From Hufsiella ginkgonis (GTDB lineage: Bacteria > Bacteroidota > Bacteroidia > Sphingobacteriales > Sphingobacteriaceae): a stretch of 64,000 nt of DNA. Below, in pieces: positions 1 to 64,000 of this stretch (its first letter is position 1; every line of letters starts with the position of its first letter). The stretch is from contig NZ_WVHS01000001.1 in assembly GCF_009834915.1 (NCBI RefSeq), forward strand, positions 372,001-436,000, written 5' to 3'. The notes under the pieces were generated by a model. That model had not been told where the DNA came from and did not search any database. It saw nothing but the letters and a program-made list of their open reading frames with translations. A program made the position numbers and the translations under genes.

Positions 1-19
1 ATAGCTATTGTGTAAATCA

Positions 20-50
20 TTGATAAGTGTTAAGATAATGCTTATATTTG
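20..50 (+). promoter_or_regulatory. Bacteroidetes-type promoter for the starch-synthase-like gene
   Basis: A perfect TAnnTTTG -7 box (TATATTTG, 43-50) follows a TTG -33 element at 20-22 with a 20-base spacer, which fits the Bacteroidota primary sigma consensus. Transcription would start near 57, about 30 bases before the ATG at 89. This is a consensus match only. Confidence 0.6.
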
Positions 51-88
51 CAGTCCAAAATTCTTTTCAAATCAAAATCATATTGGAG

Positions 89-913
89 ATGGCAAAAACG
101 AAGCTATTGTTTATTACCCCCGAGATGTCGCCTTTCCTCGAACTTACCAAAATTTCTGAAATCACCCGCCAGCTGCCCATGGCCATGCAGGAAAAAGGAT
201 TCGAGATCCGCATCCTGATGCCGCGTTTCGGCAGCATTAACGAACGACGCAACCGCCTGCACGAGGTGATCCGTCTTTCAGGGATGAATATCATCATCGA
301 TGATAACGACAACCCGCTGATCATAAAAGTCGCTTCGATCCCCTCTGCGCGCATGCAGGTTTATTTCCTTGATAACGAAGAGTATTTTCAGCGCAAGCAT
401 GTTTTCCGTGACGGCAACAATAAATTCTTCGAAGACAATGACGAACGGCTGATCTTTTTCTGCAAAGGCGCTTTAGAGACCGTTAAGAAATTGGGCTGGG
501 CGCCGGATGTGGTGCATTGCCACAGCTGGATGACCTCCCTGGTACCGGCTTACCTGAAAACCATCTACAAAGACGATCCTACCTTTAAGAATTCAAAGAT
601 CGTTTATTCTATTTATGAAGACGGCTTCACCGAAACGCTCAACCCCGAATTCGTCCGTAAAGCGACCCTCAACGGTGTCCTCCCGGAACATCTCGACGCT
701 TACAAAGCAGGTGATATCCAGGCACTTCATACCGGTGCGGTAAGTTATTCCGATGCGGTTGTTCTGGGCAACGAAGGCCTCAGCGAAGAATTGTTAAAGT
801 ATGTTAAAAACAGCGCCAAACCGGTGATCCAGGCCGGGTCAGCTTTAGATTACGAAAATTATTACAACCTTTACGAAGAAATTGCAAACGAAGAATTCGT
901 TTCTCTGGCTTAA
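89..913 (+). CDS. Short glycogen/starch synthase-like protein (GT5 N-terminal domain only)
   Basis: The 274-residue product opens with KLLFITPEMSPF, the start of the GT5 starch/glycogen synthase catalytic fold, and has the DVVHCHSWMTSLVP region typical of the N-terminal GT-B half. Full glycogen synthases have about 480 residues; the C-terminal ADP-glucose-binding half is absent here. The gene ends with its own stop, and a short synthase-like gene beside DUF4270 and glmS is, to my knowledge, a recurring Bacteroidota arrangement, so I read it as a natural short form. I chose the ATG at 89 over an in-frame ATG at 8 because the family motif begins there and a GGAG precedes it. Catalysis is unproven. 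Confidence 0.8.
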   Translation: MAKTKLLFITPEMSPFLELTKISEITRQLPMAMQEKGFEIRILMPRFGSINERRNRLHEVIRLSGMNIIIDDNDNPLIIKVASIPSARMQVYFLDNEEYFQRKHVFRDGNNKFFEDNDERLIFFCKGALETVKKLGWAPDVVHCHSWMTSLVPAYLKTIYKDDPTFKNSKIVYSIYEDGFTETLNPEFVRKATLNGVLPEHLDAYKAGDIQALHTGAVSYSDAVVLGNEGLSEELLKYVKNSAKPVIQAGSALDYENYYNLYEEIANEEFVSLA

Positions 914-928
914 TAAAGACATTTCCTG

Positions 929-2311
929 ATGAGATATAACAGACTGGACTTATTAACCTTGTTAGTAAGTCTTTTTATTTTTAGCAGCTGTAGCAAGGTG
1001 GACGATAGTGTGGGGTTGGACGTTGATCCGCAGAACCAGATCGACGCGAAACTGGTAGATACAGCTTCCATTCGCACCAACACCGTAAAAGACGATACCG
1101 TGGCCACCAACGGCCTTTCACAACATCCTTTTGGTTACCTGCAGGACAGCGAGCTCGGCACTACCGAAGCAAATATAGCCCTTACCATTACCTCGCCTAC
1201 TACCGACCTTTCTTTCGGGACCAGCCCGGTGCTGGATTCCGCGGTACTGGTACTTAAATATGGCAACGAATTTTACGGCGACTCCGTAAGCTCGCAATAC
1301 CGGGTGGATGTACGCGAGCTTAATGAGACCTTTACCAACACCACTGCCTATTATAACACCAAGGTATGGAACGTAAAGCCGGATGTGGTAGGCGGCAAGC
1401 TCTTTAAAAAGTTCACCATCCACGATAGTGTGCGGGTAAATTATATCCGCGATGCAAAAAGGGATACCATGATCACCCGCTCGCCCCATATACGTATCCC
1501 GATAAACGCCGCATTCATCAACAACAAGTTCTTTAATGCACCTGCGGGCACGTTTGCCACCACAACCGCCTTCCAGGCTTATATGAAAGGGTTGTACCTG
1601 AGTATTAATAAAACCCAGTCAACCGGTAAGGGCGGCATCGGGTTCTTCGACCTGGCCACCGCCGACAGCAGCAGGCTCGAAATTTATTACCGCAACATAG
1701 CTGGTACCACCATCGATACCAACTTCGTTAACTTTGGCGTTACTGCAACCAATGCGGCGGCAAGTATCGTGCACACGTATTCAACCGCCGTACAAACCCA
1801 GCTAAGCAATCCTGCGCAGCAGTTCCCCACCGTATACGTAAAGCCACTGGCCGGCTTACGCACACGCGTATTCTTTCCTTACATTACCAAATTGAAGGAA
1901 CTGGGTAACATCACGATCAACAAAGCGGAGCTGGTTATCCAGGTGGCCGATACGCAACTGGATCCCGCTCAACGACTCACCTTGTACCGAACGGACATCG
2001 CCTCGCAGCGCGTGGACGTTCCTGACAATAACCTTAACGACCCGCGTTACCTGTCGGAATTTTCTTTCGGGGGAGGGTATGATAAGACCAGGAAACGATA
2101 TATCATTAACGTTACTTCGTATATCCAGGACCTGATCAGCGGCAAGCTAACGCAATATGGTGCGTACCTGGCACCGCTCAGCATCTATAATACACGGACC
2201 AATGGCGACCTTGCCGTGCCCACCACCATCGCTTATCGCTCAGTTCTTGGCGGGGGAAACAGCACCAGTTATAAGATGAAACTTAATATCATTTACACCC
2301 GGGTAAAGTAA
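929..2311 (+). CDS. DUF4270 family lipoprotein
   Basis: The 460-residue protein has a lipoprotein signal peptide ending in a FSSC lipobox (Cys about residue 21), so it is predicted to be lipidated and exported. The body is rich in Thr, Asn and beta-strand-like segments and matches the layout of DUF4270 proteins, which often lie between a short starch-synthase-like gene and glmS. It starts 15 bases after the upstream stop, so the two are probably co-transcribed. No enzymatic motif is visible and the function of the family is not established. Confidence 0.8.
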   Translation: MRYNRLDLLTLLVSLFIFSSCSKVDDSVGLDVDPQNQIDAKLVDTASIRTNTVKDDTVATNGLSQHPFGYLQDSELGTTEANIALTITSPTTDLSFGTSPVLDSAVLVLKYGNEFYGDSVSSQYRVDVRELNETFTNTTAYYNTKVWNVKPDVVGGKLFKKFTIHDSVRVNYIRDAKRDTMITRSPHIRIPINAAFINNKFFNAPAGTFATTTAFQAYMKGLYLSINKTQSTGKGGIGFFDLATADSSRLEIYYRNIAGTTIDTNFVNFGVTATNAAASIVHTYSTAVQTQLSNPAQQFPTVYVKPLAGLRTRVFFPYITKLKELGNITINKAELVIQVADTQLDPAQRLTLYRTDIASQRVDVPDNNLNDPRYLSEFSFGGGYDKTRKRYIINVTSYIQDLISGKLTQYGAYLAPLSIYNTRTNGDLAVPTTIAYRSVLGGGNSTSYKMKLNIIYTRVK

Positions 2312-2348
2312 ATTCGTAGATTAGCATCCTGATCTAACGAAAAACTTT

Positions 2349-4190
2349 ATGTGTGGAATTGTAGGATATATAGGGCATCAACAGGCCTGGGAAATTATCA
2401 TAAAAGGACTTCACCGCCTCGAATACCGTGGCTACGACAGCGCAGGCGTAGCCCTGCTGGATAACGACGGGCAGCTGAATATTTATAAAAAAGCAGGTAA
2501 AGTAAGCGACCTCGAGGCGTATGCGGCCAACAAAGACCTCTATGGAATGCTGGGAATGGGGCATACCCGCTGGGCGACCCATGGCATACCCTCCGACAGG
2601 AATTCGCACCCGCATACGTCCGGAGACGGGCGCCTGTCTATCATTCACAACGGCATCATTGAAAACTACGCCGTCATTAAGGAAGCGCTCCTTGCAAAAG
2701 GCCACCAATTTAGCAGCGATACCGATACTGAAGTACTCATTCACCTCATAGAGGAAATCAAGGACCACGAGCAAGTCATCCTGGAAGAGGCCGTCAGGAT
2801 TGCGCTTAACCGCGTGATCGGCGCGTACGCCATCGTCGTAATGAGTAAGGATGAGCCCGACCTGCTGATCGCCGCCCGTAAAGGAAGCCCGCTTGTGATC
2901 GGCGTTGGGTTGCGCGAGTACTTTATCGCTTCGGATGCCTCGCCGATCATCGAATACACTAAGAACGTGATCTACCTTAAGGATAACGAGATCGCTTATT
3001 TGCGCCGCGACGAACTGGTTGTAAAAACCATCGATAACAAGGTACAAACGCCTTATATCCAGGAGCTGGATCTTAAACTGGAGATGCTCGAAAAGGGCGG
3101 ATACGATCATTTCATGCTCAAGGAGATCTATGAGCAGCCACGATCGGTAAGAGATTGTATGCGCGGCAGGATCTACCCCGATTCGGGCGAGGTACAATTG
3201 GGCGGCATCAAGGAATACGCGGAGAAACTGAAAAACGTAGACCGCATCATTATTGTCGCCTGCGGAACTTCCTGGCATGCGGGACTGGTAGGCGAGTACC
3301 TGATCGAGGAATATGCCCGTGTTTCGGTAGAAGTGGAATACGCCTCAGAATTCAGGTACCGTAACCCGATCATCACCGAAAAAGATATTGTAATTGCCAT
3401 CTCCCAATCAGGAGAAACTGCCGATACCATGGCTGCTATTACGCTGGCTAAGGAAAAGGGCGCCACTATTTTTGGGATCTGTAACGTGGTAGGCTCGTCC
3501 ATCCCGCGGATCTCACATGCCGGCGTATACACGCATGCCGGTCCCGAGATCGGTGTAGCTTCTACTAAAGCGTTCACAGCCCAGGTAACGGCCCTCACCC
3601 TGCTCGCGTTCTACATCGCCAAGCTGCGCGGCCAGATCAAGCGGTCCGACCTCACCTACCTGCTTACGGAGCTGAACAACATTCCCAACGAGATCCAGAA
3701 AGCCCTGGCGGCAAACGACGGGATCAAACAAATCGCACACCATTTTACGGGGTCGCGCAATTGTCTTTTCCTGGGAAGAGGAAGCGGTTTCCCGGTAGCG
3801 CTGGAAGGCGCCCTCAAATTGAAGGAAATCTCCTACATCCACGCGGAAGGTTACCCTGCAGCCGAGATGAAACATGGCCCTATTGCGCTCATAGACGAAG
3901 AAATGCCCGTGATCTTTATCGCCACCAAAAATTCTTCGTACGAAAAAGTGATCAGCAACATCCAGGAAGTGAAAGCCAGGAAGGGCGTGGTGATCGCCAT
4001 CGTCACCAAAGGCGATAAGCATGTAAAAGCAATTGCCGATTACGTGATCGAGATCCCCGAATCAAACGAAGCTTTCCTTCCCCTGCTAGCCATCATCCCG
4101 TTACAGCTGCTCTCCTATCATATCGCGGTAATGCGCGGCTGTAATGTAGACCAGCCGAGGAATTTGGCGAAATCGGTGACGGTAGAATAG
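2349..4190 (+). CDS. glmS: Glutamine-fructose-6-phosphate aminotransferase (isomerizing)
   Basis: It makes glucosamine-6-phosphate from fructose-6-phosphate and glutamine, the first step towards UDP-GlcNAc for peptidoglycan and lipopolysaccharide. The 613 residues match the usual length. MCGIVGYIG gives the N-terminal nucleophile Cys2 of the class II glutaminase, followed by HTRWATHG. Two SIS domains follow (ACGTSWHAG and ISQSGETADT), and the end, QPRNLAKSVTVE, is the canonical GlmS C-terminus. It lies 37 bases after the DUF4270 gene on the same strand. No glmS ribozyme is expected or seen upstream. Confidence 0.97.
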   Translation: MCGIVGYIGHQQAWEIIIKGLHRLEYRGYDSAGVALLDNDGQLNIYKKAGKVSDLEAYAANKDLYGMLGMGHTRWATHGIPSDRNSHPHTSGDGRLSIIHNGIIENYAVIKEALLAKGHQFSSDTDTEVLIHLIEEIKDHEQVILEEAVRIALNRVIGAYAIVVMSKDEPDLLIAARKGSPLVIGVGLREYFIASDASPIIEYTKNVIYLKDNEIAYLRRDELVVKTIDNKVQTPYIQELDLKLEMLEKGGYDHFMLKEIYEQPRSVRDCMRGRIYPDSGEVQLGGIKEYAEKLKNVDRIIIVACGTSWHAGLVGEYLIEEYARVSVEVEYASEFRYRNPIITEKDIVIAISQSGETADTMAAITLAKEKGATIFGICNVVGSSIPRISHAGVYTHAGPEIGVASTKAFTAQVTALTLLAFYIAKLRGQIKRSDLTYLLTELNNIPNEIQKALAANDGIKQIAHHFTGSRNCLFLGRGSGFPVALEGALKLKEISYIHAEGYPAAEMKHGPIALIDEEMPVIFIATKNSSYEKVISNIQEVKARKGVVIAIVTKGDKHVKAIADYVIEIPESNEAFLPLLAIIPLQLLSYHIAVMRGCNVDQPRNLAKSVTVE

Positions 4191-4216
4191 CATCTTTTGG
4201 TCGCACGTTCTACCCA

Positions 4217-5173
4217 ATGACCCTCGTCCAACTCGAATACATCGTCGCCGTCGACACTTACCGCAGCTTTGTGGCAGCGGCGGAAAAGTGTTTTGTGACA
4301 CAGCCTACGCTGAGTATGCAGGTACAAAAGCTGGAGGAAACGCTTGGCGTGAAGCTATTTGACCGGAGTCGCCAGCCAGTGGTACCTACCGAGATCGGCA
4401 CGCAGATAATCCAGCAGGCGAGAAAGATACTGGATGAAAGTGCCCGGATCCGCGAGCTGATCGATGGTCACCAGGGCGAGATCAAAGGCGACCTGAAGGT
4501 GGGTGTGATCCCCACGCTGGCTCCTTACCTCATGCCCGGCGTGATCACCGGGATGCTGAAGAACTACCCCGCGCTGCGTCTCCAGATCTGGGAGCTCACC
4601 ACCGACCAGATCATCGCACAACTAAAGAACGGGCTGCTCGACTGCGGCCTGCTGTCGACCCCGCTCGGCGACCAGGCACTTCAGGAGATCCCGCTGCTGT
4701 ACGAAAGTTTCGCGGTTTATCTGTCTGACAACAGCCCGCTGGTAAAGAAGAAATACCTTTCATCTAAAGACATCGCCGGCGCAGGGCTATGGCTGCTCAA
4801 CGAGGGACATTGCATGCGCAACCAGGTGCTGAATATTTGCCGGCAGAAGGACTCCGGGGACCACCCGCAAAATTTCGAATATAATACCGGCAGCGTAGAA
4901 ACGCTTAAACGGATGGTCGATCTCGGTAACGGCATCACCATCCTGCCCGAGCTGAGCCTGGGCGACCTTACCCATCAACAGCTGGAACGCGTACGCTATT
5001 TTAAAACCCCGGAACCGGTGCGCGAGATCAGCATAGTTACCCACCGCAACTTCCTGAAGAGAAGCGCCATAGACGCACTGGAGAAGCAGATCCTAAGCAC
5101 CATCCCTAAGAATATGAGGAGTAATAAGAAAAGGGAAGTGGTGGGAATTAAAGTGGGCTTCCCTACTTCCTGA
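4217..5173 (+). CDS. oxyR: OxyR-type LysR transcriptional regulator
   Basis: A 318-residue LysR-family regulator: N-terminal winged helix-turn-helix (about residues 1-60, LEYIVAVDTYRSFVAAAEKC...TQPTLSMQVQKLE), then a substrate-binding-like domain. The motif NEGHCMRNQVLNIC places cysteines at residues 199 and 208, the same numbers as the peroxide-sensing disulfide pair of Escherichia coli OxyR, so I call OxyR rather than a generic LysR. It would activate peroxide-defence genes on oxidation. A superoxide dismutase gene lies 0.3 kb downstream on the other strand. The 3' end overlaps the small convergent gene at 5163-5327 by 11 bases. Confidence 0.92.
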   Translation: MTLVQLEYIVAVDTYRSFVAAAEKCFVTQPTLSMQVQKLEETLGVKLFDRSRQPVVPTEIGTQIIQQARKILDESARIRELIDGHQGEIKGDLKVGVIPTLAPYLMPGVITGMLKNYPALRLQIWELTTDQIIAQLKNGLLDCGLLSTPLGDQALQEIPLLYESFAVYLSDNSPLVKKKYLSSKDIAGAGLWLLNEGHCMRNQVLNICRQKDSGDHPQNFEYNTGSVETLKRMVDLGNGITILPELSLGDLTHQQLERVRYFKTPEPVREISIVTHRNFLKRSAIDALEKQILSTIPKNMRSNKKREVVGIKVGFPTS

Positions 5174-5327
5174 ATTTCGAGAAGATCCAGAAGATGAGCC
5201 CGATCAGGATGATCATCCCAAAAATCGCGGTATAAGCACCGGCTTTAAAAATACCGCCGATCACTTCGCAACTGCTCAGCAATGTAATGGCGAATAATAG
5301 AACGAGGGTGTATGATTTGTTTAGCAT
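5163..5327 (-). CDS. Small lipoprotein with one membrane segment (54 aa)
   Basis: The reverse strand encodes 54 residues with an N-terminal hydrophobic signal ending LLSSC (lipobox Cys at about residue 20), a Gly-rich stretch GGIFKAGAYTAIFG, a strongly hydrophobic segment IILIGLIFWIF and a basic tail SKFRK. The pattern matches tiny Bacteroidota membrane proteins that are sometimes labelled phosphatidate cytidylyltransferase; at this length that enzyme label cannot be right. Predicted to be a membrane-anchored peptide of unknown role. It is convergent with oxyR and lies downstream of the dismutase terminator. Confidence 0.7.
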   Translation of the reverse strand: MLNKSYTLVLLFAITLLSSCEVIGGIFKAGAYTAIFGMIILIGLIFWIFSKFRK

Positions 5328-5337
5328 GGCTTTTAAA

Positions 5338-5373
5338 TAAAAATGTAGTGTACATTAATACACTACATTTTTT
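5338..5373. terminator. Bidirectional intrinsic terminator between sod and the small lipoprotein gene
   Basis: A perfect stem of about 14 bp (left arm 5339-5352, right arm 5359-5372; arm core ATGTAGTGTA) encloses a 6-base loop and is flanked by A-tracts and T-tracts on both sides. It lies downstream of the superoxide dismutase gene and just upstream of the small lipoprotein start, so it most likely ends the sod transcript. Confidence 0.8.
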
Positions 5374-5458
5374 AAAAAGTTTGAAAAGTGGTCAGTTGTC
5401 AGTTCTTTTATGTCGCTATACAGGAACGGATCACTCGTTACCGATCACTAACAACTCA

Positions 5459-6070
5459 TTACTTTTTCGCTTTCGCAAACCGGTCAGCTACCGCATCCCA
5501 GTTTACGGCGTTCCAGATCGCTTCCAGGTAGGCCGGGCGCTTGTTCTGGTATTTGAGGTAGTAGGCATGCTCCCAAACGTCGATTCCGAGGATCGGGGTA
5601 CCTTTTACTTCGGCGATGTCCATCAGCGGGCTATCCTGGTTAGGGGTTGAAGAAACCTGGAGCTTGCCATCGGCGGCAACAGATAACCAGGCCCATCCTG
5701 AACCGAAACGGGTAGCGCCCGCTTCCGAAATTTTCTTTTTCAGTTCTTCGAACGATCCGAAAGTGCTGTTGATGGCGGTTGCCAGGTCGCCGGAAGGAGC
5801 GCCTCCGCCGTTAGGCGATAATACGGACCAGAAAAGTGTATGGTTGAAATGACCGCCGCCGTTGTTACGAACAGGCATCGGGTATTTGGAGATGTTTTTT
5901 ACGATCTCTTCGATCTTTAAGCTCTCCGCCTCAGTTCCCGCCACTGCTTTGTTCAGGTTATCCACGTACGCCTGGTGGTGTTTGCCGTGATGGATCTCCA
6001 TGGTTGCTTTGTCGATATGCGGTTCTAATGCGTCGGTGGCGTAAGGTAACGCCGGTAATTCGAATGCCAT
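5459..6070 (-). CDS. sod: Superoxide dismutase (Fe/Mn family)
   Basis: It converts superoxide to hydrogen peroxide and oxygen in the cytoplasm. The 203 residues are normal for the family. Metal-ligand contexts are present: [14 protein letters not shown] near residue 27, [11 protein letters not shown], and the C-terminal [15 protein letters not shown]. No signal peptide is present. The choice between Fe, Mn or cambialistic use cannot be settled from sequence. A TATATTTG -7 box on the minus strand (6109 to 6102) precedes the ATG by about 30 bases. The oxyR gene nearby fits an oxidative-stress locus. Confidence 0.96.
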
Positions 6071-6142
6071 ATGGTTGTTATTAAGGTTACTTGATATACC
6101 GCAAATATAACGGCTTATTGTAAAATAATGTTCACTCTTATT

Positions 6143-6616
6143 TTAAGTTCTTTTGCGCTGGAAGAATTCTTTGACAATCGTACTACATTCATTTTCTTTA
6201 ATCCCCGCTACTATTTCCGTTTTGGGATGGGTGATCTGCTGGTTGATCCGCATAAAGCCCCTTTTCACATCATGCGCACCAAAAACGATCCGGCTGATCT
6301 GTGTCCAGTACGATGCGCCCGCACACATAATACAAGGCTCGATCGTTACATACAGCGTACAATCTTTCAGGTATTTGCCTCCGAGGTAGTTAGCGGCGGC
6401 GGTAAACGCCTGCATCTCGGCATGCGCGGTTACGTCATTAAGCTGTTCGGTGAGGTTGTGTCCGCGGCCGATGATCCTGCCGTTGCATACCACGACGGCG
6501 CCGATAGGCACTTCATCCAGTGATAAGGCCACCCTGGCTTCTTTGAGGGCCTCGTTCATAAAAAACTCGTCGGGCGCTATAGCGGGGGGATCGGAAGTGA
6601 AATTGATGTAACGCAT
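6143..6616 (-). CDS. tadA: tRNA-specific adenosine deaminase-like (TadA) nucleoside deaminase
   Basis: The 157-residue CDA-fold deaminase has the zinc-binding and catalytic motifs HAEMQAF and PCIMCAGA. The EVPIGAVVV opening and the IVFGAHDVKRG segment resemble TadA, which converts the wobble adenosine of tRNA-Arg(ACG) to inosine. Related guanine or cytosine deaminases share the fold, so substrate is inferred from the overall pattern. The start could also be the internal Met at about residue 20; the first ATG is kept. It follows csaA in the same direction, separated by an 84-base hairpin-forming spacer. Confidence 0.88.
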   Translation of the reverse strand: MRYINFTSDPPAIAPDEFFMNEALKEARVALSLDEVPIGAVVVCNGRIIGRGHNLTEQLNDVTAHAEMQAFTAAANYLGGKYLKDCTLYVTIEPCIMCAGASYWTQISRIVFGAHDVKRGFMRINQQITHPKTEIVAGIKENECSTIVKEFFQRKRT

Positions 6617-6622
6617 CTTGTG

Positions 6623-6696
6623 GTTGTCGGTGATCAGTTGCCAATGCCGTTATCGTCGTCGCGGGAACTGATCTCTCACGACTGATCACCGGCAAC
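6623..6696. repeat. Intergenic inverted repeat (16-bp arms)
   Basis: GTTGTCGGTGATCAGT at 6623-6638 is repeated inverted at 6681-6696 with one mismatch. The element fills the space between the minus-strand csaA-like and tadA genes and could form a stem-loop in the transcript. Similar short words occur at 5390-5458. Confidence 0.6.
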
Positions 6697-6700
6697 TTCC

Positions 6701-7042
6701 TTATATAAGTTTTTGTCCGTTCGGCACTTGTTTATCCACCGCTGCCAGTACGACGTCGCCATTTTCATCTGCAAAGCCCGTTACCAGGAATTCCGACATA
6801 AAATTAGCGATCTGTTTTGGCGGGAAATTTACCACGCCAATGATCTGCCTGCCGGGAAGATCTTCTTTGCGGTAATGTTTAGTGATTTGCGCACTGCTCC
6901 ACTTTGTGCCAAGCTCGCCGAAATCCACCCTGATCTTGTAGGCAGGTTTCCGCGCCTGCGGAAAATCCTGCGCTTCCAGAATGGTTCCTGTGCGGAGCTC
7001 TACTTTCTCGAAATCTGGCCAGGTGATGGTGTTCATGAACAC
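6701..7042 (-). CDS. csaA: tRNA-binding protein / CsaA-like chaperone
   Basis: The 113-residue protein consists almost entirely of one tRNA-binding OB-fold domain like that at the C-terminus of bacterial methionyl-tRNA synthetase: [14 protein letters not shown] at the start, then [10 protein letters not shown] and a [14 protein letters not shown] strand region. CsaA proteins are homodimers proposed to bind tRNA or act as secretion-related chaperones. Translation could start at the first ATG (7042) or two codons later. The metG gene at 40.6 kb carries a related domain at its C-terminus. Confidence 0.85.
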
Positions 7043-7137
7043 AAAATTACTAATGAATAAGGAATAATGTGCAAGAAGATCATGTTAACTCATGCGACAC
7101 TTTCTATACCCCGGCAATAAAAGCCTACCTTTGCGAA

Positions 7138-8325
7138 ATGTTCACCATCAGGTTAAAAAAGGGAAAAGAAAAGGCGGTCATGCAGCTTCATCCGTGGGTG
7201 TTTTCGGGCGCGATAGCATCTATTAAAGGAAAGCCTGCTAATGGCGATATTGTCACCGTAACAGATACGCAGGGAGAATTCCTGGCCTATGGCATGTTTA
7301 ACGGTCAATCGCGGGTTGCCGTGCGTTTACTGGAATGGATGCCCGAAGCCACGATCGACGAAAACTGGTGGCGCAACCGCATCAAACAGGCTATTGCGGG
7401 ACGCAGCGCGCTGCTGAACGATGGTGATACCGATACTTACCGTCTTATCTTCAGTGAGGCGGATTACCTGCCGGGGTTGATCGCCGATAAATATGCCGAT
7501 TTTATTTCCGTACAAATCCTCACTTCCGGGATAGAGAGGGTAAGGCCGGTGGTGCTTGACGAGCTGCAGCAATTGCTTAAGCCGGCCGGGATCTTTGACC
7601 GAAGCGACGCCTCCTCGAGGTCGCATGAAGGCCTGGAAGTGTCGTACGGGACGCTCTCCGGCGTTGAGCCGCCCGAATTTGTGACCGTAAAAGAAAACGG
7701 CATCGCTTACGGGGTAAACATCGCCGATGGCCAGAAATCAGGTTTCTATTGCGATCAGCGCGACAACCGGATGCTGGTGGCCGCCCACGCGAAAGGGAAA
7801 CGGGTGCTGGATTGTTTCTGCTACTCCGGCGGATTTACGCTAAACGCCCTCAGGAACGGCGCCGCCTCGGTAACCAGCGTGGACAGCTCGGCGCTGGCGA
7901 TTGAAACATTGAGGAAAAATATCGCACTCAATAACCTCGACCATCTGCCGCATGACGATTTCCAATCGGATGTAAACAAGCAACTCCGAAAATTCCGCGA
8001 AGACGAAGATAAATTCGACCTGATCGTACTCGATCCGCCAAAATATGCCCCTTCAAGGTCTTCGCTGGATAAGGCGTCCCGTGCCTATAAAGACCTGAAC
8101 CGGCAAGCCATGAAGTTGTTAAACCACGGAGGCTTATTGGCTACATTTTCATGCTCCGGAGCGGTTGACATCGGCACATTCAAACAGATCCTCGCCTGGG
8201 CGGCGCTGGATGCGGGAAAAGAAGTTCAGTTTATCCAGCAATTTTCGCAACCGGGGGATCACCCGGTGAGGGCTTCCTTCCCGGAAGGGGAATATTTGAA
8301 GGGGTTGTTGTGCAGGGTAAGTTAA
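7138..8325 (+). CDS. rlmI: Class I SAM-dependent rRNA methyltransferase (RlmI family)
   Basis: Predicted to methylate a 23S rRNA cytosine at C5. The 395 residues comprise an N-terminal PUA-like domain (about 1-75, with RLKKGKEKAVMQLHPWVFSG) and a Rossmann methyltransferase domain with VLDCFCYSGGFTLNAL for SAM binding and LIVLDPPKYAPS as the catalytic DPP motif. I chose the ATG at 7138 because an upstream in-frame extension to 7069 is non-conserved. A TACCTTTG -7 box at 7126-7133 would start transcription almost at this ATG, so the message may be leaderless. Its stop overlaps convergent terC by 4 bases. Confidence 0.9.
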   Translation: MFTIRLKKGKEKAVMQLHPWVFSGAIASIKGKPANGDIVTVTDTQGEFLAYGMFNGQSRVAVRLLEWMPEATIDENWWRNRIKQAIAGRSALLNDGDTDTYRLIFSEADYLPGLIADKYADFISVQILTSGIERVRPVVLDELQQLLKPAGIFDRSDASSRSHEGLEVSYGTLSGVEPPEFVTVKENGIAYGVNIADGQKSGFYCDQRDNRMLVAAHAKGKRVLDCFCYSGGFTLNALRNGAASVTSVDSSALAIETLRKNIALNNLDHLPHDDFQSDVNKQLRKFREDEDKFDLIVLDPPKYAPSRSSLDKASRAYKDLNRQAMKLLNHGGLLATFSCSGAVDIGTFKQILAWAALDAGKEVQFIQQFSQPGDHPVRASFPEGEYLKGLLCRVS

Positions 8326-9104
8326 GGTTTGGGGGGCTGCTCCTTCTTTAACTTCACCGGTTTCCCGGTCTTCGATTTCATTTTGAGGTTCAGCATTTCC
8401 ACCAGTACGGAGAACGCCATGGCGAAGTAGATATATCCTTTCGGGATGTGTTGTTCGAGGGCTTCGGCCAGGAGGGAAACACCGATGAGGAGCAGGAACG
8501 AGAGCGCCAGCATCTTCACAGTGGGGTGATTATTCACGAAGTTGCTGATACCGCCTGCAGAAACCATCATGATGCCCACCGCGATGACTACGGCCGCGAT
8601 CATGATCTCGATGTGTTCGGCCATGCCCACGGCAGTGATCACAGAATCGAGCGAAAACACGATATCCAGCAGCAGGATCTGGACGATGGTTCCGGTAAAC
8701 GACATCGCTTTTTTGCCCGTATCGGTATGCTCATCGCCCTCCAGCTTCTCGTGGATCTCGTGCGTACTTTTATAAATGAGGAACAACCCACCGACCAGCA
8801 GGATAAGGTCACGACCGGAGATGGCCAGTTTTTCATGCCAGTCGCCTTCGGTAATGCCTATCCAACTGCCTATATTAAACAGCGGGGCGGTAAGCGTCAT
8901 GATCCAGGTGAGCGACAGGAGCAGCAATACACGCGTAATCATGGCAAGACCGAGACCTAACTGACGTGCCTTTTTTTGCTGGCTTGACGGAAGCTTTCCC
9001 GCGAGGATAGAAATGAAGATGATATTATCTATACCAAGTACGATCTCGAGCACCGTAAGTGTAAGTAAAGAGATCCATGCTTCGGGTGTGCTCAGCCATT
9101 CCAT
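8322..9104 (-). CDS. TerC family integral membrane protein
   Basis: The 260-residue protein has about seven hydrophobic segments and the TerC signature with charged residues inside membrane helices: LTVLEIVLGIDNIIFISILA near the N-terminus and LLDIVFSLDSVITAVGMAEH in the second half. Family members are tied to tellurite resistance and, more generally, to metal (manganese) export across the inner membrane; the substrate is not readable here. The C-terminus is basic. It is convergent with the rlmI gene and stands alone. Confidence 0.88.
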   Translation of the reverse strand: MEWLSTPEAWISLLTLTVLEIVLGIDNIIFISILAGKLPSSQQKKARQLGLGLAMITRVLLLLSLTWIMTLTAPLFNIGSWIGITEGDWHEKLAISGRDLILLVGGLFLIYKSTHEIHEKLEGDEHTDTGKKAMSFTGTIVQILLLDIVFSLDSVITAVGMAEHIEIMIAAVVIAVGIMMVSAGGISNFVNNHPTVKMLALSFLLLIGVSLLAEALEQHIPKGYIYFAMAFSVLVEMLNLKMKSKTGKPVKLKKEQPPKP

Positions 9105-9407
9105 ATGTCAGGTGTTTGGGCAAAAATATCAAAATTAGGGTCATAAACTAAAAAGGAGATACTTAATTTATCTCCCTGATCGGATGTCGGACAGGGGCCT
9201 GCCTAAGGTACGTGAGGAACGTCAACCGTTATCTGGCATGTTATTTCCTTGGGCAAAATCATATGGAGGAACCCATCATGATGGTTTGTCATCCTGAGCC
9301 CGCCGAAGGAACACAGCTGTTCACAAACTAAAAAACCTTCCCGTTAAGGAAGGTCTTTTAAAATCAATTAAAATTACACGATATATGAAGAACGGTTGAG
9401 AGCGCTG
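9105..9407. other. Intergenic region with terminator and a possible dispersed-repeat fragment
   Basis: No credible gene is seen. The stretch at about 9288-9312 (TCATCCTGAGCCCGCCGAAG) resembles intergenic words that recur in many bacterial genomes, but no second copy is found in this window. The right end carries the hairpin at 9331-9358. Confidence 0.5.
9331..9358. terminator. Intrinsic terminator downstream of the DUF4097-like gene
   Basis: ACCTTCC (9335-9341) pairs with GGAAGGT (9348-9354) across a 6-base loop. A poly-A run on the left gives a U-tract on the minus strand, so it would terminate the sigma/anti-sigma/DUF4097 transcript. The right-hand T-run also allows plus-strand use. Confidence 0.8.
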
Positions 9408-10805
9408 TTATAAAAACTGCACTGAGCCGTAAGTAGATTTGATCGTCACCTTGGAGTCTGAGCCTTTGCCTCCATACTGTCCTTTATAATTTTGGGTAAA
9501 GCTCCGGCCCTTGGCGCCGTCTGCCGGGTCTTTACTGATGATGTTCACCTTATTATCAGCATAGTTAAACCCCGCATAGATCACGGTTACGTCGAAGCTC
9601 ACATTATTATCCCCCAGGTTGAGCGACATGGGAGAGAACGAGCTGTTGATCACCAGGTTTTTTCCCTTGGGATCGATCTGGTCGATCTTCAGCCCGCCGC
9701 TGTACTTCAGGTTCAGGTCGGCGCCGTTCGTTAGCTTACCGATGCGGCTTCCCGAGGCATAGTCGAGGTTAAGGTTCGCGTTGTTAGCCAGCTCGATATT
9801 TGCTTTGCCGTACTGGATGGTAAAGTTTCCTGACTCGAGGCTCGACACGGTTGCCGCCGAATAGCTCACCTTGATATTGTTGGCATTGTTAGTCAGCCTT
9901 CCCGCCTTAAGCGGACCATAGGAGATATTCGCGGTCACCTGCCCGTCGAAATCAGGCAGCTCAACGGAACCATATTTGTTGGTGATATCCAGGCCGCTTT
10001 TTGCCGGCATATAAACTACGTAGTTTACCTGCACACCACGACGTTCCACTACGCCATTGCTGCTTTTTATTCCCCACCAATTGTCTTTGTCCTGGGTTTT
10101 TTTGCGCTCGATGTTTGTTTTAAAGGTTACGAGGTTTCCTGCCTTACCGTCGTCGATGGTTACGCCATCCAGGAGCTCTTTCGCTTCTTCTTCGGTACTG
10201 TGATAGGCTTTGATCTCGATATCGACCTTCACCTCGTTTTTTGCCCAGGTGTTGATGGTCACTTTACCGTATTGATTGTTAATAGACAGCCTGTCGTTTG
10301 CCGATAGTGAATACGATTTGCTCACTGTTTTGCTTTTTTCTACTCCCTTAAAGTTCTTGGAATCGAAGGCGCTGTCGAAGTCGAAGCTGTGGTTAAGTCT
10401 TGTGGTAGCGGCGTTGATCCGCCCGTTCACGGCAGCTAACCGGTTGTCAAGATCCAACAGCTGGGTATGTGTCGTATAGGCCTGGTTGAGGCGGAGCTTT
10501 GCGGTGCTGTCGCGGTAAAGCTTCACCCTCTCCTGGTAAGCCTTGTTACGCTCTGCTGCGGCCCGGCTAATTTCTGCCGAGATCTTCTTGTTTACTTCGC
10601 GCAATTGTTTCTGCAGCTCCGTTTGCTGGTCTCTCAGGGCTTTCACCTCGGGGGTTTGGTAAATGGAGGTACGCGACCCCGCGATCGGTGACTTCGGTGC
10701 TTCCGCCGGCCTAGCCGGCGGCACAGGTTCCTGTGCAAAAGTGGTAACGGTTCCCAGGCCGAGCACTACGGCCAGCAGGAAGATTTTATATACTCTGTGT
10801 TTCAT
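9408..10805 (-). CDS. Exported DUF4097-like beta-repeat protein
   Basis: A 465-residue protein with a cleavable signal peptide (hydrophobic core after MKHRVYKIF, ending TTFAQ). After a proline-rich linker come about 90 residues of charged, coiled-coil-like sequence (EVKALRDQQTELQKQLREVN and onwards). The C-terminal two thirds repeat short beta strands (LSINNQYGKVTINTW, LDITNKYGSVELPDF, VTIKSTYGSVQF), as in DUF4097/DUF4098 adhesin-like proteins. Predicted to be periplasmic or surface-located, function unknown. Its start overlaps the end of the anti-sigma gene by 20 bases, so they are translationally coupled and it may be a sensor or effector of that sigma pair. Confidence 0.75.
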   Translation of the reverse strand: MKHRVYKIFLLAVVLGLGTVTTFAQEPVPPARPAEAPKSPIAGSRTSIYQTPEVKALRDQQTELQKQLREVNKKISAEISRAAAERNKAYQERVKLYRDSTAKLRLNQAYTTHTQLLDLDNRLAAVNGRINAATTRLNHSFDFDSAFDSKNFKGVEKSKTVSKSYSLSANDRLSINNQYGKVTINTWAKNEVKVDIEIKAYHSTEEEAKELLDGVTIDDGKAGNLVTFKTNIERKKTQDKDNWWGIKSSNGVVERRGVQVNYVVYMPAKSGLDITNKYGSVELPDFDGQVTANISYGPLKAGRLTNNANNIKVSYSAATVSSLESGNFTIQYGKANIELANNANLNLDYASGSRIGKLTNGADLNLKYSGGLKIDQIDPKGKNLVINSSFSPMSLNLGDNNVSFDVTVIYAGFNYADNKVNIISKDPADGAKGRSFTQNYKGQYGGKGSDSKVTIKSTYGSVQFL

Positions 10806-11334
10806 GTGTTTGTCCTTTTTTGATCTGGTTGATCTGTTGTATGATGGTTAATTGTTGATTCAGCACATCGATCTGTGTTTGCAAGTTCCGGATCATCGCT
10901 TTCACAGTTTCTTCCCGGTTAGGGCTGGTGGCCAAATCGTTTTGAAGCTTTTGGTAGTTCGTATCCATTTTGGCGATCTCGGATGCAAATTCCCTGTATA
11001 ATTGGGGATCTTCCTTTTCGATCCGCTTCAGTTCTTGCTGTTTATCTTCTATCATCGAGGCATATTGTACCTGCAGCTTGCCCATTTCGGGGCTCACCGA
11101 ACTGATATCGATGCTGTTATTCCCATGCTTCAGGAACAGCACACCTGCGGTAAGCACTACCAACAGCGCGGCGGCGACACGCACCACGAAGCTCAGTCTT
11201 ACCATCCTGGCTTTCTTTACCTGCTGTTTCTTGTCCAGCTGCTGCTCAATCCGCTCCCACAATCCTACCGGGGGCTCACACTCATCGAATTCCCGGCGGT
11301 TGCTCCTGATAAATTTTTCAAACTTCTCGCTCAT
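10786..11334 (-). CDS. Putative anti-sigma factor, single-pass membrane protein
   Basis: The 182-residue product has a cytoplasmic N-terminus (FDECEPPVGLWERIEQQL), one transmembrane segment at about residues 48-69 (VVRVAAALLVVLTAGVLFL) and a long helical, coiled-coil-rich periplasmic part. The PPxGLWERIE opening followed by a single membrane helix is common in Bacteroidota anti-sigma-like proteins encoded after an ECF sigma gene. No HxxxCxxC zinc anti-sigma motif is present. It lies 114 bases after the sigma gene on the same strand. The role is inferred from position and topology. Confidence 0.7.
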   Translation of the reverse strand: MSEKFEKFIRSNRREFDECEPPVGLWERIEQQLDKKQQVKKARMVRLSFVVRVAAALLVVLTAGVLFLKHGNNSIDISSVSPEMGKLQVQYASMIEDKQQELKRIEKEDPQLYREFASEIAKMDTNYQKLQNDLATSPNREETVKAMIRNLQTQIDVLNQQLTIIQQINQIKKGQTHETQSI

Positions 11335-11448
11335 TGTTCATTTCTTTAGTTAACAGCTATCGGCTTTTATCCCTTGCTTATGTTTAGACCCTGATCCCGG
11401 CTTCCGTCTCTTATGCCTCCGCAAAAAGCTGACCGCTGATAGCTTATC

Positions 11449-12054
11449 TCAATTATACTTCACTCCCTGCATCTTCAGCTGTTCCATCAGCTTCCGTTTT
11501 GCACGCATAAACTGGGTGCGCGACGTATTTTCGCTGATCTTAAGGATGTGTGCGATCTCCTCGTGATCATACCCTTCCAGCAGGTACAGGGAGAGTACCA
11601 CCCGGTATCCTTCCGGGAGCAGCTGGATCCCGCGTTTAACCTGCTGCACCTGGTATTGGATCTCTGCGTCGTCGTACCGGTCGTCGTCGGGAAGGTCCTC
11701 CACGTCGGTATCGTCGATCGGGATCAGTTCCATTTTCCGCTTTCGCAGGTGGCTGATCGACTTATTTACCACGATCTGTTTCATCCAGAGACCGAACGTG
11801 GTTTCCTGCCTGAAATCGCCAATACGCGCAAAAGCGTCAACGAAAGCATCCTGGAGCACATCGGCAGCCTCCCCTTCATGGTTCACGATGCGCATGGCGA
11901 TATTGAACATCGCTTTTGAATAAAGCTTGTACAACTCATAATGCGCTTTCCGGCTTCCCTGTTTGCACTCAACCACCAGGTTGTAGTGCTGATCGACATA
12001 AACAGCTTCCAAATTTCTAGCTTTCAAATAAAGAGACGTGACGATTTTCGGCAC
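11449..12054 (-). CDS. ECF-type RNA polymerase sigma factor
   Basis: A 201-residue sigma-70-family ECF protein. Region 2 spans about residues 22-95 (VVECKQGSRKAHYELYKLYS, then EAADVLQDAFVDAFARIGDF), region 4 about 135-195 (LLPEGYRVVLSLYLLEGYDH then EEIAHILKISENTSRTQFMR). No region 3 is present, as expected for ECF. The drawn start is GTG at 12054; a TTG at 12012 is an alternative, since no suitable in-frame ATG exists. It lies 32 bases after the last of seven permease genes and upstream of the putative anti-sigma gene, so it may be transcribed with both. Confidence 0.9.
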   Translation of the reverse strand: MPKIVTSLYLKARNLEAVYVDQHYNLVVECKQGSRKAHYELYKLYSKAMFNIAMRIVNHEGEAADVLQDAFVDAFARIGDFRQETTFGLWMKQIVVNKSISHLRKRKMELIPIDDTDVEDLPDDDRYDDAEIQYQVQQVKRGIQLLPEGYRVVLSLYLLEGYDHEEIAHILKISENTSRTQFMRAKRKLMEQLKMQGVKYN

Positions 12055-12086
12055 GTTGCATGCGGGCGGATATTTTTTGTCTGACG

Positions 12087-14453
12087 TTACTCATTTCTCA
12101 ACGATCTCACCGGGTTCGATGCCGCCGTGCGGAAGGTTTGCCAGCCGATGGTAAGGCCGCCGATGACGAACAATACCACGAATCCCGAGAGCACGGTGAA
12201 TACGCCGATCGAGGCATGGTATGCATAATTGCGGAGAAACATCATGCCGAAGGTAATCCCTGCCGGGAAGGCGATGAGCGCGGCAAAGCAGAGCAGCCAT
12301 ATAAAATCGCGGGAGAGCAGGAACACTACCTGGCTAACGGTGGCACCCATCACTTTACGGATGCCGACCTCCTTGGTCCGCACCTCGGAAGTATAGGTGA
12401 CCATGCCAAGCAGGCCGAGGCAGGCGATAGAGAGCACCATACCGGTAAACACGCCTATAAAGAGCTGGTCTTCGGCATGGAAATGATGATCGTACAGCTC
12501 CTGTTCGTACCAGCGGATCTCCTGTTGCGAAGGCTTGATAATGCCAGCGAGGCGTTGAGAAACACCCGCGACTACCTGCTCCGGCGCCGCCGAGGCCGAC
12601 ACTTTAACCTGCAGGAGCCGGAAGCTCTTTGGCTGGTAGCGGATCATGAGCGGATCGATCCCATATTTCATGCTCATAAAATGAAAATCTTTTACCACAC
12701 CGGATACCCGGGCCGATACCGAGTCGCTGAGCCACACCAGCTGACCGATCGCTTCCGCGGGGTTACGTAAATGCAGCGCGGCAATAGCCCTTTCGTTGAG
12801 CAGTACGGCCGTACCCGCCGAGTCGGATGCGGAAGCGGGCAGGTTGTCGCCAGCCAGCAGCGTCAGCCCGAACACCGGCACGAAATTCGCATCGGCGGCT
12901 TGCACACAGACCTTGGCCGCCACCTGTTTATCAGCCGTTTGCGCGGTTATCTCCGCGGGATGCGAAAGCGCCATTAAACCCGAGCTGGCCGTTACCTGTT
13001 CTATCCCTGGTTGTTTAAGCACTTCGGCCGTTACGATACGTGCATCTTTATCATCCAGGCCGATGTTCAGAATATTGCTTTTTGTAAAACCATACTGGCC
13101 TGTTCCCATAAAATTCATCTGGCGGTACATTACCAGCATAAAAATGATCCCCGTAAGGGAAATGGCGAACTGTGACACCACCAGTACCTTGCGCAGCGTA
13201 AGCCCTTTAAATACCAGGGGTTTGTTTTGTCCCTTCAATGCCATTACCGGGCTGAATGAGGCCAGCAGCCTTGCCGGCACCAGGCCTGCCAGCAACCCGG
13301 CTACGAGTGTGAAGGAAACCAGGATGATCCAGAGCTTAGCGTCCCACTGTACGCCGTCGACAATTTTTTTCACCACGTTGAGCGACTGCAAGGGCTGCAG
13401 CATGCCGATAGAAAGCAGGAGGGCAAAAGCCGACAAGATCATCGACTCCACCACGAACTGCGCCCATAAATGCCATTTGCGTGCACCGATCACCTTGCGG
13501 ACGCCCACTTCGCGCGCACGGGTAAGCGAACGTGCGAGGGTGAGGTTTACATAATTGAACCCGGCCAGCAGGAGTGTTACCAGGCCCACCCCGATCTGGA
13601 CCAGGATAACCGACATGTCTACCTGGTGCCCGGCGATGACGAGCAGCCCTTCCCTATCCGGGCTGATTGCCGCAAGCTGCTGCGCGCGAAAGCCCATCGA
13701 TCGGATGACGGAAGCCGACATTTCTTTCGTCGCCAGGGTGCCGATAGCCGGCAGCACCTTATCCAGCGCCGCCCGGGAGATGCCGTCTTTAAGCCTCACA
13801 TAGGTAAAACAGGCAGCCTCACTCCAGGTCGAATCCGGTTTGCGTTCGCCCCTGATCTCCCGCAGCGTAGAAGCGGCCGCGAAAGCTTTACAATCGAAAT
13901 GCGTTTTGCCGGCAGGCTTCGCCAGGATACCGGTAACGGTAAATGCATTCCCGGTTTTTCTTTTTAACGTTTTGCCGATGGGATCTTTTTTTCCAAAAAA
14001 ACGGGTAGCGGTCGCCTGGTCGATCACGATGGTGTAAGGATCGCCGGAAAAGCTGCCTCTTTGCAGCCGGAAGCCAAAAACACGGAAGAAGTCGGGGTCT
14101 ACATAGCTTAATTCCTGCGGAAGCATGTCGGTCTCCGTCGACAACTCCATCCGGGCAGGAAAAACCTGTACACATTCTTTCGTAAAACTGTACTTCCGTA
14201 ACATATTTCCTACCTGTATCGGCGTGCTGGCCCAGGCGCTTTCCTTGCCCTCTTTCAACTCCAGGTCGGTAATAATGCGGTAAGTTTGTTCCGGGTACGG
14301 ATGAAAAAGATCATAGTCATAAGCCGATTTAAGGTCTATCAGCGCCAGCAGTGATACTGCCATTCCGGCGGCCAGCCCGAAAATATTTATAAAGGAAAAC
14401 AGCTTGTGTTTCCAGAGGTTGCGCAGGGCGATTTTGAAGTAGCTTTTTAGCAT
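12087..14453 (-). CDS. MacB/FtsX-like ABC transporter permease (seventh in the array)
   Basis: A 788-residue permease with the array's standard plan: N-terminal helix (NLWKHKLFSFINIFGLAAGM), periplasmic MacB-type domain, FtsX domain, second periplasmic domain, second FtsX domain. Coupling-helix-like motifs are REVGVRKVIGARKWHL and KEVGIRKVMGATVSQ, and it ends NPVRSLRNE. The 98-base gap before it is the largest in the array, so it may have its own promoter. The ECF sigma gene follows 32 bases downstream. The substrate is unknown. Confidence 0.88.
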   Translation of the reverse strand: MLKSYFKIALRNLWKHKLFSFINIFGLAAGMAVSLLALIDLKSAYDYDLFHPYPEQTYRIITDLELKEGKESAWASTPIQVGNMLRKYSFTKECVQVFPARMELSTETDMLPQELSYVDPDFFRVFGFRLQRGSFSGDPYTIVIDQATATRFFGKKDPIGKTLKRKTGNAFTVTGILAKPAGKTHFDCKAFAAASTLREIRGERKPDSTWSEAACFTYVRLKDGISRAALDKVLPAIGTLATKEMSASVIRSMGFRAQQLAAISPDREGLLVIAGHQVDMSVILVQIGVGLVTLLLAGFNYVNLTLARSLTRAREVGVRKVIGARKWHLWAQFVVESMILSAFALLLSIGMLQPLQSLNVVKKIVDGVQWDAKLWIILVSFTLVAGLLAGLVPARLLASFSPVMALKGQNKPLVFKGLTLRKVLVVSQFAISLTGIIFMLVMYRQMNFMGTGQYGFTKSNILNIGLDDKDARIVTAEVLKQPGIEQVTASSGLMALSHPAEITAQTADKQVAAKVCVQAADANFVPVFGLTLLAGDNLPASASDSAGTAVLLNERAIAALHLRNPAEAIGQLVWLSDSVSARVSGVVKDFHFMSMKYGIDPLMIRYQPKSFRLLQVKVSASAAPEQVVAGVSQRLAGIIKPSQQEIRWYEQELYDHHFHAEDQLFIGVFTGMVLSIACLGLLGMVTYTSEVRTKEVGIRKVMGATVSQVVFLLSRDFIWLLCFAALIAFPAGITFGMMFLRNYAYHASIGVFTVLSGFVVLFVIGGLTIGWQTFRTAASNPVRSLRNE

Positions 14454-14551
14454 AACAGAACTTTTGGTTGGACGTGTTACAGGATACGGGTTAATATGAG
14501 GTTCTCAACTTATAAGAATATCTGGGCGCTGGGCGGTACATCCAACGTTTA

Positions 14552-16951
14552 CTACTCTGTTCGCAAAGAATGCGCGGGGTTTGCCCGCGCGATCCGGGAA
14601 GTCTGGATGCCAATCAATATCACGGTAAGGAAGACCAGTACCACGATACAACCTGCAAAAGGAAAGACAGTGAGCGTGATGCGGTAGGCATAATCATTAA
14701 GCCATCGCTGTGCAAGGTACCAGGCAAAAGGACAGGCAACGATGGCAGACAACAGCGCAACCGGCAGAAAATCCTTCAGGAAGAGCGAGGTGATACCCGA
14801 TACGGAGGAGCCTAACACCCTCCGGATACCGATCTCGCGCGTGCGTTTCTGGATGCCGAGCGAAACCAACCCGGCAATGCCCAGCAACACGATGAGCAGG
14901 GACAGCGCGGTAGCCAGCTGCGACGCACGCTGCAAACGGATCTCCGCACGATAGAGTTTTTGCAGGGAATCGTCCATAAAGCTGTAATCGAACGCGGCGC
15001 CGGGCAGCGCGCGCGACCACCTTTGCTGCAGGAGCTGCATGGACTTCGCAACATTGCCCGGGCGCATCTTGAATGATAAATAGCGATAAATAGTCAAGGA
15101 TTTTACGTGACTAAATACCAGCGGCTTTACCGCGTCGTGCATAGAGCCGAAGTGGAAATCCTTTACTACGCCAATAATATTTAACGAGGTGGGCAGCCCT
15201 GCTATTTTTAACCGCTGCCCGACTGCTTCTGCCGGCCGCCGCCACCCCAGGGCGCGTGCATGCGATTCGTTGATCACCACTTGCGTAGAATCGGCTATCG
15301 TTCCGAAGAATCGGCCGGCGCTTAACCGAAGCTGGTAAACGGACGCAAAATGCTCGTCGGTAGTCAGCGACTCCGCGGAGACGGACCGTGTACTGTCGAG
15401 CCCGTTTCCATAGGCCTGCACGGTGGAGCCCGCTTTCCCGTCGGGAACTACGTAGGTGAGTGTAGCAGACTGTACTTGCGGCATCCGTTCGAATTCATCG
15501 CGGATGTTCAGCATACGGGCTACGCCTTTTGCCGACCAATCGCGCGGTACCGGGAGCGATACCACGTAATCCTTATTATATCCCAGGTCTGCGCCGAAGA
15601 AATAAGCGACCTGCCGCGAGATCACGAACGCCCCGGTAAGCACCACGGCTGCGGTAAAGAACTGGAATCCCACGAGCATCTTTCGCATAACCATGCTTTC
15701 GCCGGGCGTTTTTAATTTCCCCTTGATCGCATCTGCGGCCTTAAACGATGCGAGGATAAATGCGGGATAAAACCCGGCCGTCACCCCCACTACCAGCGTG
15801 ATCACCAGCGGTATGAACAGGAAATACACCGGGTACGCCGTAAGCGCGGGAAGGGCACTGCCGATCATCCCGCTAAAAAACGGCGCTGCCAGCTTGTACC
15901 AGGCCACAGACAGCAGCGTGGAGAAAAACACGAGCACGGTAGCTTCCGTGAGGAACTGCAGGATGAGCTCGCTTTTAAGTCCCCCGGCTACTTTGCGTAC
16001 ACCGATCTCCCGCATCCGCGAAGACGAGCGGCTGACGGCGATATTCACGAAATTGACGACCGCCATGGCGAGAATGAACAGGGCCGTACATGCCAGTACT
16101 ATCAGCATTTTACGGACCGCACCCTGGTTGGCGTCCAGGTAGTACTGTTTTAAAGGGAGCAAATAAGGCGTAAGATTAGCCGCAATGGCCCCGGGTGCAT
16201 GCCGTTTAAGTAATTGAGCCACGGGCTTCCTCAAATCGGCGGGCTGCACGCCCCGTTTCAGCTTGATAAAAGTAACGATGTACGGATTGTTCCATTGGTC
16301 GAGGTCCCGTCCGAAAAATGCCGCATCGCGCTGCGAAAGATAAAACTGGTTGTCGTTGCCTTCATTCAGGTGAGTTACTGAATTTTCGCCGGATTTGGCA
16401 AGCACACCTGTAATCTTAAAATCGTGCCGGGTACCCGAAAAACTTTCGATGGTAAGGTGCTGCCCCACCACATCTGTTTTGCCGAAATACTTCTCCGCGC
16501 GTTCCGCCGTGATCACTACAGAAAACGGTTCGTTAAACGCATTTCCGGCACTTCCGTGGAGCAGCGGGAAACCATATAGCGACAGCAGCGTGCTATCGCC
16601 GATCTGCAATCCTTCCCGGAAGTGTTTTTCGCCGGAGGATACCGTAGACATGATGCCGTCAAAACGATAAAAGCCTTCCACCAGGTTCGGGTAATCTGTC
16701 GCCAGGCTTTTGGCCAGCGGCCCGATGGAGGTCATTTCAATGCCCATATCAGGCGCCTTCCACCTGCTTTGGATAATGTACTGGCGATCGCTGTCGGTCA
16801 GCGAAGCATTCACCTGCAACTCGTTCCAGATATGGCCGCCAACAAGAAAGAAGAAAGCCAGGCCGACAGAAAGACCAGCAATATTAAGCACGGAATACAG
16901 CTTGTGCTTTAAAAGGTTTCGAAAAGCAAGGGTAAGATTGGTTTTGAACAT
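14552..16951 (-). CDS. MacB/FtsX-like ABC transporter permease (sixth in the array)
   Basis: A 799-residue duplicated-FtsX permease. Membrane helices are visible at about residues 20-42, 285-305, 340-360, 385-405 and 425-450, with three more in the last 130 residues. Coupling motifs are REIGVRKVAGGLKSEL and REIGIRRVLGSSVSG. It ends RIARANPAHSLRTE rather than the QSVKAALANPV form of its neighbours, so it is one of the more diverged copies. It starts 11 bases after the stop of the fifth permease. Confidence 0.88.
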   Translation of the reverse strand: MFKTNLTLAFRNLLKHKLYSVLNIAGLSVGLAFFFLVGGHIWNELQVNASLTDSDRQYIIQSRWKAPDMGIEMTSIGPLAKSLATDYPNLVEGFYRFDGIMSTVSSGEKHFREGLQIGDSTLLSLYGFPLLHGSAGNAFNEPFSVVITAERAEKYFGKTDVVGQHLTIESFSGTRHDFKITGVLAKSGENSVTHLNEGNDNQFYLSQRDAAFFGRDLDQWNNPYIVTFIKLKRGVQPADLRKPVAQLLKRHAPGAIAANLTPYLLPLKQYYLDANQGAVRKMLIVLACTALFILAMAVVNFVNIAVSRSSSRMREIGVRKVAGGLKSELILQFLTEATVLVFFSTLLSVAWYKLAAPFFSGMIGSALPALTAYPVYFLFIPLVITLVVGVTAGFYPAFILASFKAADAIKGKLKTPGESMVMRKMLVGFQFFTAAVVLTGAFVISRQVAYFFGADLGYNKDYVVSLPVPRDWSAKGVARMLNIRDEFERMPQVQSATLTYVVPDGKAGSTVQAYGNGLDSTRSVSAESLTTDEHFASVYQLRLSAGRFFGTIADSTQVVINESHARALGWRRPAEAVGQRLKIAGLPTSLNIIGVVKDFHFGSMHDAVKPLVFSHVKSLTIYRYLSFKMRPGNVAKSMQLLQQRWSRALPGAAFDYSFMDDSLQKLYRAEIRLQRASQLATALSLLIVLLGIAGLVSLGIQKRTREIGIRRVLGSSVSGITSLFLKDFLPVALLSAIVACPFAWYLAQRWLNDYAYRITLTVFPFAGCIVVLVFLTVILIGIQTSRIARANPAHSLRTE

Positions 16952-16962
16952 GTTATGTGATA

Positions 16963-19383
16963 TTATTCTGTGCGAAGCGCGTCCACCGGGTTGGCCAGTG
17001 CCGCTTTAACGGACTGGAAGCTTACCGTAAACAACGAGATCAGCAGTGCGATAAAACCCGCCAGCCCGAACATCCACCATTGCAGCTCGATGCGGTAAGC
17101 GAAATCCTGCAGCCAGAGATTCATAAGGTACCAGCCTACCGGCGAGGCGATAACGATGGCCAGGACGACCAATTTAAGGAAATCGCCGGAAAGCAAGCCC
17201 GTCACCTGCAATACGGTGGCGCCAAGTGTTTTGCGGATACCGATCTCTTTCACACGCTGTTCGGCTGTAAAGGCGGCCAGGCCGAAGAGCCCCAGGCAGG
17301 CCAGGAAGAGTACCAGCAGGCTAAAGAAGGTAAATAGTTGTTCCAGTTTGCTTTCGGCGCGGTACTGCTCGTCGAGCTGGTCGCTTACCCAATTATATTC
17401 GATGGTCTTTTCCGGGTAGAATTTGGCCCACAGCCGGTTAATTCCCTTCAGCACCTGCGCATGGGTACCCGGACGCACACGTACCAGCAGGTTACCATAT
17501 TGCTGATCGCGGTGCGCCTGGATAAGGCAAGGCATCAGCGAATGATGGAGCGATTCGTTGTGAAAGTCCTTCACCACACCAATGGGAATGCCCCGTAAAC
17601 CGGGAACAGGCTCATTCATCTTGTTAATTCCCAGTAACCTGGCCGTGTAGGCGGTAACCAGGGCGGGTTGCGTTTTACCGGCCTCTTCAAATTCTGTCCA
17701 CTCTTTTCGCTGCAGCGAATCGGCATTCAGGGCATCTGTGGGGCGGGCGCGGTCGAACAACCTGCCATCGGCCAGCTGCAGCTTTAGGGTAGCCGGCAGG
17801 TCTACATCGCCATTGATATAATTTACGCGGATCTTATTTCCCTTCTGCCGGGGATCATCGATCTCCGTAGACATGCTGCCTGCGCCGCCAGACGGGTACC
17901 AGTTAGTGATGCTTGCATTTAATGCGCCGTTCAGTTTGAGCACCTCCTGTTTAAATGCCTGGCCTTGTGTGCCTAACTCCGTCCACTTGATGGTGAGCAG
18001 GTCGTTGCGGTCGAATCCGAGGTCCTTGGTACCCATATAATGTAACTGGAACTGGATCACGCAGGTAGCCACCAGCACGAGCATGGAAATTGCGAACTGG
18101 CTAACCACCAGTCCCTTCCGCAGGAAACCGGTATCCGTTTTTACCGATAGTTTTCCTTTGAGGATGCTTACCGGCTTCGCGGCCGAAATGAGCAGCGCCG
18201 GGTAAATGCCCGTAAGAAGGCTCACCAGCAGCACCGAGCCGCAGGTAACTGCGAACAAACCGGCGCTTCCGGCAAGACTGACGGTGAGCGGGTGACCAAG
18301 AAATACTTCTACCGGGCGGAGAAAGATCCCGTAAAACACCAGCGCCATAGAGAACGACAGTACAAAGAACAACAGCGATTCAACCAGGAACTGCATCACC
18401 AGCACCCGTTTTTCGGCACCGAGCAATTTGCGCATTCCAGCTTCCTTTACACGGCGTAATGCCCTTGCAGTGGTAAGATTTACGAAATTAATACAGGCGA
18501 TAAGGATCAGGAGAACGGCGACGCCGGAAAAAACATACACGTTCCTGAGGTTGCCCTTTATTTCTTGTCCTTCATCGAAATCCGATTGAAGATATACCTC
18601 CTTTATCGGCTGGAATGCATAGGAATACTTGGCCTTGCCGCCGGTGAAGCGGTTGTACCATTTGTTCACTTTAGCGGTAAATCCCGGGATGTCGGTACCC
18701 GGTTTTAACAGCACGTATTGCGGCGAAAAAGAGCCGTATTCCTCTTTATAAAGCTCCTCGTGTTTTGCCTCGCGTACCACCATCACGTCTGCGCGCAAGT
18801 GCGTATTGGCCGGAATGTCTTTAATAACCCCGGTGATCACGTAGGTTTTCGGTTTACCATATCCCGGGAGGGAGGTGATGGTTTTCCCCGTCGGGTCTGC
18901 CTCCCCAAAATACTGTTTGCTGATCTTTTCCGTGAGTACCAGGTTCGGCATGCCGGTCACCAGTGTTTTCGGATTGCCCTTTACCACCGTAAAATCGAGC
19001 ATATTCCAAACGGAAGGATACGTGGAAAGGCTTTTTACCTTCACTCCCTGCCCCTCTTCGGCAAACTTTAACCTGTTCTCGTTGGCGGAGATGCCGCAGA
19101 AATCCGTCACCTCCGGGAAATTACGCTTCAACTCTCCGCTGATCCCCAGGAAAGGACGCGACGATCGCTCTTCCACGTTTTTGTTATCGCGGTTTATGCT
19201 GATGATCCGGTAAAGGTTATCGGCCCTGGTCCATTGGTGGTCATATGAAAGGTCATCGAGCACCACCGTGGCTACCAACAGGCAGGCCGCCATACCGATG
19301 GTTAGTCCTAACAGGTTAATGGTAGAGTACACCTTGTTTTTAAAAAGGTTACGTGCTGCAAGTTTAAGGTTGGTAGTTAACAT
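16963..19383 (-). CDS. MacB/FtsX-like ABC transporter permease (fifth in the array)
   Basis: An 806-residue permease beginning NLKLAARNLFKNKVYSTINL. The first coupling motif is altered to KEAGMRKLLGAEKRVL, while the second is canonical, KEIGIRKTLGATVLQ. The C-terminus QSVKAALANPVDALRTE is shared in form with the fourth copy. It begins 24 bases after the fourth permease. The periplasmic MacB-like domains carry the usual YFGEADPTGK and GVVKDFHNESLH segments. Confidence 0.88.
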   Translation of the reverse strand: MLTTNLKLAARNLFKNKVYSTINLLGLTIGMAACLLVATVVLDDLSYDHQWTRADNLYRIISINRDNKNVEERSSRPFLGISGELKRNFPEVTDFCGISANENRLKFAEEGQGVKVKSLSTYPSVWNMLDFTVVKGNPKTLVTGMPNLVLTEKISKQYFGEADPTGKTITSLPGYGKPKTYVITGVIKDIPANTHLRADVMVVREAKHEELYKEEYGSFSPQYVLLKPGTDIPGFTAKVNKWYNRFTGGKAKYSYAFQPIKEVYLQSDFDEGQEIKGNLRNVYVFSGVAVLLILIACINFVNLTTARALRRVKEAGMRKLLGAEKRVLVMQFLVESLLFFVLSFSMALVFYGIFLRPVEVFLGHPLTVSLAGSAGLFAVTCGSVLLVSLLTGIYPALLISAAKPVSILKGKLSVKTDTGFLRKGLVVSQFAISMLVLVATCVIQFQLHYMGTKDLGFDRNDLLTIKWTELGTQGQAFKQEVLKLNGALNASITNWYPSGGAGSMSTEIDDPRQKGNKIRVNYINGDVDLPATLKLQLADGRLFDRARPTDALNADSLQRKEWTEFEEAGKTQPALVTAYTARLLGINKMNEPVPGLRGIPIGVVKDFHNESLHHSLMPCLIQAHRDQQYGNLLVRVRPGTHAQVLKGINRLWAKFYPEKTIEYNWVSDQLDEQYRAESKLEQLFTFFSLLVLFLACLGLFGLAAFTAEQRVKEIGIRKTLGATVLQVTGLLSGDFLKLVVLAIVIASPVGWYLMNLWLQDFAYRIELQWWMFGLAGFIALLISLFTVSFQSVKAALANPVDALRTE

Positions 19384-19407
19384 GGGTTCTCTTTTTTAAT
19401 CAGTTAT

Positions 19408-21771
19408 TTATTCGTTCCTCAGGGTATTTACGGGATTTGCCAGCGCCGCCTTCACAGACTGGTAACTGATGGTAAGTATGGCGATAACGATGGCGATCAG
19501 ACCCGAAGACAAAAGCGTAACAAAGCCAGGCTTAATTTTATAGGCAAAATCCTGCAGCCAACTGTTCATCACGTACCAGGAGACCGGCGCGGCGATGATA
19601 AATGCAATAAACACCAGCTTCACGAAATCTTTTGCCAGCAGCGTCACGATCCCGGACACGCTGGCACCGATAACTTTGCGGATCCCAATTTCGCGGATGC
19701 GCAGCTGTGCGGTAAATGCGGCCAGGCCAAACAGGCCGAGGCAGGAGATCAGGATGGCGATACCGGCGAAAATATTAAAAAGGGTGCCGGTGCGCTGTTC
19801 TGACCGGTAAAGTGCATCGAAAGTTTCGTCGAGAAAAGCGTAGTTAAATTCGTAACCGTCGTTATAGGTTTTCCATATCCGCGCTGCGGCAGCGATCACC
19901 GCAGGGGCATGATCGCCCGTGGTTTTGACATACAACTGACCGGGATCCCTATCTGTGTACGACAGCACTAAGGGCTCGATCTTATTTTTCATGGAAGCAA
20001 AATGAAAATCTTTTACTATGCCAATAATCGTCCCTTCTATTCCGCGAAGGGTAAACCGCTTTCCTATGGGATCCTTAATTTGCGCGTCCCTGGCAGCCGT
20101 CTCGTTAAGGATGAAGTGTGCGGTGTCTGCCACAGCGCCGGTAAAGCCGCGTCCCTGTACAAGCGTCATCTTAAAGAAAGAGATAAAGTCTTTGTCGATG
20201 TCCATAGGCCGCACCATCATGGTTTGCCCGGGCTGCTTTCCGTCCCACGAGTTATTGCCCGTTTGCCCCTCGAGCCTGACGATATTGCCACTGGCCCGGG
20301 TTACAGCGGTTACTCCCGGGACGCTGAGGAGCTCGTTCTTTACGGCGTCGTAATGCGGACCTATCTGCCGCATCCGGAACGACAGCACATGGTCCTTATC
20401 ATATCCAAGCGCTTTTGAGCGGATAAAATCCATCTGCTTACTGATAATGAACGTGCCCGATATCAGCACGATGGAGAACGAGAACTGCACCACCACCAGT
20501 ATTTTTCTGAACGATGTATCGCCCATATTGGCCGATATCTTTCCTTTTAACGCGTTAATAGGTTCGAACGCTGACAGCAAAATCGCCGGGTAAATACTGG
20601 AGGCGATCAGCGTGCCTGCAATGGTACCCAGTATGACCAGCCAGATGTGGTAGTTCGCAAGGTCGATGTGCAGGTTCTTGCCCGAAAGCGCATTAAATGC
20701 CGGCATTAGCACATACATCAAGGCCAGGGCGAGTGCAGCCGCTACCATGAACAGCATTGCCGTTTCAATGATAAACTGCAGGAACAGGTGGATACGGGCG
20801 GCACCGGCAATCTTGCGGAGGCTTACTTCTTTTGACCGGAGCATGGCCCTGGCGGTAGACAGGTTCACATAGTTGATACAACCGATCACCAGCACCAGCA
20901 GGGCGATGATGCCAAACATCCGCACGGTCTCTATGCCGCTGTTGGTCCCGTCAGACCGGTAAAGGTGCATAGCCGAAACCGGCTGAAGCAGGTACAGGAT
21001 ATCGGTGTCGTCCGCTTTATGGCGCAGGTGGATATCGCGCAGCCGGGTAGCCAGCCGATCGGTTGCAGTGGCCGGCTGCAGCAGCAGGAACGTAAGGTAA
21101 CTGAATTGGTTAAAATCGTTCATCATCGACTTCCCGGGCGAACTGCCTGCATAGATATTTTTCCCGAGCAGCGTCATCGGCATAAAAATATCGGCGCGGA
21201 TACTCGAGTTATCGGGAAAATCGGCGATCACTCCGGTTACCGTATAATTAACGCTGTCGCTTACGATCACTTTGCCAATGGGCTGCTCCCCGCCGAAATA
21301 ACGATTTGCGGTGGTTTTGGTAAGCACCAGGGAATGATCATCAGCAAACGGTTTCGCCATATTGCCCTTAATAAGTTTAAAATCGAACACCGAAAACAGC
21401 GAGGGATCGGTAAAAGTTACCTTCGTTTCGTTAAACTGTTTTTCTTTGTAGCGGGTCAGCATGGTCATTCCGCCGGGGGCGAGACGTACCACGTCCTTTA
21501 CTTCCGGCAGTTCTTTCTTTGCCAGCACGCCGATAGGCGCCACGGTATTTTGCCAGATCTGGATGCTGGCGCCGGTGCCTACCCTGTTCTCCAGCTTGTA
21601 AATGTCCGATGCCTGGCGGTGAAAACCGTCAAAGCTCAATTCATCCTGTACCCACAATAGGATCAGCATGCCCACCGCGAGCCCGACAGAAAGGCCCGCG
21701 AGATTGATCCCCGCATAAAATTTGCTTTTAAGCAGCGACCTGACGGCTGTTTTCAGATAATTTCGAATCAT
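19408..21771 (-). CDS. MacB/FtsX-like ABC transporter permease (fourth in the array)
   Basis: A 787-residue permease (YLKTAVRSLLKSKFYAGINL). Its first coupling motif, KEVSLRKIAGAARIHL, has Ser in place of the usual Gly, a feature shared with the first permease (KEVSIKKISGA), so these two look like one subfamily. The second motif is REIGIRKVIGASVSG. It ends QSVKAALANPVNTLRNE and lies 21 bases after the third permease. Confidence 0.88.
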   Translation of the reverse strand: MIRNYLKTAVRSLLKSKFYAGINLAGLSVGLAVGMLILLWVQDELSFDGFHRQASDIYKLENRVGTGASIQIWQNTVAPIGVLAKKELPEVKDVVRLAPGGMTMLTRYKEKQFNETKVTFTDPSLFSVFDFKLIKGNMAKPFADDHSLVLTKTTANRYFGGEQPIGKVIVSDSVNYTVTGVIADFPDNSSIRADIFMPMTLLGKNIYAGSSPGKSMMNDFNQFSYLTFLLLQPATATDRLATRLRDIHLRHKADDTDILYLLQPVSAMHLYRSDGTNSGIETVRMFGIIALLVLVIGCINYVNLSTARAMLRSKEVSLRKIAGAARIHLFLQFIIETAMLFMVAAALALALMYVLMPAFNALSGKNLHIDLANYHIWLVILGTIAGTLIASSIYPAILLSAFEPINALKGKISANMGDTSFRKILVVVQFSFSIVLISGTFIISKQMDFIRSKALGYDKDHVLSFRMRQIGPHYDAVKNELLSVPGVTAVTRASGNIVRLEGQTGNNSWDGKQPGQTMMVRPMDIDKDFISFFKMTLVQGRGFTGAVADTAHFILNETAARDAQIKDPIGKRFTLRGIEGTIIGIVKDFHFASMKNKIEPLVLSYTDRDPGQLYVKTTGDHAPAVIAAAARIWKTYNDGYEFNYAFLDETFDALYRSEQRTGTLFNIFAGIAILISCLGLFGLAAFTAQLRIREIGIRKVIGASVSGIVTLLAKDFVKLVFIAFIIAAPVSWYVMNSWLQDFAYKIKPGFVTLLSSGLIAIVIAILTISYQSVKAALANPVNTLRNE

Positions 21772-21792
21772 AATGAATTATTAATTACGGTA

Positions 21793-24297
21793 CTATTCAT
21801 TCCTGAGCGACTCAACCGGTTTTACCATTCCCGCTTTTAAAGCCTGGAAGCTTACGGTACCAAAGGCGATGACCAGCGAGACCGACCCGGCGAGGCCGAA
21901 CATCCACCAGCTTACGGCGATGCGGTAGGCGAAGTCCTGCAACCACGCATCCATGATCCACCACGCCACCGGAAACGCGATAAACATGGCGATAATGACC
22001 AGTTTCAAGAAATCCCTGGACAACAACGCCACGATGGCCGAAACTGAGGCACCGAATACCTTGCGTATCCCGATCTCTTTTTTGCGCTGTTCGGCGGTAA
22101 AAGCGGTAAGCGCGAATATGCCCATCATGGCGATAAGCAGCGACACCATAGTAAATGCCATGGAGAGCTTACCGAGTTTCTCATGTTTTTGCATAAGCTT
22201 GCGGAAACTTTCGTCTACCCAGTCGTACCGGAGCGGGAATGCGGGCTCTACCGTTTGCCAGAACCTGGTTATGGCACCTATTGAAGCGGCCGCCTTCCGG
22301 CCGTTCACTTTTACCAGGATGCGGTCATAGCCAAGCATCCCTTTTTCTGCACCGATGGCATAAATATTCGGCTTTATTTTAACCTGGTAACCATCGTTCA
22401 GGTTATCTTTCAGTATCCCGATAATGCGGTAATCCCTGGCGAGTATGCGCACCACCTTACCGACCGGGTGCCTGAGCTTCATTTTGGAAACGGCCGATTC
22501 ATTGAGTACGGCAGCATTGATAGAGTCTGACGCTAACTGCGGGTTAAAATCGCGACCTTCCACCAGCTTCATATTAAACATCTTAAAGTAATTGAAGTCG
22601 ATGGCGTTAAAACTGAGGTGGGTGGTATCACCTTCAAAACCGGCTTCCTGGAAATTAAATGTTTCTTCACCCGGGTAAACATCGGCGATAGCCACTTGCT
22701 GTACGCCGGGGATATTGAGCAAGCTGGTTTTGAGGTATTGGATCCGCTCGCCGGGCCGGCCGCTGGTAACAAGATTGCTGTTCCTTACTTTTAACGACAC
22801 AACCTGCGCGGCATCGAAGCCCGGATCGCTATTTTTCATATAACTCACCTGCCGGTAGATAATGATCATGCCCGAGATGAAAGCGATGGAAATTACGAAC
22901 TGGGCGACGATAAGCCCGTTCCGCAGCGGCCTGCCTTTTACGCCTTTAAGGGTATCTCCCCTGAGCACTGTCACCGGGCGGTAACGGGAAAGAAAAAGAG
23001 CCGGGTAGGTGCCTGATAATAACGTGGTAATGACGATAATAGCCGCCAGCTGCGCCACCATCATCCAGTTCTGCGCCGCATTAACCGGGTTCCATATCAC
23101 CAGGTGCAGGTTAAACGACCGGTTGAAAAACACCAATGCGATCCGCGCGAAAAAAACGGCGATCACCAGCGCAACTAAACATTGCATGAACGCCTCCGCC
23201 AGGAACTGCCAGACGAGGTGGAACCGGCCTGATCCCAGCACTTTGCGTACGCCCGTTTCCTTTCCGCGTTTTCCTGCCTGCGCAATGGCCAGGTTGGTGT
23301 AATTGATACATGCCAGGATAAGAATCAGTATACCTGCCACCGAAAAGATCATCACCGGCAGGTGATTTCCCATGGCATAATCATTTACCGGTGTGGGAGA
23401 AAACGCGCCGCGCCAGTTAACCGCCTGCGGCTTGATATGGATCTGGCTCACCGGTTCAAAAAACAGGTGTGCAGAGGAAACTTTCTCTTCCTTCATCCAC
23501 CGGGCCAGCTCCTTTGCCGACGGAATGGCAACCGGCTTGCCGCCGGCGCTCATAGACTCCCACCTTAAATAATAAGCCAGGGCGTATTGACGATCGGCTT
23601 TTTGCGAGAATTGTGCCGGCGAGGCGTGTTCATTGAGCAGGAAGTAAGTGGTAAAAATGGTCCGCGCCCAGTTTCCGGGATCCTTGTTAAAATAGGATAC
23701 GCAAAAGTCGAAATCGATATGCGAGGGGCCTTTACGTTCGAACACGCCGCTGACGGTATACGCGAGGGCGGTATCGGCGTAAACGAAATCGAGGGTTTTG
23801 CCTACCGGGTCGCTGTCGCCGAAAAGCTTCCTGCTGGCTTCGGTGCTCAGCACAATGGAACGGGGCTGCTTTAATGCCGTGGCCGCGCTCCCATATACGA
23901 AGGAATAAGGGAATACATCAAAGAACGTGCTATCGGCCGAGATGATCTTTTTTTCGTAAAAGCGGTTGCTTTTAACGCCAATGATCTGCTCCGGCATGGT
24001 GGTGATCCGGGTCACCCTGGCTACTTCCGGGCAGGTGGCTGCCAGCTGGGTACCAAGCGGGTACGGCGACCATCCGCCGAATTTCTCACGTTCGCCGTTG
24101 CGTACCTCTTCGGCGCCCATGCGGTACACGCGATCCAGCTGTGCATCCCATTGGTCATACCCCGTTTCATGGTTCACATATAACAGGATCACCACGAGGG
24201 CCATCAGGCCCACTGCCAAACCGGAGATGTTGATAAAGGCGTACCCTTTGTTGCGAACGAGGTTCCGCCAGGCGAGTACCAGATAAGTTCTTATCAT
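21793..24297 (-). CDS. MacB/FtsX-like ABC transporter permease (third in the array)
   Basis: The longest copy, 834 residues, starting YLVLAWRNLVRNKGYAFINI. The extra length lies mainly in the first periplasmic domain (HASPAQFSQKADRQYALAYY region). Coupling motifs are KETGVRKVLGSGRFHL and KEIGIRKVFGASVSA. Its ATG overlaps the stop of the second permease by one base (TAATG), which implies translational coupling. It ends QALKAGMVKPVESLRNE. Confidence 0.88.
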   Translation of the reverse strand: MIRTYLVLAWRNLVRNKGYAFINISGLAVGLMALVVILLYVNHETGYDQWDAQLDRVYRMGAEEVRNGEREKFGGWSPYPLGTQLAATCPEVARVTRITTMPEQIIGVKSNRFYEKKIISADSTFFDVFPYSFVYGSAATALKQPRSIVLSTEASRKLFGDSDPVGKTLDFVYADTALAYTVSGVFERKGPSHIDFDFCVSYFNKDPGNWARTIFTTYFLLNEHASPAQFSQKADRQYALAYYLRWESMSAGGKPVAIPSAKELARWMKEEKVSSAHLFFEPVSQIHIKPQAVNWRGAFSPTPVNDYAMGNHLPVMIFSVAGILILILACINYTNLAIAQAGKRGKETGVRKVLGSGRFHLVWQFLAEAFMQCLVALVIAVFFARIALVFFNRSFNLHLVIWNPVNAAQNWMMVAQLAAIIVITTLLSGTYPALFLSRYRPVTVLRGDTLKGVKGRPLRNGLIVAQFVISIAFISGMIIIYRQVSYMKNSDPGFDAAQVVSLKVRNSNLVTSGRPGERIQYLKTSLLNIPGVQQVAIADVYPGEETFNFQEAGFEGDTTHLSFNAIDFNYFKMFNMKLVEGRDFNPQLASDSINAAVLNESAVSKMKLRHPVGKVVRILARDYRIIGILKDNLNDGYQVKIKPNIYAIGAEKGMLGYDRILVKVNGRKAAASIGAITRFWQTVEPAFPLRYDWVDESFRKLMQKHEKLGKLSMAFTMVSLLIAMMGIFALTAFTAEQRKKEIGIRKVFGASVSAIVALLSRDFLKLVIIAMFIAFPVAWWIMDAWLQDFAYRIAVSWWMFGLAGSVSLVIAFGTVSFQALKAGMVKPVESLRNE

Positions 24298-26753
24298 TAT
24301 TCGGTGCGTAGAGATTTTACAGGATTAGCTACCGCCGCCCTCACCGTCTCGATGCCCGATACGATCAGCGCGATACACAGCATGCCGCCGCTTGCGGCGA
24401 AGAAGATCCACCAGTTTACAGAAGTCCTTTCGGTAAAATCCTGCAGCCAGCGGTTCATTGCATACCACGCCACGGGCGTAACCAGCACCGATGCAAGTAT
24501 CACCAGCAGTGTGAGCTCTTTGGAAAGCAGGGCCACGATCTGGCGGACAGACGCGCCAAGTACTTTCCGCACGCCGATCTCTTTGGCACGCAGGCTGGTG
24601 GTATATACGGCCAGTCCGAGCAATCCCATACAGCTGATAAAGATAGAAAGGCCGGTGGCCCATTTCAGCAAGGTGGAGGTATCCTGTTCGCTTTTGTAAA
24701 ATTTGGCGATACTGTCGTCCACGAAGTTATACTCGAAATCGGCTTCGGGATAGAGGGTTTTAAATGTTTTTTCCGTTTCGGAGATAACGCGTTTCCAGTT
24801 ATCGCTGCCGGCTGTTTCTGGCTTGAGCGCCAGGTGAAACGTGCCTGCATATTGTTTATCGTATAAAATAACCAGGGGCTTGATCTCAGTGTGGAGAGAT
24901 TTCTGGTGAAAATCGGCAAATACGCCCACCACCAGGTTCTGCCTGTCATTATACTTTAAAGATTTCCCTACGGCTTTGGTCACATCGCGGAAGCCGAGCA
25001 CGTGCGCATAAGTGGCGTTAATGAGCACTTTATCGGTTGAATCTGCAGCGCCGAGGAACTTGCCCGCAAGCAGCCTGACCTGGTAGATCTTTGTGTAGTT
25101 CTCGTCGCCTTTCTTTATCTGCACATCGGTGCTTACTTCTTTTTTGCCGTCCAAATACACAAACTGGCTCGAGCTTTGCCCTACGGATGACGGCGGCGCA
25201 CCACCCATGCTTACGCGTTCTATCAGCGGGTTGTTTCTCAGTGTATTAAGCAGCACCTGTTTTTTATCAGGCTTGTTCCACTCTTTCCAGGGCGTATCAA
25301 AATACACGATGGCATCCTTTTTAAAACCGAGGTCCTTGTGCAATATGTAATAAATCTGTTTACTCACCAGCAGCGTGAGCATGATAAAGAACTGCGCGAT
25401 CACGAACTGGGTGACTGTGAGCGATTTGCGCAACCACGACTTACGCGAATTGCCCGATACGCCCACATTATTTTTCAATACGCTGATCGGCTTAAAGCCG
25501 GATAATACCAATCCCGGGTAAAAACCCGACAGCATGCTTACCAGCAGGGTGAGCCCTGCCAGGAACAGGAGGACAGCCGGCTGCGCGACCAGCCCGGCAG
25601 TTATACCATTCGGGATAAAATCTTTAAACAACCTGATCACCAGCGGGGTAATGGCAATGGCAAGCAGCGTAGCCATGAGGGTTAACAGCAAGGTTTCGCT
25701 CAGGAACTGTGCCATGAGCTGTATGCGCCTGCTGCCCATCGTTTTACGGATACCGATCTCTTTGGCCCGTTGCCCGGCCTGGGCCGTGGTAAGGTTAATA
25801 AAATTGATACAGCCAAGTACCAGTAAAAATGCGGCGATGCCCAATAAACCGTACAGGGTACTTTTGTTGGCCGTACGTTCCTCGAACGACGCGTACCGGC
25901 TGTTAAAATGAATATCGGCAAGCGGCTGCAGCATAAAAGCCTGGGTAACCGACTTATCGTGGTCGCTCTTCGGCTTGTTTTTTTGAAGGAGCGCATTAAG
26001 CTGCCTGGTAACCGCGGCCGGACTGGTACCCGGTTTTAGCCGCACAAACAATTGCGACGAACTATTGGTGTTAGTCCAGGCACCGAGGCCCAGGCTTCCC
26101 TTAATCCCGCTATGCGCATCGATGGTAGGATACGAAATAAAGTCGTGCATCTGGAAGTCGGAGCTCTTTACGGGGGTCGCCACCACTCCCGCAACCGTTA
26201 AACGCAGCGTATCTTCGTAGGTCACCTCGCGGCCTATCGCCCGGGCAGGCGTAAGATGCGGAAAGTATAGCTGAACCCGCTCGGCGGTGAGCACCACCTG
26301 GTCGGGTTTATCCAGCGCAGCGGGCGATCCTGCCAGCCACTCATATTTCAGCAGGTTAAAATAGTCCTTCCCGGCGATCACAAAATTATCCTGTTTTTTA
26401 AACACGACCGGTTTTTTGTTTTCGCCGATAACCGAGATCTTGGATTCGTACCCGTATAAATGGAACGGGACCACCAACTCAAGGCCGGTGACTTCTTTTT
26501 TTGCCGCATCCGCCAATGCGGCCGTTACGCCGCCGTTATAGCTTGGTTCGCCCGAAAAAACATAATTCGATACTACACGGTATACCCGTTCCCTCCCGGG
26601 ATGATAGTCATCAAACGAAAAATCGAAGTGCACGATCAGGTAGATCACCAGCGCCGCGCTCATCCCGATGGCCAGTCCTACCATGTTGATAAACGTAAAG
26701 AGCTTGTGATTCAGGAAATTACGATAGGCGAGCTTTAGGTTGGTACTTATCAT
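24297..26753 (-). CDS. MacB/FtsX-like ABC transporter permease (second in the array)
   Basis: An 818-residue permease beginning NLKLAYRNFLNHKLFTFINM. Both coupling motifs are canonical, KEIGIRKTMGSRRIQL and KEIGVRKVLGASVRQ. The periplasmic segments include YFPHLTPARAIGREV and GVFADFHQKSLHTEIKPLV. It starts 10 bases after the first permease's stop and its own stop overlaps the next start. It ends ETVRAAVANPVKSLRTE. Confidence 0.88.
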   Translation of the reverse strand: MISTNLKLAYRNFLNHKLFTFINMVGLAIGMSAALVIYLIVHFDFSFDDYHPGRERVYRVVSNYVFSGEPSYNGGVTAALADAAKKEVTGLELVVPFHLYGYESKISVIGENKKPVVFKKQDNFVIAGKDYFNLLKYEWLAGSPAALDKPDQVVLTAERVQLYFPHLTPARAIGREVTYEDTLRLTVAGVVATPVKSSDFQMHDFISYPTIDAHSGIKGSLGLGAWTNTNSSSQLFVRLKPGTSPAAVTRQLNALLQKNKPKSDHDKSVTQAFMLQPLADIHFNSRYASFEERTANKSTLYGLLGIAAFLLVLGCINFINLTTAQAGQRAKEIGIRKTMGSRRIQLMAQFLSETLLLTLMATLLAIAITPLVIRLFKDFIPNGITAGLVAQPAVLLFLAGLTLLVSMLSGFYPGLVLSGFKPISVLKNNVGVSGNSRKSWLRKSLTVTQFVIAQFFIMLTLLVSKQIYYILHKDLGFKKDAIVYFDTPWKEWNKPDKKQVLLNTLRNNPLIERVSMGGAPPSSVGQSSSQFVYLDGKKEVSTDVQIKKGDENYTKIYQVRLLAGKFLGAADSTDKVLINATYAHVLGFRDVTKAVGKSLKYNDRQNLVVGVFADFHQKSLHTEIKPLVILYDKQYAGTFHLALKPETAGSDNWKRVISETEKTFKTLYPEADFEYNFVDDSIAKFYKSEQDTSTLLKWATGLSIFISCMGLLGLAVYTTSLRAKEIGVRKVLGASVRQIVALLSKELTLLVILASVLVTPVAWYAMNRWLQDFTERTSVNWWIFFAASGGMLCIALIVSGIETVRAAVANPVKSLRTE

Positions 26754-26763
26754 GTGTTGCTGA

Positions 26764-29189
26764 TTATTCGTTTCTTAAAGAATTTACCGGGTTTCCCCGG
26801 GCGGCTTTTACTGATTGAAAACTGACGGTAAGCACGGCAATGGTCAAAGCGGCGACGCCGGCAAGCGCAAACATCCACCAGCTGACAGGCACGCGGTAGG
26901 CAAAATCCTGCAGCCACTTGTTCATGATCCACCAGGCCACCGGCGAGGCGATAACGATCGCGACAACCACCAGCTTTACAAAATCTTTGGTGAGCAGCGC
27001 AGTTATACCCGTTACCGAAGCGCCCAACACCTTACGGATGCCAATTTCGCGCGTACGCAGCTCGGCGGTATGTGCCGAAAGCCCGAATATGCCCAGGCAG
27101 GAGATGAACAGGATAAGACCGGTGAAGACATTCAGCAGCACCCACGTTTTTTGCTCGGCGCGATACATGGCATCGAACGATTCATCGAGAAACTCGTACT
27201 CGAACGGCTTGGCGGGAACCGCCTGCTTAAACACCTTTTCGGCAGCTGCCAATGCTGCGCGCGTATTGCCGGCACGTGTTTTTACATAAGCGATCCCATA
27301 CCAGTTTGGATTGTACGCCATTAGCAGCGGCTTGATCTCCTGGTGAAAATCGGTATAGTGGAAATCCTTTACGACACCCACGACGGTCCCTGCGATATTA
27401 TTGATCGAGATCTTTTTCCCGATCACGGGGCCATAAAGTGCAAGCCGCCGATGCCCGGTTTCGTTTATAAGAAAAGAGTTTTCATCCGATGGTTCATCGC
27501 GCAGCCAGCGCCCGGATACCAGCGTCATATTAAAGAACGCACCATAATCAGGCTGGATATGCTGCAGCGTAACGGGAATTTCCGTGTCTTCGGGTTTGTT
27601 CTGCCATTGGAGCCCCTCGTCGAACACCGCCTCGTTGTTAAGTACCGGCGACTGGGTAAACGTTACCGCCCCGATCCCCGGCTGCGCTGCCAACTCCTGT
27701 TTAAATGTTCTAAACCATAACCTGCGCTGGCTGCTCTCGAAAGAGCCCGGATCGCGTTTCATCTTTACCAGCAAACCGGTAGGAAGCTTTATCGAAAACA
27801 CCTGCGAACGGTTATAGCTTGCATCGGTTTCGCGGATAAACTGCTGCTGCCGGTACATGATAACGATGCCCGCGATAAGTACCACCGACACGGTAAACTG
27901 CACCACCACCAGGCCTTTGCGCAACCCTGCATCGCGGATAGAAAATATGGAATGCCCGCGAAATACATCGACAGGCCTGAAAGAAGACAAGAGCAGGGCC
28001 GGGTAAATGCTCGCAAGGATAACGATCACCAGCCAGGTACCGCCCAAAATAAGCCAGGTAGTTAGCGAGGTGACGGAGAACTCCAATTCCCTTGCAGTAA
28101 AGTTATTAAAGAATGGCAGGCAGGCGTTTACAAGCAGTACGGTTACCAACATGGAAATAAGGCTCAGTGCCCCTGTTTCGATCACAAACTGCCCGAAGAT
28201 CTGGGTCCTTCCGGCGCCTGAGATCTTCTTTATGCTCACCTCTTTTATGCGGAGACTTGCTTTGGCGGTAACAAGGTTCACATAATTAATGCAGGCGATG
28301 ATCACCAGCAGAACGGCAAAAACCGTAAAGAGCGTTACCCGTTTTTCGTCGCCGCGCTCTACCATATCGCTGGAAACGTCGGTTTCAAAATGCATCGCCC
28401 GAAGGGGCAACAAGGTATATTCAGGTACGTACTTAGATTTCCACTGCTTATCCTTTTCTATTTTTACGATGGCCGAGATCTTCCGCTCCAGCGCATGAAC
28501 AGATGCGTCTTTGCGAAGCTTTACGAAAGTAAGACAACTATGGTTACCCCATGCCCGCATATCGTCAGCCGCCGCCGGCGTAAGCGCGGCAAACGGGATA
28601 AGCACCTGGAACCGGAAGCTTGAGTTTGGCGGATTATCAGCCACGATGGCCCGCACCTGGTACTCCACGCTATCGATGTTGAGCGACTTGCCTAAAGCTC
28701 CCCCTTTGCCAAAATATTTTTCTGCCGCAGTACGGGTAAGTACCAGGCTTTGCGGGTGCGCGAAAAAGGAAGCGGCACTTCCCTCCAGGAATTGATAGCG
28801 GAACACTTTCAGCCAGTCCTGGTTCACAAAAGCCACACCCTTGCCGTTAAAGATCTCGCCGTTCACTTTAAAAACCGGCGGATTGTAGTCGTTGGAATAC
28901 GCGGTGGCCGCCTGTTCGATCTCTGGCAGCTGTCGTTTTACGGTTTCACCCAGGGGGAAAGGCGTCCGTTCCCAGGTAGTGTTGCCGCTTCCCGATTCGG
29001 CCAGGTACGAAACGCGGTACAGCTGGTCGCTGTTGCTATGAAAAGTGTCGTAACTCCGTTCATTATGCACCCACAACAGGATCATTACCGCAGCAGCCAT
29101 CCCGATAGACAACCGGTGATGTTGATAAAGCTTTGAGACCTGTTTCGCAGCAGGTTACGAAGGGTGAGCCTGAGGTTGTTCGCTAACAT
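26764..29189 (-). pseudogene. MacB/FtsX-like ABC transporter permease, first in the array, frameshifted near its N-terminus
   Basis: This is the promoter-proximal gene of seven tandem permeases. All have two periplasmic MacB-type domains, two FtsX domains, about eight membrane helices and two EIGxRK-like coupling motifs that in this family contact an ATPase; no ATPase gene is in the window. Reading from the ATG at 29189 gives LANNLRLTLRNLLRNRSQSF then INITG, and then the frame breaks. Sequence resumes as LSIGMAAAVMILLWVHNERS in another frame from a TTG at 29112. One missing base at about 29113-29115 (a Gly codon) explains it, so it is a one-base deletion or a sequencing error. The remaining 782 residues are intact and end NPVNSLRNE. 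Confidence 0.82.
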
Positions 29190-29438
29190 AACGCGGACGG
29201 GAGATCATATCCAGCGCCACTTTTGCATTTAACTGTAAAACAGGAACTTAACCCGATCTCATTTAGGCTTGCCTGTTCATTTTCGAACAGTTTTTGTTCA
29301 CAGGTGAACACCGGCCAAAGCTTATTAAAACCGATTGTTAATTCCTGCACAAATACCTGTTAACTTTTTTATGTAACAAAAATATAGCGTTTTTTAAAAA
29401 AAAAACCCATATTTCCCTAAACTTTAAAAAACTAGCGT
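29190..29438. promoter_or_regulatory. Divergent promoter region between permease array and first susC, with operator-like inverted repeats
   Basis: The 249-base divergent spacer carries two perfect dyads: CTGTTC-N6-GAACAG (29273-29290) and, five bases on, GTTCAC-AG-GTGAAC (29296-29309). Together they give four GTTC/GAAC half-sites, a pattern typical of a dimeric repressor operator. The right end is AT-rich and continues into a susC leader shared with the second susC gene. Confidence 0.6.
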
Positions 29439-32400
29439 ATGAGAAGAAAACTATTAGCAATGGTGCTATGGATGTGTGCAACCTGCGCACAATTAATGGC
29501 GCAAAGCCAGACCGTGACCGGGACTGTCACTGACAAGGCGGACGGTTCGACCCTGCCGGGCGTAAGTGTCCTGGTAAAAGGGTCGAAAACAGGTACGCAA
29601 ACAGGCGTCAACGGCCAGTTTGCCATCCAGGTACCGGCCGGGGCCCAATTCCTGGTGTTCTCTTACATTGGGTATACTGCGCAAACCGTCCGGGTAAGCG
29701 GCAATACCTTAAACGTATCCCTGGAAGTAGACGCCAAGCAGCTAAGCGAGGTGGTAGTAACAGGTTTTGGTACACAGCGCGACCGTAAAACATTAGGCTA
29801 CAGCGCTACTTCCATTTCCGCGGAAGATCTTACACAGGCGAAGGTTACCAATGTGAGTAACGCATTGGCCGCTAAGATACCGGGAGCCCGTGTGGCAGGA
29901 TCAGGCGGCGCCTTTACAGGGTCGAGCGTGATCATCAGGGGTTTTACTACGTTCACCGGCTCTAACCAGCCGCTGTATGTAGTAGACGGAATCCCGGTAG
30001 ACAACAGCGGCGGCGGTGCATCGCTGCAATCGGGCGCTTCGGTTTCTAACAGGATCGTAGACGTAAACCCTGAAGACATCGAAAACCTCACCGTGTTGAA
30101 AGGTGCCGCTGCAACCGCGCTTTACGGTTCGCGGGGCGCTTCGGGGGTGATCCTGATCACCACCAAAAAAGCGAAGGCCGGCCAAAAGAGCAAGATCGAG
30201 TTCTCTACCAGCTATAACGCGATCGATATCAATAAGCTTCCCGACTACCAGAACACTTACGGACAGGGTGTGGCAGGCGCTTATTCTGCTACCGTAAATA
30301 CTTCATGGGGCCCGGAGATGAAAGGACAGACCGTTAACAACTACCTCGGTCAGCCGGTCACTTACCAGGCGTACCCCGACAACGTAAAGGACCTTTTTAA
30401 AACCGGGTATAACCTGCAGAACAACCTGAGCTTTTCCGGGGCCAGCGATAAATCGACCTATCGCGTAGCTTATGGTAACGGTACAGAAACTTACGTGATA
30501 GACGGCAACAAATTGAAAAGGAACAACCTCACGGTAAATGCCTCTACACAGTTAAACAGTAAACTGAAAGTAGGAACCGCATTTACGTATACTAATAATA
30601 CTTCTATCAGGACACAGCAGGGCAACCAGCTGGCTAACCCGGTATTCAGGGCGTTCTTTACACCAAGAAGCTTCGACCTGATGGGCACCCCGTTTGAAGA
30701 CGCAGCAGGTGTACAAACCTATTTTGGCGCTGAAGATAACCCGCTCTGGTCTATCAAACACATTAAATATAATGATGAGATCAACCGTGTTTTCGGCAAC
30801 GTTAACCTGCGATACGATTTCAACAACTGGCTAAACGCCGAATTCAAGATCGGGACCGATTACTATAATACCAAAGTGAAAGGATTCGACGAATTGGGTA
30901 ACCGCGGCGGCGGGAACGCAGGATCGGCCTCGGTAGGTATCGGCGGCGTGGTTGAACGCAATTCGAACCTGAAGAACGTAAACAGCACCTTCACTGTAAC
31001 CGGCAACAAACGTTACGGGGATTTCGGTGTTACCGCTACCCTGGGCAACGAAGTTTATGACAACTACAGCACTAACGCTAACGTAACCGGTCTGGGCCTC
31101 GTGGTAAGAGGCTTTGACAATATCAAGAACACCTTAACTTACAATCCCGGTTTCGGCTCGAGCAGGGTAAGGCTGGTCGGCTTCTTCGCCGACGTAGCAG
31201 CAGATTATAAGAACTTTATCACCCTGAACGTAAAAGCCAGGAACGATTACTCCTCTACCTTAACCAAAGAAAACCGTTCTATTTTCTACCCGGCCTTTGC
31301 CACCAGCTTTATTTTAACAGAAGCTTTCCCGGAAATTAAAGAAAGCGGCAAGATCAACCTCGTTAAATTGAAAGCGAACTGGGGCGAAGTAGGCAAAGGA
31401 GCTCCCGCCTATTCTACAGACTCCTATTATATCACTGCAAGCGCCGGCGACGGTTTTACTACCGGTATCACTTTTCCGTTTAACGGGCTCGCAGGCTACA
31501 CGCTTTCCAACACAGCGGGAAACAATGCCATCACCCCTGAATTTACACGGGAATGGGAAGTTGGTACCGAATTGGGCTTCTTTAATAACCGCATCACCGC
31601 GGATATGGCGCTTTACCGCAGGAAAACCCGCTCGGTTATCCTGAACGTACCCCTGGCTGCCAGCTCCGGCGTGGGCAGCGTAACCAAAAATGCCGGCAGC
31701 CTTTCTACCAAAGGTTTCGAAGCTTCGCTCGGAATTACGCCCGTTAAGGTAAAGGACTTCCTGTGGAACGCAGTAGGCAACTTCACCAAGTTCAAGTCTA
31801 TCGTACAAGAACTTGCGCCGGGTGTTCCGGTGATCACCCTCGGCGGATTCACTACACCAAACGTGCGCTTGGTGGCCGGCCAGGAATACAACCAGATCTA
31901 TGGCTCTAAAATGCAACGCGACGCAAACGGCAAGTTATTGCTCACCGCGGCTGGTTTGCCGTTAGCGACTTCGGGCGTAGAAATTCTTGGAAACGCTAAC
32001 CCGGACTGGACCATGGGGATCACTAACACCTTTACTTATAAGTCGCTTTCATTAGACGTACTGCTGGACATACGCAAAGGCGGCGACATGTACTCGAGGA
32101 ACATTGCCGACGTGATCAGGAACGGCGCTGCAAAAGAAACCGCCGAAGTGGCCAGGTTTAACGCCGACGGTACAGTAGCCAAGCCTTATATGTTCGAAGG
32201 CGTATATGCCCCGGGCACGCCCAACGCCGGCCAGCCAAATACCACCATGATCACGTCAGAGCAATACTGGGGTAACTCCGGTAAATTCGTGGCGGCCGAA
32301 GGCTATATGTATGATACCTCCTGGTTCCGCGTGCGCGAGGCGAATATCTCTTACAGGGTACCCGTGAGCCTCGCTTCCAAAACGCCGTTCGGGAGCATCG

Positions 32401-32561
32401 ACGTTGGCCTGTTCGGAAGAAACCTCTTTATGCACGCCCCTAACTTCCCGCATTTTGATCCTGAACAAAACGTATTGGGGATCTCCAATGCACAAGGCCT
32501 CGAGTTTAACGCGCAGCCAAGCACACGCACCATTGGATTTAACGTAAGATTGACCCTCTAA
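29439..32561 (+). CDS. SusC/RagA family TonB-linked outer membrane transporter
   Basis: A 1040-residue outer membrane TonB-dependent transporter. Domains in order: signal peptide (about 1-21, ending LMAQ), carboxypeptidase-regulatory-like domain (about 25-95, VTGTVTDKADGSTLPGVSVL), TonB-box-like LSEVVVTGFGTQ, plug domain (about 110-230, with QPLYVVDGIPVDN and ALYGSRGASGVILITTKK), then a 22-strand-type barrel. The protein ends in an aromatic-poor RTIGFNVRLTL strand. It is paired with the SusD gene 10 bases downstream. No sigma/anti-sigma or hybrid regulator and no glycosidase is adjacent, so the imported substrate cannot be predicted. Confidence 0.95.
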   Translation: MRRKLLAMVLWMCATCAQLMAQSQTVTGTVTDKADGSTLPGVSVLVKGSKTGTQTGVNGQFAIQVPAGAQFLVFSYIGYTAQTVRVSGNTLNVSLEVDAKQLSEVVVTGFGTQRDRKTLGYSATSISAEDLTQAKVTNVSNALAAKIPGARVAGSGGAFTGSSVIIRGFTTFTGSNQPLYVVDGIPVDNSGGGASLQSGASVSNRIVDVNPEDIENLTVLKGAAATALYGSRGASGVILITTKKAKAGQKSKIEFSTSYNAIDINKLPDYQNTYGQGVAGAYSATVNTSWGPEMKGQTVNNYLGQPVTYQAYPDNVKDLFKTGYNLQNNLSFSGASDKSTYRVAYGNGTETYVIDGNKLKRNNLTVNASTQLNSKLKVGTAFTYTNNTSIRTQQGNQLANPVFRAFFTPRSFDLMGTPFEDAAGVQTYFGAEDNPLWSIKHIKYNDEINRVFGNVNLRYDFNNWLNAEFKIGTDYYNTKVKGFDELGNRGGGNAGSASVGIGGVVERNSNLKNVNSTFTVTGNKRYGDFGVTATLGNEVYDNYSTNANVTGLGLVVRGFDNIKNTLTYNPGFGSSRVRLVGFFADVAADYKNFITLNVKARNDYSSTLTKENRSIFYPAFATSFILTEAFPEIKESGKINLVKLKANWGEVGKGAPAYSTDSYYITASAGDGFTTGITFPFNGLAGYTLSNTAGNNAITPEFTREWEVGTELGFFNNRITADMALYRRKTRSVILNVPLAASSGVGSVTKNAGSLSTKGFEASLGITPVKVKDFLWNAVGNFTKFKSIVQELAPGVPVITLGGFTTPNVRLVAGQEYNQIYGSKMQRDANGKLLLTAAGLPLATSGVEILGNANPDWTMGITNTFTYKSLSLDVLLDIRKGGDMYSRNIADVIRNGAAKETAEVARFNADGTVAKPYMFEGVYAPGTPNAGQPNTTMITSEQYWGNSGKFVAAEGYMYDTSWFRVREANISYRVPVSLASKTPFGSIDVGLFGRNLFMHAPNFPHFDPEQNVLGISNAQGLEFNAQPSTRTIGFNVRLTL

Positions 32562-32571
32562 TTTGAACACG

Positions 32572-34029
32572 ATGAAACGAATAACCTATAAAATAACCAC
32601 CCTTCTTTTTGCATGTATCATGCTGCTTAGCACGTCGTGCGATAAATACCTGGATATTAACAAAGATCCTGACAACATTCTCGACGGGCCGCTGCCGCAG
32701 CTGCTCTCATCGGTAACCGTAAACATCGGGTATTTCGCCGGTAGCGACATGCAGCGCTGGAGCGCGCTGATCATGCAGCAATATTCCGGTCAGAGCACCG
32801 GGTCAGAGAACCAGACCCAGGTATTCGATCGTTACCAGATCCAGGGCAATGACGCGAACAACGTGTTTTCGACCATTTACGCCACCATCCTGAACGACAT
32901 CGACAACATCATTGCGAAATCCGGGACCGCCAGCCCGCACTATTCAGGCGTAGCCAAAATATTAAAGGCCTATGTGATGCAGATAGCGGTCGACAACTTC
33001 GGCGACCTGCCCTTCAGCGAAGCGGGAAAACTGCTGGTAAATCCCACCCCGAAATATGACGACGATAAAGTGATCTACACCGAGCTCGTTAAATTACTCG
33101 ACCAGGGAATTACCGAGGTGAACGCCGCTACTTCGGTATTGTCGCCCACCACCAACTCCACCATTTACCCGAATGCAAGCTTCGCTACTTCGAAAGTAAA
33201 CTGGGTGAAGTTTGCCAATACCCTTAAGCTGCGCATCTACCTGCACTACAGCCAGTCTGACAATGCGTTCTACAAAGCGCAAACCACCGCACTGATCAAC
33301 TCCGGCGCCACTTTCCTCGCTTCCAATGCCGACAATTTCCAGATGGCGTTCCTTAACGAGGCTAACCGCCGTAACCCGATCGACCAGATGGAGGTAAGCC
33401 GCGCCAATTACCTGGTTGCCGGCGCCAAGCTGGTGGATATGATGAATACCCGCCTCGACCCCCGGAGAGCAACCTATTTTACCCAGGTGGGTGGTGCTTA
33501 TAAAGGTGCGGTTACCGGTGCACCGGCCGCAGCGGCAACGTATTCAAAGATCGGTCTTTACCTGCGCGGCGGTAGCGGCACCACTTATACCGGTGCGGCC
33601 CCTATCCGGATGCTAACTTTTGCCGAGTACAATTTTATCCGTGCCGAAGCGGCCCTGGATGGTGCAGGCGCAGGTGTCGCCCAAACGTTCTTCCAGGCGG
33701 GCATCACCGCGTCGATGACGGATGCAGGTGTGGCAGCCGCCGATATTACTACTTACCTGGCCGCAAACGGCTTACTGGCAGGCACTACTGAGGCGATGCG
33801 CCAGCGCATCATCGAAGAAAAGTACGTGGCAAGCTACGGCGTGATCACCGAACCTTGGACCGATTGGAGAAGAACCGGCTATCCCGCACTTACCATCCCG
33901 GCAAATGCCGTGTTAACCGCAGTGCCTCGGTCCTTGTTCTACCCGCAATCTGAGATCGACTTTAACGGCGCCAATGTAACCCAGAAAGCCAACATGCTTG
34001 TACGGGTATTTTGGGATACGCGCCCGTAG
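32572..34029 (+). CDS. SusD/RagB family nutrient-binding outer membrane lipoprotein (SusD-like type 2)
   Basis: A 485-residue surface lipoprotein with a signal peptide ending LLSTSC (lipobox) followed by DKYLDINKDPDN, the usual opening of the second SusD-like family. It would form the lid of the upstream SusC transporter. Helical tetratricopeptide-like segments and the IEEKYVASYGVITEPWTDWR segment are typical. I chose the ATG at 32572 over a TTG at 32563 because the signal peptide begins there. A strong terminator follows the stop. Confidence 0.93.
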   Translation: MKRITYKITTLLFACIMLLSTSCDKYLDINKDPDNILDGPLPQLLSSVTVNIGYFAGSDMQRWSALIMQQYSGQSTGSENQTQVFDRYQIQGNDANNVFSTIYATILNDIDNIIAKSGTASPHYSGVAKILKAYVMQIAVDNFGDLPFSEAGKLLVNPTPKYDDDKVIYTELVKLLDQGITEVNAATSVLSPTTNSTIYPNASFATSKVNWVKFANTLKLRIYLHYSQSDNAFYKAQTTALINSGATFLASNADNFQMAFLNEANRRNPIDQMEVSRANYLVAGAKLVDMMNTRLDPRRATYFTQVGGAYKGAVTGAPAAAATYSKIGLYLRGGSGTTYTGAAPIRMLTFAEYNFIRAEAALDGAGAGVAQTFFQAGITASMTDAGVAAADITTYLAANGLLAGTTEAMRQRIIEEKYVASYGVITEPWTDWRRTGYPALTIPANAVLTAVPRSLFYPQSEIDFNGANVTQKANMLVRVFWDTRP

Positions 34030-34345
34030 GACCAGGAGAAACTACCAATATTAAGTACCTTTTTAATAAAAATGGCGCTTTGTTTTTAAACGAAGCGCCA
34101 TTTTTATATAAAATTCAATATATTTTCACTATTTATTCAAATAAACCCATAAAATGCCCGATAAATAATATACATCCTATCATAATATTAATTTTTCAAT
34201 TCACAAACGCCATTTAAACAGATAATTTTTATTATAATAGAAATTATAGGAATAATAATTAGCAATGTCTTATCTTTTTATTGCCAATTAATTGCAATTG
34301 ATAAAAAAAAGGCGCATATTTCGCTAAATCTTTAAAAATTAGCGT
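34030..34345. other. AT-rich spacer between the two SusC/SusD pairs
   Basis: Apart from the terminator at 34067-34106 and the susC leader at 34315-34345, this is AT-rich DNA with no credible gene. The leader CATATTTCGCTAAA...TTAGCGT nearly matches that before the first susC (29408-29438), implying the two genes share transcription or translation signals. Confidence 0.6.
34067..34106 (+). terminator. Intrinsic terminator after first SusC/SusD pair
   Basis: AAAATGGCGCTT (to 34080) pairs with AAGCGCCATTTT (from 34093) across a 12-base spacer that contains further T-rich sequence, and a T-run follows. It separates the two Sus pairs into different transcription units. Confidence 0.85.
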
Positions 34346-37300
34346 ATGAGAAGACAATTACTAGCAATCATGCTATTGGTATGTGCTATTGGCACCCAAT
34401 TGTATGCCCAGGCTCAGACAGTAACGGGGGTTGTTACTGACAAGGCAGACGGATCACCGTTGCCCGGAGTAAGCGTGATGGTTCCCGGGTCGAAAACGGG
34501 AACCCAAACCGGGCCAACCGGCAGGTATTCCATAGTGATCCCGGCTGGGGGGCCGAAAACATTGAAGTTCACGTACATCGGCTACATCACTCAAACAGTT
34601 GCGGTAACACGTGCCACGCTGGATGTCACCCTGGAGAACGATGCAAAAACACTTTCGGAAGTAGTGGTAACCGGCTACGGTACCCAGCGTAAGAAAGACA
34701 TGGTAGGATCGGTAGCTACGGTTACCGCCGAAGACCTGGTAAACAAACCGGTACAAAGCTTTGACCAGGCGCTGGGCGGTAAAGCTGCCGGCGTGCAGAT
34801 CACCATCCCGAACGGGGTGCTCAACAACCCGCCCGTTATCCGTGTACGTGGTATCAACTCTATCTCGCTAAGCTCTTACCCGCTGATCGTGGTAGACGGA
34901 ATCGCCACATATACTGGCGACGTGAGCGGCTCGAGCGCAGCCGGTAACGCTTTGGCGAGCATCAACCCTAACGACATCGAAAGCGTCGATATCCTTAAAG
35001 ATGCCGCTGCCGCCGCTATCTACGGCAGTCGTGCAGCTAACGGGGTTTTGATTATCACCACCAAAAAAGGGAAAAAAGGAAAACCGGTAGTTTCGTATGA
35101 CGCATGGGTCGGCCAGACCAAGATCATGAACATGCCGGAACTGCTCGACGCATTCCAGTACACGGAACTTAAAAACACCGCATTAAAGAACGCAGGCACT
35201 TATAACGCCGCTACCATGTCGTTCAACCTGGTTAACGATGCCAACGGAAACCCGATCAATACCAACTGGTATGACGTAGTTTACCGGAAAGGTACCGCAC
35301 ACAGCAACAGCGTGAGTCTTGCCGGCGGATCAGAAACCACCAACTACTATTTCTCAGGCGGGTATACCGGTCAAAAAGGGATCATCCGGAAGAACGATTA
35401 CAACAGGGCCAACGCGCTATTGAAAATCGATCACAAAGAAGGAAATATCTTCAATATGGGTGGCAAAATCCAGTTTTCGAACGAGCAGAACCTGGCAGCC
35501 ACTTCTTCGGGCTCATTGAGCGGTGAAGCTTTCGGTACCGGCGGCCTGGGTCGTCTGGCCATCGTAACCGCGCCAAACGTAGCCGTGAGAAATAACGATG
35601 GCACCTATAACGTTCAAACTGCCAGCACTATTGGCCGCATGGGCAACAAGGGCTCGGATGTTGGATTCTACAATCCCGGAACGGTACTTGACCTGGACCG
35701 CTCTAATAACGAGCTGAACCACCTTCAATCGAATGTATACCTCCAGGCCAACATCCTTCCGTGGCTTAATGCAAAAACCACTTACGGGGTAGATTACCTG
35801 CTTTCAGACAATGATTCATTCAACAACCCGATCAACGGCGGCTCGGCTGCTTCCCTCGGTTCTGCAAGCGAAAGCTATACCAAAAACAAAAGATGGGTTT
35901 GGACCAATACCATCCAGGCTGATCGCACCTTCATGGCCAAACACAGCGTTTCTTTACTGCTTGGTAACGAGCAACAACGTTCCGTAGGCCGCGGCTTCGG
36001 CGCTGGTCGTACCACCTTGTCCGACCTTGCCTTTAACGATTTTACTGCCGGTTACACTGCGGCGCCAAGCAACTCTGCTTCCTTTGGCGAAAATTACCTG
36101 GTGTCGTTCTTCAGCCGCTTGTCTTATGACTTCGATAAAAAATACTTTGTTACCGGTAACATCAGGCAGGATGAGTATTCCGCTTTCGGTGCAGGCAACA
36201 AAAAAGGCATCTTTTATGGTGTGGGTCTGGGATGGGAAGTTGCTAAAGAAGCCTTCTGGGAAAAAGCAGGGCTCGACAAAGTATTCAGCAGCTTTAAATT
36301 CCGCGGAAGCTACGGTACCGTAGGTAACATCAATGGTCTCGGTAACCTGGCCTCCTACTCCTTTTACTCAACAGGTTTATATGCCGGCGCTTCCACCCTG
36401 GTTCCGAGCCAGACAGGTAACGACCAGATCGCATGGGAAGAAAGCAGGAAATTCGACGCAGGTTTCAACTTAGGCATCATGAACGATAAGTTCACTGCCG
36501 AGTTCGCTTACTATAAGAACGACCTTAAGGGGCTGATCTACAACGTGCCGCAGATCCCCTCGGTTGGTCTGCCCAGCACGCCGCAGGCAAACATCGCTTC
36601 TATGTACAATAAAGGCGTTGAGCTAACCCTGAATGCACAGGCTGTAGCCACTAAAAACTTCTCCTGGACGCCGTCCTTTAACATCTCTTACAACAAAAAC
36701 GTGGTCACCGCTTTATCAGAAGGTCTTACGCAATTCATTACCACGACTTCCTCGCTCGAATCCGCCAGCATCTCCCGCGTAGGCGGACCGCTGGGTATGA
36801 TCTACGTGGTTAAAACAGAAGGCGTTGACCCTGCAACCGGCAGAAGGATCTTTATAAAATCAGACGGACGTAAAGTAATGTACCAGCACGTCGTTCCGGC
36901 CGGGCAGTTCCGCTGGTCGTACGAAAACGGTACCGATGCAACCGGCATCAGCCTTGCGGCGGATGGGTCGGCTTACAAAAATACCCAGCCTAAGTTCTAT
37001 GGCGGTTTCGATAACAGCTTCCGTTACAAGAAATTTGACCTGAACGCTACCATCACTTACCAGCTCGGCTTCTATATTTACTACGGTACTTATGCAGGTT
37101 TAAGAGATCAGCGTTTCTGGAACAACTCCACCGATATGCTTCAGGCATGGACTGCGCCTAACCAGGTTACCAACATTCCTAAAGTATATTTCGGCGACAA
37201 CGTTTCCAACGGCTCTTCCTTCCCCATCAGCGACAACGTATTTAAAGGCGATTTCGTTAAACTGAGAAGCATCGACTTCGGTTACTCACTGCCAGGCAGC

Positions 37301-37492
37301 TTCCTTACAAAACTGAAAATGGCCAGCGCAAGGGTATACGTAAGCGGTAACAACCTGTTATTTGTAACCAAATATCCTGGTTCAGATCCTGAAGTTTCCT
37401 CCAACGGTAACAGCACCTCGTCTTCGGGCGTCGATCGTAACTCGGTGGGTAACGGCCGTACATTCACCGCAGGCATTTCTGCTAAATTCTAA
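34346..37492 (+). CDS. SusC/RagA family TonB-linked outer membrane transporter (second copy)
   Basis: A 1048-residue paralogue of the first SusC, with the same plan: signal peptide ending LYAQ, regulatory domain VTGVVTDKADGSPLPGVSVM, TonB-box-like LSEVVVTGYGTQRKKDMVGS, plug with SYPLIVVDGIATYTG and AIYGSRAANGVLIITTKKGK, then the barrel, ending RTFTAGISAKF with a terminal Phe as is common for outer membrane barrels. The first 15 residues (MRRQLLAIMLLVCAI) echo the first copy (MRRKLLAMVLWMCAT). The barrel halves differ, so substrates may differ. It is paired with the following SusD gene. Confidence 0.95.
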   Translation: MRRQLLAIMLLVCAIGTQLYAQAQTVTGVVTDKADGSPLPGVSVMVPGSKTGTQTGPTGRYSIVIPAGGPKTLKFTYIGYITQTVAVTRATLDVTLENDAKTLSEVVVTGYGTQRKKDMVGSVATVTAEDLVNKPVQSFDQALGGKAAGVQITIPNGVLNNPPVIRVRGINSISLSSYPLIVVDGIATYTGDVSGSSAAGNALASINPNDIESVDILKDAAAAAIYGSRAANGVLIITTKKGKKGKPVVSYDAWVGQTKIMNMPELLDAFQYTELKNTALKNAGTYNAATMSFNLVNDANGNPINTNWYDVVYRKGTAHSNSVSLAGGSETTNYYFSGGYTGQKGIIRKNDYNRANALLKIDHKEGNIFNMGGKIQFSNEQNLAATSSGSLSGEAFGTGGLGRLAIVTAPNVAVRNNDGTYNVQTASTIGRMGNKGSDVGFYNPGTVLDLDRSNNELNHLQSNVYLQANILPWLNAKTTYGVDYLLSDNDSFNNPINGGSAASLGSASESYTKNKRWVWTNTIQADRTFMAKHSVSLLLGNEQQRSVGRGFGAGRTTLSDLAFNDFTAGYTAAPSNSASFGENYLVSFFSRLSYDFDKKYFVTGNIRQDEYSAFGAGNKKGIFYGVGLGWEVAKEAFWEKAGLDKVFSSFKFRGSYGTVGNINGLGNLASYSFYSTGLYAGASTLVPSQTGNDQIAWEESRKFDAGFNLGIMNDKFTAEFAYYKNDLKGLIYNVPQIPSVGLPSTPQANIASMYNKGVELTLNAQAVATKNFSWTPSFNISYNKNVVTALSEGLTQFITTTSSLESASISRVGGPLGMIYVVKTEGVDPATGRRIFIKSDGRKVMYQHVVPAGQFRWSYENGTDATGISLAADGSAYKNTQPKFYGGFDNSFRYKKFDLNATITYQLGFYIYYGTYAGLRDQRFWNNSTDMLQAWTAPNQVTNIPKVYFGDNVSNGSSFPISDNVFKGDFVKLRSIDFGYSLPGSFLTKLKMASARVYVSGNNLLFVTKYPGSDPEVSSNGNSTSSSGVDRNSVGNGRTFTAGISAKF

Positions 37493-37513
37493 TCTCTCAA
37501 GGAAATCGAACAC

Positions 37514-38962
37514 ATGAAAAAGAAATTTATATATACCATACTCATGGCAGCCGGCTTGGTAGCAGGATGCCAGAAGGACCTGCTTACCCCGGAGTCGAAA
37601 AACGCCGTTTCTACACTTGATCTTGCCCAGTTTTCTACTACCGCACGTATCGACGGACAGGTACTCGGCTTATACGCAGGTTTACGGTCGGGTGACTTTT
37701 ACGGCGGCCGCTACCTGATCTATAACGAGCTTAGAGCCGATAACTTCCTGGCACAAAGCTCCAACTCCGTAACAGCCTACCAGACTTACAACTATACCGT
37801 GGGAAATGGCGCGCAGGAAGTTACCGACTTTTGGTCGTCTGCTTACAACACCATTAACCGTTGCAACTTGTTTATCGAAGGCATGGCCGCAAAAGGCACC
37901 TCGGTAATCGGCGATGCCATCTCCAAAAACTATGTGGGTGAAGCAAAATTCATCCGCGCGGTTTGTTACTACAGCTTGCTCCAGTTATACGCCCGTCCGT
38001 ATTACGATGGTAACGGCGCTAAACCGGGCTTACCTTTAAGGTTAACCGGGAACTCTGTAGCGGGAAATTATGACCTTGCCCGGAGTACCGTAGCGCAGGT
38101 ATATACACAGGTGCTTAAAGACCTCGACGAGGCAGAAACAGGCGTGCCGCTAACTTATGCCACCGCACTGGCGTCGACCACCAGGGCACACCGCAACTCG
38201 GTTATCGCTTTCAAAACGAGGGTATACCTTACCATGCAAAGATGGACCGACGTGGTAACCGAAGCGAATAAGATCGTTTCTACCGCTGCGCCGTTCACTG
38301 CCACCACTGGCGTCGCCAACGCGTTACAAGCCGATTATACGAAAGTATTCGCCAGCCCTTATACTACTACAGAGTCCATCTTTTCGATGCCTTTTGTTGC
38401 GGGCACCGAGCAGGGCGGCGGCCAGAGCGCATTAAGCTCTTATTACTATGGCGTTAAATTATACTCGTTAAACCCGACTGGTATCATTGGCGACGCCGGC
38501 TGGAAAGCTACTGATAAAAGGAGGACGTATATCACTTATACAGGCGCTATCCCATACCTGTCAAAATTCCCTACCGGATCGCCAACCTACGCAGATTATG
38601 TTCCCGTGATCAGGTACGCTGAAGTATTGTTAAACCTGGCCGAAGCGCTTGCCCGGAGCACCACGTCGGTAAACACCCGCGCACTGGCTTTATTAAACGC
38701 CGTAAGAGGTCGTTCTGACGCAAGCACGGTATTTACCGCTGCTGACTTTGCGACACCGGGGGATTTTTACAACGCCATCCTGAAGGAGAAAAATATCGAA
38801 TTCCTTGGAGAAGGTCTGAGAAGCCCCGAGCTGCTTCGTCTTGGACTTACCATCCCGGGAAAAGGTACGGTTTCTGCTGTTCCATCTACGTCTATCCAGT
38901 ACATATTCCCTATTTCGGCCACGGAGCTGATCTACAACAAGCTGATGACAGACAACTTATAA
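37514..38962 (+). CDS. SusD/RagB family nutrient-binding outer membrane lipoprotein
   Basis: A 482-residue lipoprotein: signal peptide with lipobox LVAGC, then classical SusD features such as FWSSAYNTINRCNLFIEG, EAKFIRAVCYYSLLQLYARP and, near the C-terminus, NAVRGRSDAST and EKNIEFLGEGLRSPELLRLG. It belongs to the main SusD family, unlike the SusD-like type 2 partner of the first pair. It starts 21 bases after its SusC gene, so they form one operon. Confidence 0.94.
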   Translation: MKKKFIYTILMAAGLVAGCQKDLLTPESKNAVSTLDLAQFSTTARIDGQVLGLYAGLRSGDFYGGRYLIYNELRADNFLAQSSNSVTAYQTYNYTVGNGAQEVTDFWSSAYNTINRCNLFIEGMAAKGTSVIGDAISKNYVGEAKFIRAVCYYSLLQLYARPYYDGNGAKPGLPLRLTGNSVAGNYDLARSTVAQVYTQVLKDLDEAETGVPLTYATALASTTRAHRNSVIAFKTRVYLTMQRWTDVVTEANKIVSTAAPFTATTGVANALQADYTKVFASPYTTTESIFSMPFVAGTEQGGGQSALSSYYYGVKLYSLNPTGIIGDAGWKATDKRRTYITYTGAIPYLSKFPTGSPTYADYVPVIRYAEVLLNLAEALARSTTSVNTRALALLNAVRGRSDASTVFTAADFATPGDFYNAILKEKNIEFLGEGLRSPELLRLGLTIPGKGTVSAVPSTSIQYIFPISATELIYNKLMTDNL

Positions 38963-38987
38963 AACCTAACGCTAGTTTGGTTTTGCG

Positions 38988-39017
38988 GGCCGGGGGAAGA
39001 AATTCTCCCGGCCTTTT
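38988..39017. terminator. Intrinsic terminator between second SusD and DoxX genes
   Basis: GGCCGGG (38988-38994) pairs with CCCGGCC (39007-39013) and is followed by TTTTATTT. It ends the second Sus operon and abuts the stop of the convergent doxX-like gene. Confidence 0.85.
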
Positions 39018-39423
39018 ATTTCTTATCGATGCTGTATTTGCCGGGCCCGATGAACAGGAAGCCAAGGAACACGATACCATCTTCTATGGCATGCGATGCG
39101 CCGCTGATACCCTGCCCCTGGCTGAGATGATTTAATACCGCCACCAGCATGGTAAATGCCAGCAGGATACACACCGGCCTGAATACCAGCCCCAACAGGA
39201 ACAACACACCCCCAAAGGTTTCTGTCGCCGCCGCCAGGAAACCCCATACGACCGGGAAGAATGTGATGTGCAGGTTTTTCATAGACAGGCCGATCTTCGC
39301 CCACATTTCCGGTCCGCCCTGTAGCTTAGGCAATCCATGAATGATGAACATGATGCCAAGTCCGACACGTATCAGCAGGATGCCCGTGTTCCTGTATTTG
39401 CCAAGTTGATCGAAAAGAGCCAT
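39016..39423 (-). CDS. DoxX family membrane protein
   Basis: A 135-residue inner membrane protein with four hydrophobic segments: TGILLIRVGLGIMFIIHGLP, then VVWGFLAAATETFGGVLFLL, VCILLAFTMLVAVLNHL and IVFLGFLFIGPG. The GLGIMFIIHGLPKLQGG opening is typical of DoxX proteins. Some relatives are subunits of quinone oxidoreductases, but the role here is unknown. I start it at 39423, MALFDQLGKYRN, because a longer in-frame extension to 39519 lacks conserved features. Confidence 0.85.
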   Translation of the reverse strand: MALFDQLGKYRNTGILLIRVGLGIMFIIHGLPKLQGGPEMWAKIGLSMKNLHITFFPVVWGFLAAATETFGGVLFLLGLVFRPVCILLAFTMLVAVLNHLSQGQGISGASHAIEDGIVFLGFLFIGPGKYSIDKK

Positions 39424-39556
39424 AATCTTTATAATTACCAGGTTTGTAGTCGGACGTTTGAAGTTGCAGGCAGGATGCTTAGCTACACCTGAATGGACAG
39501 GTATGTTACCAACCTCCAACTTACCGCTAACCGCCTTGAGTCACTCAAACAACAGG

Positions 39557-40456
39557 CTAATCGAGAATAAGTTTAACTTCCTGTCCCGTTACGGTAAGGT
39601 GTGCCGTTTTGCCGAGAACGAGTGCGCGGTTATCATCGATGTGCCCTGCGGGGAAATTGAAACACACCGGGTAATCATATTTCTCAACTATTGCGGCGAT
39701 GATCTCTTCCGCCGTCTGGCCGAACGGAACGTTGACATCGTCTTTAAGGGAAGTAAAACCACCGACGATAAGGCCCGCCAGCCCGGATAGCTTACCCGCG
39801 CGGTCGAGGTGGTACAGCATGCGGTCGACGGAGTACAACTGTTCGCCAACATCCTCGAGAAAAAGGATCTTTCCGGTGAAATCCACCTCAGAAACAGAAC
39901 CGTTCAACACCATCAGCAGCGTAAGGTTACCGCCGGTCAGCTCCGCCGATGCGCTGCCGCCGCGATTGGGATGGCTGCTGGTATACTCGTAGCCTACGTT
40001 TTCGCCGAACAGGGCTTTCCGGAGACTTTCCAGCGAAGGTTTGGTACTATCCGGAACGGTAAGCGGCATCTGGCCGTGAACGGAGGCAATCCCGAAACGC
40101 GCCTGCAGGTGGCTGTGCAACACGGTAATATCGCTAAAGCCGACGATCCATTTAGGACGCCGTACAAACTTTATAAAATCCAGGTGGTCAACGATCCGGA
40201 TGGTGCCGTAACCTCCGCGGGCCGCGATGATGGCGCTTACGGAAGCGTCGTCCATAAAGCGCTGCAGGTCTGCCCTACGTTGCTCATCGGTGCCTGCAAA
40301 CTGGTGCCAGGATGCAGTGACGGTTTCGCCAAGTACCACTTCTAATCCCCAGGACTCCAGTAGCTGTACCGCGTCCTTAATATCGCCGGGGAGCTTTTTT
40401 GCGGGACAAGTGATGGCTACTTTATCGCCGGGTTTGAGGTAGGGAGGAAGGATCAT
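39557..40456 (-). CDS. LD-carboxypeptidase (peptidase family S66)
   Basis: It would cleave the terminal D-Ala from tetrapeptide stems during peptidoglycan recycling. The 299 residues match the family: PYLKPGDKVAITCPAKKLPG at the start, then IIAARGGYGTIRIVDHLDF and WIVGFSDITVLHSHL, with the nucleophilic Ser in GFSD, and the C-terminal VCFNFPAGHIDDNRALVLG supplying the catalytic His. I chose the ATG at 40456 rather than TTG at 40465. No signal peptide is seen, consistent with a cytoplasmic enzyme. Confidence 0.9.
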   Translation of the reverse strand: MILPPYLKPGDKVAITCPAKKLPGDIKDAVQLLESWGLEVVLGETVTASWHQFAGTDEQRRADLQRFMDDASVSAIIAARGGYGTIRIVDHLDFIKFVRRPKWIVGFSDITVLHSHLQARFGIASVHGQMPLTVPDSTKPSLESLRKALFGENVGYEYTSSHPNRGGSASAELTGGNLTLLMVLNGSVSEVDFTGKILFLEDVGEQLYSVDRMLYHLDRAGKLSGLAGLIVGGFTSLKDDVNVPFGQTAEEIIAAIVEKYDYPVCFNFPAGHIDDNRALVLGKTAHLTVTGQEVKLILD

Positions 40457-40534
40457 ACAACGCAAAGATAAGAATGGCAGATAGAAACAGGTCCTCCCGC
40501 TCCTATTTCCTGCTCCCTATTCTCTATTTTCCCC

Positions 40535-40542
40535 TATCTTTG
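40535..40542 (+). promoter_or_regulatory. -7 box of the metG promoter
   Basis: TATCTTTG fits TAnnTTTG and lies 20 bases before the metG start, so transcription would begin at about 40549. The -33 element is weak. It sits in the 106-base divergent spacer between the carboxypeptidase gene and metG. Confidence 0.5.
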
Positions 40543-40562
40543 TTACCTCTAACACATTTCCT

Positions 40563-42656
40563 TTGGCACCAGAAAACTTCAAACGCTATACCGTAACTTC
40601 CGCTCTTCCCTACGCGAACGGGCCTTTACATATCGGTCACCTGGCCGGGGCTTACCTTCCTGCCGATATTTATGTACGTCACCTGCGCTTGCTGCGCAAA
40701 GAAGTGGTATATATCTGCGGATCAGATGAGCATGGGGCCGCCATTACCATTAAGGCAAAAAAGGAAGGCACTACGCCGCAGCAGATCATCGACCGGTACC
40801 ATACCCAGATTAAAGAAAGCTTTGAAGAATTCGGTATCAGTTTCGATATCTATCACCGTACATCCGCAAAAATCCACCACGAGCTGTCGCAGGAATTTTT
40901 CACCAACCTGTACAACAAGGGTGAATTCATCGAAAAATATTCAGAACAATACTACGATGCGGATTACGACCAATTTTTAGCCGACCGGTACATCATCGGC
41001 ACCTGCCCCAATTGCGGCAATACCAATGCCTATGGCGACCAGTGCGAGAAATGCGGCACTTCCCTGAGCCCGACAGACCTGATTGATCCGAAATCTACCC
41101 TCAGCGGGAAGGCGCCCGAGCTGCGTCCGACCAAACACTGGTACCTCCCCCTCGACAAATACCAGCCCTGGCTGGAACGCTGGCTGCTGGAAGGCAAAAA
41201 AAACACCTGGAAAACCAACGTATACGGGCAGTGCAGCTCCTGGCTGAAACAGGGGCTGCAGCCGCGCTCCATGACCCGCGATCTCGACTGGGGCGTAGAT
41301 GTTCCCCTCGAAGAAGCCAAAGGCAAGAAATTATATGTATGGCTGGATGCCCCGATCGGGTATATATCCGCAACAAAACAATGGGCTATTGACAATGGAA
41401 AAGATTGGGAGAAATACTGGAAAATACAGGAAAACGACGACGATAATGCCTGCCTGATCCATTTTATCGGCAAAGACAACATCGTTTTCCACTGCATCAC
41501 TTTCCCTTCCATCTTACATGCGCATGGCGGATACGTTCTCCCGGAAAACGTGCCCGCCAACGAGTTCCTGAACCTGGAAGGCGATAAGCTCTCTACTTCA
41601 CGGAACCACGCCGTGTGGCTGCACGAGTACCTGCAGGAGTTTCCCGGGAAACAGGACGAGCTCCGGTATGTGCTTACTTCTATCCTGCCGGAAACGTCAG
41701 ACAGCGAGTTCACCTGGAAAGATTACCAGGCGCGCGTAAATAACGAACTGGTGGCCATTCTCGGTAATTTTGTAAACAGGGTGATGATCCTCATGCATAA
41801 GTACTTCGAAGGAAAAGTGAGCGGACCGCATCCGGAGATCACCGACGAGACGCTTAATGACGGCATCGGCAAGGGATATGACGAGCTCGGCGCGTCTATC
41901 GAAAGCTTCAAATTCCGCCAGGCATTAAACGCCGTAATGGATGTGGCACGCCTCGGCAATAAATACCTTACCGGGAAAGAGCCGTGGAAACTGATTAAAA
42001 CAGACGCGGAGCAAACGCGCGAGATTCTGCAGAACTGCCTGCATATTATCGCACATCTTGGCACGCTGGCGCAGCCATTGCTGCCGTCGACTTCCAAAAA
42101 GATCTTTGGCATGCTCAACCTCGGCGGCGGGATGCATTACGATCAGCCGGTGGCGTTTAGCAACGGGCACCAGCTGAACGCAGCAGCCCTCCTGTTCGAA
42201 AAAGTAGAAGACGAGGTGATTGCCAGGCAGCTTGAAAAGCTGAGACAACCGGCTTCAGCCGTCGGCGACGGGTCGCCGGCAGGCGGGGAAGAGACGCCGG
42301 CAGCTATTCAGCCTGTTTCTCCTGCCAAACCGGATGTGAATTATGACCAGTTCGCCACCATGGATATCCGCATAGGTACCATACTCGAGGCGGAAAAAGT
42401 AACGAAGACAAAGAAACTGCTTAAGCTAAAGATCGATACCGGCATCGACCAGCGCACCGTGGTTTCTGGCATCGCCGAACATTTTGAACCGGAAAGTATC
42501 ATCGGGAAGCAGGTTTCGGTCCTCGTAAACCTGGAACCGCGCGAGATCAAGGGCATCGTTTCACAAGGAATGATCCTGATGGCCGAAGACGCCGACGGAA
42601 AATTAAGCTTCGTTGCACCCGCGGCTCCTGTAACCAACGGGAGTACCGTGCGTTAG
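40563..42656 (+). CDS. metG: Methionyl-tRNA synthetase
   Basis: It charges tRNA-Met. The 697 residues include the class I HIGH motif ([20 protein letters not shown]), a zinc knuckle (CPNCGN...CEKCG), the KMSKS-equivalent [13 protein letters not shown], an anticodon-binding helical domain and a C-terminal tRNA-binding OB domain (about 598-697, [20 protein letters not shown]). A low-complexity Pro/Ala/Gly linker joins the last domain. The only plausible start is TTG at 40563, because no ATG lies upstream in frame and the catalytic domain begins directly after it. The 3' end overlaps the histidine kinase gene by 4 bases. Confidence 0.97.
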
Positions 42657-44959
42657 GAAGGCTGCTGATTCCTGTTGAGGTAATAATCGATCTTGCCATA
42701 CAGTTCATCGGGATTGAACGGTTTGCTCACGAAATCGTCCATTCCCGCCTGGAACACCCGTTCGTTCATTGAGCTTACCGCCGAAGCAGTGAGCGCGATA
42801 ATGGGCAGTTGCTTATAATAATCTCCCGGCAGGCTCCTGATGCGGCGCGTGGCTTCATAACCATCCATTTCGGGCATCTGGATATCCATAAGGATCAGTG
42901 AATATTTTTGCCCGGATGCCATCTCCAACGCAATTTTCCCGTTGGCCGCAACATCGAAGTCCAGGTCCCACCGTTTCATAAACTGCTTTACCAGGATCAC
43001 GTTCACCGGGTTATCCTCGGCAATAAGGATCCGGTTCCCTTTCAGGCTGCCGCCGTTGCTGTTTGAACTGTCGCCAGGCTTGCGCCGGAAGATACCCGTG
43101 GCCTTCGCCAGGTGCAATTCGAAGGAGAACGACGAGCCTGCTCCGGGTGCACTTACCAGCCTGATCTCGCTTCCCATCAGTTCGAGCAGCCGCTTGGTAA
43201 TGGATAGGCCCAGGCCCGTTCCACCGTACTTGCGGGTAGTTTCCGTACTCGCCTGCGAAAATATCTCGAAAATATATTGGTGTTTTTCGGCGGGTATCCC
43301 GATCCCCGTATCTACCACTTCGATCTTAAGGTCAACAGAGTCACTACCCTGCTTCAGCGCCCGGATGATCAGGGAGACCTTTCCCTGCGACGTGAATTTG
43401 ATGGCATTATTTACCAGGTTGGTTACCACCTGGCCGATCCGCACCGGGTCGCCCTTCACATAATCCGGGATATTTTGTGCGATGTTGATCTCCAGGAACA
43501 GCCCCTTCTCAAGCGCCTGTTGTTTTTGCGAAGCGTGGATATTCAGCAGGAGGCTCTTGATATTGAACTCCACTTCCTCGAAGATGATCTTCCCGGCTTC
43601 GATCTTGTTCAGATCCAGGATATCGTTAATCAGCACCATCAGGTTTTCGCCGGAGAACTTGAGGATGTTGAGATACTCCTGCTGATCGGCCCGCGGGTCT
43701 TGCAGCAGCAGGTTGGTGAAGCCGATCACCGCGTTCATCGGTGTGCGGATCTCGTGGCTCATCACAGATAGGAACTTTGACTTAGCCAGGGTAGCTTGTT
43801 CTGCCTGGTCGCGCGCGGCGATCAACATCTCGTTAAATTCCTTCTTTTCGGTAATGATCTCCGTAAAAACGATAAGACCGCCTACGGTGCCGTCGGTTTC
43901 GTACCAGGGGCGCATTTCCCATTGTATCCATTCCTGCTTTCCGCTCATGCGGGTAAAACTGTCTTCATCCTGCCGGACTACTTCGCCCTGCAGGCATCGC
44001 TTATTCGCCTCTTTCCAGTGCGCCGGCGACTGCGGGAACATCTCGTAATGATTTCTCCCGATCAGGTCGGCATTCTCCTGGCCATACGTTTTACGCCATA
44101 CATCGCTTAACGCCACATAATTCATGTGCTTATCCATAATGGCGATGGCCGCCGGAGCGTACTTAATAAAGGCATTCAGCTGTGCGGTCGTTGTTTCGAG
44201 GCGCTCCTGGTTCCTCTTTTGCACGGTAATATCCTGGAAAACCCCATATAAACGCGTACAGATACCGTTTTCAAATACGGGATTGCCGATGGTACGGGTC
44301 CAGATCTCGTTCCCTTTGGCGGTAATTACACGAAGCTCGAGATCGTAAGGAATGCCATGCCGGACGGCATTTTTAAAGGCCGCGAGTAATTGTTCCCTAT
44401 CTTCCCCGGCTTTAAAAAAGGCAGAAGAGCTGCCGCGTTCAGGTTTAAATGTCCAGGGAACCTCAAATATATTTTTCGTCCCTTCAGACCAGGAGACCTC
44501 TCCGCTGATCACGTCGATCTCCCAGCCACCCACCAATGCAGCCTGGCTGGTTTTATTCAACAGGTCGGATACTTTGATCAGTTCGCGGCGCTCCAATTTC
44601 TGGGTAGTGATATTGGTAAACGTGCCCGATACTTTTAACGCATTTCCCTGCGCGTCCCATTCCGTTACTTTCCCGATCACCAGCGCATACATTACCTGGC
44701 CATGCTGGTAAAATAACCTTACCTCGCAGGCAAAGGGCACCATGCCCCTGCTCTCTACATGCTGCACAAAGCGGTGCGCGATGCGTTCCCAATCGCCGGG
44801 GAAGATCAATCGCTTCCAGCTTTCGAGCGTGTCGGGAAAATCCGCCGGCTGATAACCGAGACCCGATTTTAGCAGGGGAATGCATAGTTCGCCTTCGCCG
44901 GAAAGGTCCCAGTCCCAGTAACCTACCGCGTATTCATTGTCCATGAAGGGCTCACCCAT
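42653..44959 (-). CDS. Hybrid sensor histidine kinase/response regulator with three PAS domains
   Basis: A 768-residue soluble signalling protein without clear membrane segments. Order: three PAS/PAC modules (about 1-115, 130-250, 260-380), HisKA (about 395-460, [20 protein letters not shown] with the phospho-accepting His), HATPase with N box [18 protein letters not shown] and [11 protein letters not shown], and a C-terminal receiver (about 645-765) with [15 protein letters not shown] (phospho-accepting Asp) and DDFVSKPFN. The lack of a periplasmic sensor suggests that a cytoplasmic or redox cue is read by the PAS domains. A second ATG at 44944 is possible. No output regulator lies beside it. 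Confidence 0.93.
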
Positions 44960-45148
44960 GTTTAAGCAGGTATAAAGAAGATAGAATTACGAATGAGCGT
45001 GTTAAATAGTTTTTGAAGCAGGCGAATTTATAGTTAAAAGCGGATTCGTCACATATTTTCCTTCTTCTGTCACATTTAATTCAACCCCTTTGCCGCTTTC
45101 TGTAACCTTGAACCAAGTAAACTATCAAACACAGCAAATACGACCATC

Positions 45149-47569
45149 ATGAAGAAATATATTCTCTTATTGGCCCTGTCCCTGGCCACGGTTACCGGAG
45201 GCTGGGCGCAAGCGATCACCGGTACTTTTTCCATCAAGGGTGAAGTAATGGATTCGATCACCCGCAAACCTGTGGATTACGCCACAGCGAGCCTCAGGAA
45301 CGCACAAAAACAAGTGTTGAAAACGCAGCTCACCAAAACCGACGGCACTTTCGCATTCGAAAAACTGGCTGCCGGAAAATACTTATTAACAGTTATTTAT
45401 GTTGGATATGGCACCAAAACCATTCCCGTAGAATTGTCAGTAACTTCTCCTGAGGCTAACCTGGGCAAGCTCCTGCTTTCTTCACAATCCAAACAACTGA
45501 ATGCGGTGGCCATTACAGCCGATAAGCCGCTGGTTAAACAGGAAACAGACCGCATCTCGTACGACCTGCAGGCAGATCCCGAAAGCAAGGTGACCAGCGT
45601 GCTCGAGATGATGCGTAAAGTGCCCCTGTTAACTGTCGATGCCGAAGACAACGTGAAAATGAGCGGTAATACCAGCTACAGGATCCTCATCAACGGGAAA
45701 CCATCGAGCATGATGGAGCGAAATCCCAAAGATATTCTTCGCAGCATGCCCGCATCGTCTATCCAGCGGATAGAAGTGATTACCACGCCGCCCGCCAAAT
45801 ATGATGCGGAAGGATTGGGCGGGATCATTAACATCGTAACGAATAAACGGGTAGATAACGGATATAACGGTAGTGTGAATGTCAGCCAGCGCTTTCCGGT
45901 TGGTGGGCCGGGCGTTGGCGGATCATTCACCACTAAACGCGGCAAGCTGGGCATCTCATCGTACGGCGGCGCAAGCATCTACAATACGCCTGGCGCCGCA
46001 AACTGGAGCAATCGCGCCAATACCGGTTCACAACCTTCCAGCCTGGCGCAAAATAATAACCGCGAATCCGACAGCAGGAGCGGTTACCTGGGCGCCGAGA
46101 TCAGCTACGAGATCGACAGCCTTAACCTGATCTCGACACAGTTAAACGTGAATGGAAGTGGCTCAGACGATAACAGCCTACAGAACTCGCTGCTCGCCAA
46201 CCAATCTGCCACGCTAAAACGTTACGACCTCTATAACACCGGCAGCGGCAGCGGACTGGGGCTCGACGCGGCAATTAATTACCAGCTTGGGTTTAAGAAA
46301 CAGAAAAACCGCTTGCTCACTTTCTCGTACCGTTATTACGGGTTCGGGAACGACCAGCAAAACGACGTGGACATCAGCAACCAGTTCAACTACACCCTGC
46401 CCGATTACCGCCAGGTGAACGAAAGCAATTCATCCGAACATACTTTCCAGGCGGACTATGTTCATCCCATTAAGAAAGTAACTGTAGAGGCCGGTTTAAA
46501 AGGAATTATGCGCATTAACGAAAGCGATTTCCAGTATCGCGAACAAAATACAGCTACCGGGGCCTTCGAGACCGTCGCTAGCCGCACTAACACTTTTAAC
46601 AATAAACAAAATGTGTTCAGCGCTTATAATACCTATTCGTTTAACATACAGAAATGGGGGATAAAAGCGGGCGTCCGCCTGGAAAACACCGTGATAAAGG
46701 CAGATTTTATAAGTAACGCATCGCAGGTGAACCAGAACTACTTTAACCTTGTTCCTTCGGTGGCCATTAACCGGAACCTTACCAAAACCAGCGGCATCAA
46801 TTTTGGCTACATGCAGCGGGTACAACGTCCCGGTATTTATCAGCTCAACCCGTTTGTCGACCGCTCTAATCCTTATTTCGAGACCACCGGCAACCCCGAC
46901 CTGCGTCCCAGCACGGGATCCACCCTGCAGATGGGTTATAACACGTTTAAAAAGGGTTCCCTCAACATCATGATCAGGTACACCTGGATCAATAGCCTGA
47001 TCTTCCCGGTTTCCACACTTGACCAGGCGACCAACATTACGCTTACCCGATTCGAAAATACCGGTGCCGCTAAAGCCCTTGGGATTAATTTTAACCATAA
47101 TTATCCCATCACCCAGAAATGGAACGTGAGTACCAATGGGGGCTTTGCACACGGATGGGTGGTGGGTACCAGCGCCGGGAAACCCATCAGGAACCACGGA
47201 TTTATGGGAAATGGCAGCGTTAATACGGGATACAAATTCGGAAAAGGCTGGAGGGCGAACGGCAATTTTTACGCCAGCACCGGCAGCCTCACCATACAGG
47301 AACGCGGCCGCGGGTACTTTAGCTCTTCATTCAGCGCCAGCAAAGATATCGTAAAAGATAAGTTGTCCTTTTCGGCCTCCGCCAACAACCCCTTTAACAA
47401 GTACCGTACAAACTATGTGCATACCTTCGGGCCCGATTTCGACCAGGTGGCTGAGTCGCGGTTATTTTTCCGGACTTTTAACACCAGCCTGAACTATCGT
47501 TTTGGAAAGCTGAAAGAGGAAATTAAAAAGAATAAGCGGGGAATTAAAAACGACGACGTATCGAACTAA
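45149..47569 (+). CDS. TonB-dependent receptor with N-terminal carboxypeptidase-like domain (outer membrane beta-barrel family)
   Basis: The 806-residue protein starts with a signal peptide (ILLLALSLATVTGGWAQA), then a carboxypeptidase-regulatory-like domain (about 28-105, FSIKGEVMDSITRKPVDYAT), a plug-like region (about 120-225, SYDLQADPESKVTSVLEMMR, IQRIEVITTPPAKYDAEGLG) and an outer membrane beta-barrel. At 806 residues it is shorter than SusC proteins and has no SusD partner, fitting the solitary TonB-dependent receptors with an OMP_b-brl_3-like barrel. The substrate is unknown. The C-terminus is basic (KKNKRGIKNDD). Confidence 0.9.
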   Translation: MKKYILLLALSLATVTGGWAQAITGTFSIKGEVMDSITRKPVDYATASLRNAQKQVLKTQLTKTDGTFAFEKLAAGKYLLTVIYVGYGTKTIPVELSVTSPEANLGKLLLSSQSKQLNAVAITADKPLVKQETDRISYDLQADPESKVTSVLEMMRKVPLLTVDAEDNVKMSGNTSYRILINGKPSSMMERNPKDILRSMPASSIQRIEVITTPPAKYDAEGLGGIINIVTNKRVDNGYNGSVNVSQRFPVGGPGVGGSFTTKRGKLGISSYGGASIYNTPGAANWSNRANTGSQPSSLAQNNNRESDSRSGYLGAEISYEIDSLNLISTQLNVNGSGSDDNSLQNSLLANQSATLKRYDLYNTGSGSGLGLDAAINYQLGFKKQKNRLLTFSYRYYGFGNDQQNDVDISNQFNYTLPDYRQVNESNSSEHTFQADYVHPIKKVTVEAGLKGIMRINESDFQYREQNTATGAFETVASRTNTFNNKQNVFSAYNTYSFNIQKWGIKAGVRLENTVIKADFISNASQVNQNYFNLVPSVAINRNLTKTSGINFGYMQRVQRPGIYQLNPFVDRSNPYFETTGNPDLRPSTGSTLQMGYNTFKKGSLNIMIRYTWINSLIFPVSTLDQATNITLTRFENTGAAKALGINFNHNYPITQKWNVSTNGGFAHGWVVGTSAGKPIRNHGFMGNGSVNTGYKFGKGWRANGNFYASTGSLTIQERGRGYFSSSFSASKDIVKDKLSFSASANNPFNKYRTNYVHTFGPDFDQVAESRLFFRTFNTSLNYRFGKLKEEIKKNKRGIKNDDVSN

Positions 47570-47603
47570 CCTGTGAAACGTGGTGAATAACTAGTTTTCC
47601 ACA

Positions 47604-47646
47604 CATGCAAAGCGGCGCCTGGCAATCGGGCGCCGCTTTGTGCATG
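47604..47646. terminator. Strong stem-loop after the TonB-dependent receptor gene
   Basis: CATGCAAAGCGGCGCC (47604-47619) pairs with GGCGCCGCTTTGTGCATG (47629-47646) with a single bulged T. The stem is very stable but the T-tract is weak, so it may end transcription in either direction between the receptor and the convergent GH28-like gene. Confidence 0.65.
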
Positions 47647-47697
47647 ATGCGGGAACACAATCTTCAAACCCCGGCGGGTGACATAATCTCCCGCAGA

Positions 47698-49155
47698 TCA
47701 CGGCAGCACCCGCACATTTTTAACGAACGCATTCGCCTTTACCCGCTCCGCCGGTATCCCTTTACCATCTAGCGTCACATTATCGAAAACCACATCGTTC
47801 ACACCGTGTGTTTCATCGAAACCCGAAAGGTTTATTGCCGCTGTATCTCCTCCAGTTACACTAATATTTTTAAACAGCACGTTTTCCACATTCCCCCGGT
47901 CTGCGTCTCTCGACCATACCGCCTTTCCTATCCATACAGAGATTAAGCGGTTGGATTCTTCTATACGGATATCTTCAAACCGAACGTTACTGATCCTGGC
48001 GGCATCACAGTGATATACCCTGAGCGACCATTCCCGGCCTTTATCATGAATGATATCGTTATCCCGGAACACCACGTTTTCCACATCCTCGCGGATCTCG
48101 GCGCCGATGCTCAACGCGTGCGCGAACTCGTTCCAAAGCACGTTTTTCGTTACCAGGATATCTTTTACCTGGCCCTGGCCTTTATCTGATTTGATGACCA
48201 CCAAATCATCGAGCGTACGGATAAAACAGTTTTCCACAACAACATTCCGGCTGTTGCAGATGTCGATGCCGTCTGAGTTCGCCCGGTATCCCAATAGTTT
48301 TAGGTTGTTAACACGCACATTGCCGGACCGGCGGATTGGGATGGTCCACAAACTCGCATCACGGAGGATCACTCCTTCCAGCGTAATGTTACTGCCTGTT
48401 ACCATGATCATGTTACGGGCATGGATAGTACAGCCGCTGGCGTCGATGATCCCGCGGCCGCGGATAGTGATATTATTTCCGTTGAGAAAGAAAGTGGGCG
48501 AATAGTGCTTCAGTCCCGTCTCTTTATCTACCGTAAATTTTTCTCCCGGACTGATCACCGCCCGCACGATCGCTCCACCCGCGAGATATACGGTCTGGTT
48601 ATCATGTACCACCAGCTCGCTTACCTCGTGCAGCCCCGGGCCAAACCAGATCACATTCGGATCACCCTGCGCGGGAATATTCGTCTCCGGCGGGTTAACG
48701 AAAATATGCAGGGAACTGATCTCCTCTCCGTTGATTTCGATAGTGAAATTGCCGGGCCTGCTTACGGTAAACGTAACCGATTTCCCTGTAGTCCCTGCCT
48801 TTATTCCATAGGATGAGGGCAATATCCTGGCAGCGGTTACGGTTTCGGGCACCGTTACGCGAATAACTGCCGAACCGCTCTCCAGGTCGAAGGAAGCAAA
48901 CGACGCCAGGTCAAAATACGCGCCAGAATGTTGTTTGTCATCCATCGCTTTCCCGCGGCGCACCTTGTCGCGCGCACCAACCTTCGCCGAATAAACCGGC
49001 ACTTCCTGCCCGTTTGCCGTTACCCTGTACTGGCTGCTAAGCGTTTCCCCTTTGGGTGACGGGTAAATCCTGACTTTATTTTTTGGCGCTGCAATGGATT
49101 GCAAAGCAACCGTTAGTATGGCTATTATCCGGAAAAATGATCCCATACCCGGCAT
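47698..49155 (-). CDS. Secreted GH28-like right-handed beta-helix protein (polygalacturonase-like)
   Basis: A 485-residue protein with a signal peptide (FFRIIAILTVALQSIAA), an N-terminal beta domain to about residue 160 and a pectate-lyase-fold helix. GH28-type elements are seen in order: NSDGIDICNSRNV (NxDGxD), RTLDDLVVIKSD (paired Asp), then AHALSIGAEI where polygalacturonases have GHGxSIGS. The catalytic acids therefore seem present, though the Gly-His-Gly motif is altered. Targets could be pectin-like or other polysaccharides. Its ATG directly follows the TAA of the pterin dehydratase gene, so they are coupled. Confidence 0.8.
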   Translation of the reverse strand: MPGMGSFFRIIAILTVALQSIAAPKNKVRIYPSPKGETLSSQYRVTANGQEVPVYSAKVGARDKVRRGKAMDDKQHSGAYFDLASFASFDLESGSAVIRVTVPETVTAARILPSSYGIKAGTTGKSVTFTVSRPGNFTIEINGEEISSLHIFVNPPETNIPAQGDPNVIWFGPGLHEVSELVVHDNQTVYLAGGAIVRAVISPGEKFTVDKETGLKHYSPTFFLNGNNITIRGRGIIDASGCTIHARNMIMVTGSNITLEGVILRDASLWTIPIRRSGNVRVNNLKLLGYRANSDGIDICNSRNVVVENCFIRTLDDLVVIKSDKGQGQVKDILVTKNVLWNEFAHALSIGAEIREDVENVVFRDNDIIHDKGREWSLRVYHCDAARISNVRFEDIRIEESNRLISVWIGKAVWSRDADRGNVENVLFKNISVTGGDTAAINLSGFDETHGVNDVVFDNVTLDGKGIPAERVKANAFVKNVRVLP

Positions 49156-49389
49156 TTATCCGGTTAATTTATCGATTTCGGCAGCTAGCTCCCGATCCTT
49201 CCGTGTAATAATATCCCCTGCATCATGGGTCGACAGCCAGATCTCGACCTTGTTGTAAGTGTTTGTCCAGGTTGGGTGGTGGTCCATTCCTTCGGCTGTA
49301 AAAGCCACCTTAACCATAAACCCGAAGGCCTCCTTAAAGTCCTTAAACTGAAAGGACTTATATAGCTTATTCTCTTTTTCCTGCCACAT
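49156..49389 (-). CDS. phhB: 4a-hydroxytetrahydrobiopterin dehydratase (PCD/DCoH)
   Basis: It dehydrates the 4a-carbinolamine formed by aromatic amino acid hydroxylases and so regenerates the pterin cofactor. At 77 residues it is somewhat shorter than the ~95-residue average and lacks an N-terminal strand. The core signature is intact: [19 protein letters not shown] followed by [17 protein letters not shown], including the catalytic His pair. No phenylalanine hydroxylase gene is in the window. It directly precedes the GH28-like gene (stop and start adjacent). Confidence 0.9.
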
Positions 49390-49465
49390 AATTGTTATTT
49401 AATGGGTAACACCATAGCTCGCTGAATGTGTTAACTTCACAATCCTAATCAATTAATCACCATCT

Positions 49466-50644
49466 ATGAAATTTGTCAAGATACCGGTGCTCGCAGCGTT
49501 GCTGATCATTCTCCTGAGCTGCGACTTAAAAACGAGATCCGGTTCACCAGTCGCAGCGGAGAAATTTACGCCGGCAGAGGCATTCCCGGCTTTGAGCTTC
49601 GAATTGCCCGTTGAGCTTACCTCACCGGAGGATGGCACTAACCGGCTGTTCGTGGTAGAGCAACAAGGACGTATCCAGGTATTTGCCAACAAACCCGGTG
49701 TAAAGATTAAATCGGCGTTTCTCGACATCGCCTCCAAAGTAAAAAGCGGCGGCGAAATGGGGCTGCTCGGCCTGGCGTTTCATCCCGACTACCGGTCGAA
49801 CGGGTACTTTTATGTGAATTATACACGCGGCAATCCGCTTGAAACCGTTATTTCGCGTTTTAAGGTAAGCACATCCAATCCAAATCTCGCTGATCCCGCC
49901 AGCGAGACCATCCTGCTCACTTATCCGCAACCGTACAGCAACCACAACGGCGGGAAAGTGGCTTTTGGGCCCGATAAAATGCTGTACATAGCCGTTGGCG
50001 ATGGCGGAAGCGGGGCCGATCCCCATAACAACGGGCAGAACCGCAGGACGCTGCTGGGCAAGATCCTGCGCATAGATGTGTATAAAACTGAAGGTGCCCT
50101 CCAATATGCCATTCCCGGCGATAATCCCTTCCGGGGAAACACTGAGGGCTTCCGCGAAGAGATCTATGCATGGGGACTGCGAAACCCATGGCGGTTTGCC
50201 TTCGATCGCAAGAACGGCACGCTTTGGGCGGGCGATGTAGGCCAGAACAAGATCGAAGAGATCGACATTATCGAAAAAGGCGGTAACTATGGCTGGCGCG
50301 TGATGGAGGCTAACGAGCTGTTTAAACGCGATCCCGAAAATAAGGCGACCCTCATTAACCCTATCTGGAGCTACCCGCATGGAGCCGACGGCAACTCGGT
50401 AACAGGTGGGTACGTTTGCTACGACAAGTCCCTGCCGACATTAACCGGGAAGTACCTGTTTGGGGATTTTACCTCCGGAAATATCTGGGCGCTTACTTAC
50501 TCCGGGAAGGAAGCGGTGAGCAACGAGCTGTTAACGAGATTGCCACAGGGCGGGCTGTCGTCTTTTGGGGAAGATACCCAGGGCAATTTATTTATGCTTG
50601 CACTAGGCCCGGGAAAGATTTACCGTTTAGAAGCAAAGAAATAA
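49466..50644 (+). CDS. PQQ-dependent sugar (glucose/sorbosone) dehydrogenase-like lipoprotein
   Basis: A 392-residue lipoprotein (signal ending IILLSC) with the six-bladed propeller of the soluble glucose/sorbosone dehydrogenase family. Marker segments are MGLLGLAFHPDYRSNGYFYV, SNHNGGKVAFGPDKMLYIAV, GDGGSGADPHNNGQN, YAWGLRNPWRFAFDR and GDVGQNKIEEID, which carry the catalytic His and the PQQ and calcium sites of the family. It would oxidise an aldose to its lactone on the periplasmic side or the cell surface. It is convergent with an esterase/gluconolactonase-type gene, which suggests a linked sugar-oxidation step. Confidence 0.9.
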   Translation: MKFVKIPVLAALLIILLSCDLKTRSGSPVAAEKFTPAEAFPALSFELPVELTSPEDGTNRLFVVEQQGRIQVFANKPGVKIKSAFLDIASKVKSGGEMGLLGLAFHPDYRSNGYFYVNYTRGNPLETVISRFKVSTSNPNLADPASETILLTYPQPYSNHNGGKVAFGPDKMLYIAVGDGGSGADPHNNGQNRRTLLGKILRIDVYKTEGALQYAIPGDNPFRGNTEGFREEIYAWGLRNPWRFAFDRKNGTLWAGDVGQNKIEEIDIIEKGGNYGWRVMEANELFKRDPENKATLINPIWSYPHGADGNSVTGGYVCYDKSLPTLTGKYLFGDFTSGNIWALTYSGKEAVSNELLTRLPQGGLSSFGEDTQGNLFMLALGPGKIYRLEAKK

Positions 50645-50675
50645 GCAAGTGAATGCACGCAAGGGCGCCGGGAAA

Positions 50676-52424
50676 CTACAGCTTCGGCTTCATCGGTTTA
50701 ACCGGGTTTTCGAACGGGTTGGCTCCCCGTACTTTAACTTTACGACGATACACTTTATCGCCAACCGTGACATACAGGGTATTAAACTCCCGTCCCCCGA
50801 AACAGAGGTTAGAGGGTGAGCCTGCCGGTAACGGAATGATCGCATTTACGCGGCCCGCCTGGTCACATACCTGGATACCCAGGTTAGTGGCCACATACAA
50901 CCTACCCGCAGTATCGCATTTAGCGCCATCCGGCCAGGCAAAATCGGCATTATCCGGCACATGCAGCCAATTGTAGCGTTGCTTGTTAGCCAGCGTTCCA
51001 TCTTTCCGGATACTGAAGAGCCAAACCCAACGCGACGACGAAGTGGTTACGTATAATTGCGTTTGGTCCGGCGTAAGCGTTAAGCCGTTCGGGTACCGGA
51101 TATTGTCTTCTACCACTATTTTCTCGCCATTTGGCTTAATAAGATACAGTTTGCCCGGCTTGTCGATCCCATCCGGCGAGGTGACGTATATATTGCCATT
51201 CTTAGCTACCACCAGGTCGTTACCGGGAATTTTTTCCGCCACTACTTTTTCCTTACCGCTGGCATCGTAGCTTAACACCTGGTTTGAAGTCATGGAAGAA
51301 GTAAAACGCGTACCATCTTCGGTAAAAGACGTGCCGCTTGCTTTTTTGGAATCGATATTAAGTGCTACCGGCTTTCCGCCGCCCGTTATCTTATAGGTTT
51401 TTCCCTCCCGGATATCCTGGAAATACACTTCGCCTTTGGCATTTACCGCAGCGCCTTCCGTAAAACCGTAGTCCTTGCCCACCAGCTGCCAGCCTTCTCC
51501 CGGGAGGAGAATGTCGTTCAACATCGGGTTTTGTGTTTTACCGGGCACAATCGGCGCAGGGTAATTCTTCCACAACCAGCGCATGGCTGCGGGAAATACG
51601 GCAGCCGCCATTTTTCCGTTATGGCCCCCTTCGCCCCAGGCGTGATTTACGGAATAGCCCGCAAAGGTTAAAGCACGTTCCATCATTTGGTTAGCCATCC
51701 ACCAGTCGCCGGCGTAGATATTATGGTCCGTACTGCCATCCTGTAAGAAAATCTTGATAGGTTTTGGCTCGTATTTCCTGATAAGATCCGGATAACGGCC
51801 TCCGCCCCTTAAGTCGACATACGTCCCGATTGCCGAAAATACTTTGGAGAACTCGTTTGGCCGCTCCCAGGCCGCCGTAAAGGCTGCGATCGCACCGCTG
51901 CTGGTTCCGCCGACGGCGCGATCGTTACCGATTTTGGAGAGACGGATCGCCCTCCCATCTGAGGCCTTTTGCTGCTCTACCGCAGGCAACAGTTCTTCGA
52001 GGAGGAAGCGTGCATAGGCATCTCCCAGTCCGTCGTACTCGAAACTGCGGTTGTAGCGATCGAGGGAATTAGCGGGATCCGCAGTAACCACACGTCCCGG
52101 TGTTACAAACACACCGATAGTAATGGGCATTTCTTTCGCATGGATCAGGTTATCAAACACCCTGGGCGCATTGGACTGGATACCATCCTGGTTCACGTAA
52201 ACGCAGGCGGGCTTCGAGCCATCATATTGCGCAGGAATATATACCCAGTACTCATGCATTTCCCCCGGGAAGATCCTTGAGTTTTCGAGAACGAATTTAA
52301 GGGTCTCCCCTTTAGGTACGCCAGGTTGTTCGACGGAAGCAGGATCGACGGGATAGTCCTCGGCAGGGACTTGTGACAACGCAATTGCCGGCAAAAGCAG
52401 CAGGAAGTACAGCAATATTTTCAT
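50676..52424 (-). CDS. Exported esterase-gluconolactonase (SMP-30-like) fusion
   Basis: A 582-residue protein with a signal peptide (ILLYFLLLLPAIALS). Residues about 25-300 form an Fes/esterase-D-like alpha/beta hydrolase: MHEYWVYIPAQYDGSKPACV, nucleophile elbow GGTSSGAIAAF, QDGSTDHNIY (acid) and WGEGGHNGKM (His). Residues about 305-575 form an SMP-30/gluconolactonase-like propeller with repeated YPNGLTLTPDQTQLYV, FAWPDGAKCDTAGRLYV and PSNLCFGGREFNTLYVT. The two halves could hydrolyse an ester and a lactone of the same sugar-acid substrate. I use the ATG at 52424 because the signal peptide starts there; a longer in-frame extension reaches 52469. Confidence 0.88.
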   Translation of the reverse strand: MKILLYFLLLLPAIALSQVPAEDYPVDPASVEQPGVPKGETLKFVLENSRIFPGEMHEYWVYIPAQYDGSKPACVYVNQDGIQSNAPRVFDNLIHAKEMPITIGVFVTPGRVVTADPANSLDRYNRSFEYDGLGDAYARFLLEELLPAVEQQKASDGRAIRLSKIGNDRAVGGTSSGAIAAFTAAWERPNEFSKVFSAIGTYVDLRGGGRYPDLIRKYEPKPIKIFLQDGSTDHNIYAGDWWMANQMMERALTFAGYSVNHAWGEGGHNGKMAAAVFPAAMRWLWKNYPAPIVPGKTQNPMLNDILLPGEGWQLVGKDYGFTEGAAVNAKGEVYFQDIREGKTYKITGGGKPVALNIDSKKASGTSFTEDGTRFTSSMTSNQVLSYDASGKEKVVAEKIPGNDLVVAKNGNIYVTSPDGIDKPGKLYLIKPNGEKIVVEDNIRYPNGLTLTPDQTQLYVTTSSSRWVWLFSIRKDGTLANKQRYNWLHVPDNADFAWPDGAKCDTAGRLYVATNLGIQVCDQAGRVNAIIPLPAGSPSNLCFGGREFNTLYVTVGDKVYRRKVKVRGANPFENPVKPMKPKL

Positions 52425-52496
52425 AACTTGTTTAGGTGTAATTGGCTGGCAGGTTAAATATAAACACAATAATTTTCAAAAAGCCGGGAGAAAACT

Positions 52497-52504
52497 TAGT
52501 TTTG
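52497..52504 (+). promoter_or_regulatory. -7 box of the tRNA-Arg promoter
   Basis: TAGTTTTG fits TAnnTTTG and lies 37 bases before the tRNA. The -33 region (TTTTC around 52472-52476) is a partial match. Short GCTGATAGC repeats lie between the box and the tRNA (52519-52536). Confidence 0.45.
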
Positions 52505-52541
52505 TGGCGTTATTGCGATAGCTGATAGCTGATAGCCAAAA

Positions 52542-52613
52542 GGCCCTGTAGTTCAACGGATAGAATAGGCGTTTCCTAAACTCTAGATATGGGTTCGATT
52601 CCCGTCGGGGCTA
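52542..52613 (+). tRNA. tRNA-Arg (anticodon CCT)
   Basis: A 72-base cloverleaf: acceptor GGCCCTG/CGGGGCT with discriminator A (52613), D-stem GTTC/GAAT, anticodon loop TTCCTAA with CCT at 52575-52577, and T-arm ATGGG-TTCGATT-CCCGT. CCA is not encoded. It reads AGG codons. The anticodon stem GGCGT/ACTCT has a C-T mismatch at the middle pair and a terminal G-T wobble. Its 3' end faces a tyrosine integrase 240 bases on, so it is the likely attachment site of the island. Confidence 0.93.
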
Positions 52614-52626
52614 CTTAAAATGGATT
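52606..52626 (+). other. Probable attL core at the tRNA-Arg 3' end
   Basis: Tyrosine integrases of Bacteroidota islands commonly recombine at tRNA 3' ends. The acceptor arm CGGGGCTA followed by CTTAAAATGG, with the integrase just beyond, fits this. No matching direct repeat is visible further right in the window, so the far end of the island was not found. Confidence 0.5.
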
Positions 52627-52662
52627 AAAACCCTGTAAATTGTTGATTTACAGGGTTTTTTG
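52627..52662 (+). terminator. Intrinsic terminator after tRNA-Arg
   Basis: AAACCCTGTAAAT (52628-52640) and ATTTACAGGGTTT (from 52646) form a perfect 13-bp stem with a TGTTG loop and a following T-run. It ends the tRNA transcript. Confidence 0.9.
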
Positions 52663-52716
52663 TTTTCGGCCACTTACCATAATATCATCAATTCTGATCA
52701 AAACAGTGAGTGATCC

Positions 52717-52801
52717 GGTGAGTCAATACGTGTTTAAACATGACTCACCAGAAGTAATATAACTTACTGATTTGCAAGATGTTCGATAATCGAACATCTT
52801 G
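52717..52801. promoter_or_regulatory. Palindrome-rich integrase control/attachment arm region
   Basis: Three perfect dyads are packed here: GGTGAGTCA/TGACTCACC (52717-52725 with 52741-52749), a TGTTTAAACA palindrome in its spacer (52731-52740), and a 12-bp stem with a TAA loop (52775-52801; arm CAAGATGTTCGA). They lie between the tRNA 3' end and the integrase start, where arm-type integrase sites or an operator are expected. No T-run follows the last hairpin. Confidence 0.6.
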
Positions 52802-52853
52802 ACGGGAGAAGGGTGTAAAGCGACATTTGTAAACCCTTTAGTGAGTAAAAATT

Positions 52854-54067
52854 ATGAAAACAAACGTGAGCGTGCTTTTTTACCTTAAGAAGCCAAGAAA
52901 CTATGAAGCAGGGCCGATGCCTATTTACATGAGAATTACGGTGGAATGTAACCGGACGGAGTTATCAGTTGGTCGGGAGTGTGATCCCAAAAGATGGAGT
53001 TCGCATTCGGGGCGGGCGATTGGAACGAAGGAAGAATACCGGTCGTTGAATGCGTACCTGGACAGCTTGCAAACGAAGATGTATGACGTGCATCACTTCC
53101 TGCTGCAGACTGGGGAGACGATTACGTGTGAGGCGTTGAAGAACAAGTTCACCGGGAAGGTTGAAAAGCCTAAGCTATTGATCGAGATTTTCGAAGGGCA
53201 TAACAGCAATGTGTCGGCGCTCTTGGGGAATGGCTTCGAGCCGAACACCTTGAAAGGATATCGTACTACAGTGAACCATTTAAAGCTATTTATAAAGCAT
53301 AAATATGCTGCGAAAGATGTTCCGCTTACGCGGCTGGATCACGGATTTATCACTGGCTTCGAATTCTACCTGCGCTCGAAGCTAAAGGTGAGTGCAGTGA
53401 CTGCTGCCAAGTACATTAAGAATTTAAAGAAAGTGGTAAACATCTGCATGGCGCATGGATGGGTGGATAAGAATCCGTTTGCGCATTACAAATCCACGGC
53501 TAAGGCTGTCGAGAAACAGTTCCTTACACAGGATGAATTGGATGCGATCAGCAACAAAACGCTGAAGATGGAACGGCTGGCACAAGTGCGGGATATTTTC
53601 CTGTTTAGCTGCTATACGGGTTTGGCCCATGCGGACGTGGAAAAGCTTAAGCGTTCGGAGATCGGGATTGGCATTGATAGGGAGCAGTGGGTATTTACCA
53701 ACAGGAAAAAGAATGATTCGTCATCGAGGGTTCCGCTGTTACCGGTTGCTAAACGGATAATGGATTCCTACGAGGGTCATCCGAAGTGCGATAACTCAGG
53801 ATTGGTGTTACCAGTATTAAGCAATCAAAAGATGAATGCCTACCTGAAGGAGATCGCGGAGCTGTGTGAGATTAGTAAGCCGCTAACTTTCCATATTGCC
53901 AGGCACACGTTGCGACCACAGTAACGCTGTCGAATGGAGTGCCGATTGAGACGGTGAGTAAGATGTTGGGGCATAGTAGTATTAAGACGACGCAGCATTA
54001 TGCGAAGATTTTGGATAGGAAGGTGAGTGAGGATATGAAAATGCTGAGGAACAAGCTCGCTGGATGA
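52854..54067 (+). pseudogene. Bacteroidetes-type tyrosine integrase, frameshifted before the catalytic Tyr
   Basis: The first 356 residues have an N-terminal arm-binding domain (VSVLFYLKKPRNYEAGPMPI), a SAM-like core-binding domain and most of the catalytic domain (IFLFSCYTGLAHADVEKLKR and FHIARHT). One base is missing at about 53910, giving a premature stop at 53922. After the gap the frame continues ATTVTLSNGVPIETVSKMLG then HSSIKTTQHYAKI to a TGA at 54065-54067, so the Tyr lies beyond the break. As written, the integrase is inactive; a sequencing error is also possible. The absent first-motif Arg (TGLAHAD) is normal for IntDOT-like enzymes. Confidence 0.9.
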
Positions 54068-54226
54068 TGTAATGGTGCCGGTCTTTAGCGTGAAGGCTGG
54101 CACTGATTTTAGCCCTTCGGATTGGGAGGAAGTTGCAGGATTTGACGTTGTCGAGTAAATAGGTTGGCCCTCTCGAGAATGCCAACTCATTAATAACGCC
54201 GCGATAATTGTTTTTTTGTGGGGATA

Positions 54227-55189
54227 ATGATAACCCACACACACATGTTCACACTTCAAGAAGCCACTTCCGAATTTTTAAATTATTGCCGGTACGAAAA
54301 AAACCTCAGTCCCAAAACGATCAAGTTCTATAGGATCGACCTGACGCAGCTTGCTGCGTTTCTTTCAGCAAACAATCTCTCAGCTAACGTTAGCGAAATA
54401 AGTAAGATCCAACTGCGGCCCTACCTGGAATCGCTTTCCACGCTCAAACCAAAATCCATCAAGAGGAAAATGGCTACGCTAAAAGCGATGTTTAATTACC
54501 TCGAATTTGAAGACAAAATTGCTGCGAACCCGATTCGTAAAATGCGGATTAAGTTTAAAGAACCATTTGTGTTGCCAAAATCGTTAAGTCTGAATGAAAT
54601 AGTAAACATCTTTAAATCAGCATACCAATTGCCTGCTGGAGGTATCGATTCACATTCCTATATGTGTAAAATCCGCGATATATCGGTGATGGAATTACTT
54701 TTTGCAACAGGGGCACGGGTTTCCGAAATTGCGAATCTGAAAGAAAATGACATCGATCTTTTAACCGGTTCGGTCAAAATTGAGGGAAAGGGTGGCAAAG
54801 AAAGGATTATACAGATATGCAATCCCGACGCCCTTGCGATCATTAGAAAATACAAAGAGGCTTACGGTGGCCAGATCGAGTCCTCCGGGGGCTACCTGCT
54901 TGTAAACCGGCTGAACAAACGGCTTAGTGATCAATCGATAAGGAGCATTGTTCGGAAATTATCATCTACTGCCAGTATTAATAGGCACGTGACGCCTCAC
55001 GTTTTTCGACATTCATTTGCGACGCTATTACTGGAAAACGATGTAGATATCAAGTACATCCAATTTCTGCTTGGGCATAGTTCGATTACAACCACCCAGA
55101 TTTACGTTCACGTAAACGGTGAAAAACAAAGACAAATCCTTCTTGCAAAGCATCCTAGAAAGGATCTTTCATTTCCTATTGAGGGTTGA
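54227..55189 (+). CDS. XerC/D-like tyrosine recombinase, intact; candidate inversion enzyme
   Basis: A 320-residue site-specific recombinase with a SAM-like core-binding domain (about 10-95, SEFLNYCRYEKNLSPKTIKF) and a catalytic domain carrying every conserved residue: Arg in ATGARVSEIANL, Lys in GKGGKERI, His/Arg in HVFRHSFATLL, His in LLGHSSITTTQ and the Tyr in QIYVHV. It lacks the long arm-binding domain of the neighbouring integrase. The start may be GTG 54218, ATG 54227 or ATG 54245. Its TGA (55187-55189) runs into a 26-bp repeat present inverted 3.4 kb away, which makes it the obvious candidate to invert that segment. Confidence 0.9.
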   Translation: MITHTHMFTLQEATSEFLNYCRYEKNLSPKTIKFYRIDLTQLAAFLSANNLSANVSEISKIQLRPYLESLSTLKPKSIKRKMATLKAMFNYLEFEDKIAANPIRKMRIKFKEPFVLPKSLSLNEIVNIFKSAYQLPAGGIDSHSYMCKIRDISVMELLFATGARVSEIANLKENDIDLLTGSVKIEGKGGKERIIQICNPDALAIIRKYKEAYGGQIESSGGYLLVNRLNKRLSDQSIRSIVRKLSSTASINRHVTPHVFRHSFATLLLENDVDIKYIQFLLGHSSITTTQIYVHVNGEKQRQILLAKHPRKDLSFPIEG

Positions 55190-55214
55190 TAAAGGATAAC
55201 TATATATTATCGAT
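55189..55214 (+). repeat. Left copy of perfect 26-bp inverted repeat (putative recombination site)
   Basis: The repeat starts ATAAAGGATAAC and ends TTATCGAT. Inside is GATAA-N7-TTATC (55195-55211), arms and spacer of a size seen in tyrosine-recombinase crossover sites. It begins on the last base of the recombinase stop and ends in the ATG (55213) of the next gene. The identical inverted copy is at 58619-58644. Confidence 0.85.
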
Positions 55215-57633
55215 GTTTATTAATCGGAAGGACGACATTTTGTTCCTAAGGAAGGACTTTGTCGCCACAAACAACCAAAGTAGATTTATTGTACTGGCGG
55301 CACCTACGGGGATCGGCAAGTCGGGATTAGTTGATCAGGCCTTTGCCGACAACGATTTCTTTATCCGCGTTAAGATCGCCAAACATGATAGCTCCAAAGA
55401 CGTTCCTTATTTGTATTTAAAGGAACTGGCGAGAGCAATTAGCCTGTCGAGCCTTCGCGGCTCAGCGTTTCCGAGTTTTAGAGATCATGTGGTTACAAAA
55501 GAACGATCATTGGTTAACACCTTCAGGCATATACTTGCAGATGTTGCAACCAGCAACAGCATAGCGAACAGTGCTGAACTCGGCCGTGTCCTTAAGGATT
55601 CCAAAGATACCACTACTTTGATAAACCTTCTTTTTAATGAGGAATACAATGATTCAATCGGATTTGCGTACCGGTACATCCAGGAAGTATTAAAAGAACG
55701 GAGAGTAGCGGTCTCCATTGAGAACATTCAAAATATTGACAAAGAATCGCTTAGTTATTTTCATGAATTTCTCTTGTCGTATTCGACGCTATACCTGATC
55801 GGGGAGTATACTACCGACAATAAATACCAGATATCAACAACAGATCTTTTAAGTTATTGCTCGGCACCTGGCGTAAAAGCTGATCTTATAGATCTCAACA
55901 AATTGTCAATAGACGAGATATTGCGCGAGTATAAAAATGTGCCCGATATCATATTTAGAATATTAAAGAACAGTTATGAGCAGTCATCCGGCAATCTACA
56001 TCATTTGCAGGTGCTGGTCTCTGATCTGACAGAGAAGAAGATCACCGAATACCCGGAGAATATTAAATATGACCAGGTTATCAGCAATGAGTTAAACACG
56101 CTTTCTACCGATGAGTCGTTTATCCTGTCGCTGGTGATTGCACATGGTGGGAAGGTTGATACGGATATCTTAAAGAGTGTATTGTTAGGCATAGAAGACG
56201 AGTACTTACTTAAGTTTGATATGGCCTCGGTAAATGAAATGATATCGAATCTTGTTTATAAAAAGTTACTGGTAGAGGATGACATCACCATTGCAACAGC
56301 CCAGGATAGCGTGATAGAAAAGGCGCTTGAAAGTATCTCGCTAAAGAAGTACTTTTTCCTGAGCTACAAGAGCTGGCTCGGCTTTTATCAGAAAGTGGAT
56401 AATAGCGGCAATGATGCGAATTTGCCCAAATCCGAGGTGTTATCCTGGCAGATATTATTCAAAGCGCTTCTCAACGATTTAACAGGAATCGTGGAACTTC
56501 TTAATGAAATACATAAGCTCAGCTTATTAAGCATCACGCCTCGCCGTGCAATCAAGTACCTCGAAAAGGTAAAGGAAGTTATCGGGAAAAACTTTCATGC
56601 TACAAATCAGCAGACGCTTACCGAACGGATAAACCATAAAATTACCCAGATCCTATACCGGTTGTGGTTATTTGAGGATATCCCAAAGTATACTTCTGCA
56701 CATCTAGATAACCTGTCGATGTTCTTGTACCATACTTCGTCTTTAGCGGTTATAGGAAGGTCTGACGAAGCCATTGCGTTATGTACAACGAGGCTTGGCG
56801 AAACAGACCGGCAAGAGGCAGGCGGGATACTGCTGGTGAGAATTGCAGCGTACCGGTCATCGAACAGGTACGACGAATGCGAAGAGGAATGGCTCCGGCT
56901 GTATAACGAAGGGGTATATGATGGAACGAAATACGAGGGGATATTTCTGCAATGCTCAGATATCGCGTTGCTGTCTCATCATGAACTGAGGCTCTCGTGT
57001 TTGCAAAAGGCAATCGAAATATTCAGGCAAGAAGAAAATTCACTGAATGAGATTTCAGCACGGGTTGCCTATTCGCAACAATTGGGTTATGATGGGAACC
57101 TGGAGGAGGCCGAAGCGCATTTGGCAATAGCCAGAGAGAAAAGTCAACTGCATTTCGCTGGCTTATACTGCATTTCGAATAATCTTTGTGTCCTGAAGCT
57201 CCAGAAAAAAGAGTCATCCAGGGAGATTATCGAGAAATTACGTATTGCGCTCAGGTCATGTGAAGCCGCGCTTGACAGGTTTATCTTGTTAAATAACCTG
57301 CTTGTTGCCCAAAGCATGATGGGATTCACGGGCGATGCCGAGGCAACGTTAAAAGTAATCGACCAGCAAATCAGCAGGAATGAAGTAGCAGACTTCGACT
57401 TGCAACGTATCGCGCTGTTTAACGCATCTGTGCATTACAACAGAAATAACAGCCCGGATTGGGGGGAGTACTATTTATCTGAAGCCAGAAAACTTCCTTT
57501 ATTGTGTGATTTTCGCTACTGGAATTATAAGCTCTATGGTCAAAAAGAGGATAATTGGAATGAATTCCGGTTTCAATTGGACTACTATCCAATCCACCTT
57601 ACTTATTGGCATTTCGACTTTGATAACCTTTAA
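55213..57633 (+). CDS. P-loop NTPase with C-terminal helical (TPR-like) repeats, STAND-like
   Basis: An 806-residue protein of unrecognised family. Near the N-terminus NRKDDILFLRKDF precedes a Walker A motif, APTGIGKSG (residues 30-38), and a Walker-B-like strand VAVSIENIQNID lies at about 165-176. A helical winged-helix-like region follows (about 280-370). The last ~350 residues read as TPR-like repeats (DEAIALCTTRLGETDRQEAG; NLEEAEAHLAIAREKSQLHF). This plan, an NTPase followed by a repeat sensor, is that of STAND regulators and defence proteins, but no effector domain is visible. The start is ATG 55213 inside the 26-bp repeat; a TTG at 55186 is less likely. Its 3' end overlaps the convergent ATP-grasp gene by 35 bases. 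The region is AT-rich compared with the chromosome to the left. Confidence 0.75.
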   Translation: MFINRKDDILFLRKDFVATNNQSRFIVLAAPTGIGKSGLVDQAFADNDFFIRVKIAKHDSSKDVPYLYLKELARAISLSSLRGSAFPSFRDHVVTKERSLVNTFRHILADVATSNSIANSAELGRVLKDSKDTTTLINLLFNEEYNDSIGFAYRYIQEVLKERRVAVSIENIQNIDKESLSYFHEFLLSYSTLYLIGEYTTDNKYQISTTDLLSYCSAPGVKADLIDLNKLSIDEILREYKNVPDIIFRILKNSYEQSSGNLHHLQVLVSDLTEKKITEYPENIKYDQVISNELNTLSTDESFILSLVIAHGGKVDTDILKSVLLGIEDEYLLKFDMASVNEMISNLVYKKLLVEDDITIATAQDSVIEKALESISLKKYFFLSYKSWLGFYQKVDNSGNDANLPKSEVLSWQILFKALLNDLTGIVELLNEIHKLSLLSITPRRAIKYLEKVKEVIGKNFHATNQQTLTERINHKITQILYRLWLFEDIPKYTSAHLDNLSMFLYHTSSLAVIGRSDEAIALCTTRLGETDRQEAGGILLVRIAAYRSSNRYDECEEEWLRLYNEGVYDGTKYEGIFLQCSDIALLSHHELRLSCLQKAIEIFRQEENSLNEISARVAYSQQLGYDGNLEEAEAHLAIAREKSQLHFAGLYCISNNLCVLKLQKKESSREIIEKLRIALRSCEAALDRFILLNNLLVAQSMMGFTGDAEATLKVIDQQISRNEVADFDLQRIALFNASVHYNRNNSPDWGEYYLSEARKLPLLCDFRYWNYKLYGQKEDNWNEFRFQLDYYPIHLTYWHFDFDNL

Positions 57634-58618
57634 TACAGTTCTCGATCAATAGACGGATAACCGAATGATAGTTAAATCCGCCCTCCGCTATAAAAGTGCC
57701 CGCAAATTCTGAATCTGCACCGAGGTGAGTATCGGGAGTTAACTCGATAACCGAGAAGTCAGTCCCCTTTAGCCGCCCGTCGATACGCATGAACTCCACT
57801 TTGTCGAGATAGGCAAACAAGTCGAAGCACCTTTGTAAGGTGTCGTCAGGTATTTGGGCCGTAACAGATCGCAAGGCGAGGGGCAATGTGTCAGACTTTT
57901 TCTCGATGTAGGTATAAAGTCTGTGTTCGAAATAATTAACATCATCTTCCAGATATCGCTCTGCGGCAGCCCAGTTATGCACATCACGGCCCTGTCCGAT
58001 CAAGCATATTGAAACCTCTTTTCCCGGGATGAACTCTTCTATCAGGATTGTTTGTTGAAATTCCTCTTTTAATGCCCTCGCAATAAGAATTGCGTCAGAT
58101 AAATTCGAAACGAGGTTATTTGGCCCGATTCCAAGCGAAGTGCCTTCGAAGGCAGGCTTTACAACACATGGAAACTGCAGATACCCAGCCAAATGGTCAT
58201 CTAGCGGCGAATTCCAAATAGCAAAATTGGGAGTGGCCAAATTCAATTCCTTACATAGCAACTTCGAAACATGCTTATCATTGCAAACGGCTTTGGTATA
58301 CGCATCCGCACCAACGTATTTAATATTGGAGGCCTCACAAATAGCAGGTATTAAAGCATGCCTGTTCCTTGATTTTTCGCCAAACCAAAATGGGAAAACA
58401 AGATCATCACGATGTTTCATGTTATTTACTATCAACTCCTGCGGGCTGTTGTAGAGAATAACATTTGGATGAATCTCCTGTAGTGTTTGAAATAAATGCT
58501 CAACATAGTGAGGATGAGGCTTATCCAGGTCTCTGTCGTAGATATTCATTTCCCGGGCGGGGTCTTCAACTCTATCGGCGATCAGGACAATTGAACTAAT
58601 TTCTTTCTGAAATTGCAT
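57599..58618 (-). CDS. D-alanine-D-alanine ligase-like ATP-grasp protein
   Basis: A 339-residue ATP-grasp enzyme of the Ddl type: GADAYTKAVCNDKHVSKLLC at the central-domain border, lid KPAFEGTSLGIG, EEFIPGKEVSICLIG, then RIDGRLKGTDFSVIELTPDT as the metal site. The Glu is present, but the Asn usually two residues after it (ExN) is Thr (ELT), so activity or metal binding may differ. It is not next to cell-wall genes, so a specialised ligase is more likely than housekeeping Ddl. It is convergent with the P-loop gene and begins directly after the right copy of the 26-bp repeat, which therefore serves as its leader. Confidence 0.8.
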   Translation of the reverse strand: MQFQKEISSIVLIADRVEDPAREMNIYDRDLDKPHPHYVEHLFQTLQEIHPNVILYNSPQELIVNNMKHRDDLVFPFWFGEKSRNRHALIPAICEASNIKYVGADAYTKAVCNDKHVSKLLCKELNLATPNFAIWNSPLDDHLAGYLQFPCVVKPAFEGTSLGIGPNNLVSNLSDAILIARALKEEFQQTILIEEFIPGKEVSICLIGQGRDVHNWAAAERYLEDDVNYFEHRLYTYIEKKSDTLPLALRSVTAQIPDDTLQRCFDLFAYLDKVEFMRIDGRLKGTDFSVIELTPDTHLGADSEFAGTFIAEGGFNYHSVIRLLIENCIKGYQSRNANK

Positions 58619-58644
58619 ATCGATAATATATAGTTATCCTTTAT
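58619..58644 (-). repeat. Right copy of perfect 26-bp inverted repeat (putative recombination site)
   Basis: The exact reverse complement of 55189-55214. On the minus strand it immediately precedes the ATG (58618) of the ATP-grasp gene, mirroring the left copy upstream of the P-loop gene. Identity stops at both edges, so it is a discrete 26-bp element. Confidence 0.85.
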
Positions 58645-58908
58645 TGCATAAATATAAAAATTCTCGGCAGTGAATTTCAAGTAATTAAAGCATCTTGTAG
58701 TTTAACTCCAATTAGACCGGCAAGGATTGTATTCTCCCGTTAATATTAAGTTTTTCGTATTAATTTGGGTCAAACAGCGTCTGTCTTATACACAACAATA
58801 AAAAAGTATTTCTCTAAGCGGCTAACTTAACACAAGATTATCAGCCTAAGAAAAACACTCGTAACCGGCAAGTTCTGATTTTTTTTGACCATATGTTCAC
58901 CGCACACC
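58645..58908. other. AT-rich gene-free spacer
   Basis: No credible gene is visible in this AT-rich stretch. It carries the candidate promoter at 58649-58680 and a TTTTTTTT run near 58880, and leads into the large palindrome at 58909. Confidence 0.5.
58649..58680 (-). promoter_or_regulatory. Candidate promoter outside the inverted repeat, reading into the ATP-grasp gene
   Basis: On the minus strand a TTG (58680-58678) is followed after 21 bases by TATATTTA (58656-58649), seven of eight positions of TAnnTTTG. It sits outside the repeat, so whichever gene lies at this end of the segment would be transcribed from it. Confidence 0.4.
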
Positions 58909-59089
58909 CCACCATTGCCATTTGCTAAGCCGATCACCTGAAGCTGCCGGGCTACAAGGCAAGGCTTTTTGCAATTTTTTACTACCCGGAGCGGAGCCAA
59001 GGGTGGAGAAAAAATTACAAAAACCCGCAGGGCTTGGCCTTGACTGTACAGCCCGGCAATCAGAACTTTGCTGCGGCAAATGGCGGTGG
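58909..59089. repeat. Large imperfect palindrome (about 180 bp)
   Basis: Arms of about 85 bases pair imperfectly around a centre near 59000. The outer pair is CCACCATTGCCATTTGC (58909-58925) with GCAAATGGCGGTGG (59076-59089), the middle TGCCGGGCT (58945-58953) with AGCCCGGCA (59050-59058), the inner TTTTTGCAATTTTTT with AAAAAATTACAAAAA. It could be a structured RNA, a long terminator, a transfer or replication site, or a MITE-like insertion. It sits just past the 3' end of the HEPN gene. Short frames within it are not credible proteins. Confidence 0.65.
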
Positions 59090-59100
59090 AGTAAAATAAG

Positions 59101-60543
59101 TTATAACTCGCCGATGTCGAATACCTTCATCCGTTCATCGAAAACGTTTCTTGCCGTGCTTAATACTTGCTGAACCCTGTCCATTAGCACCTGGATATCA
59201 TCACCCCCTATTTTATAATCCGCCAGGTAGCGTGCATCCAAATAAGCATCTTCTAGCAACTTTAACAACCGCTCTTCTTGCTCGGTATCGGCGGGAAAAA
59301 TCTCGTTGAGTTGTGGAGCCAATTTTCTATTGAGTTTTTTGAGCGATCGCAATGAGTGCGTTTTCCGTTCCATCCCGTATAAGGCAATCGCTATCGTCCG
59401 GAAGGTAGATTCAGTGGCTTGTTGTAGCATGAACATTGCCATGGCCGAATCATTTGCTTCGCGGTGAAATCTCGCACCAGCGTAGAAACTCGTGGCCTTA
59501 TCAATACCCAAATTAAACTCGTGAGTTGCTTTTGCCACAATGGCACCAAACAATCCTATAGGTAGCACAGGTAGTTTTGCGGTGCTATCCTGATAAATCA
59601 GGTTTGCTTTGGTGCAAACTAATGAGAGATAAACATGCCCGTTGCTAAGTGCCTGGGTAAGTGCGGAAGACTTATGCAGCGAGCAAGAAATCTTTTCGCC
59701 TTTAACCGTACAAAATTCGGCCACTGCCTCCAACTCTTCGAATGACGGACAATTTTTATCCGGTATCACAATTAGTAGATCGGTATATCCATCATCCGCT
59801 GCGCCTTTAATTAATGGGTGAATTACACGGAAAATCATTTCGGGTTCGATAGCAGCTATAATGAGGTCAATGATAGGCGTAAGGCGACTTTTACTGATCG
59901 GCTTACTACGGCGACCATAGAAGCCAGGGCCACCCCCATCATCAGTTTTGCAGTGAATAAGGTGACATGCTTCGAGAAGCATTTCCAGTAATTCATACTG
60001 TTCAACCTCTAAACACTGGCCGGTTGCCTCGCAAATACTCATTTTCCCGAGCCCGTACTCTAGCCAGCCATTTAGAATAACCTTCCATTCCTCGTAGCTG
60101 TAATTGGCAAAAAATTGCCTGATAGCAATAATCGGTTGTTCCGCCTCGGCTAAGCTTAGTCGCCGGATAGTATTGTTGTATCGGTCGTGTACCTGTTCGA
60201 GATCGAGCAGGTATTGCCGATCAGCCTCGTTACGCTGGCGAGAAAATGGTTCATAGTTGGTATTTGGTATATCCAGCCCTTCGGCTTCAGCTACATTCAA
60301 CATCAGCCTGCCTGCCGTGATCAGTTTCGTAAGCAATTTATCCAAAAGGAGAACGCCCGAAGGATCGCCCATAAACGACCACGGCCTCGAAATAGTTACC
60401 GCCTTTAGGAGCTGCCACAACTCCAGGCGTATATATTCAAAATCCGAAGCCTCAAATACTTCGGCTATCAGCTGGTGAGCTTGCGCTAATTGTTCATCGT
60501 GGCTCAATGGGATTACCATGGACCGTGTTTGAATATTTTCCAT
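59101..60543 (-). CDS. HEPN-domain protein with central nucleotidyltransferase-like region
   Basis: A 480-residue protein beginning MENIQTRSMVIPLSHDEQ. The C-terminal ~130 residues fit a HEPN domain: AMFMLQQATESTFRTIAIAL followed by ERKTHSLRSLKKLNRKLA, with Rx(4-6)H-like spacing near RKTH, and YLDARYLADYKIGGDD. The middle (about 270-360) includes YTDLLIVIPDKNCPSFEELE and ISCSLHKSSALTQAL, resembling a nucleotidyltransferase (MNT) fold. HEPN domains are often RNases in toxin-antitoxin or defence modules; the ribonuclease motif is not certain here. I use ATG 60543 because the upstream extension to 60609 is unconserved-looking. A small XRE regulator gene is divergent, 115 bases away. Confidence 0.75.
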   Translation of the reverse strand: MENIQTRSMVIPLSHDEQLAQAHQLIAEVFEASDFEYIRLELWQLLKAVTISRPWSFMGDPSGVLLLDKLLTKLITAGRLMLNVAEAEGLDIPNTNYEPFSRQRNEADRQYLLDLEQVHDRYNNTIRRLSLAEAEQPIIAIRQFFANYSYEEWKVILNGWLEYGLGKMSICEATGQCLEVEQYELLEMLLEACHLIHCKTDDGGGPGFYGRRSKPISKSRLTPIIDLIIAAIEPEMIFRVIHPLIKGAADDGYTDLLIVIPDKNCPSFEELEAVAEFCTVKGEKISCSLHKSSALTQALSNGHVYLSLVCTKANLIYQDSTAKLPVLPIGLFGAIVAKATHEFNLGIDKATSFYAGARFHREANDSAMAMFMLQQATESTFRTIAIALYGMERKTHSLRSLKKLNRKLAPQLNEIFPADTEQEERLLKLLEDAYLDARYLADYKIGGDDIQVLMDRVQQVLSTARNVFDERMKVFDIGEL

Positions 60544-60621
60544 ACATTCGCTTTTACAGCAAATGACGGAGGCGACGGTTCCGTACCAAACCGCTTTCAC
60601 CTGTAACAAGCCAGCCCGTTC

Positions 60622-60654
60622 TTGTTTTATACAGGAATTAAATTTTTATCTTTG
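60622..60654 (+). promoter_or_regulatory. Promoter of the XRE regulator
   Basis: TATCTTTG at 60647-60654 fits TAnnTTTG, with a TTG at 60622-60624 (22-base spacer). The ATG at 60659 is only 4 bases past the box, so the transcript is probably leaderless or nearly so. Confidence 0.5.
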
Positions 60655-60658
60655 AAGT

Positions 60659-61057
60659 ATGGAAACAGCTACAAAATCTAACAATCACATCGGAAGGAAG
60701 ATCAGCCGCGTACGCGAACTTCGCGGAATGAAGCAGGAAGCCTTGGCCCTGGAAATCGGGGTTAGCCAGCAAACCATTTCGGAGATCGAAAGAAGCGAGG
60801 TTGTAAAAGAGGAGACGCTGGAGAAGGTGGCGAAAGCATTGGGTGTTTCAGTTGAGGGTATTAAGAATTTTAGCGAGGAAGCGGTATTCAATATAATATC
60901 AAACACTTTTCATAATACAAGTAGTGATAGTTCGACATTAATAGCTAGTTCCTTGAACTATCAGCCGACATTTAATACAATAGAAAAAATAGTTGAGCTT
61001 TATGAACGCTTACTGCAAAGTGAACGGGAAAAGGTCGATTTGCTAAAGAACAAATAA
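60659..61057 (+). CDS. XRE-family helix-turn-helix regulator
   Basis: A 132-residue DNA-binding protein with an HTH_3 domain at about residues 12-68 (KISRVRELRGMKQEALALEI, then GVSQQTISEIERSEVVKEET and KALGVSVEGIKNF). The C-terminal half ends in a helical, charged stretch (KIVELYERLLQSEREKVDLL) that could form a dimerising coiled coil. It is divergent from the HEPN gene and probably controls the shared spacer. An antitoxin role is possible but unproven. Confidence 0.85.
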   Translation: METATKSNNHIGRKISRVRELRGMKQEALALEIGVSQQTISEIERSEVVKEETLEKVAKALGVSVEGIKNFSEEAVFNIISNTFHNTSSDSSTLIASSLNYQPTFNTIEKIVELYERLLQSEREKVDLLKNK

Positions 61058-61085
61058 GGTATTAAAGTCTAAATCACAATAGTTT

Positions 61086-61688
61086 TCAGATTGTAACCTG
61101 ATTCCTTTTTACAAAACTCGATACAGTAAGCCTATGTACACCTAAAATTCTACCTATAGCACTATAAGAGACCTTTTTGCATAATAACTCTTGAATTTTT
61201 TTCTCTTGGCCTGTAAGTTTTGTTTTTGAGGATTTTCTTCCTACCGGTCTCCCCAAAATAACACCTTCGGCCTTTTTCCTAGCCAATGCTTCTTTCGTCC
61301 TTTGAGATATAAGATTTCTTTCAATTTCCGCTGAAAGTCCGAAAGCAAATGCTAATACTTTAGAATTAATATCGCTACCTAGCCGGTAGTTATCTTTAAT
61401 AGTCCATACCTGAATATCTCTGTTCATACATTCGTTGAGTATGCCCATAATCATCAGCAGGTTTCTGCCTAAACGCGAGAGCTCTGAACAAATGAGAATA
61501 TCTCCTTTGCACATTTTTCTTAGCAGTTTTCCAAGTTTTCGATCTTGCAGTTTTTTTGCGCCTGAAATAGTTTCTTCAATCCATTTGTCTACCACATACA
61601 CATTGGTTTGGCAAAACTTGTTGATTTCGTAGCGTTGGTTTTCTACTGTTTGTTTGTCTGTGCTTACGCGAATGTAACCGTAAATCAT
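61086..61688 (-). CDS. Mpi-type serine recombinase / DNA invertase
   Basis: A 200-residue serine recombinase closely resembling the Bacteroides fragilis master invertase Mpi, which flips many promoters: IYGYIRVSTDKQTVENQRYE with the catalytic Ser in RVST, LSRLGRNLLMIMGILN, the signature FAFGLSAEIERNLISQRTKE, and a C-terminal helix-turn-helix (YSAIGRILGVHRLTVSSFVK). It looks intact. Possible targets are invertible promoters elsewhere in the genome; none is obvious in the window. It ends 28 bases from the XRE stop (convergent). A 16-bp palindrome lies 76 bases upstream. Confidence 0.9.
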   Translation of the reverse strand: MIYGYIRVSTDKQTVENQRYEINKFCQTNVYVVDKWIEETISGAKKLQDRKLGKLLRKMCKGDILICSELSRLGRNLLMIMGILNECMNRDIQVWTIKDNYRLGSDINSKVLAFAFGLSAEIERNLISQRTKEALARKKAEGVILGRPVGRKSSKTKLTGQEKKIQELLCKKVSYSAIGRILGVHRLTVSSFVKRNQVTI

Positions 61689-62278
61689 GTTTTATCGTTA
61701 AATTAATAGTGACTTGAGCTGATTAATTTAAACCAAAAATGTATAAAGAAACTCTATGCTATAATTTAACATGTTAAATCAGCCTTTTCAAGCCGACTTC
61801 TAAGAAATGTCGAAGCAACTATAAGCTCTTAAACTTTGAAGCGTCTTTTTCTGAAAAGCAGGATTGCCTGCTCTATCAACGGAATTTTCATCGGCTCATT
61901 AGTAGTGCAAAACTTTTCTTCTTTCTTACCGATCCGCTTGGCGTATTTGTTTAAAATTGTCGCTTCTTTTTCACCCGCCCGACGAATTCCATTACCTAAT
62001 CCCCAAGTAGCAAGATTGTTTTCTGCCCACACCCGCCTTTGCTGCCCCTATCTGCCAGCCAGGTATTAAAACACTACTTCCCGAACGCAATCAGTTATGA
62101 GTTAAGCAGCTTGTTCTTATTGGTCTGCCGAATCGTCTTAAAAACTTAAGATCTCGTTTTAAAAGCATAAGCAATTGCTTATCAAAGCTGGAGATCATCT
62201 TGTCGGTGGTGGTTTTTTGCGGCTGCCACTCTCACACAATATCCGGCTGCGTTTGTTACATCTGCGCATAGCACAGAT
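61689..62278. other. Gene-poor spacer with two perfect 16-bp palindromes
   Basis: No confident gene. A reverse frame at 61829-62032 encodes 67 basic residues (LNKYAKRIGKKEEKF), but nothing in it is recognised. ATTTAACATGTTAAAT (61764-61779) and ATAAGCAATTGCTTAT (62167-62182) are perfect palindromes lying upstream of the invertase gene and of the monooxygenase/DUF421 pair, where operators would be expected. Confidence 0.5.
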
Positions 62279-62599
62279 ATGATAACCCGCACATGGCATG
62301 GCAGAACCCGTTTGGAAGATGCCGATAAGTACCTCAGGATCTTACTCGATGAAGGCACTAAGGAATACCTGGAAACTCCCGGAAATTTGTCCGTAAAGGT
62401 TTGGCGGCGGACAGACGCAGACTGTTGTCATTTCTGGACCCTAACGGAATGGACTGATATAAACGCTGTAAAGACCTTCGCGGGAGAAGACCACGAAAAG
62501 GCAAAGTACTATCCGCAAGACAAGGACATCCTGCTGGAGTTCGAAGAGCATGTGAGCCACTTTGAAACCTTTGTGGTCCGGCAAGGTAATAGCCTATGA
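62279..62599 (+). CDS. Antibiotic-biosynthesis-monooxygenase-fold (ABM) small protein
   Basis: A 106-residue alpha/beta ferredoxin-like protein of the ABM family: RTWHGRTRLEDADKYLRIL, NLSVKVWRRTDADCCHFWTL, TEWTDINAVKTFAGED. Relatives include heme-degrading and quinol monooxygenases, but many have no known substrate. Its TGA overlaps the ATG of the DUF421 gene by 4 bases, so the two are translationally coupled. Confidence 0.85.
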   Translation: MITRTWHGRTRLEDADKYLRILLDEGTKEYLETPGNLSVKVWRRTDADCCHFWTLTEWTDINAVKTFAGEDHEKAKYYPQDKDILLEFEEHVSHFETFVVRQGNSL

Positions 62600-63309
62600 A
62601 AGACATAAAAGTATTCGATTTCCACCGTATTTTTCTTGGCGACGGACCACCCCTCTTCCTGTTAGAGATCGTATTCCGAACGGCGATCATGTACGCTTAC
62701 ACCATCATGCTGCTGAGGTTTCTCGGTAAACGGGGAATAGGGCAGCTATCCACTTTAGAGGTGGCGATTATTATCAGTTTTGGGTCAGCCGTAGGAGACC
62801 CTATGATGGGCGCGGATATACCGATCCTTTACGGCATCGTGGCGGTAACCACCGTAGCGTTCCTGCAGGTTGGGATGGAACGGGTGATCAATAGCAACAA
62901 AAAGATCGAGTTAGTGATGGAAGGCAAGGCCGATTGCCTCGTAGACGATGGGGTAATAGCTGTTGACCAACTAAAACAAAACAACCTGTCGCAGGAAGAT
63001 TTGTTCCGATCCCTGAGAAGCAGCCAGGTACAGCACCTGGGCGAAGTAAAAAAATCATTTTTCGAAACTTCGGGAAACATATCAGTATTATTCCATTCAC
63101 CCAGGGAGATCAAGCCAGGCCTTTCAGTATTACCTATGGAACTATGGCCTGATTCTGCTATTCTAACTGTCCCCGATTCAATCACCGATGAAGGATTGTA
63201 TAGCTGCACCAATTGCGGCTTTACCGTACAACTGGCGGCCGGTCAGCCATCCGGTCACTGCAAGCGCTGTGGGTGCGGTAACTGGACGGCAGCAACGACA
63301 ACTAACTAA
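62596..63309 (+). CDS. DUF421 (YetF-like) membrane protein with C-terminal zinc ribbon
   Basis: A 237-residue inner membrane protein with three N-terminal hydrophobic segments (about 18-105, including IMYAYTIMLLRFLGKRGIG and ILYGIVAVTTVAFLQVGME) and a soluble YetF-type domain (about 110-185, IELVMEGKADCLVDDGVIAV, QEDLFRSLRSSQVQHLGEVK). Unusually it ends in a CxxC-x15-CxxC zinc-ribbon-like motif (SCTNCGF then HCKRCGCG), which I do not associate with typical DUF421 proteins. The function of the family is unknown. It forms an operon with the ABM gene. Confidence 0.85.
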   Translation: MKDIKVFDFHRIFLGDGPPLFLLEIVFRTAIMYAYTIMLLRFLGKRGIGQLSTLEVAIIISFGSAVGDPMMGADIPILYGIVAVTTVAFLQVGMERVINSNKKIELVMEGKADCLVDDGVIAVDQLKQNNLSQEDLFRSLRSSQVQHLGEVKKSFFETSGNISVLFHSPREIKPGLSVLPMELWPDSAILTVPDSITDEGLYSCTNCGFTVQLAAGQPSGHCKRCGCGNWTAATTTN

Positions 63310-63613
63310 GCGACTATACCGACGACCTCCTTGGCTAGCCGAAAGCTATAGAGATATTCAGTTTTCAGGGGCCTGGATTTGGATTATACTTTAGCAATGT
63401 TCATTAAAAACACGGGGAAAGATCGCGGCAGACAGTAAACCTGAAGGCAATTACGTTGGCCATTTTAGCGCTTTCCCTTTCTCAATAAAACTTTATCTAT
63501 TTCATAGCCGTGTTTATTTGCATAATCACGATAAGACGCTCTTGGGAAGCAAGACTATTTCCCTTATCTACCTGCTCTTTGATAGATTGTGCTACTCCCT
63601 TAACCGTACCAGT
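63310..63613. other. Gene-free spacer, possible decayed coding sequence
   Basis: No intact gene. Reverse-strand fragments such as RDYANKHGYEIDKVLLRKGK (about 63475-63540) read like broken coding DNA, but the origin cannot be named. The right end (63604-63628, ACCGTACCAGTCTAAAG) may be the terminal repeat of the adjacent IS3-type element. Confidence 0.45.
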
Positions 63614-63800
63614 CTAAAGTAAAGGACCGGGCGTTATTTGCATCGATTTAGTCCATTCGTCGGGTGTCATATCACCCAGGGAACTATGTGGCCTGAAGGC
63701 GTTATAATCTGCCCGCCGCCGCTCGATCTTTTCTCTTGCGTCATCTACATTATCTACAGCCAGGTGTTCCAAGAATGCTTTTACCACCTTAGCATGCATG
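63614..63800 (-). mobile_element. IS3-family transposase remnant (integrase-domain C-terminus)
   Basis: On the minus strand KAFLEHLAVDNVDDAREKIE, RRRADYNAFRPHSSLGDMTP and DEWTKSM are the final part of an IS3-family OrfB integrase domain (usual form DAREKIExWRxDYNxxRPHSSLG). Only about 60 residues remain, and the DDE residues further upstream are missing. Homology fades at about 63790, where a perfect palindrome TTAGCATGCATGCTAA lies (63789-63804). The reading frame runs on to 63910, but that part is not transposase-like. Confidence 0.8.
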
Positions 63801-64000
63801 CTAACCCTTCGAAGAAATAGCCTAAGGCGAAATTGGGGTCGAGGCAGGTCGATTAATGCTGGCAAGGCAGGGGCTAAAAGGCCGTTTTTGACACAAAAAA
63901 AGCGGGACAAGACCTTAATTTTAAGGTGATGTCTCCGACGGGAATCCCCGTTTATTTGTAATTAGCTTACTGTCAATTTATTATTAGCACTGTTCTGAGT
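63801..64000. other. Window end, no gene recognised
   Basis: No credible gene is seen. A short hairpin ACGGG-AATC-CCCGT (63938-63951) is present. Part of the stretch reads in frame with the IS remnant but shows no family features. Confidence 0.4.

Follow-up and report, generated by a model that had tools for sequence, protein, structure and literature searches.

Hairpin-forming DNA elements dispersed among Bacteroidota mobile elements and their probable action as single-stranded-DNA promoters

What is the role of a long imperfect palindrome that lies between two minus-strand genes of Hufsiella ginkgonis? The palindrome is located near the right end of a stretch of 64,000 nucleotides (contig NZ_WVHS01000001.1, positions 372,001 to 436,000), referred to here as the window, and all coordinates without another source are positions in it. 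A preliminary description had considered the palindrome too long and too diverged for a simple terminator and had proposed a structured RNA, a transfer origin or a MITE-like element linked to Bacteroidota mobile DNA. The palindrome proved to be real. Its arms are inverted as described, with 18 nt at 58963-58980 and 59009-59026 being 89% complementary, and shorter inverted blocks are present besides these and a 14-nt outer pair. The region 58880-59120 folds with a predicted energy of -81.5 kcal/mol (z = -2.96), which was equaled by 1 of 200 dinucleotide shuffles. The extent is slightly greater than first thought, since the genome contains a second copy (G000:C1:797970-798166), which aligns over 58900-59094 with an identity of 87-89%, depending on gap costs. 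The alignment of the two copies, which are 367 kb apart, ends on both sides in flanks that are unrelated. The parts of the element and the neighboring genes are as follows.

58900-59094, plus strand: whole element, defined by homology; the strand that folds is the plus strand, which is also the template for the gene to the left
58912-58925, plus strand: left arm of the outer stem, pairing with 59076-59089 (14 nt, 86%)
58965-58980, plus strand: left arm of the A/T stem, which covaries among copies, including whole-run A-to-T swaps
58982-59006, plus strand: apical hairpin CTACCC..GC-GGA-GC..GGGTGG with a conserved T.G wobble
59009-59025, plus strand: right arm of the A/T stem, from inverted-arm pairing and covariation
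59024-59032, plus strand: side hairpin CCC-GCA-GGG with a GNA triloop (family pattern CCC-GNA-GGG)
59040-59042, plus strand: -33-like TTG, 20 nt before the -7-like box, read from the sequence and the family pattern
59063-59070, plus strand: -7-like box GAACTTTG, with one mismatch to TAnnTTTG, read from the sequence and the family pattern
59076-59089, plus strand: right arm of the outer stem, pairing with 58912-58925
57599-58618, minus strand: ATP-grasp gene with a D-Ala-D-Ala ligase C-terminal domain (PF07478, E 6e-13), the gene that the element would serve
59101-60546, minus strand: HEPN-domain gene (PF05168, E 8e-12), with its stop codon ending 6 nt past the element
52542-52614, plus strand: tRNA-Arg adjoining an integrase gene at 52854, a possible left end of a mobile element

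A simple terminator is ruled out by this multi-part fold of apical hairpin, A/T stem, side hairpin and outer stem, as the preliminary description had expected. The copy in the window is flanked by the tRNA-Arg and integrase genes on the left and, at a distance of 8.6 kb, by a relaxase gene on the right. An exact repeat of 14 bases from the tRNA end, which could mark an attachment end, was looked for and not found. The window also contains a gene for a serine recombinase (PF00239) with an HTH-like C-terminus at 61086-61688, near the HEPN gene and a gene for a Cro-like HTH protein. Near the second copy in this genome is a separate hairpin (TTTAGTTTACCAAAA ... TTTTGGTAAACTAAA; L002 1144-1212).

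A dispersed family in the Bacteroidota

The palindrome belongs to a dispersed family found in mobile elements of the Bacteroidota, so the suspected link to mobile DNA of this phylum was well founded, and copies at other loci, for which the preliminary description had advised a search, occur both in the same genome and in others. The search for the family covered genomes of Bacteroidota as well as collections of viral, phage and plasmid sequences. Two covariance models were used, R1, which describes a 67-nt core and was built from ten copies, and R2, a second model; the window element scores 74.3 bits with R1 and 58.7 bits with R2 (L141 10962-11027). The core consists of AATACTACC...GGTGGAGATT on the A/T stem, and the lower stem varies freely yet stays paired. 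R1 matched 31 of 395 genomes of the class (E <= 0.01). R2 matched at least 19 of 395 genomes taken from the phylum (E <= 0.001), all 19 of them in the class of the window, and since this search scored about 11 candidates per genome and missed the copies of the window's own genome, its genome counts are lower bounds. Matches were found in 4 of 100 relatives with the own genome included; among 300 genomes of the order, 6 contained an exact core pattern, and a reversed control pattern found none. Copy number is low, with two copies in the own genome and one to five matches in the other genomes found in the R1 search of the class.

The main set used below comprises 57 matches in 50 sources (40 fetched contexts, 8 earlier ones, the window and locus L019). 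An independent set of copies that were not used in model building was drawn from the viral_contigs and plasmid collections; it consists of 35 R2 matches, the 6 weakest of 41 having been dropped, and 32 of these are non-duplicate. Neither phages nor plasmids gave a BLAST match to the window element, and a relative (L008) matched one plasmid and no phage. Two sequence patterns were discarded. The pattern TGCAATTTTTTACTACCC in genome_contigs hit four loci, three of which (L003, L005 and L006) had no R1 match and the fourth of which (L004) was a Bombilactobacillus contig. The first pattern applied to viral_contigs hit three loci that by eye lacked the surrounding structure and appeared to be chance hits. 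Near one family copy is a below-threshold match to the Flavo-1 RNA (L015 1934-1994; RF01705, 33.6 bits with a cut-off of 42).

The strand that folds and the boxes on its 3' arm

Compensatory changes, which the preliminary description had named as a check on the palindrome, are plentiful. The stem covariation score for the 57 copies is 0.304 compared with 0.092 for shuffled alignments and 0.05-0.10 for slid structures, and none of 500 shuffles scored as high, with the qualification that the alignment was fitted to the structure of the model and so leans towards that structure. Double changes occur in 17 of 20 stem pairs. The plus strand, the template for the next gene, is the more stable strand in 52 of 57 copies with DNA energies and in 53 of 57 with RNA energies (p about 1e-9 and below), although part of this result is bias as the models were built on the plus strand with G-U pairs allowed, which favors that strand in fold and wobble counts. 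In four flank controls the plus strand folded better in 34/56, 26/56, 32/57 and 34/56 cases (p 0.05, 0.36, 0.08 and 0.04), so that two of the four lean slightly towards the plus strand too. The lower stem contains 25 G.T against 8 A.C pairs, and 50 of the 57 copies retain a T.G pair in the apical hairpin stem.

GNA triloops are unusually stable in DNA. The side hairpin has the form CCC-GNA-GGG in 25 of 57 copies, where N is A in 10, T in 6, C in 5 and G in 4, and takes the form CCT-GAA-AGG or CCG-GAA-CGG in 4 more; the sole other CCCnnnGGG at this place is a single CCC-ACC-GGG. Pairing farther out was assessed by swapping arms between copies. For the outer junction stem, 52 of 85 own pairs reach 7 complementary bases compared with 13.8% of swapped pairs. 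For a clamp beyond the -7 box the figures are 50 of 68 and 24.6%, and part of this effect is attributable to composition since a control window also exceeds its swapped mean (26 of 67 own pairs against 17.1%). Pairing of the spacer is weakly supported, with runs of 7 or more in 13 of 68 own pairs against 9.2% of swapped ones and a control window that is likewise above the swapped mean.

One study (PMC7366714) gives the promoter consensus of the Bacteroidota as TAnnTTTG, with TTTG near -33. For transcription towards the left-hand gene the 3' arm of the hairpin is the non-template strand, and a promoter box must therefore be on that arm. Of the 46 copies with a downstream gene, 35 carry TAnnTTTG on the folded strand in the 150 nt that follow the core on its 3' side (4.3 expected), and of all 57 copies 44 do (5.0 expected). 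In the independent set the box occurs in 27 of 32 copies (0.5 expected) and in none on the other strand. Duplicates aside, the box was found at 35-95 nt in 68 of 89 elements. In the main, short spacing class a TTG precedes the -7 box by a spacer of 19-23 nt in 40 of 54 elements, with a peak at 21-22 nt (29 observed, 2.3 expected), while a TTG at 19-23 nt is present in only 3 of 14 elements of the long spacing class. The order of the boxes on the 3' arm is that needed by a hairpin promoter, and boxes of the host sigma factor are located on the non-template arm. Across the 68 elements, the predicted pairing with the left arm falls to 0.37 at the A of the -7 box and reaches 0.65-0.90 in the clamp from +8 to +25. 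Between the core and the start codon, TAnnTTTG was found in 1 of 46 copies (5.4 expected), which is weak evidence given that only 36 of 180 regions upstream of ordinary genes contain it (12.6 expected).

These data bear on the proposal of a structured RNA. A conserved structure of a single strand is indeed present, and an RNA leader in the downstream mRNA, like the radC and STAXI motifs of Weinberg and colleagues, would fit the proximity of the start codon (a median of 122 nt from the core), gene classes resembling those of the two motifs, and a second hairpin that on the mRNA strand is a UNCG tetraloop. The RNA part of the proposal fared less well, as the wobble and the boxes are on the strand opposite the mRNA. 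The mRNA strand is the less stable of the two in 52-53 of 57 copies, the conserved T.G wobble becomes C.A on it, and in the 150 nt before the core the sense strand has TAnnTTTG in 0 of 46 copies, the conserved boxes pointing the opposite way. Rfam gave no match at positions 57-61 kb of the window (E <= 1) or at the elements in 8 loci (E <= 5). An RNA leader is thus very unlikely to be what the family represents.

The same boxes could instead form an ordinary double-stranded promoter that reads rightward, with the hairpin upstream of the promoter, as TTG-N21-TAnnTTTGC on the plus strand follows a standard Bacteroidota promoter pattern (consensus in PMC7366714). The genes are mostly on the wrong side for such a promoter. 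A right-hand gene on the plus strand lies within 300 nt in 7 of 55 cases, whereas the left-hand gene is the nearest ORF within that distance and in the predicted orientation in 37 of 55; in the independent set the corresponding counts are 2 of 23 and 12 of 23. In 25 of 55 cases the right-hand gene is on the minus strand and ends towards the element, and the covarying hairpin would be left unexplained. A duplex promoter as the function of the family is therefore very improbable. It nevertheless counts against a single-stranded promoter that these boxes, once double-stranded, would make up a promoter reading rightward, and no role for one is apparent.

Genes and mobile elements adjoining the copies

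The nearest downstream ORF is within 400 nt and in the predicted orientation for 45 of the 57 copies, near and in the other orientation for 8 and far away for 4, where ORFs were called mechanically and some neighbors are thus spurious. In the independent set the predicted orientation was found for 20 of 32, the other for 9, a distant ORF for 2 and none for 1. This fixed arrangement bears on the suggestion of a MITE-like or other passive repeat, which the two similar copies with unrelated flanks in the own genome might favor. The preferred gene side and distance recur in many bacterial families, promoter boxes are present, copy number is low, and no target duplication was seen by eye at the two own-genome copies; a passive repeat is an extremely remote prospect.

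Downstream genes tested with Pfam encode SSB, RadC, PcfJ, ArdA, DUF6943 and putAbiC proteins, and genes for DUF932, SSB, RadC, ArdA and PcfJ are typical of entry by conjugation. A DUF932 gene is among the first three downstream ORFs in 10 of 57 copies, each of them matching PF06067 and one (G136) having an internal stop. In 30 genomes, 20 of which had been chosen for holding the element, 21 DUF932 matches were found in 14 genomes, and 14 of the 21 loci hold a model match, 13 at E <= 2e-7 and one weak (E 0.003). In the other ten genomes, 3 of 5 DUF932 matches are with the element, the weak one included. Of the seven loci lacking an accepted model match, four were examined more widely and showed no clear element, and of the other three, two are broken or located at the start of a contig. 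A tblastn search for DUF932 in plasmids at 1e-60 gave no match.

The gene after the element carries a DUF6943 motif in 19 of 57 copies, one of which was Pfam-tested. Several loci (L062, L063, L070, L073, L086, L091 and others) are small recurring islands of the element, a DUF6943 gene and facing genes that encode either a membrane-like protein of about 75 aa and a protein of about 250 aa or a DUF6266 protein. The one protein of about 250 aa that was tested had no Pfam or PHROGs match, PHROGs and PDB yielded nothing useful for the island proteins, and tblastn of DUF6943 in phages gave no match. It is possible that these islands are an undescribed mobile element. Two loci, L072 (G496:C30) and L081 (G369:C28), have three and two element copies, respectively, within 12 kb on one strand, and in each locus two copies precede DUF932 and RadC genes, resembling the two Frpo copies of plasmid F. 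At L022 3400-7636 the element precedes a Gabija-like pair, an OLD-like TOPRIM/AAA gene (Pfam) and a UvrD-like helicase gene (by eye).

Within 65 kb, the relaxase gene is co-directional with the element on 9 of the 11 contigs that hold both (20 genomes searched), the exceptions being the window, where the relaxase gene runs the opposite way, and G092:C25. The relaxase gene is about 8.6 kb from the element in the own genome, and the ten further contigs in the comparison have distances of about 9-62 kb. Copies are thus upstream of operons and mostly far from the relaxase gene, which speaks against the proposed transfer origin; by way of exception, a DUF5712 mobilization gene is no farther than about 0.5 kb from the element at L019 and about 2.3 kb from that at L198. 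The ICE regions L145 and L146 both have the element and leading gene in the direction of the relaxase gene, across a tra operon that was identified by eye. No PF03432 relaxase was found in three of the genomes that have copies with the DUF6943 motif (G507, G377 and G609), and not all copies need therefore be in conjugative elements. As a general rule relaxase genes enter the recipient last, and on this basis the folded strand would be the transferred strand.

The element is also present in CTnDOT-like elements. Bacteroides fragilis NZ_OR675140, which carries tetQ, rteC and mobABC, has a copy at 55061-55133 (found by BLAST and without a model score) that precedes a PcfK/PcfJ/DUF3873 operon just past the tra genes and in the same direction as mobABC, and another at 38370-38430 that precedes a putAbiC gene beside DUF5712/BfmA mobilization genes. 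The PcfK/PcfJ/DUF3873 operon also follows R2 matches in Bacteroides finegoldii NZ_OY725915 and in Parabacteroides distasonis NZ_OY725750, where it too lies past tra genes, and an R2 match in P. distasonis NZ_CP072211 is followed by an annotated PcfK gene. The RteR small RNA of CTnDOT is presumably encoded just after traQ, kilobases from the element copy.

Taken as a whole, the family probably acts as a single-stranded-DNA promoter that would work like Frpo and be its counterpart in the Bacteroidota. While the conjugative or mobilizable element is single-stranded, the folded strand, which would be the transferred one, would form the hairpin. The 3' arm, as non-template strand, would present the -33 and -7 boxes of the housekeeping sigma factor, and RNA polymerase would use the hairpin to transcribe the 5' arm towards the left-hand gene before second-strand synthesis. 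Conversion to double-stranded DNA would then switch the promoter off, and the genes would probably be read while the element is a single strand, for example just after entry into a new cell. Frpo is described in PMC7736820 as both a promoter and a priming site, and up to three copies of the element occur within one fetched region, either of which would suit a site whose first role is single-strand priming or strand conversion (ssi/sso) with transcription secondary. The fixed orientation near a start codon (45 of 57) is unnecessary for priming alone, and that order of roles is very unlikely.

The window copy is atypical of the family. Its -7 box GAACTTTG has the form GAAnTTTG, which it shares with L025, L020 and L027, and the start codon of the ATP-grasp gene is 344 nt from the core. 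Given the imperfect box and distant start codon, this copy is possibly a relic; it may still drive the ATP-grasp gene, but we lean towards doubting it. The second copy in the genome has no close gene in the right orientation.

Comparison with known single-stranded promoters and conserved motifs

Single-strand promoters have so far been worked out, in accessible papers, for enterobacterial plasmids. The family of folded DNA switches described here is apparently new to the literature, as judged within open-licence PMC papers; among these, no title on the Bacteroidota came up in connection with Frpo, single-strand promoters or leading regions, and Fusobacterium papers turned up. In the main text of the Nature leading-region paper (PMC11541004), "bacteroid" occurs zero times. 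A Bacteroidota counterpart would explain expression of SSB, anti-restriction and DUF932 genes on arrival of CTnDOT-like elements, and would make the question of which genes are early a searchable sequence signature. A broader claim, which we think rather unlikely, is that the Bacteroidia have a broad class of single-strand promoters of their own, which are hairpins read by polymerase with sigma-ABfr and occur in resistance-spreading CTnDOT-like elements and DUF6943 islands alike, and that STAXI-like motifs are perhaps the same thing read on the wrong strand. The last point derives from the complement of C-UUCG-G containing the DNA triloop C-GAA-G. If the broader claim were true, the DUF6943 islands would represent a mobile element not yet described that passes through a single-stranded stage.

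STAXI (RF01728) and radC (RF01754) are, like the present family, conserved structures, and STAXI is also located beside SSB and anti-restriction genes. Unlike the family, both are listed from Proteobacteria and Enterobacteriales; the authors argued from its UUCG loops that STAXI acts as RNA, and radC is listed as an RNA (all from PMC2864571).

The hairpin promoters of phage N4 resemble the family in being template-strand hairpins with a short loop that are read by a polymerase, but they are much smaller and are used by a phage polymerase.

The closest likeness is to Frpo/ssi of plasmids F and ColIb-P9, which is a long imperfect hairpin of the template strand upstream of ssb, has promoter boxes that are rebuilt in the fold (PMC9849209 and PMC11541004) and is present in more than one copy per leading region. 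Frpo of F is by position also upstream of a DUF932 gene, and the leading region of F has a similar set of genes (ssb, DUF932 and anti-restriction). Two regions of F, upstream of ssb and upstream of the gene before the DUF932 gene, match by position the Frpo2 and Frpo1 (with ygeA/ygeB) described in PMC9849209. Their template strands fold better than their sense strands (-100.7 vs -93.5 and -93.2 vs -86.1), the regions being 89% identical to each other and hence non-independent cases. A crude scan of Frpo for -35/-10 boxes gave no clear result, and R2 had no match at E <= 5 in the F leading region (50-66.5 kb), so that homology to Frpo is unsupported by this model and the likeness would be one of action. 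The Bacteroidota family differs from Frpo/ssi in having sigma-ABfr-type boxes rather than -35/-10 boxes and in its conserved core, AATACTACC..GGTGGAGATT.
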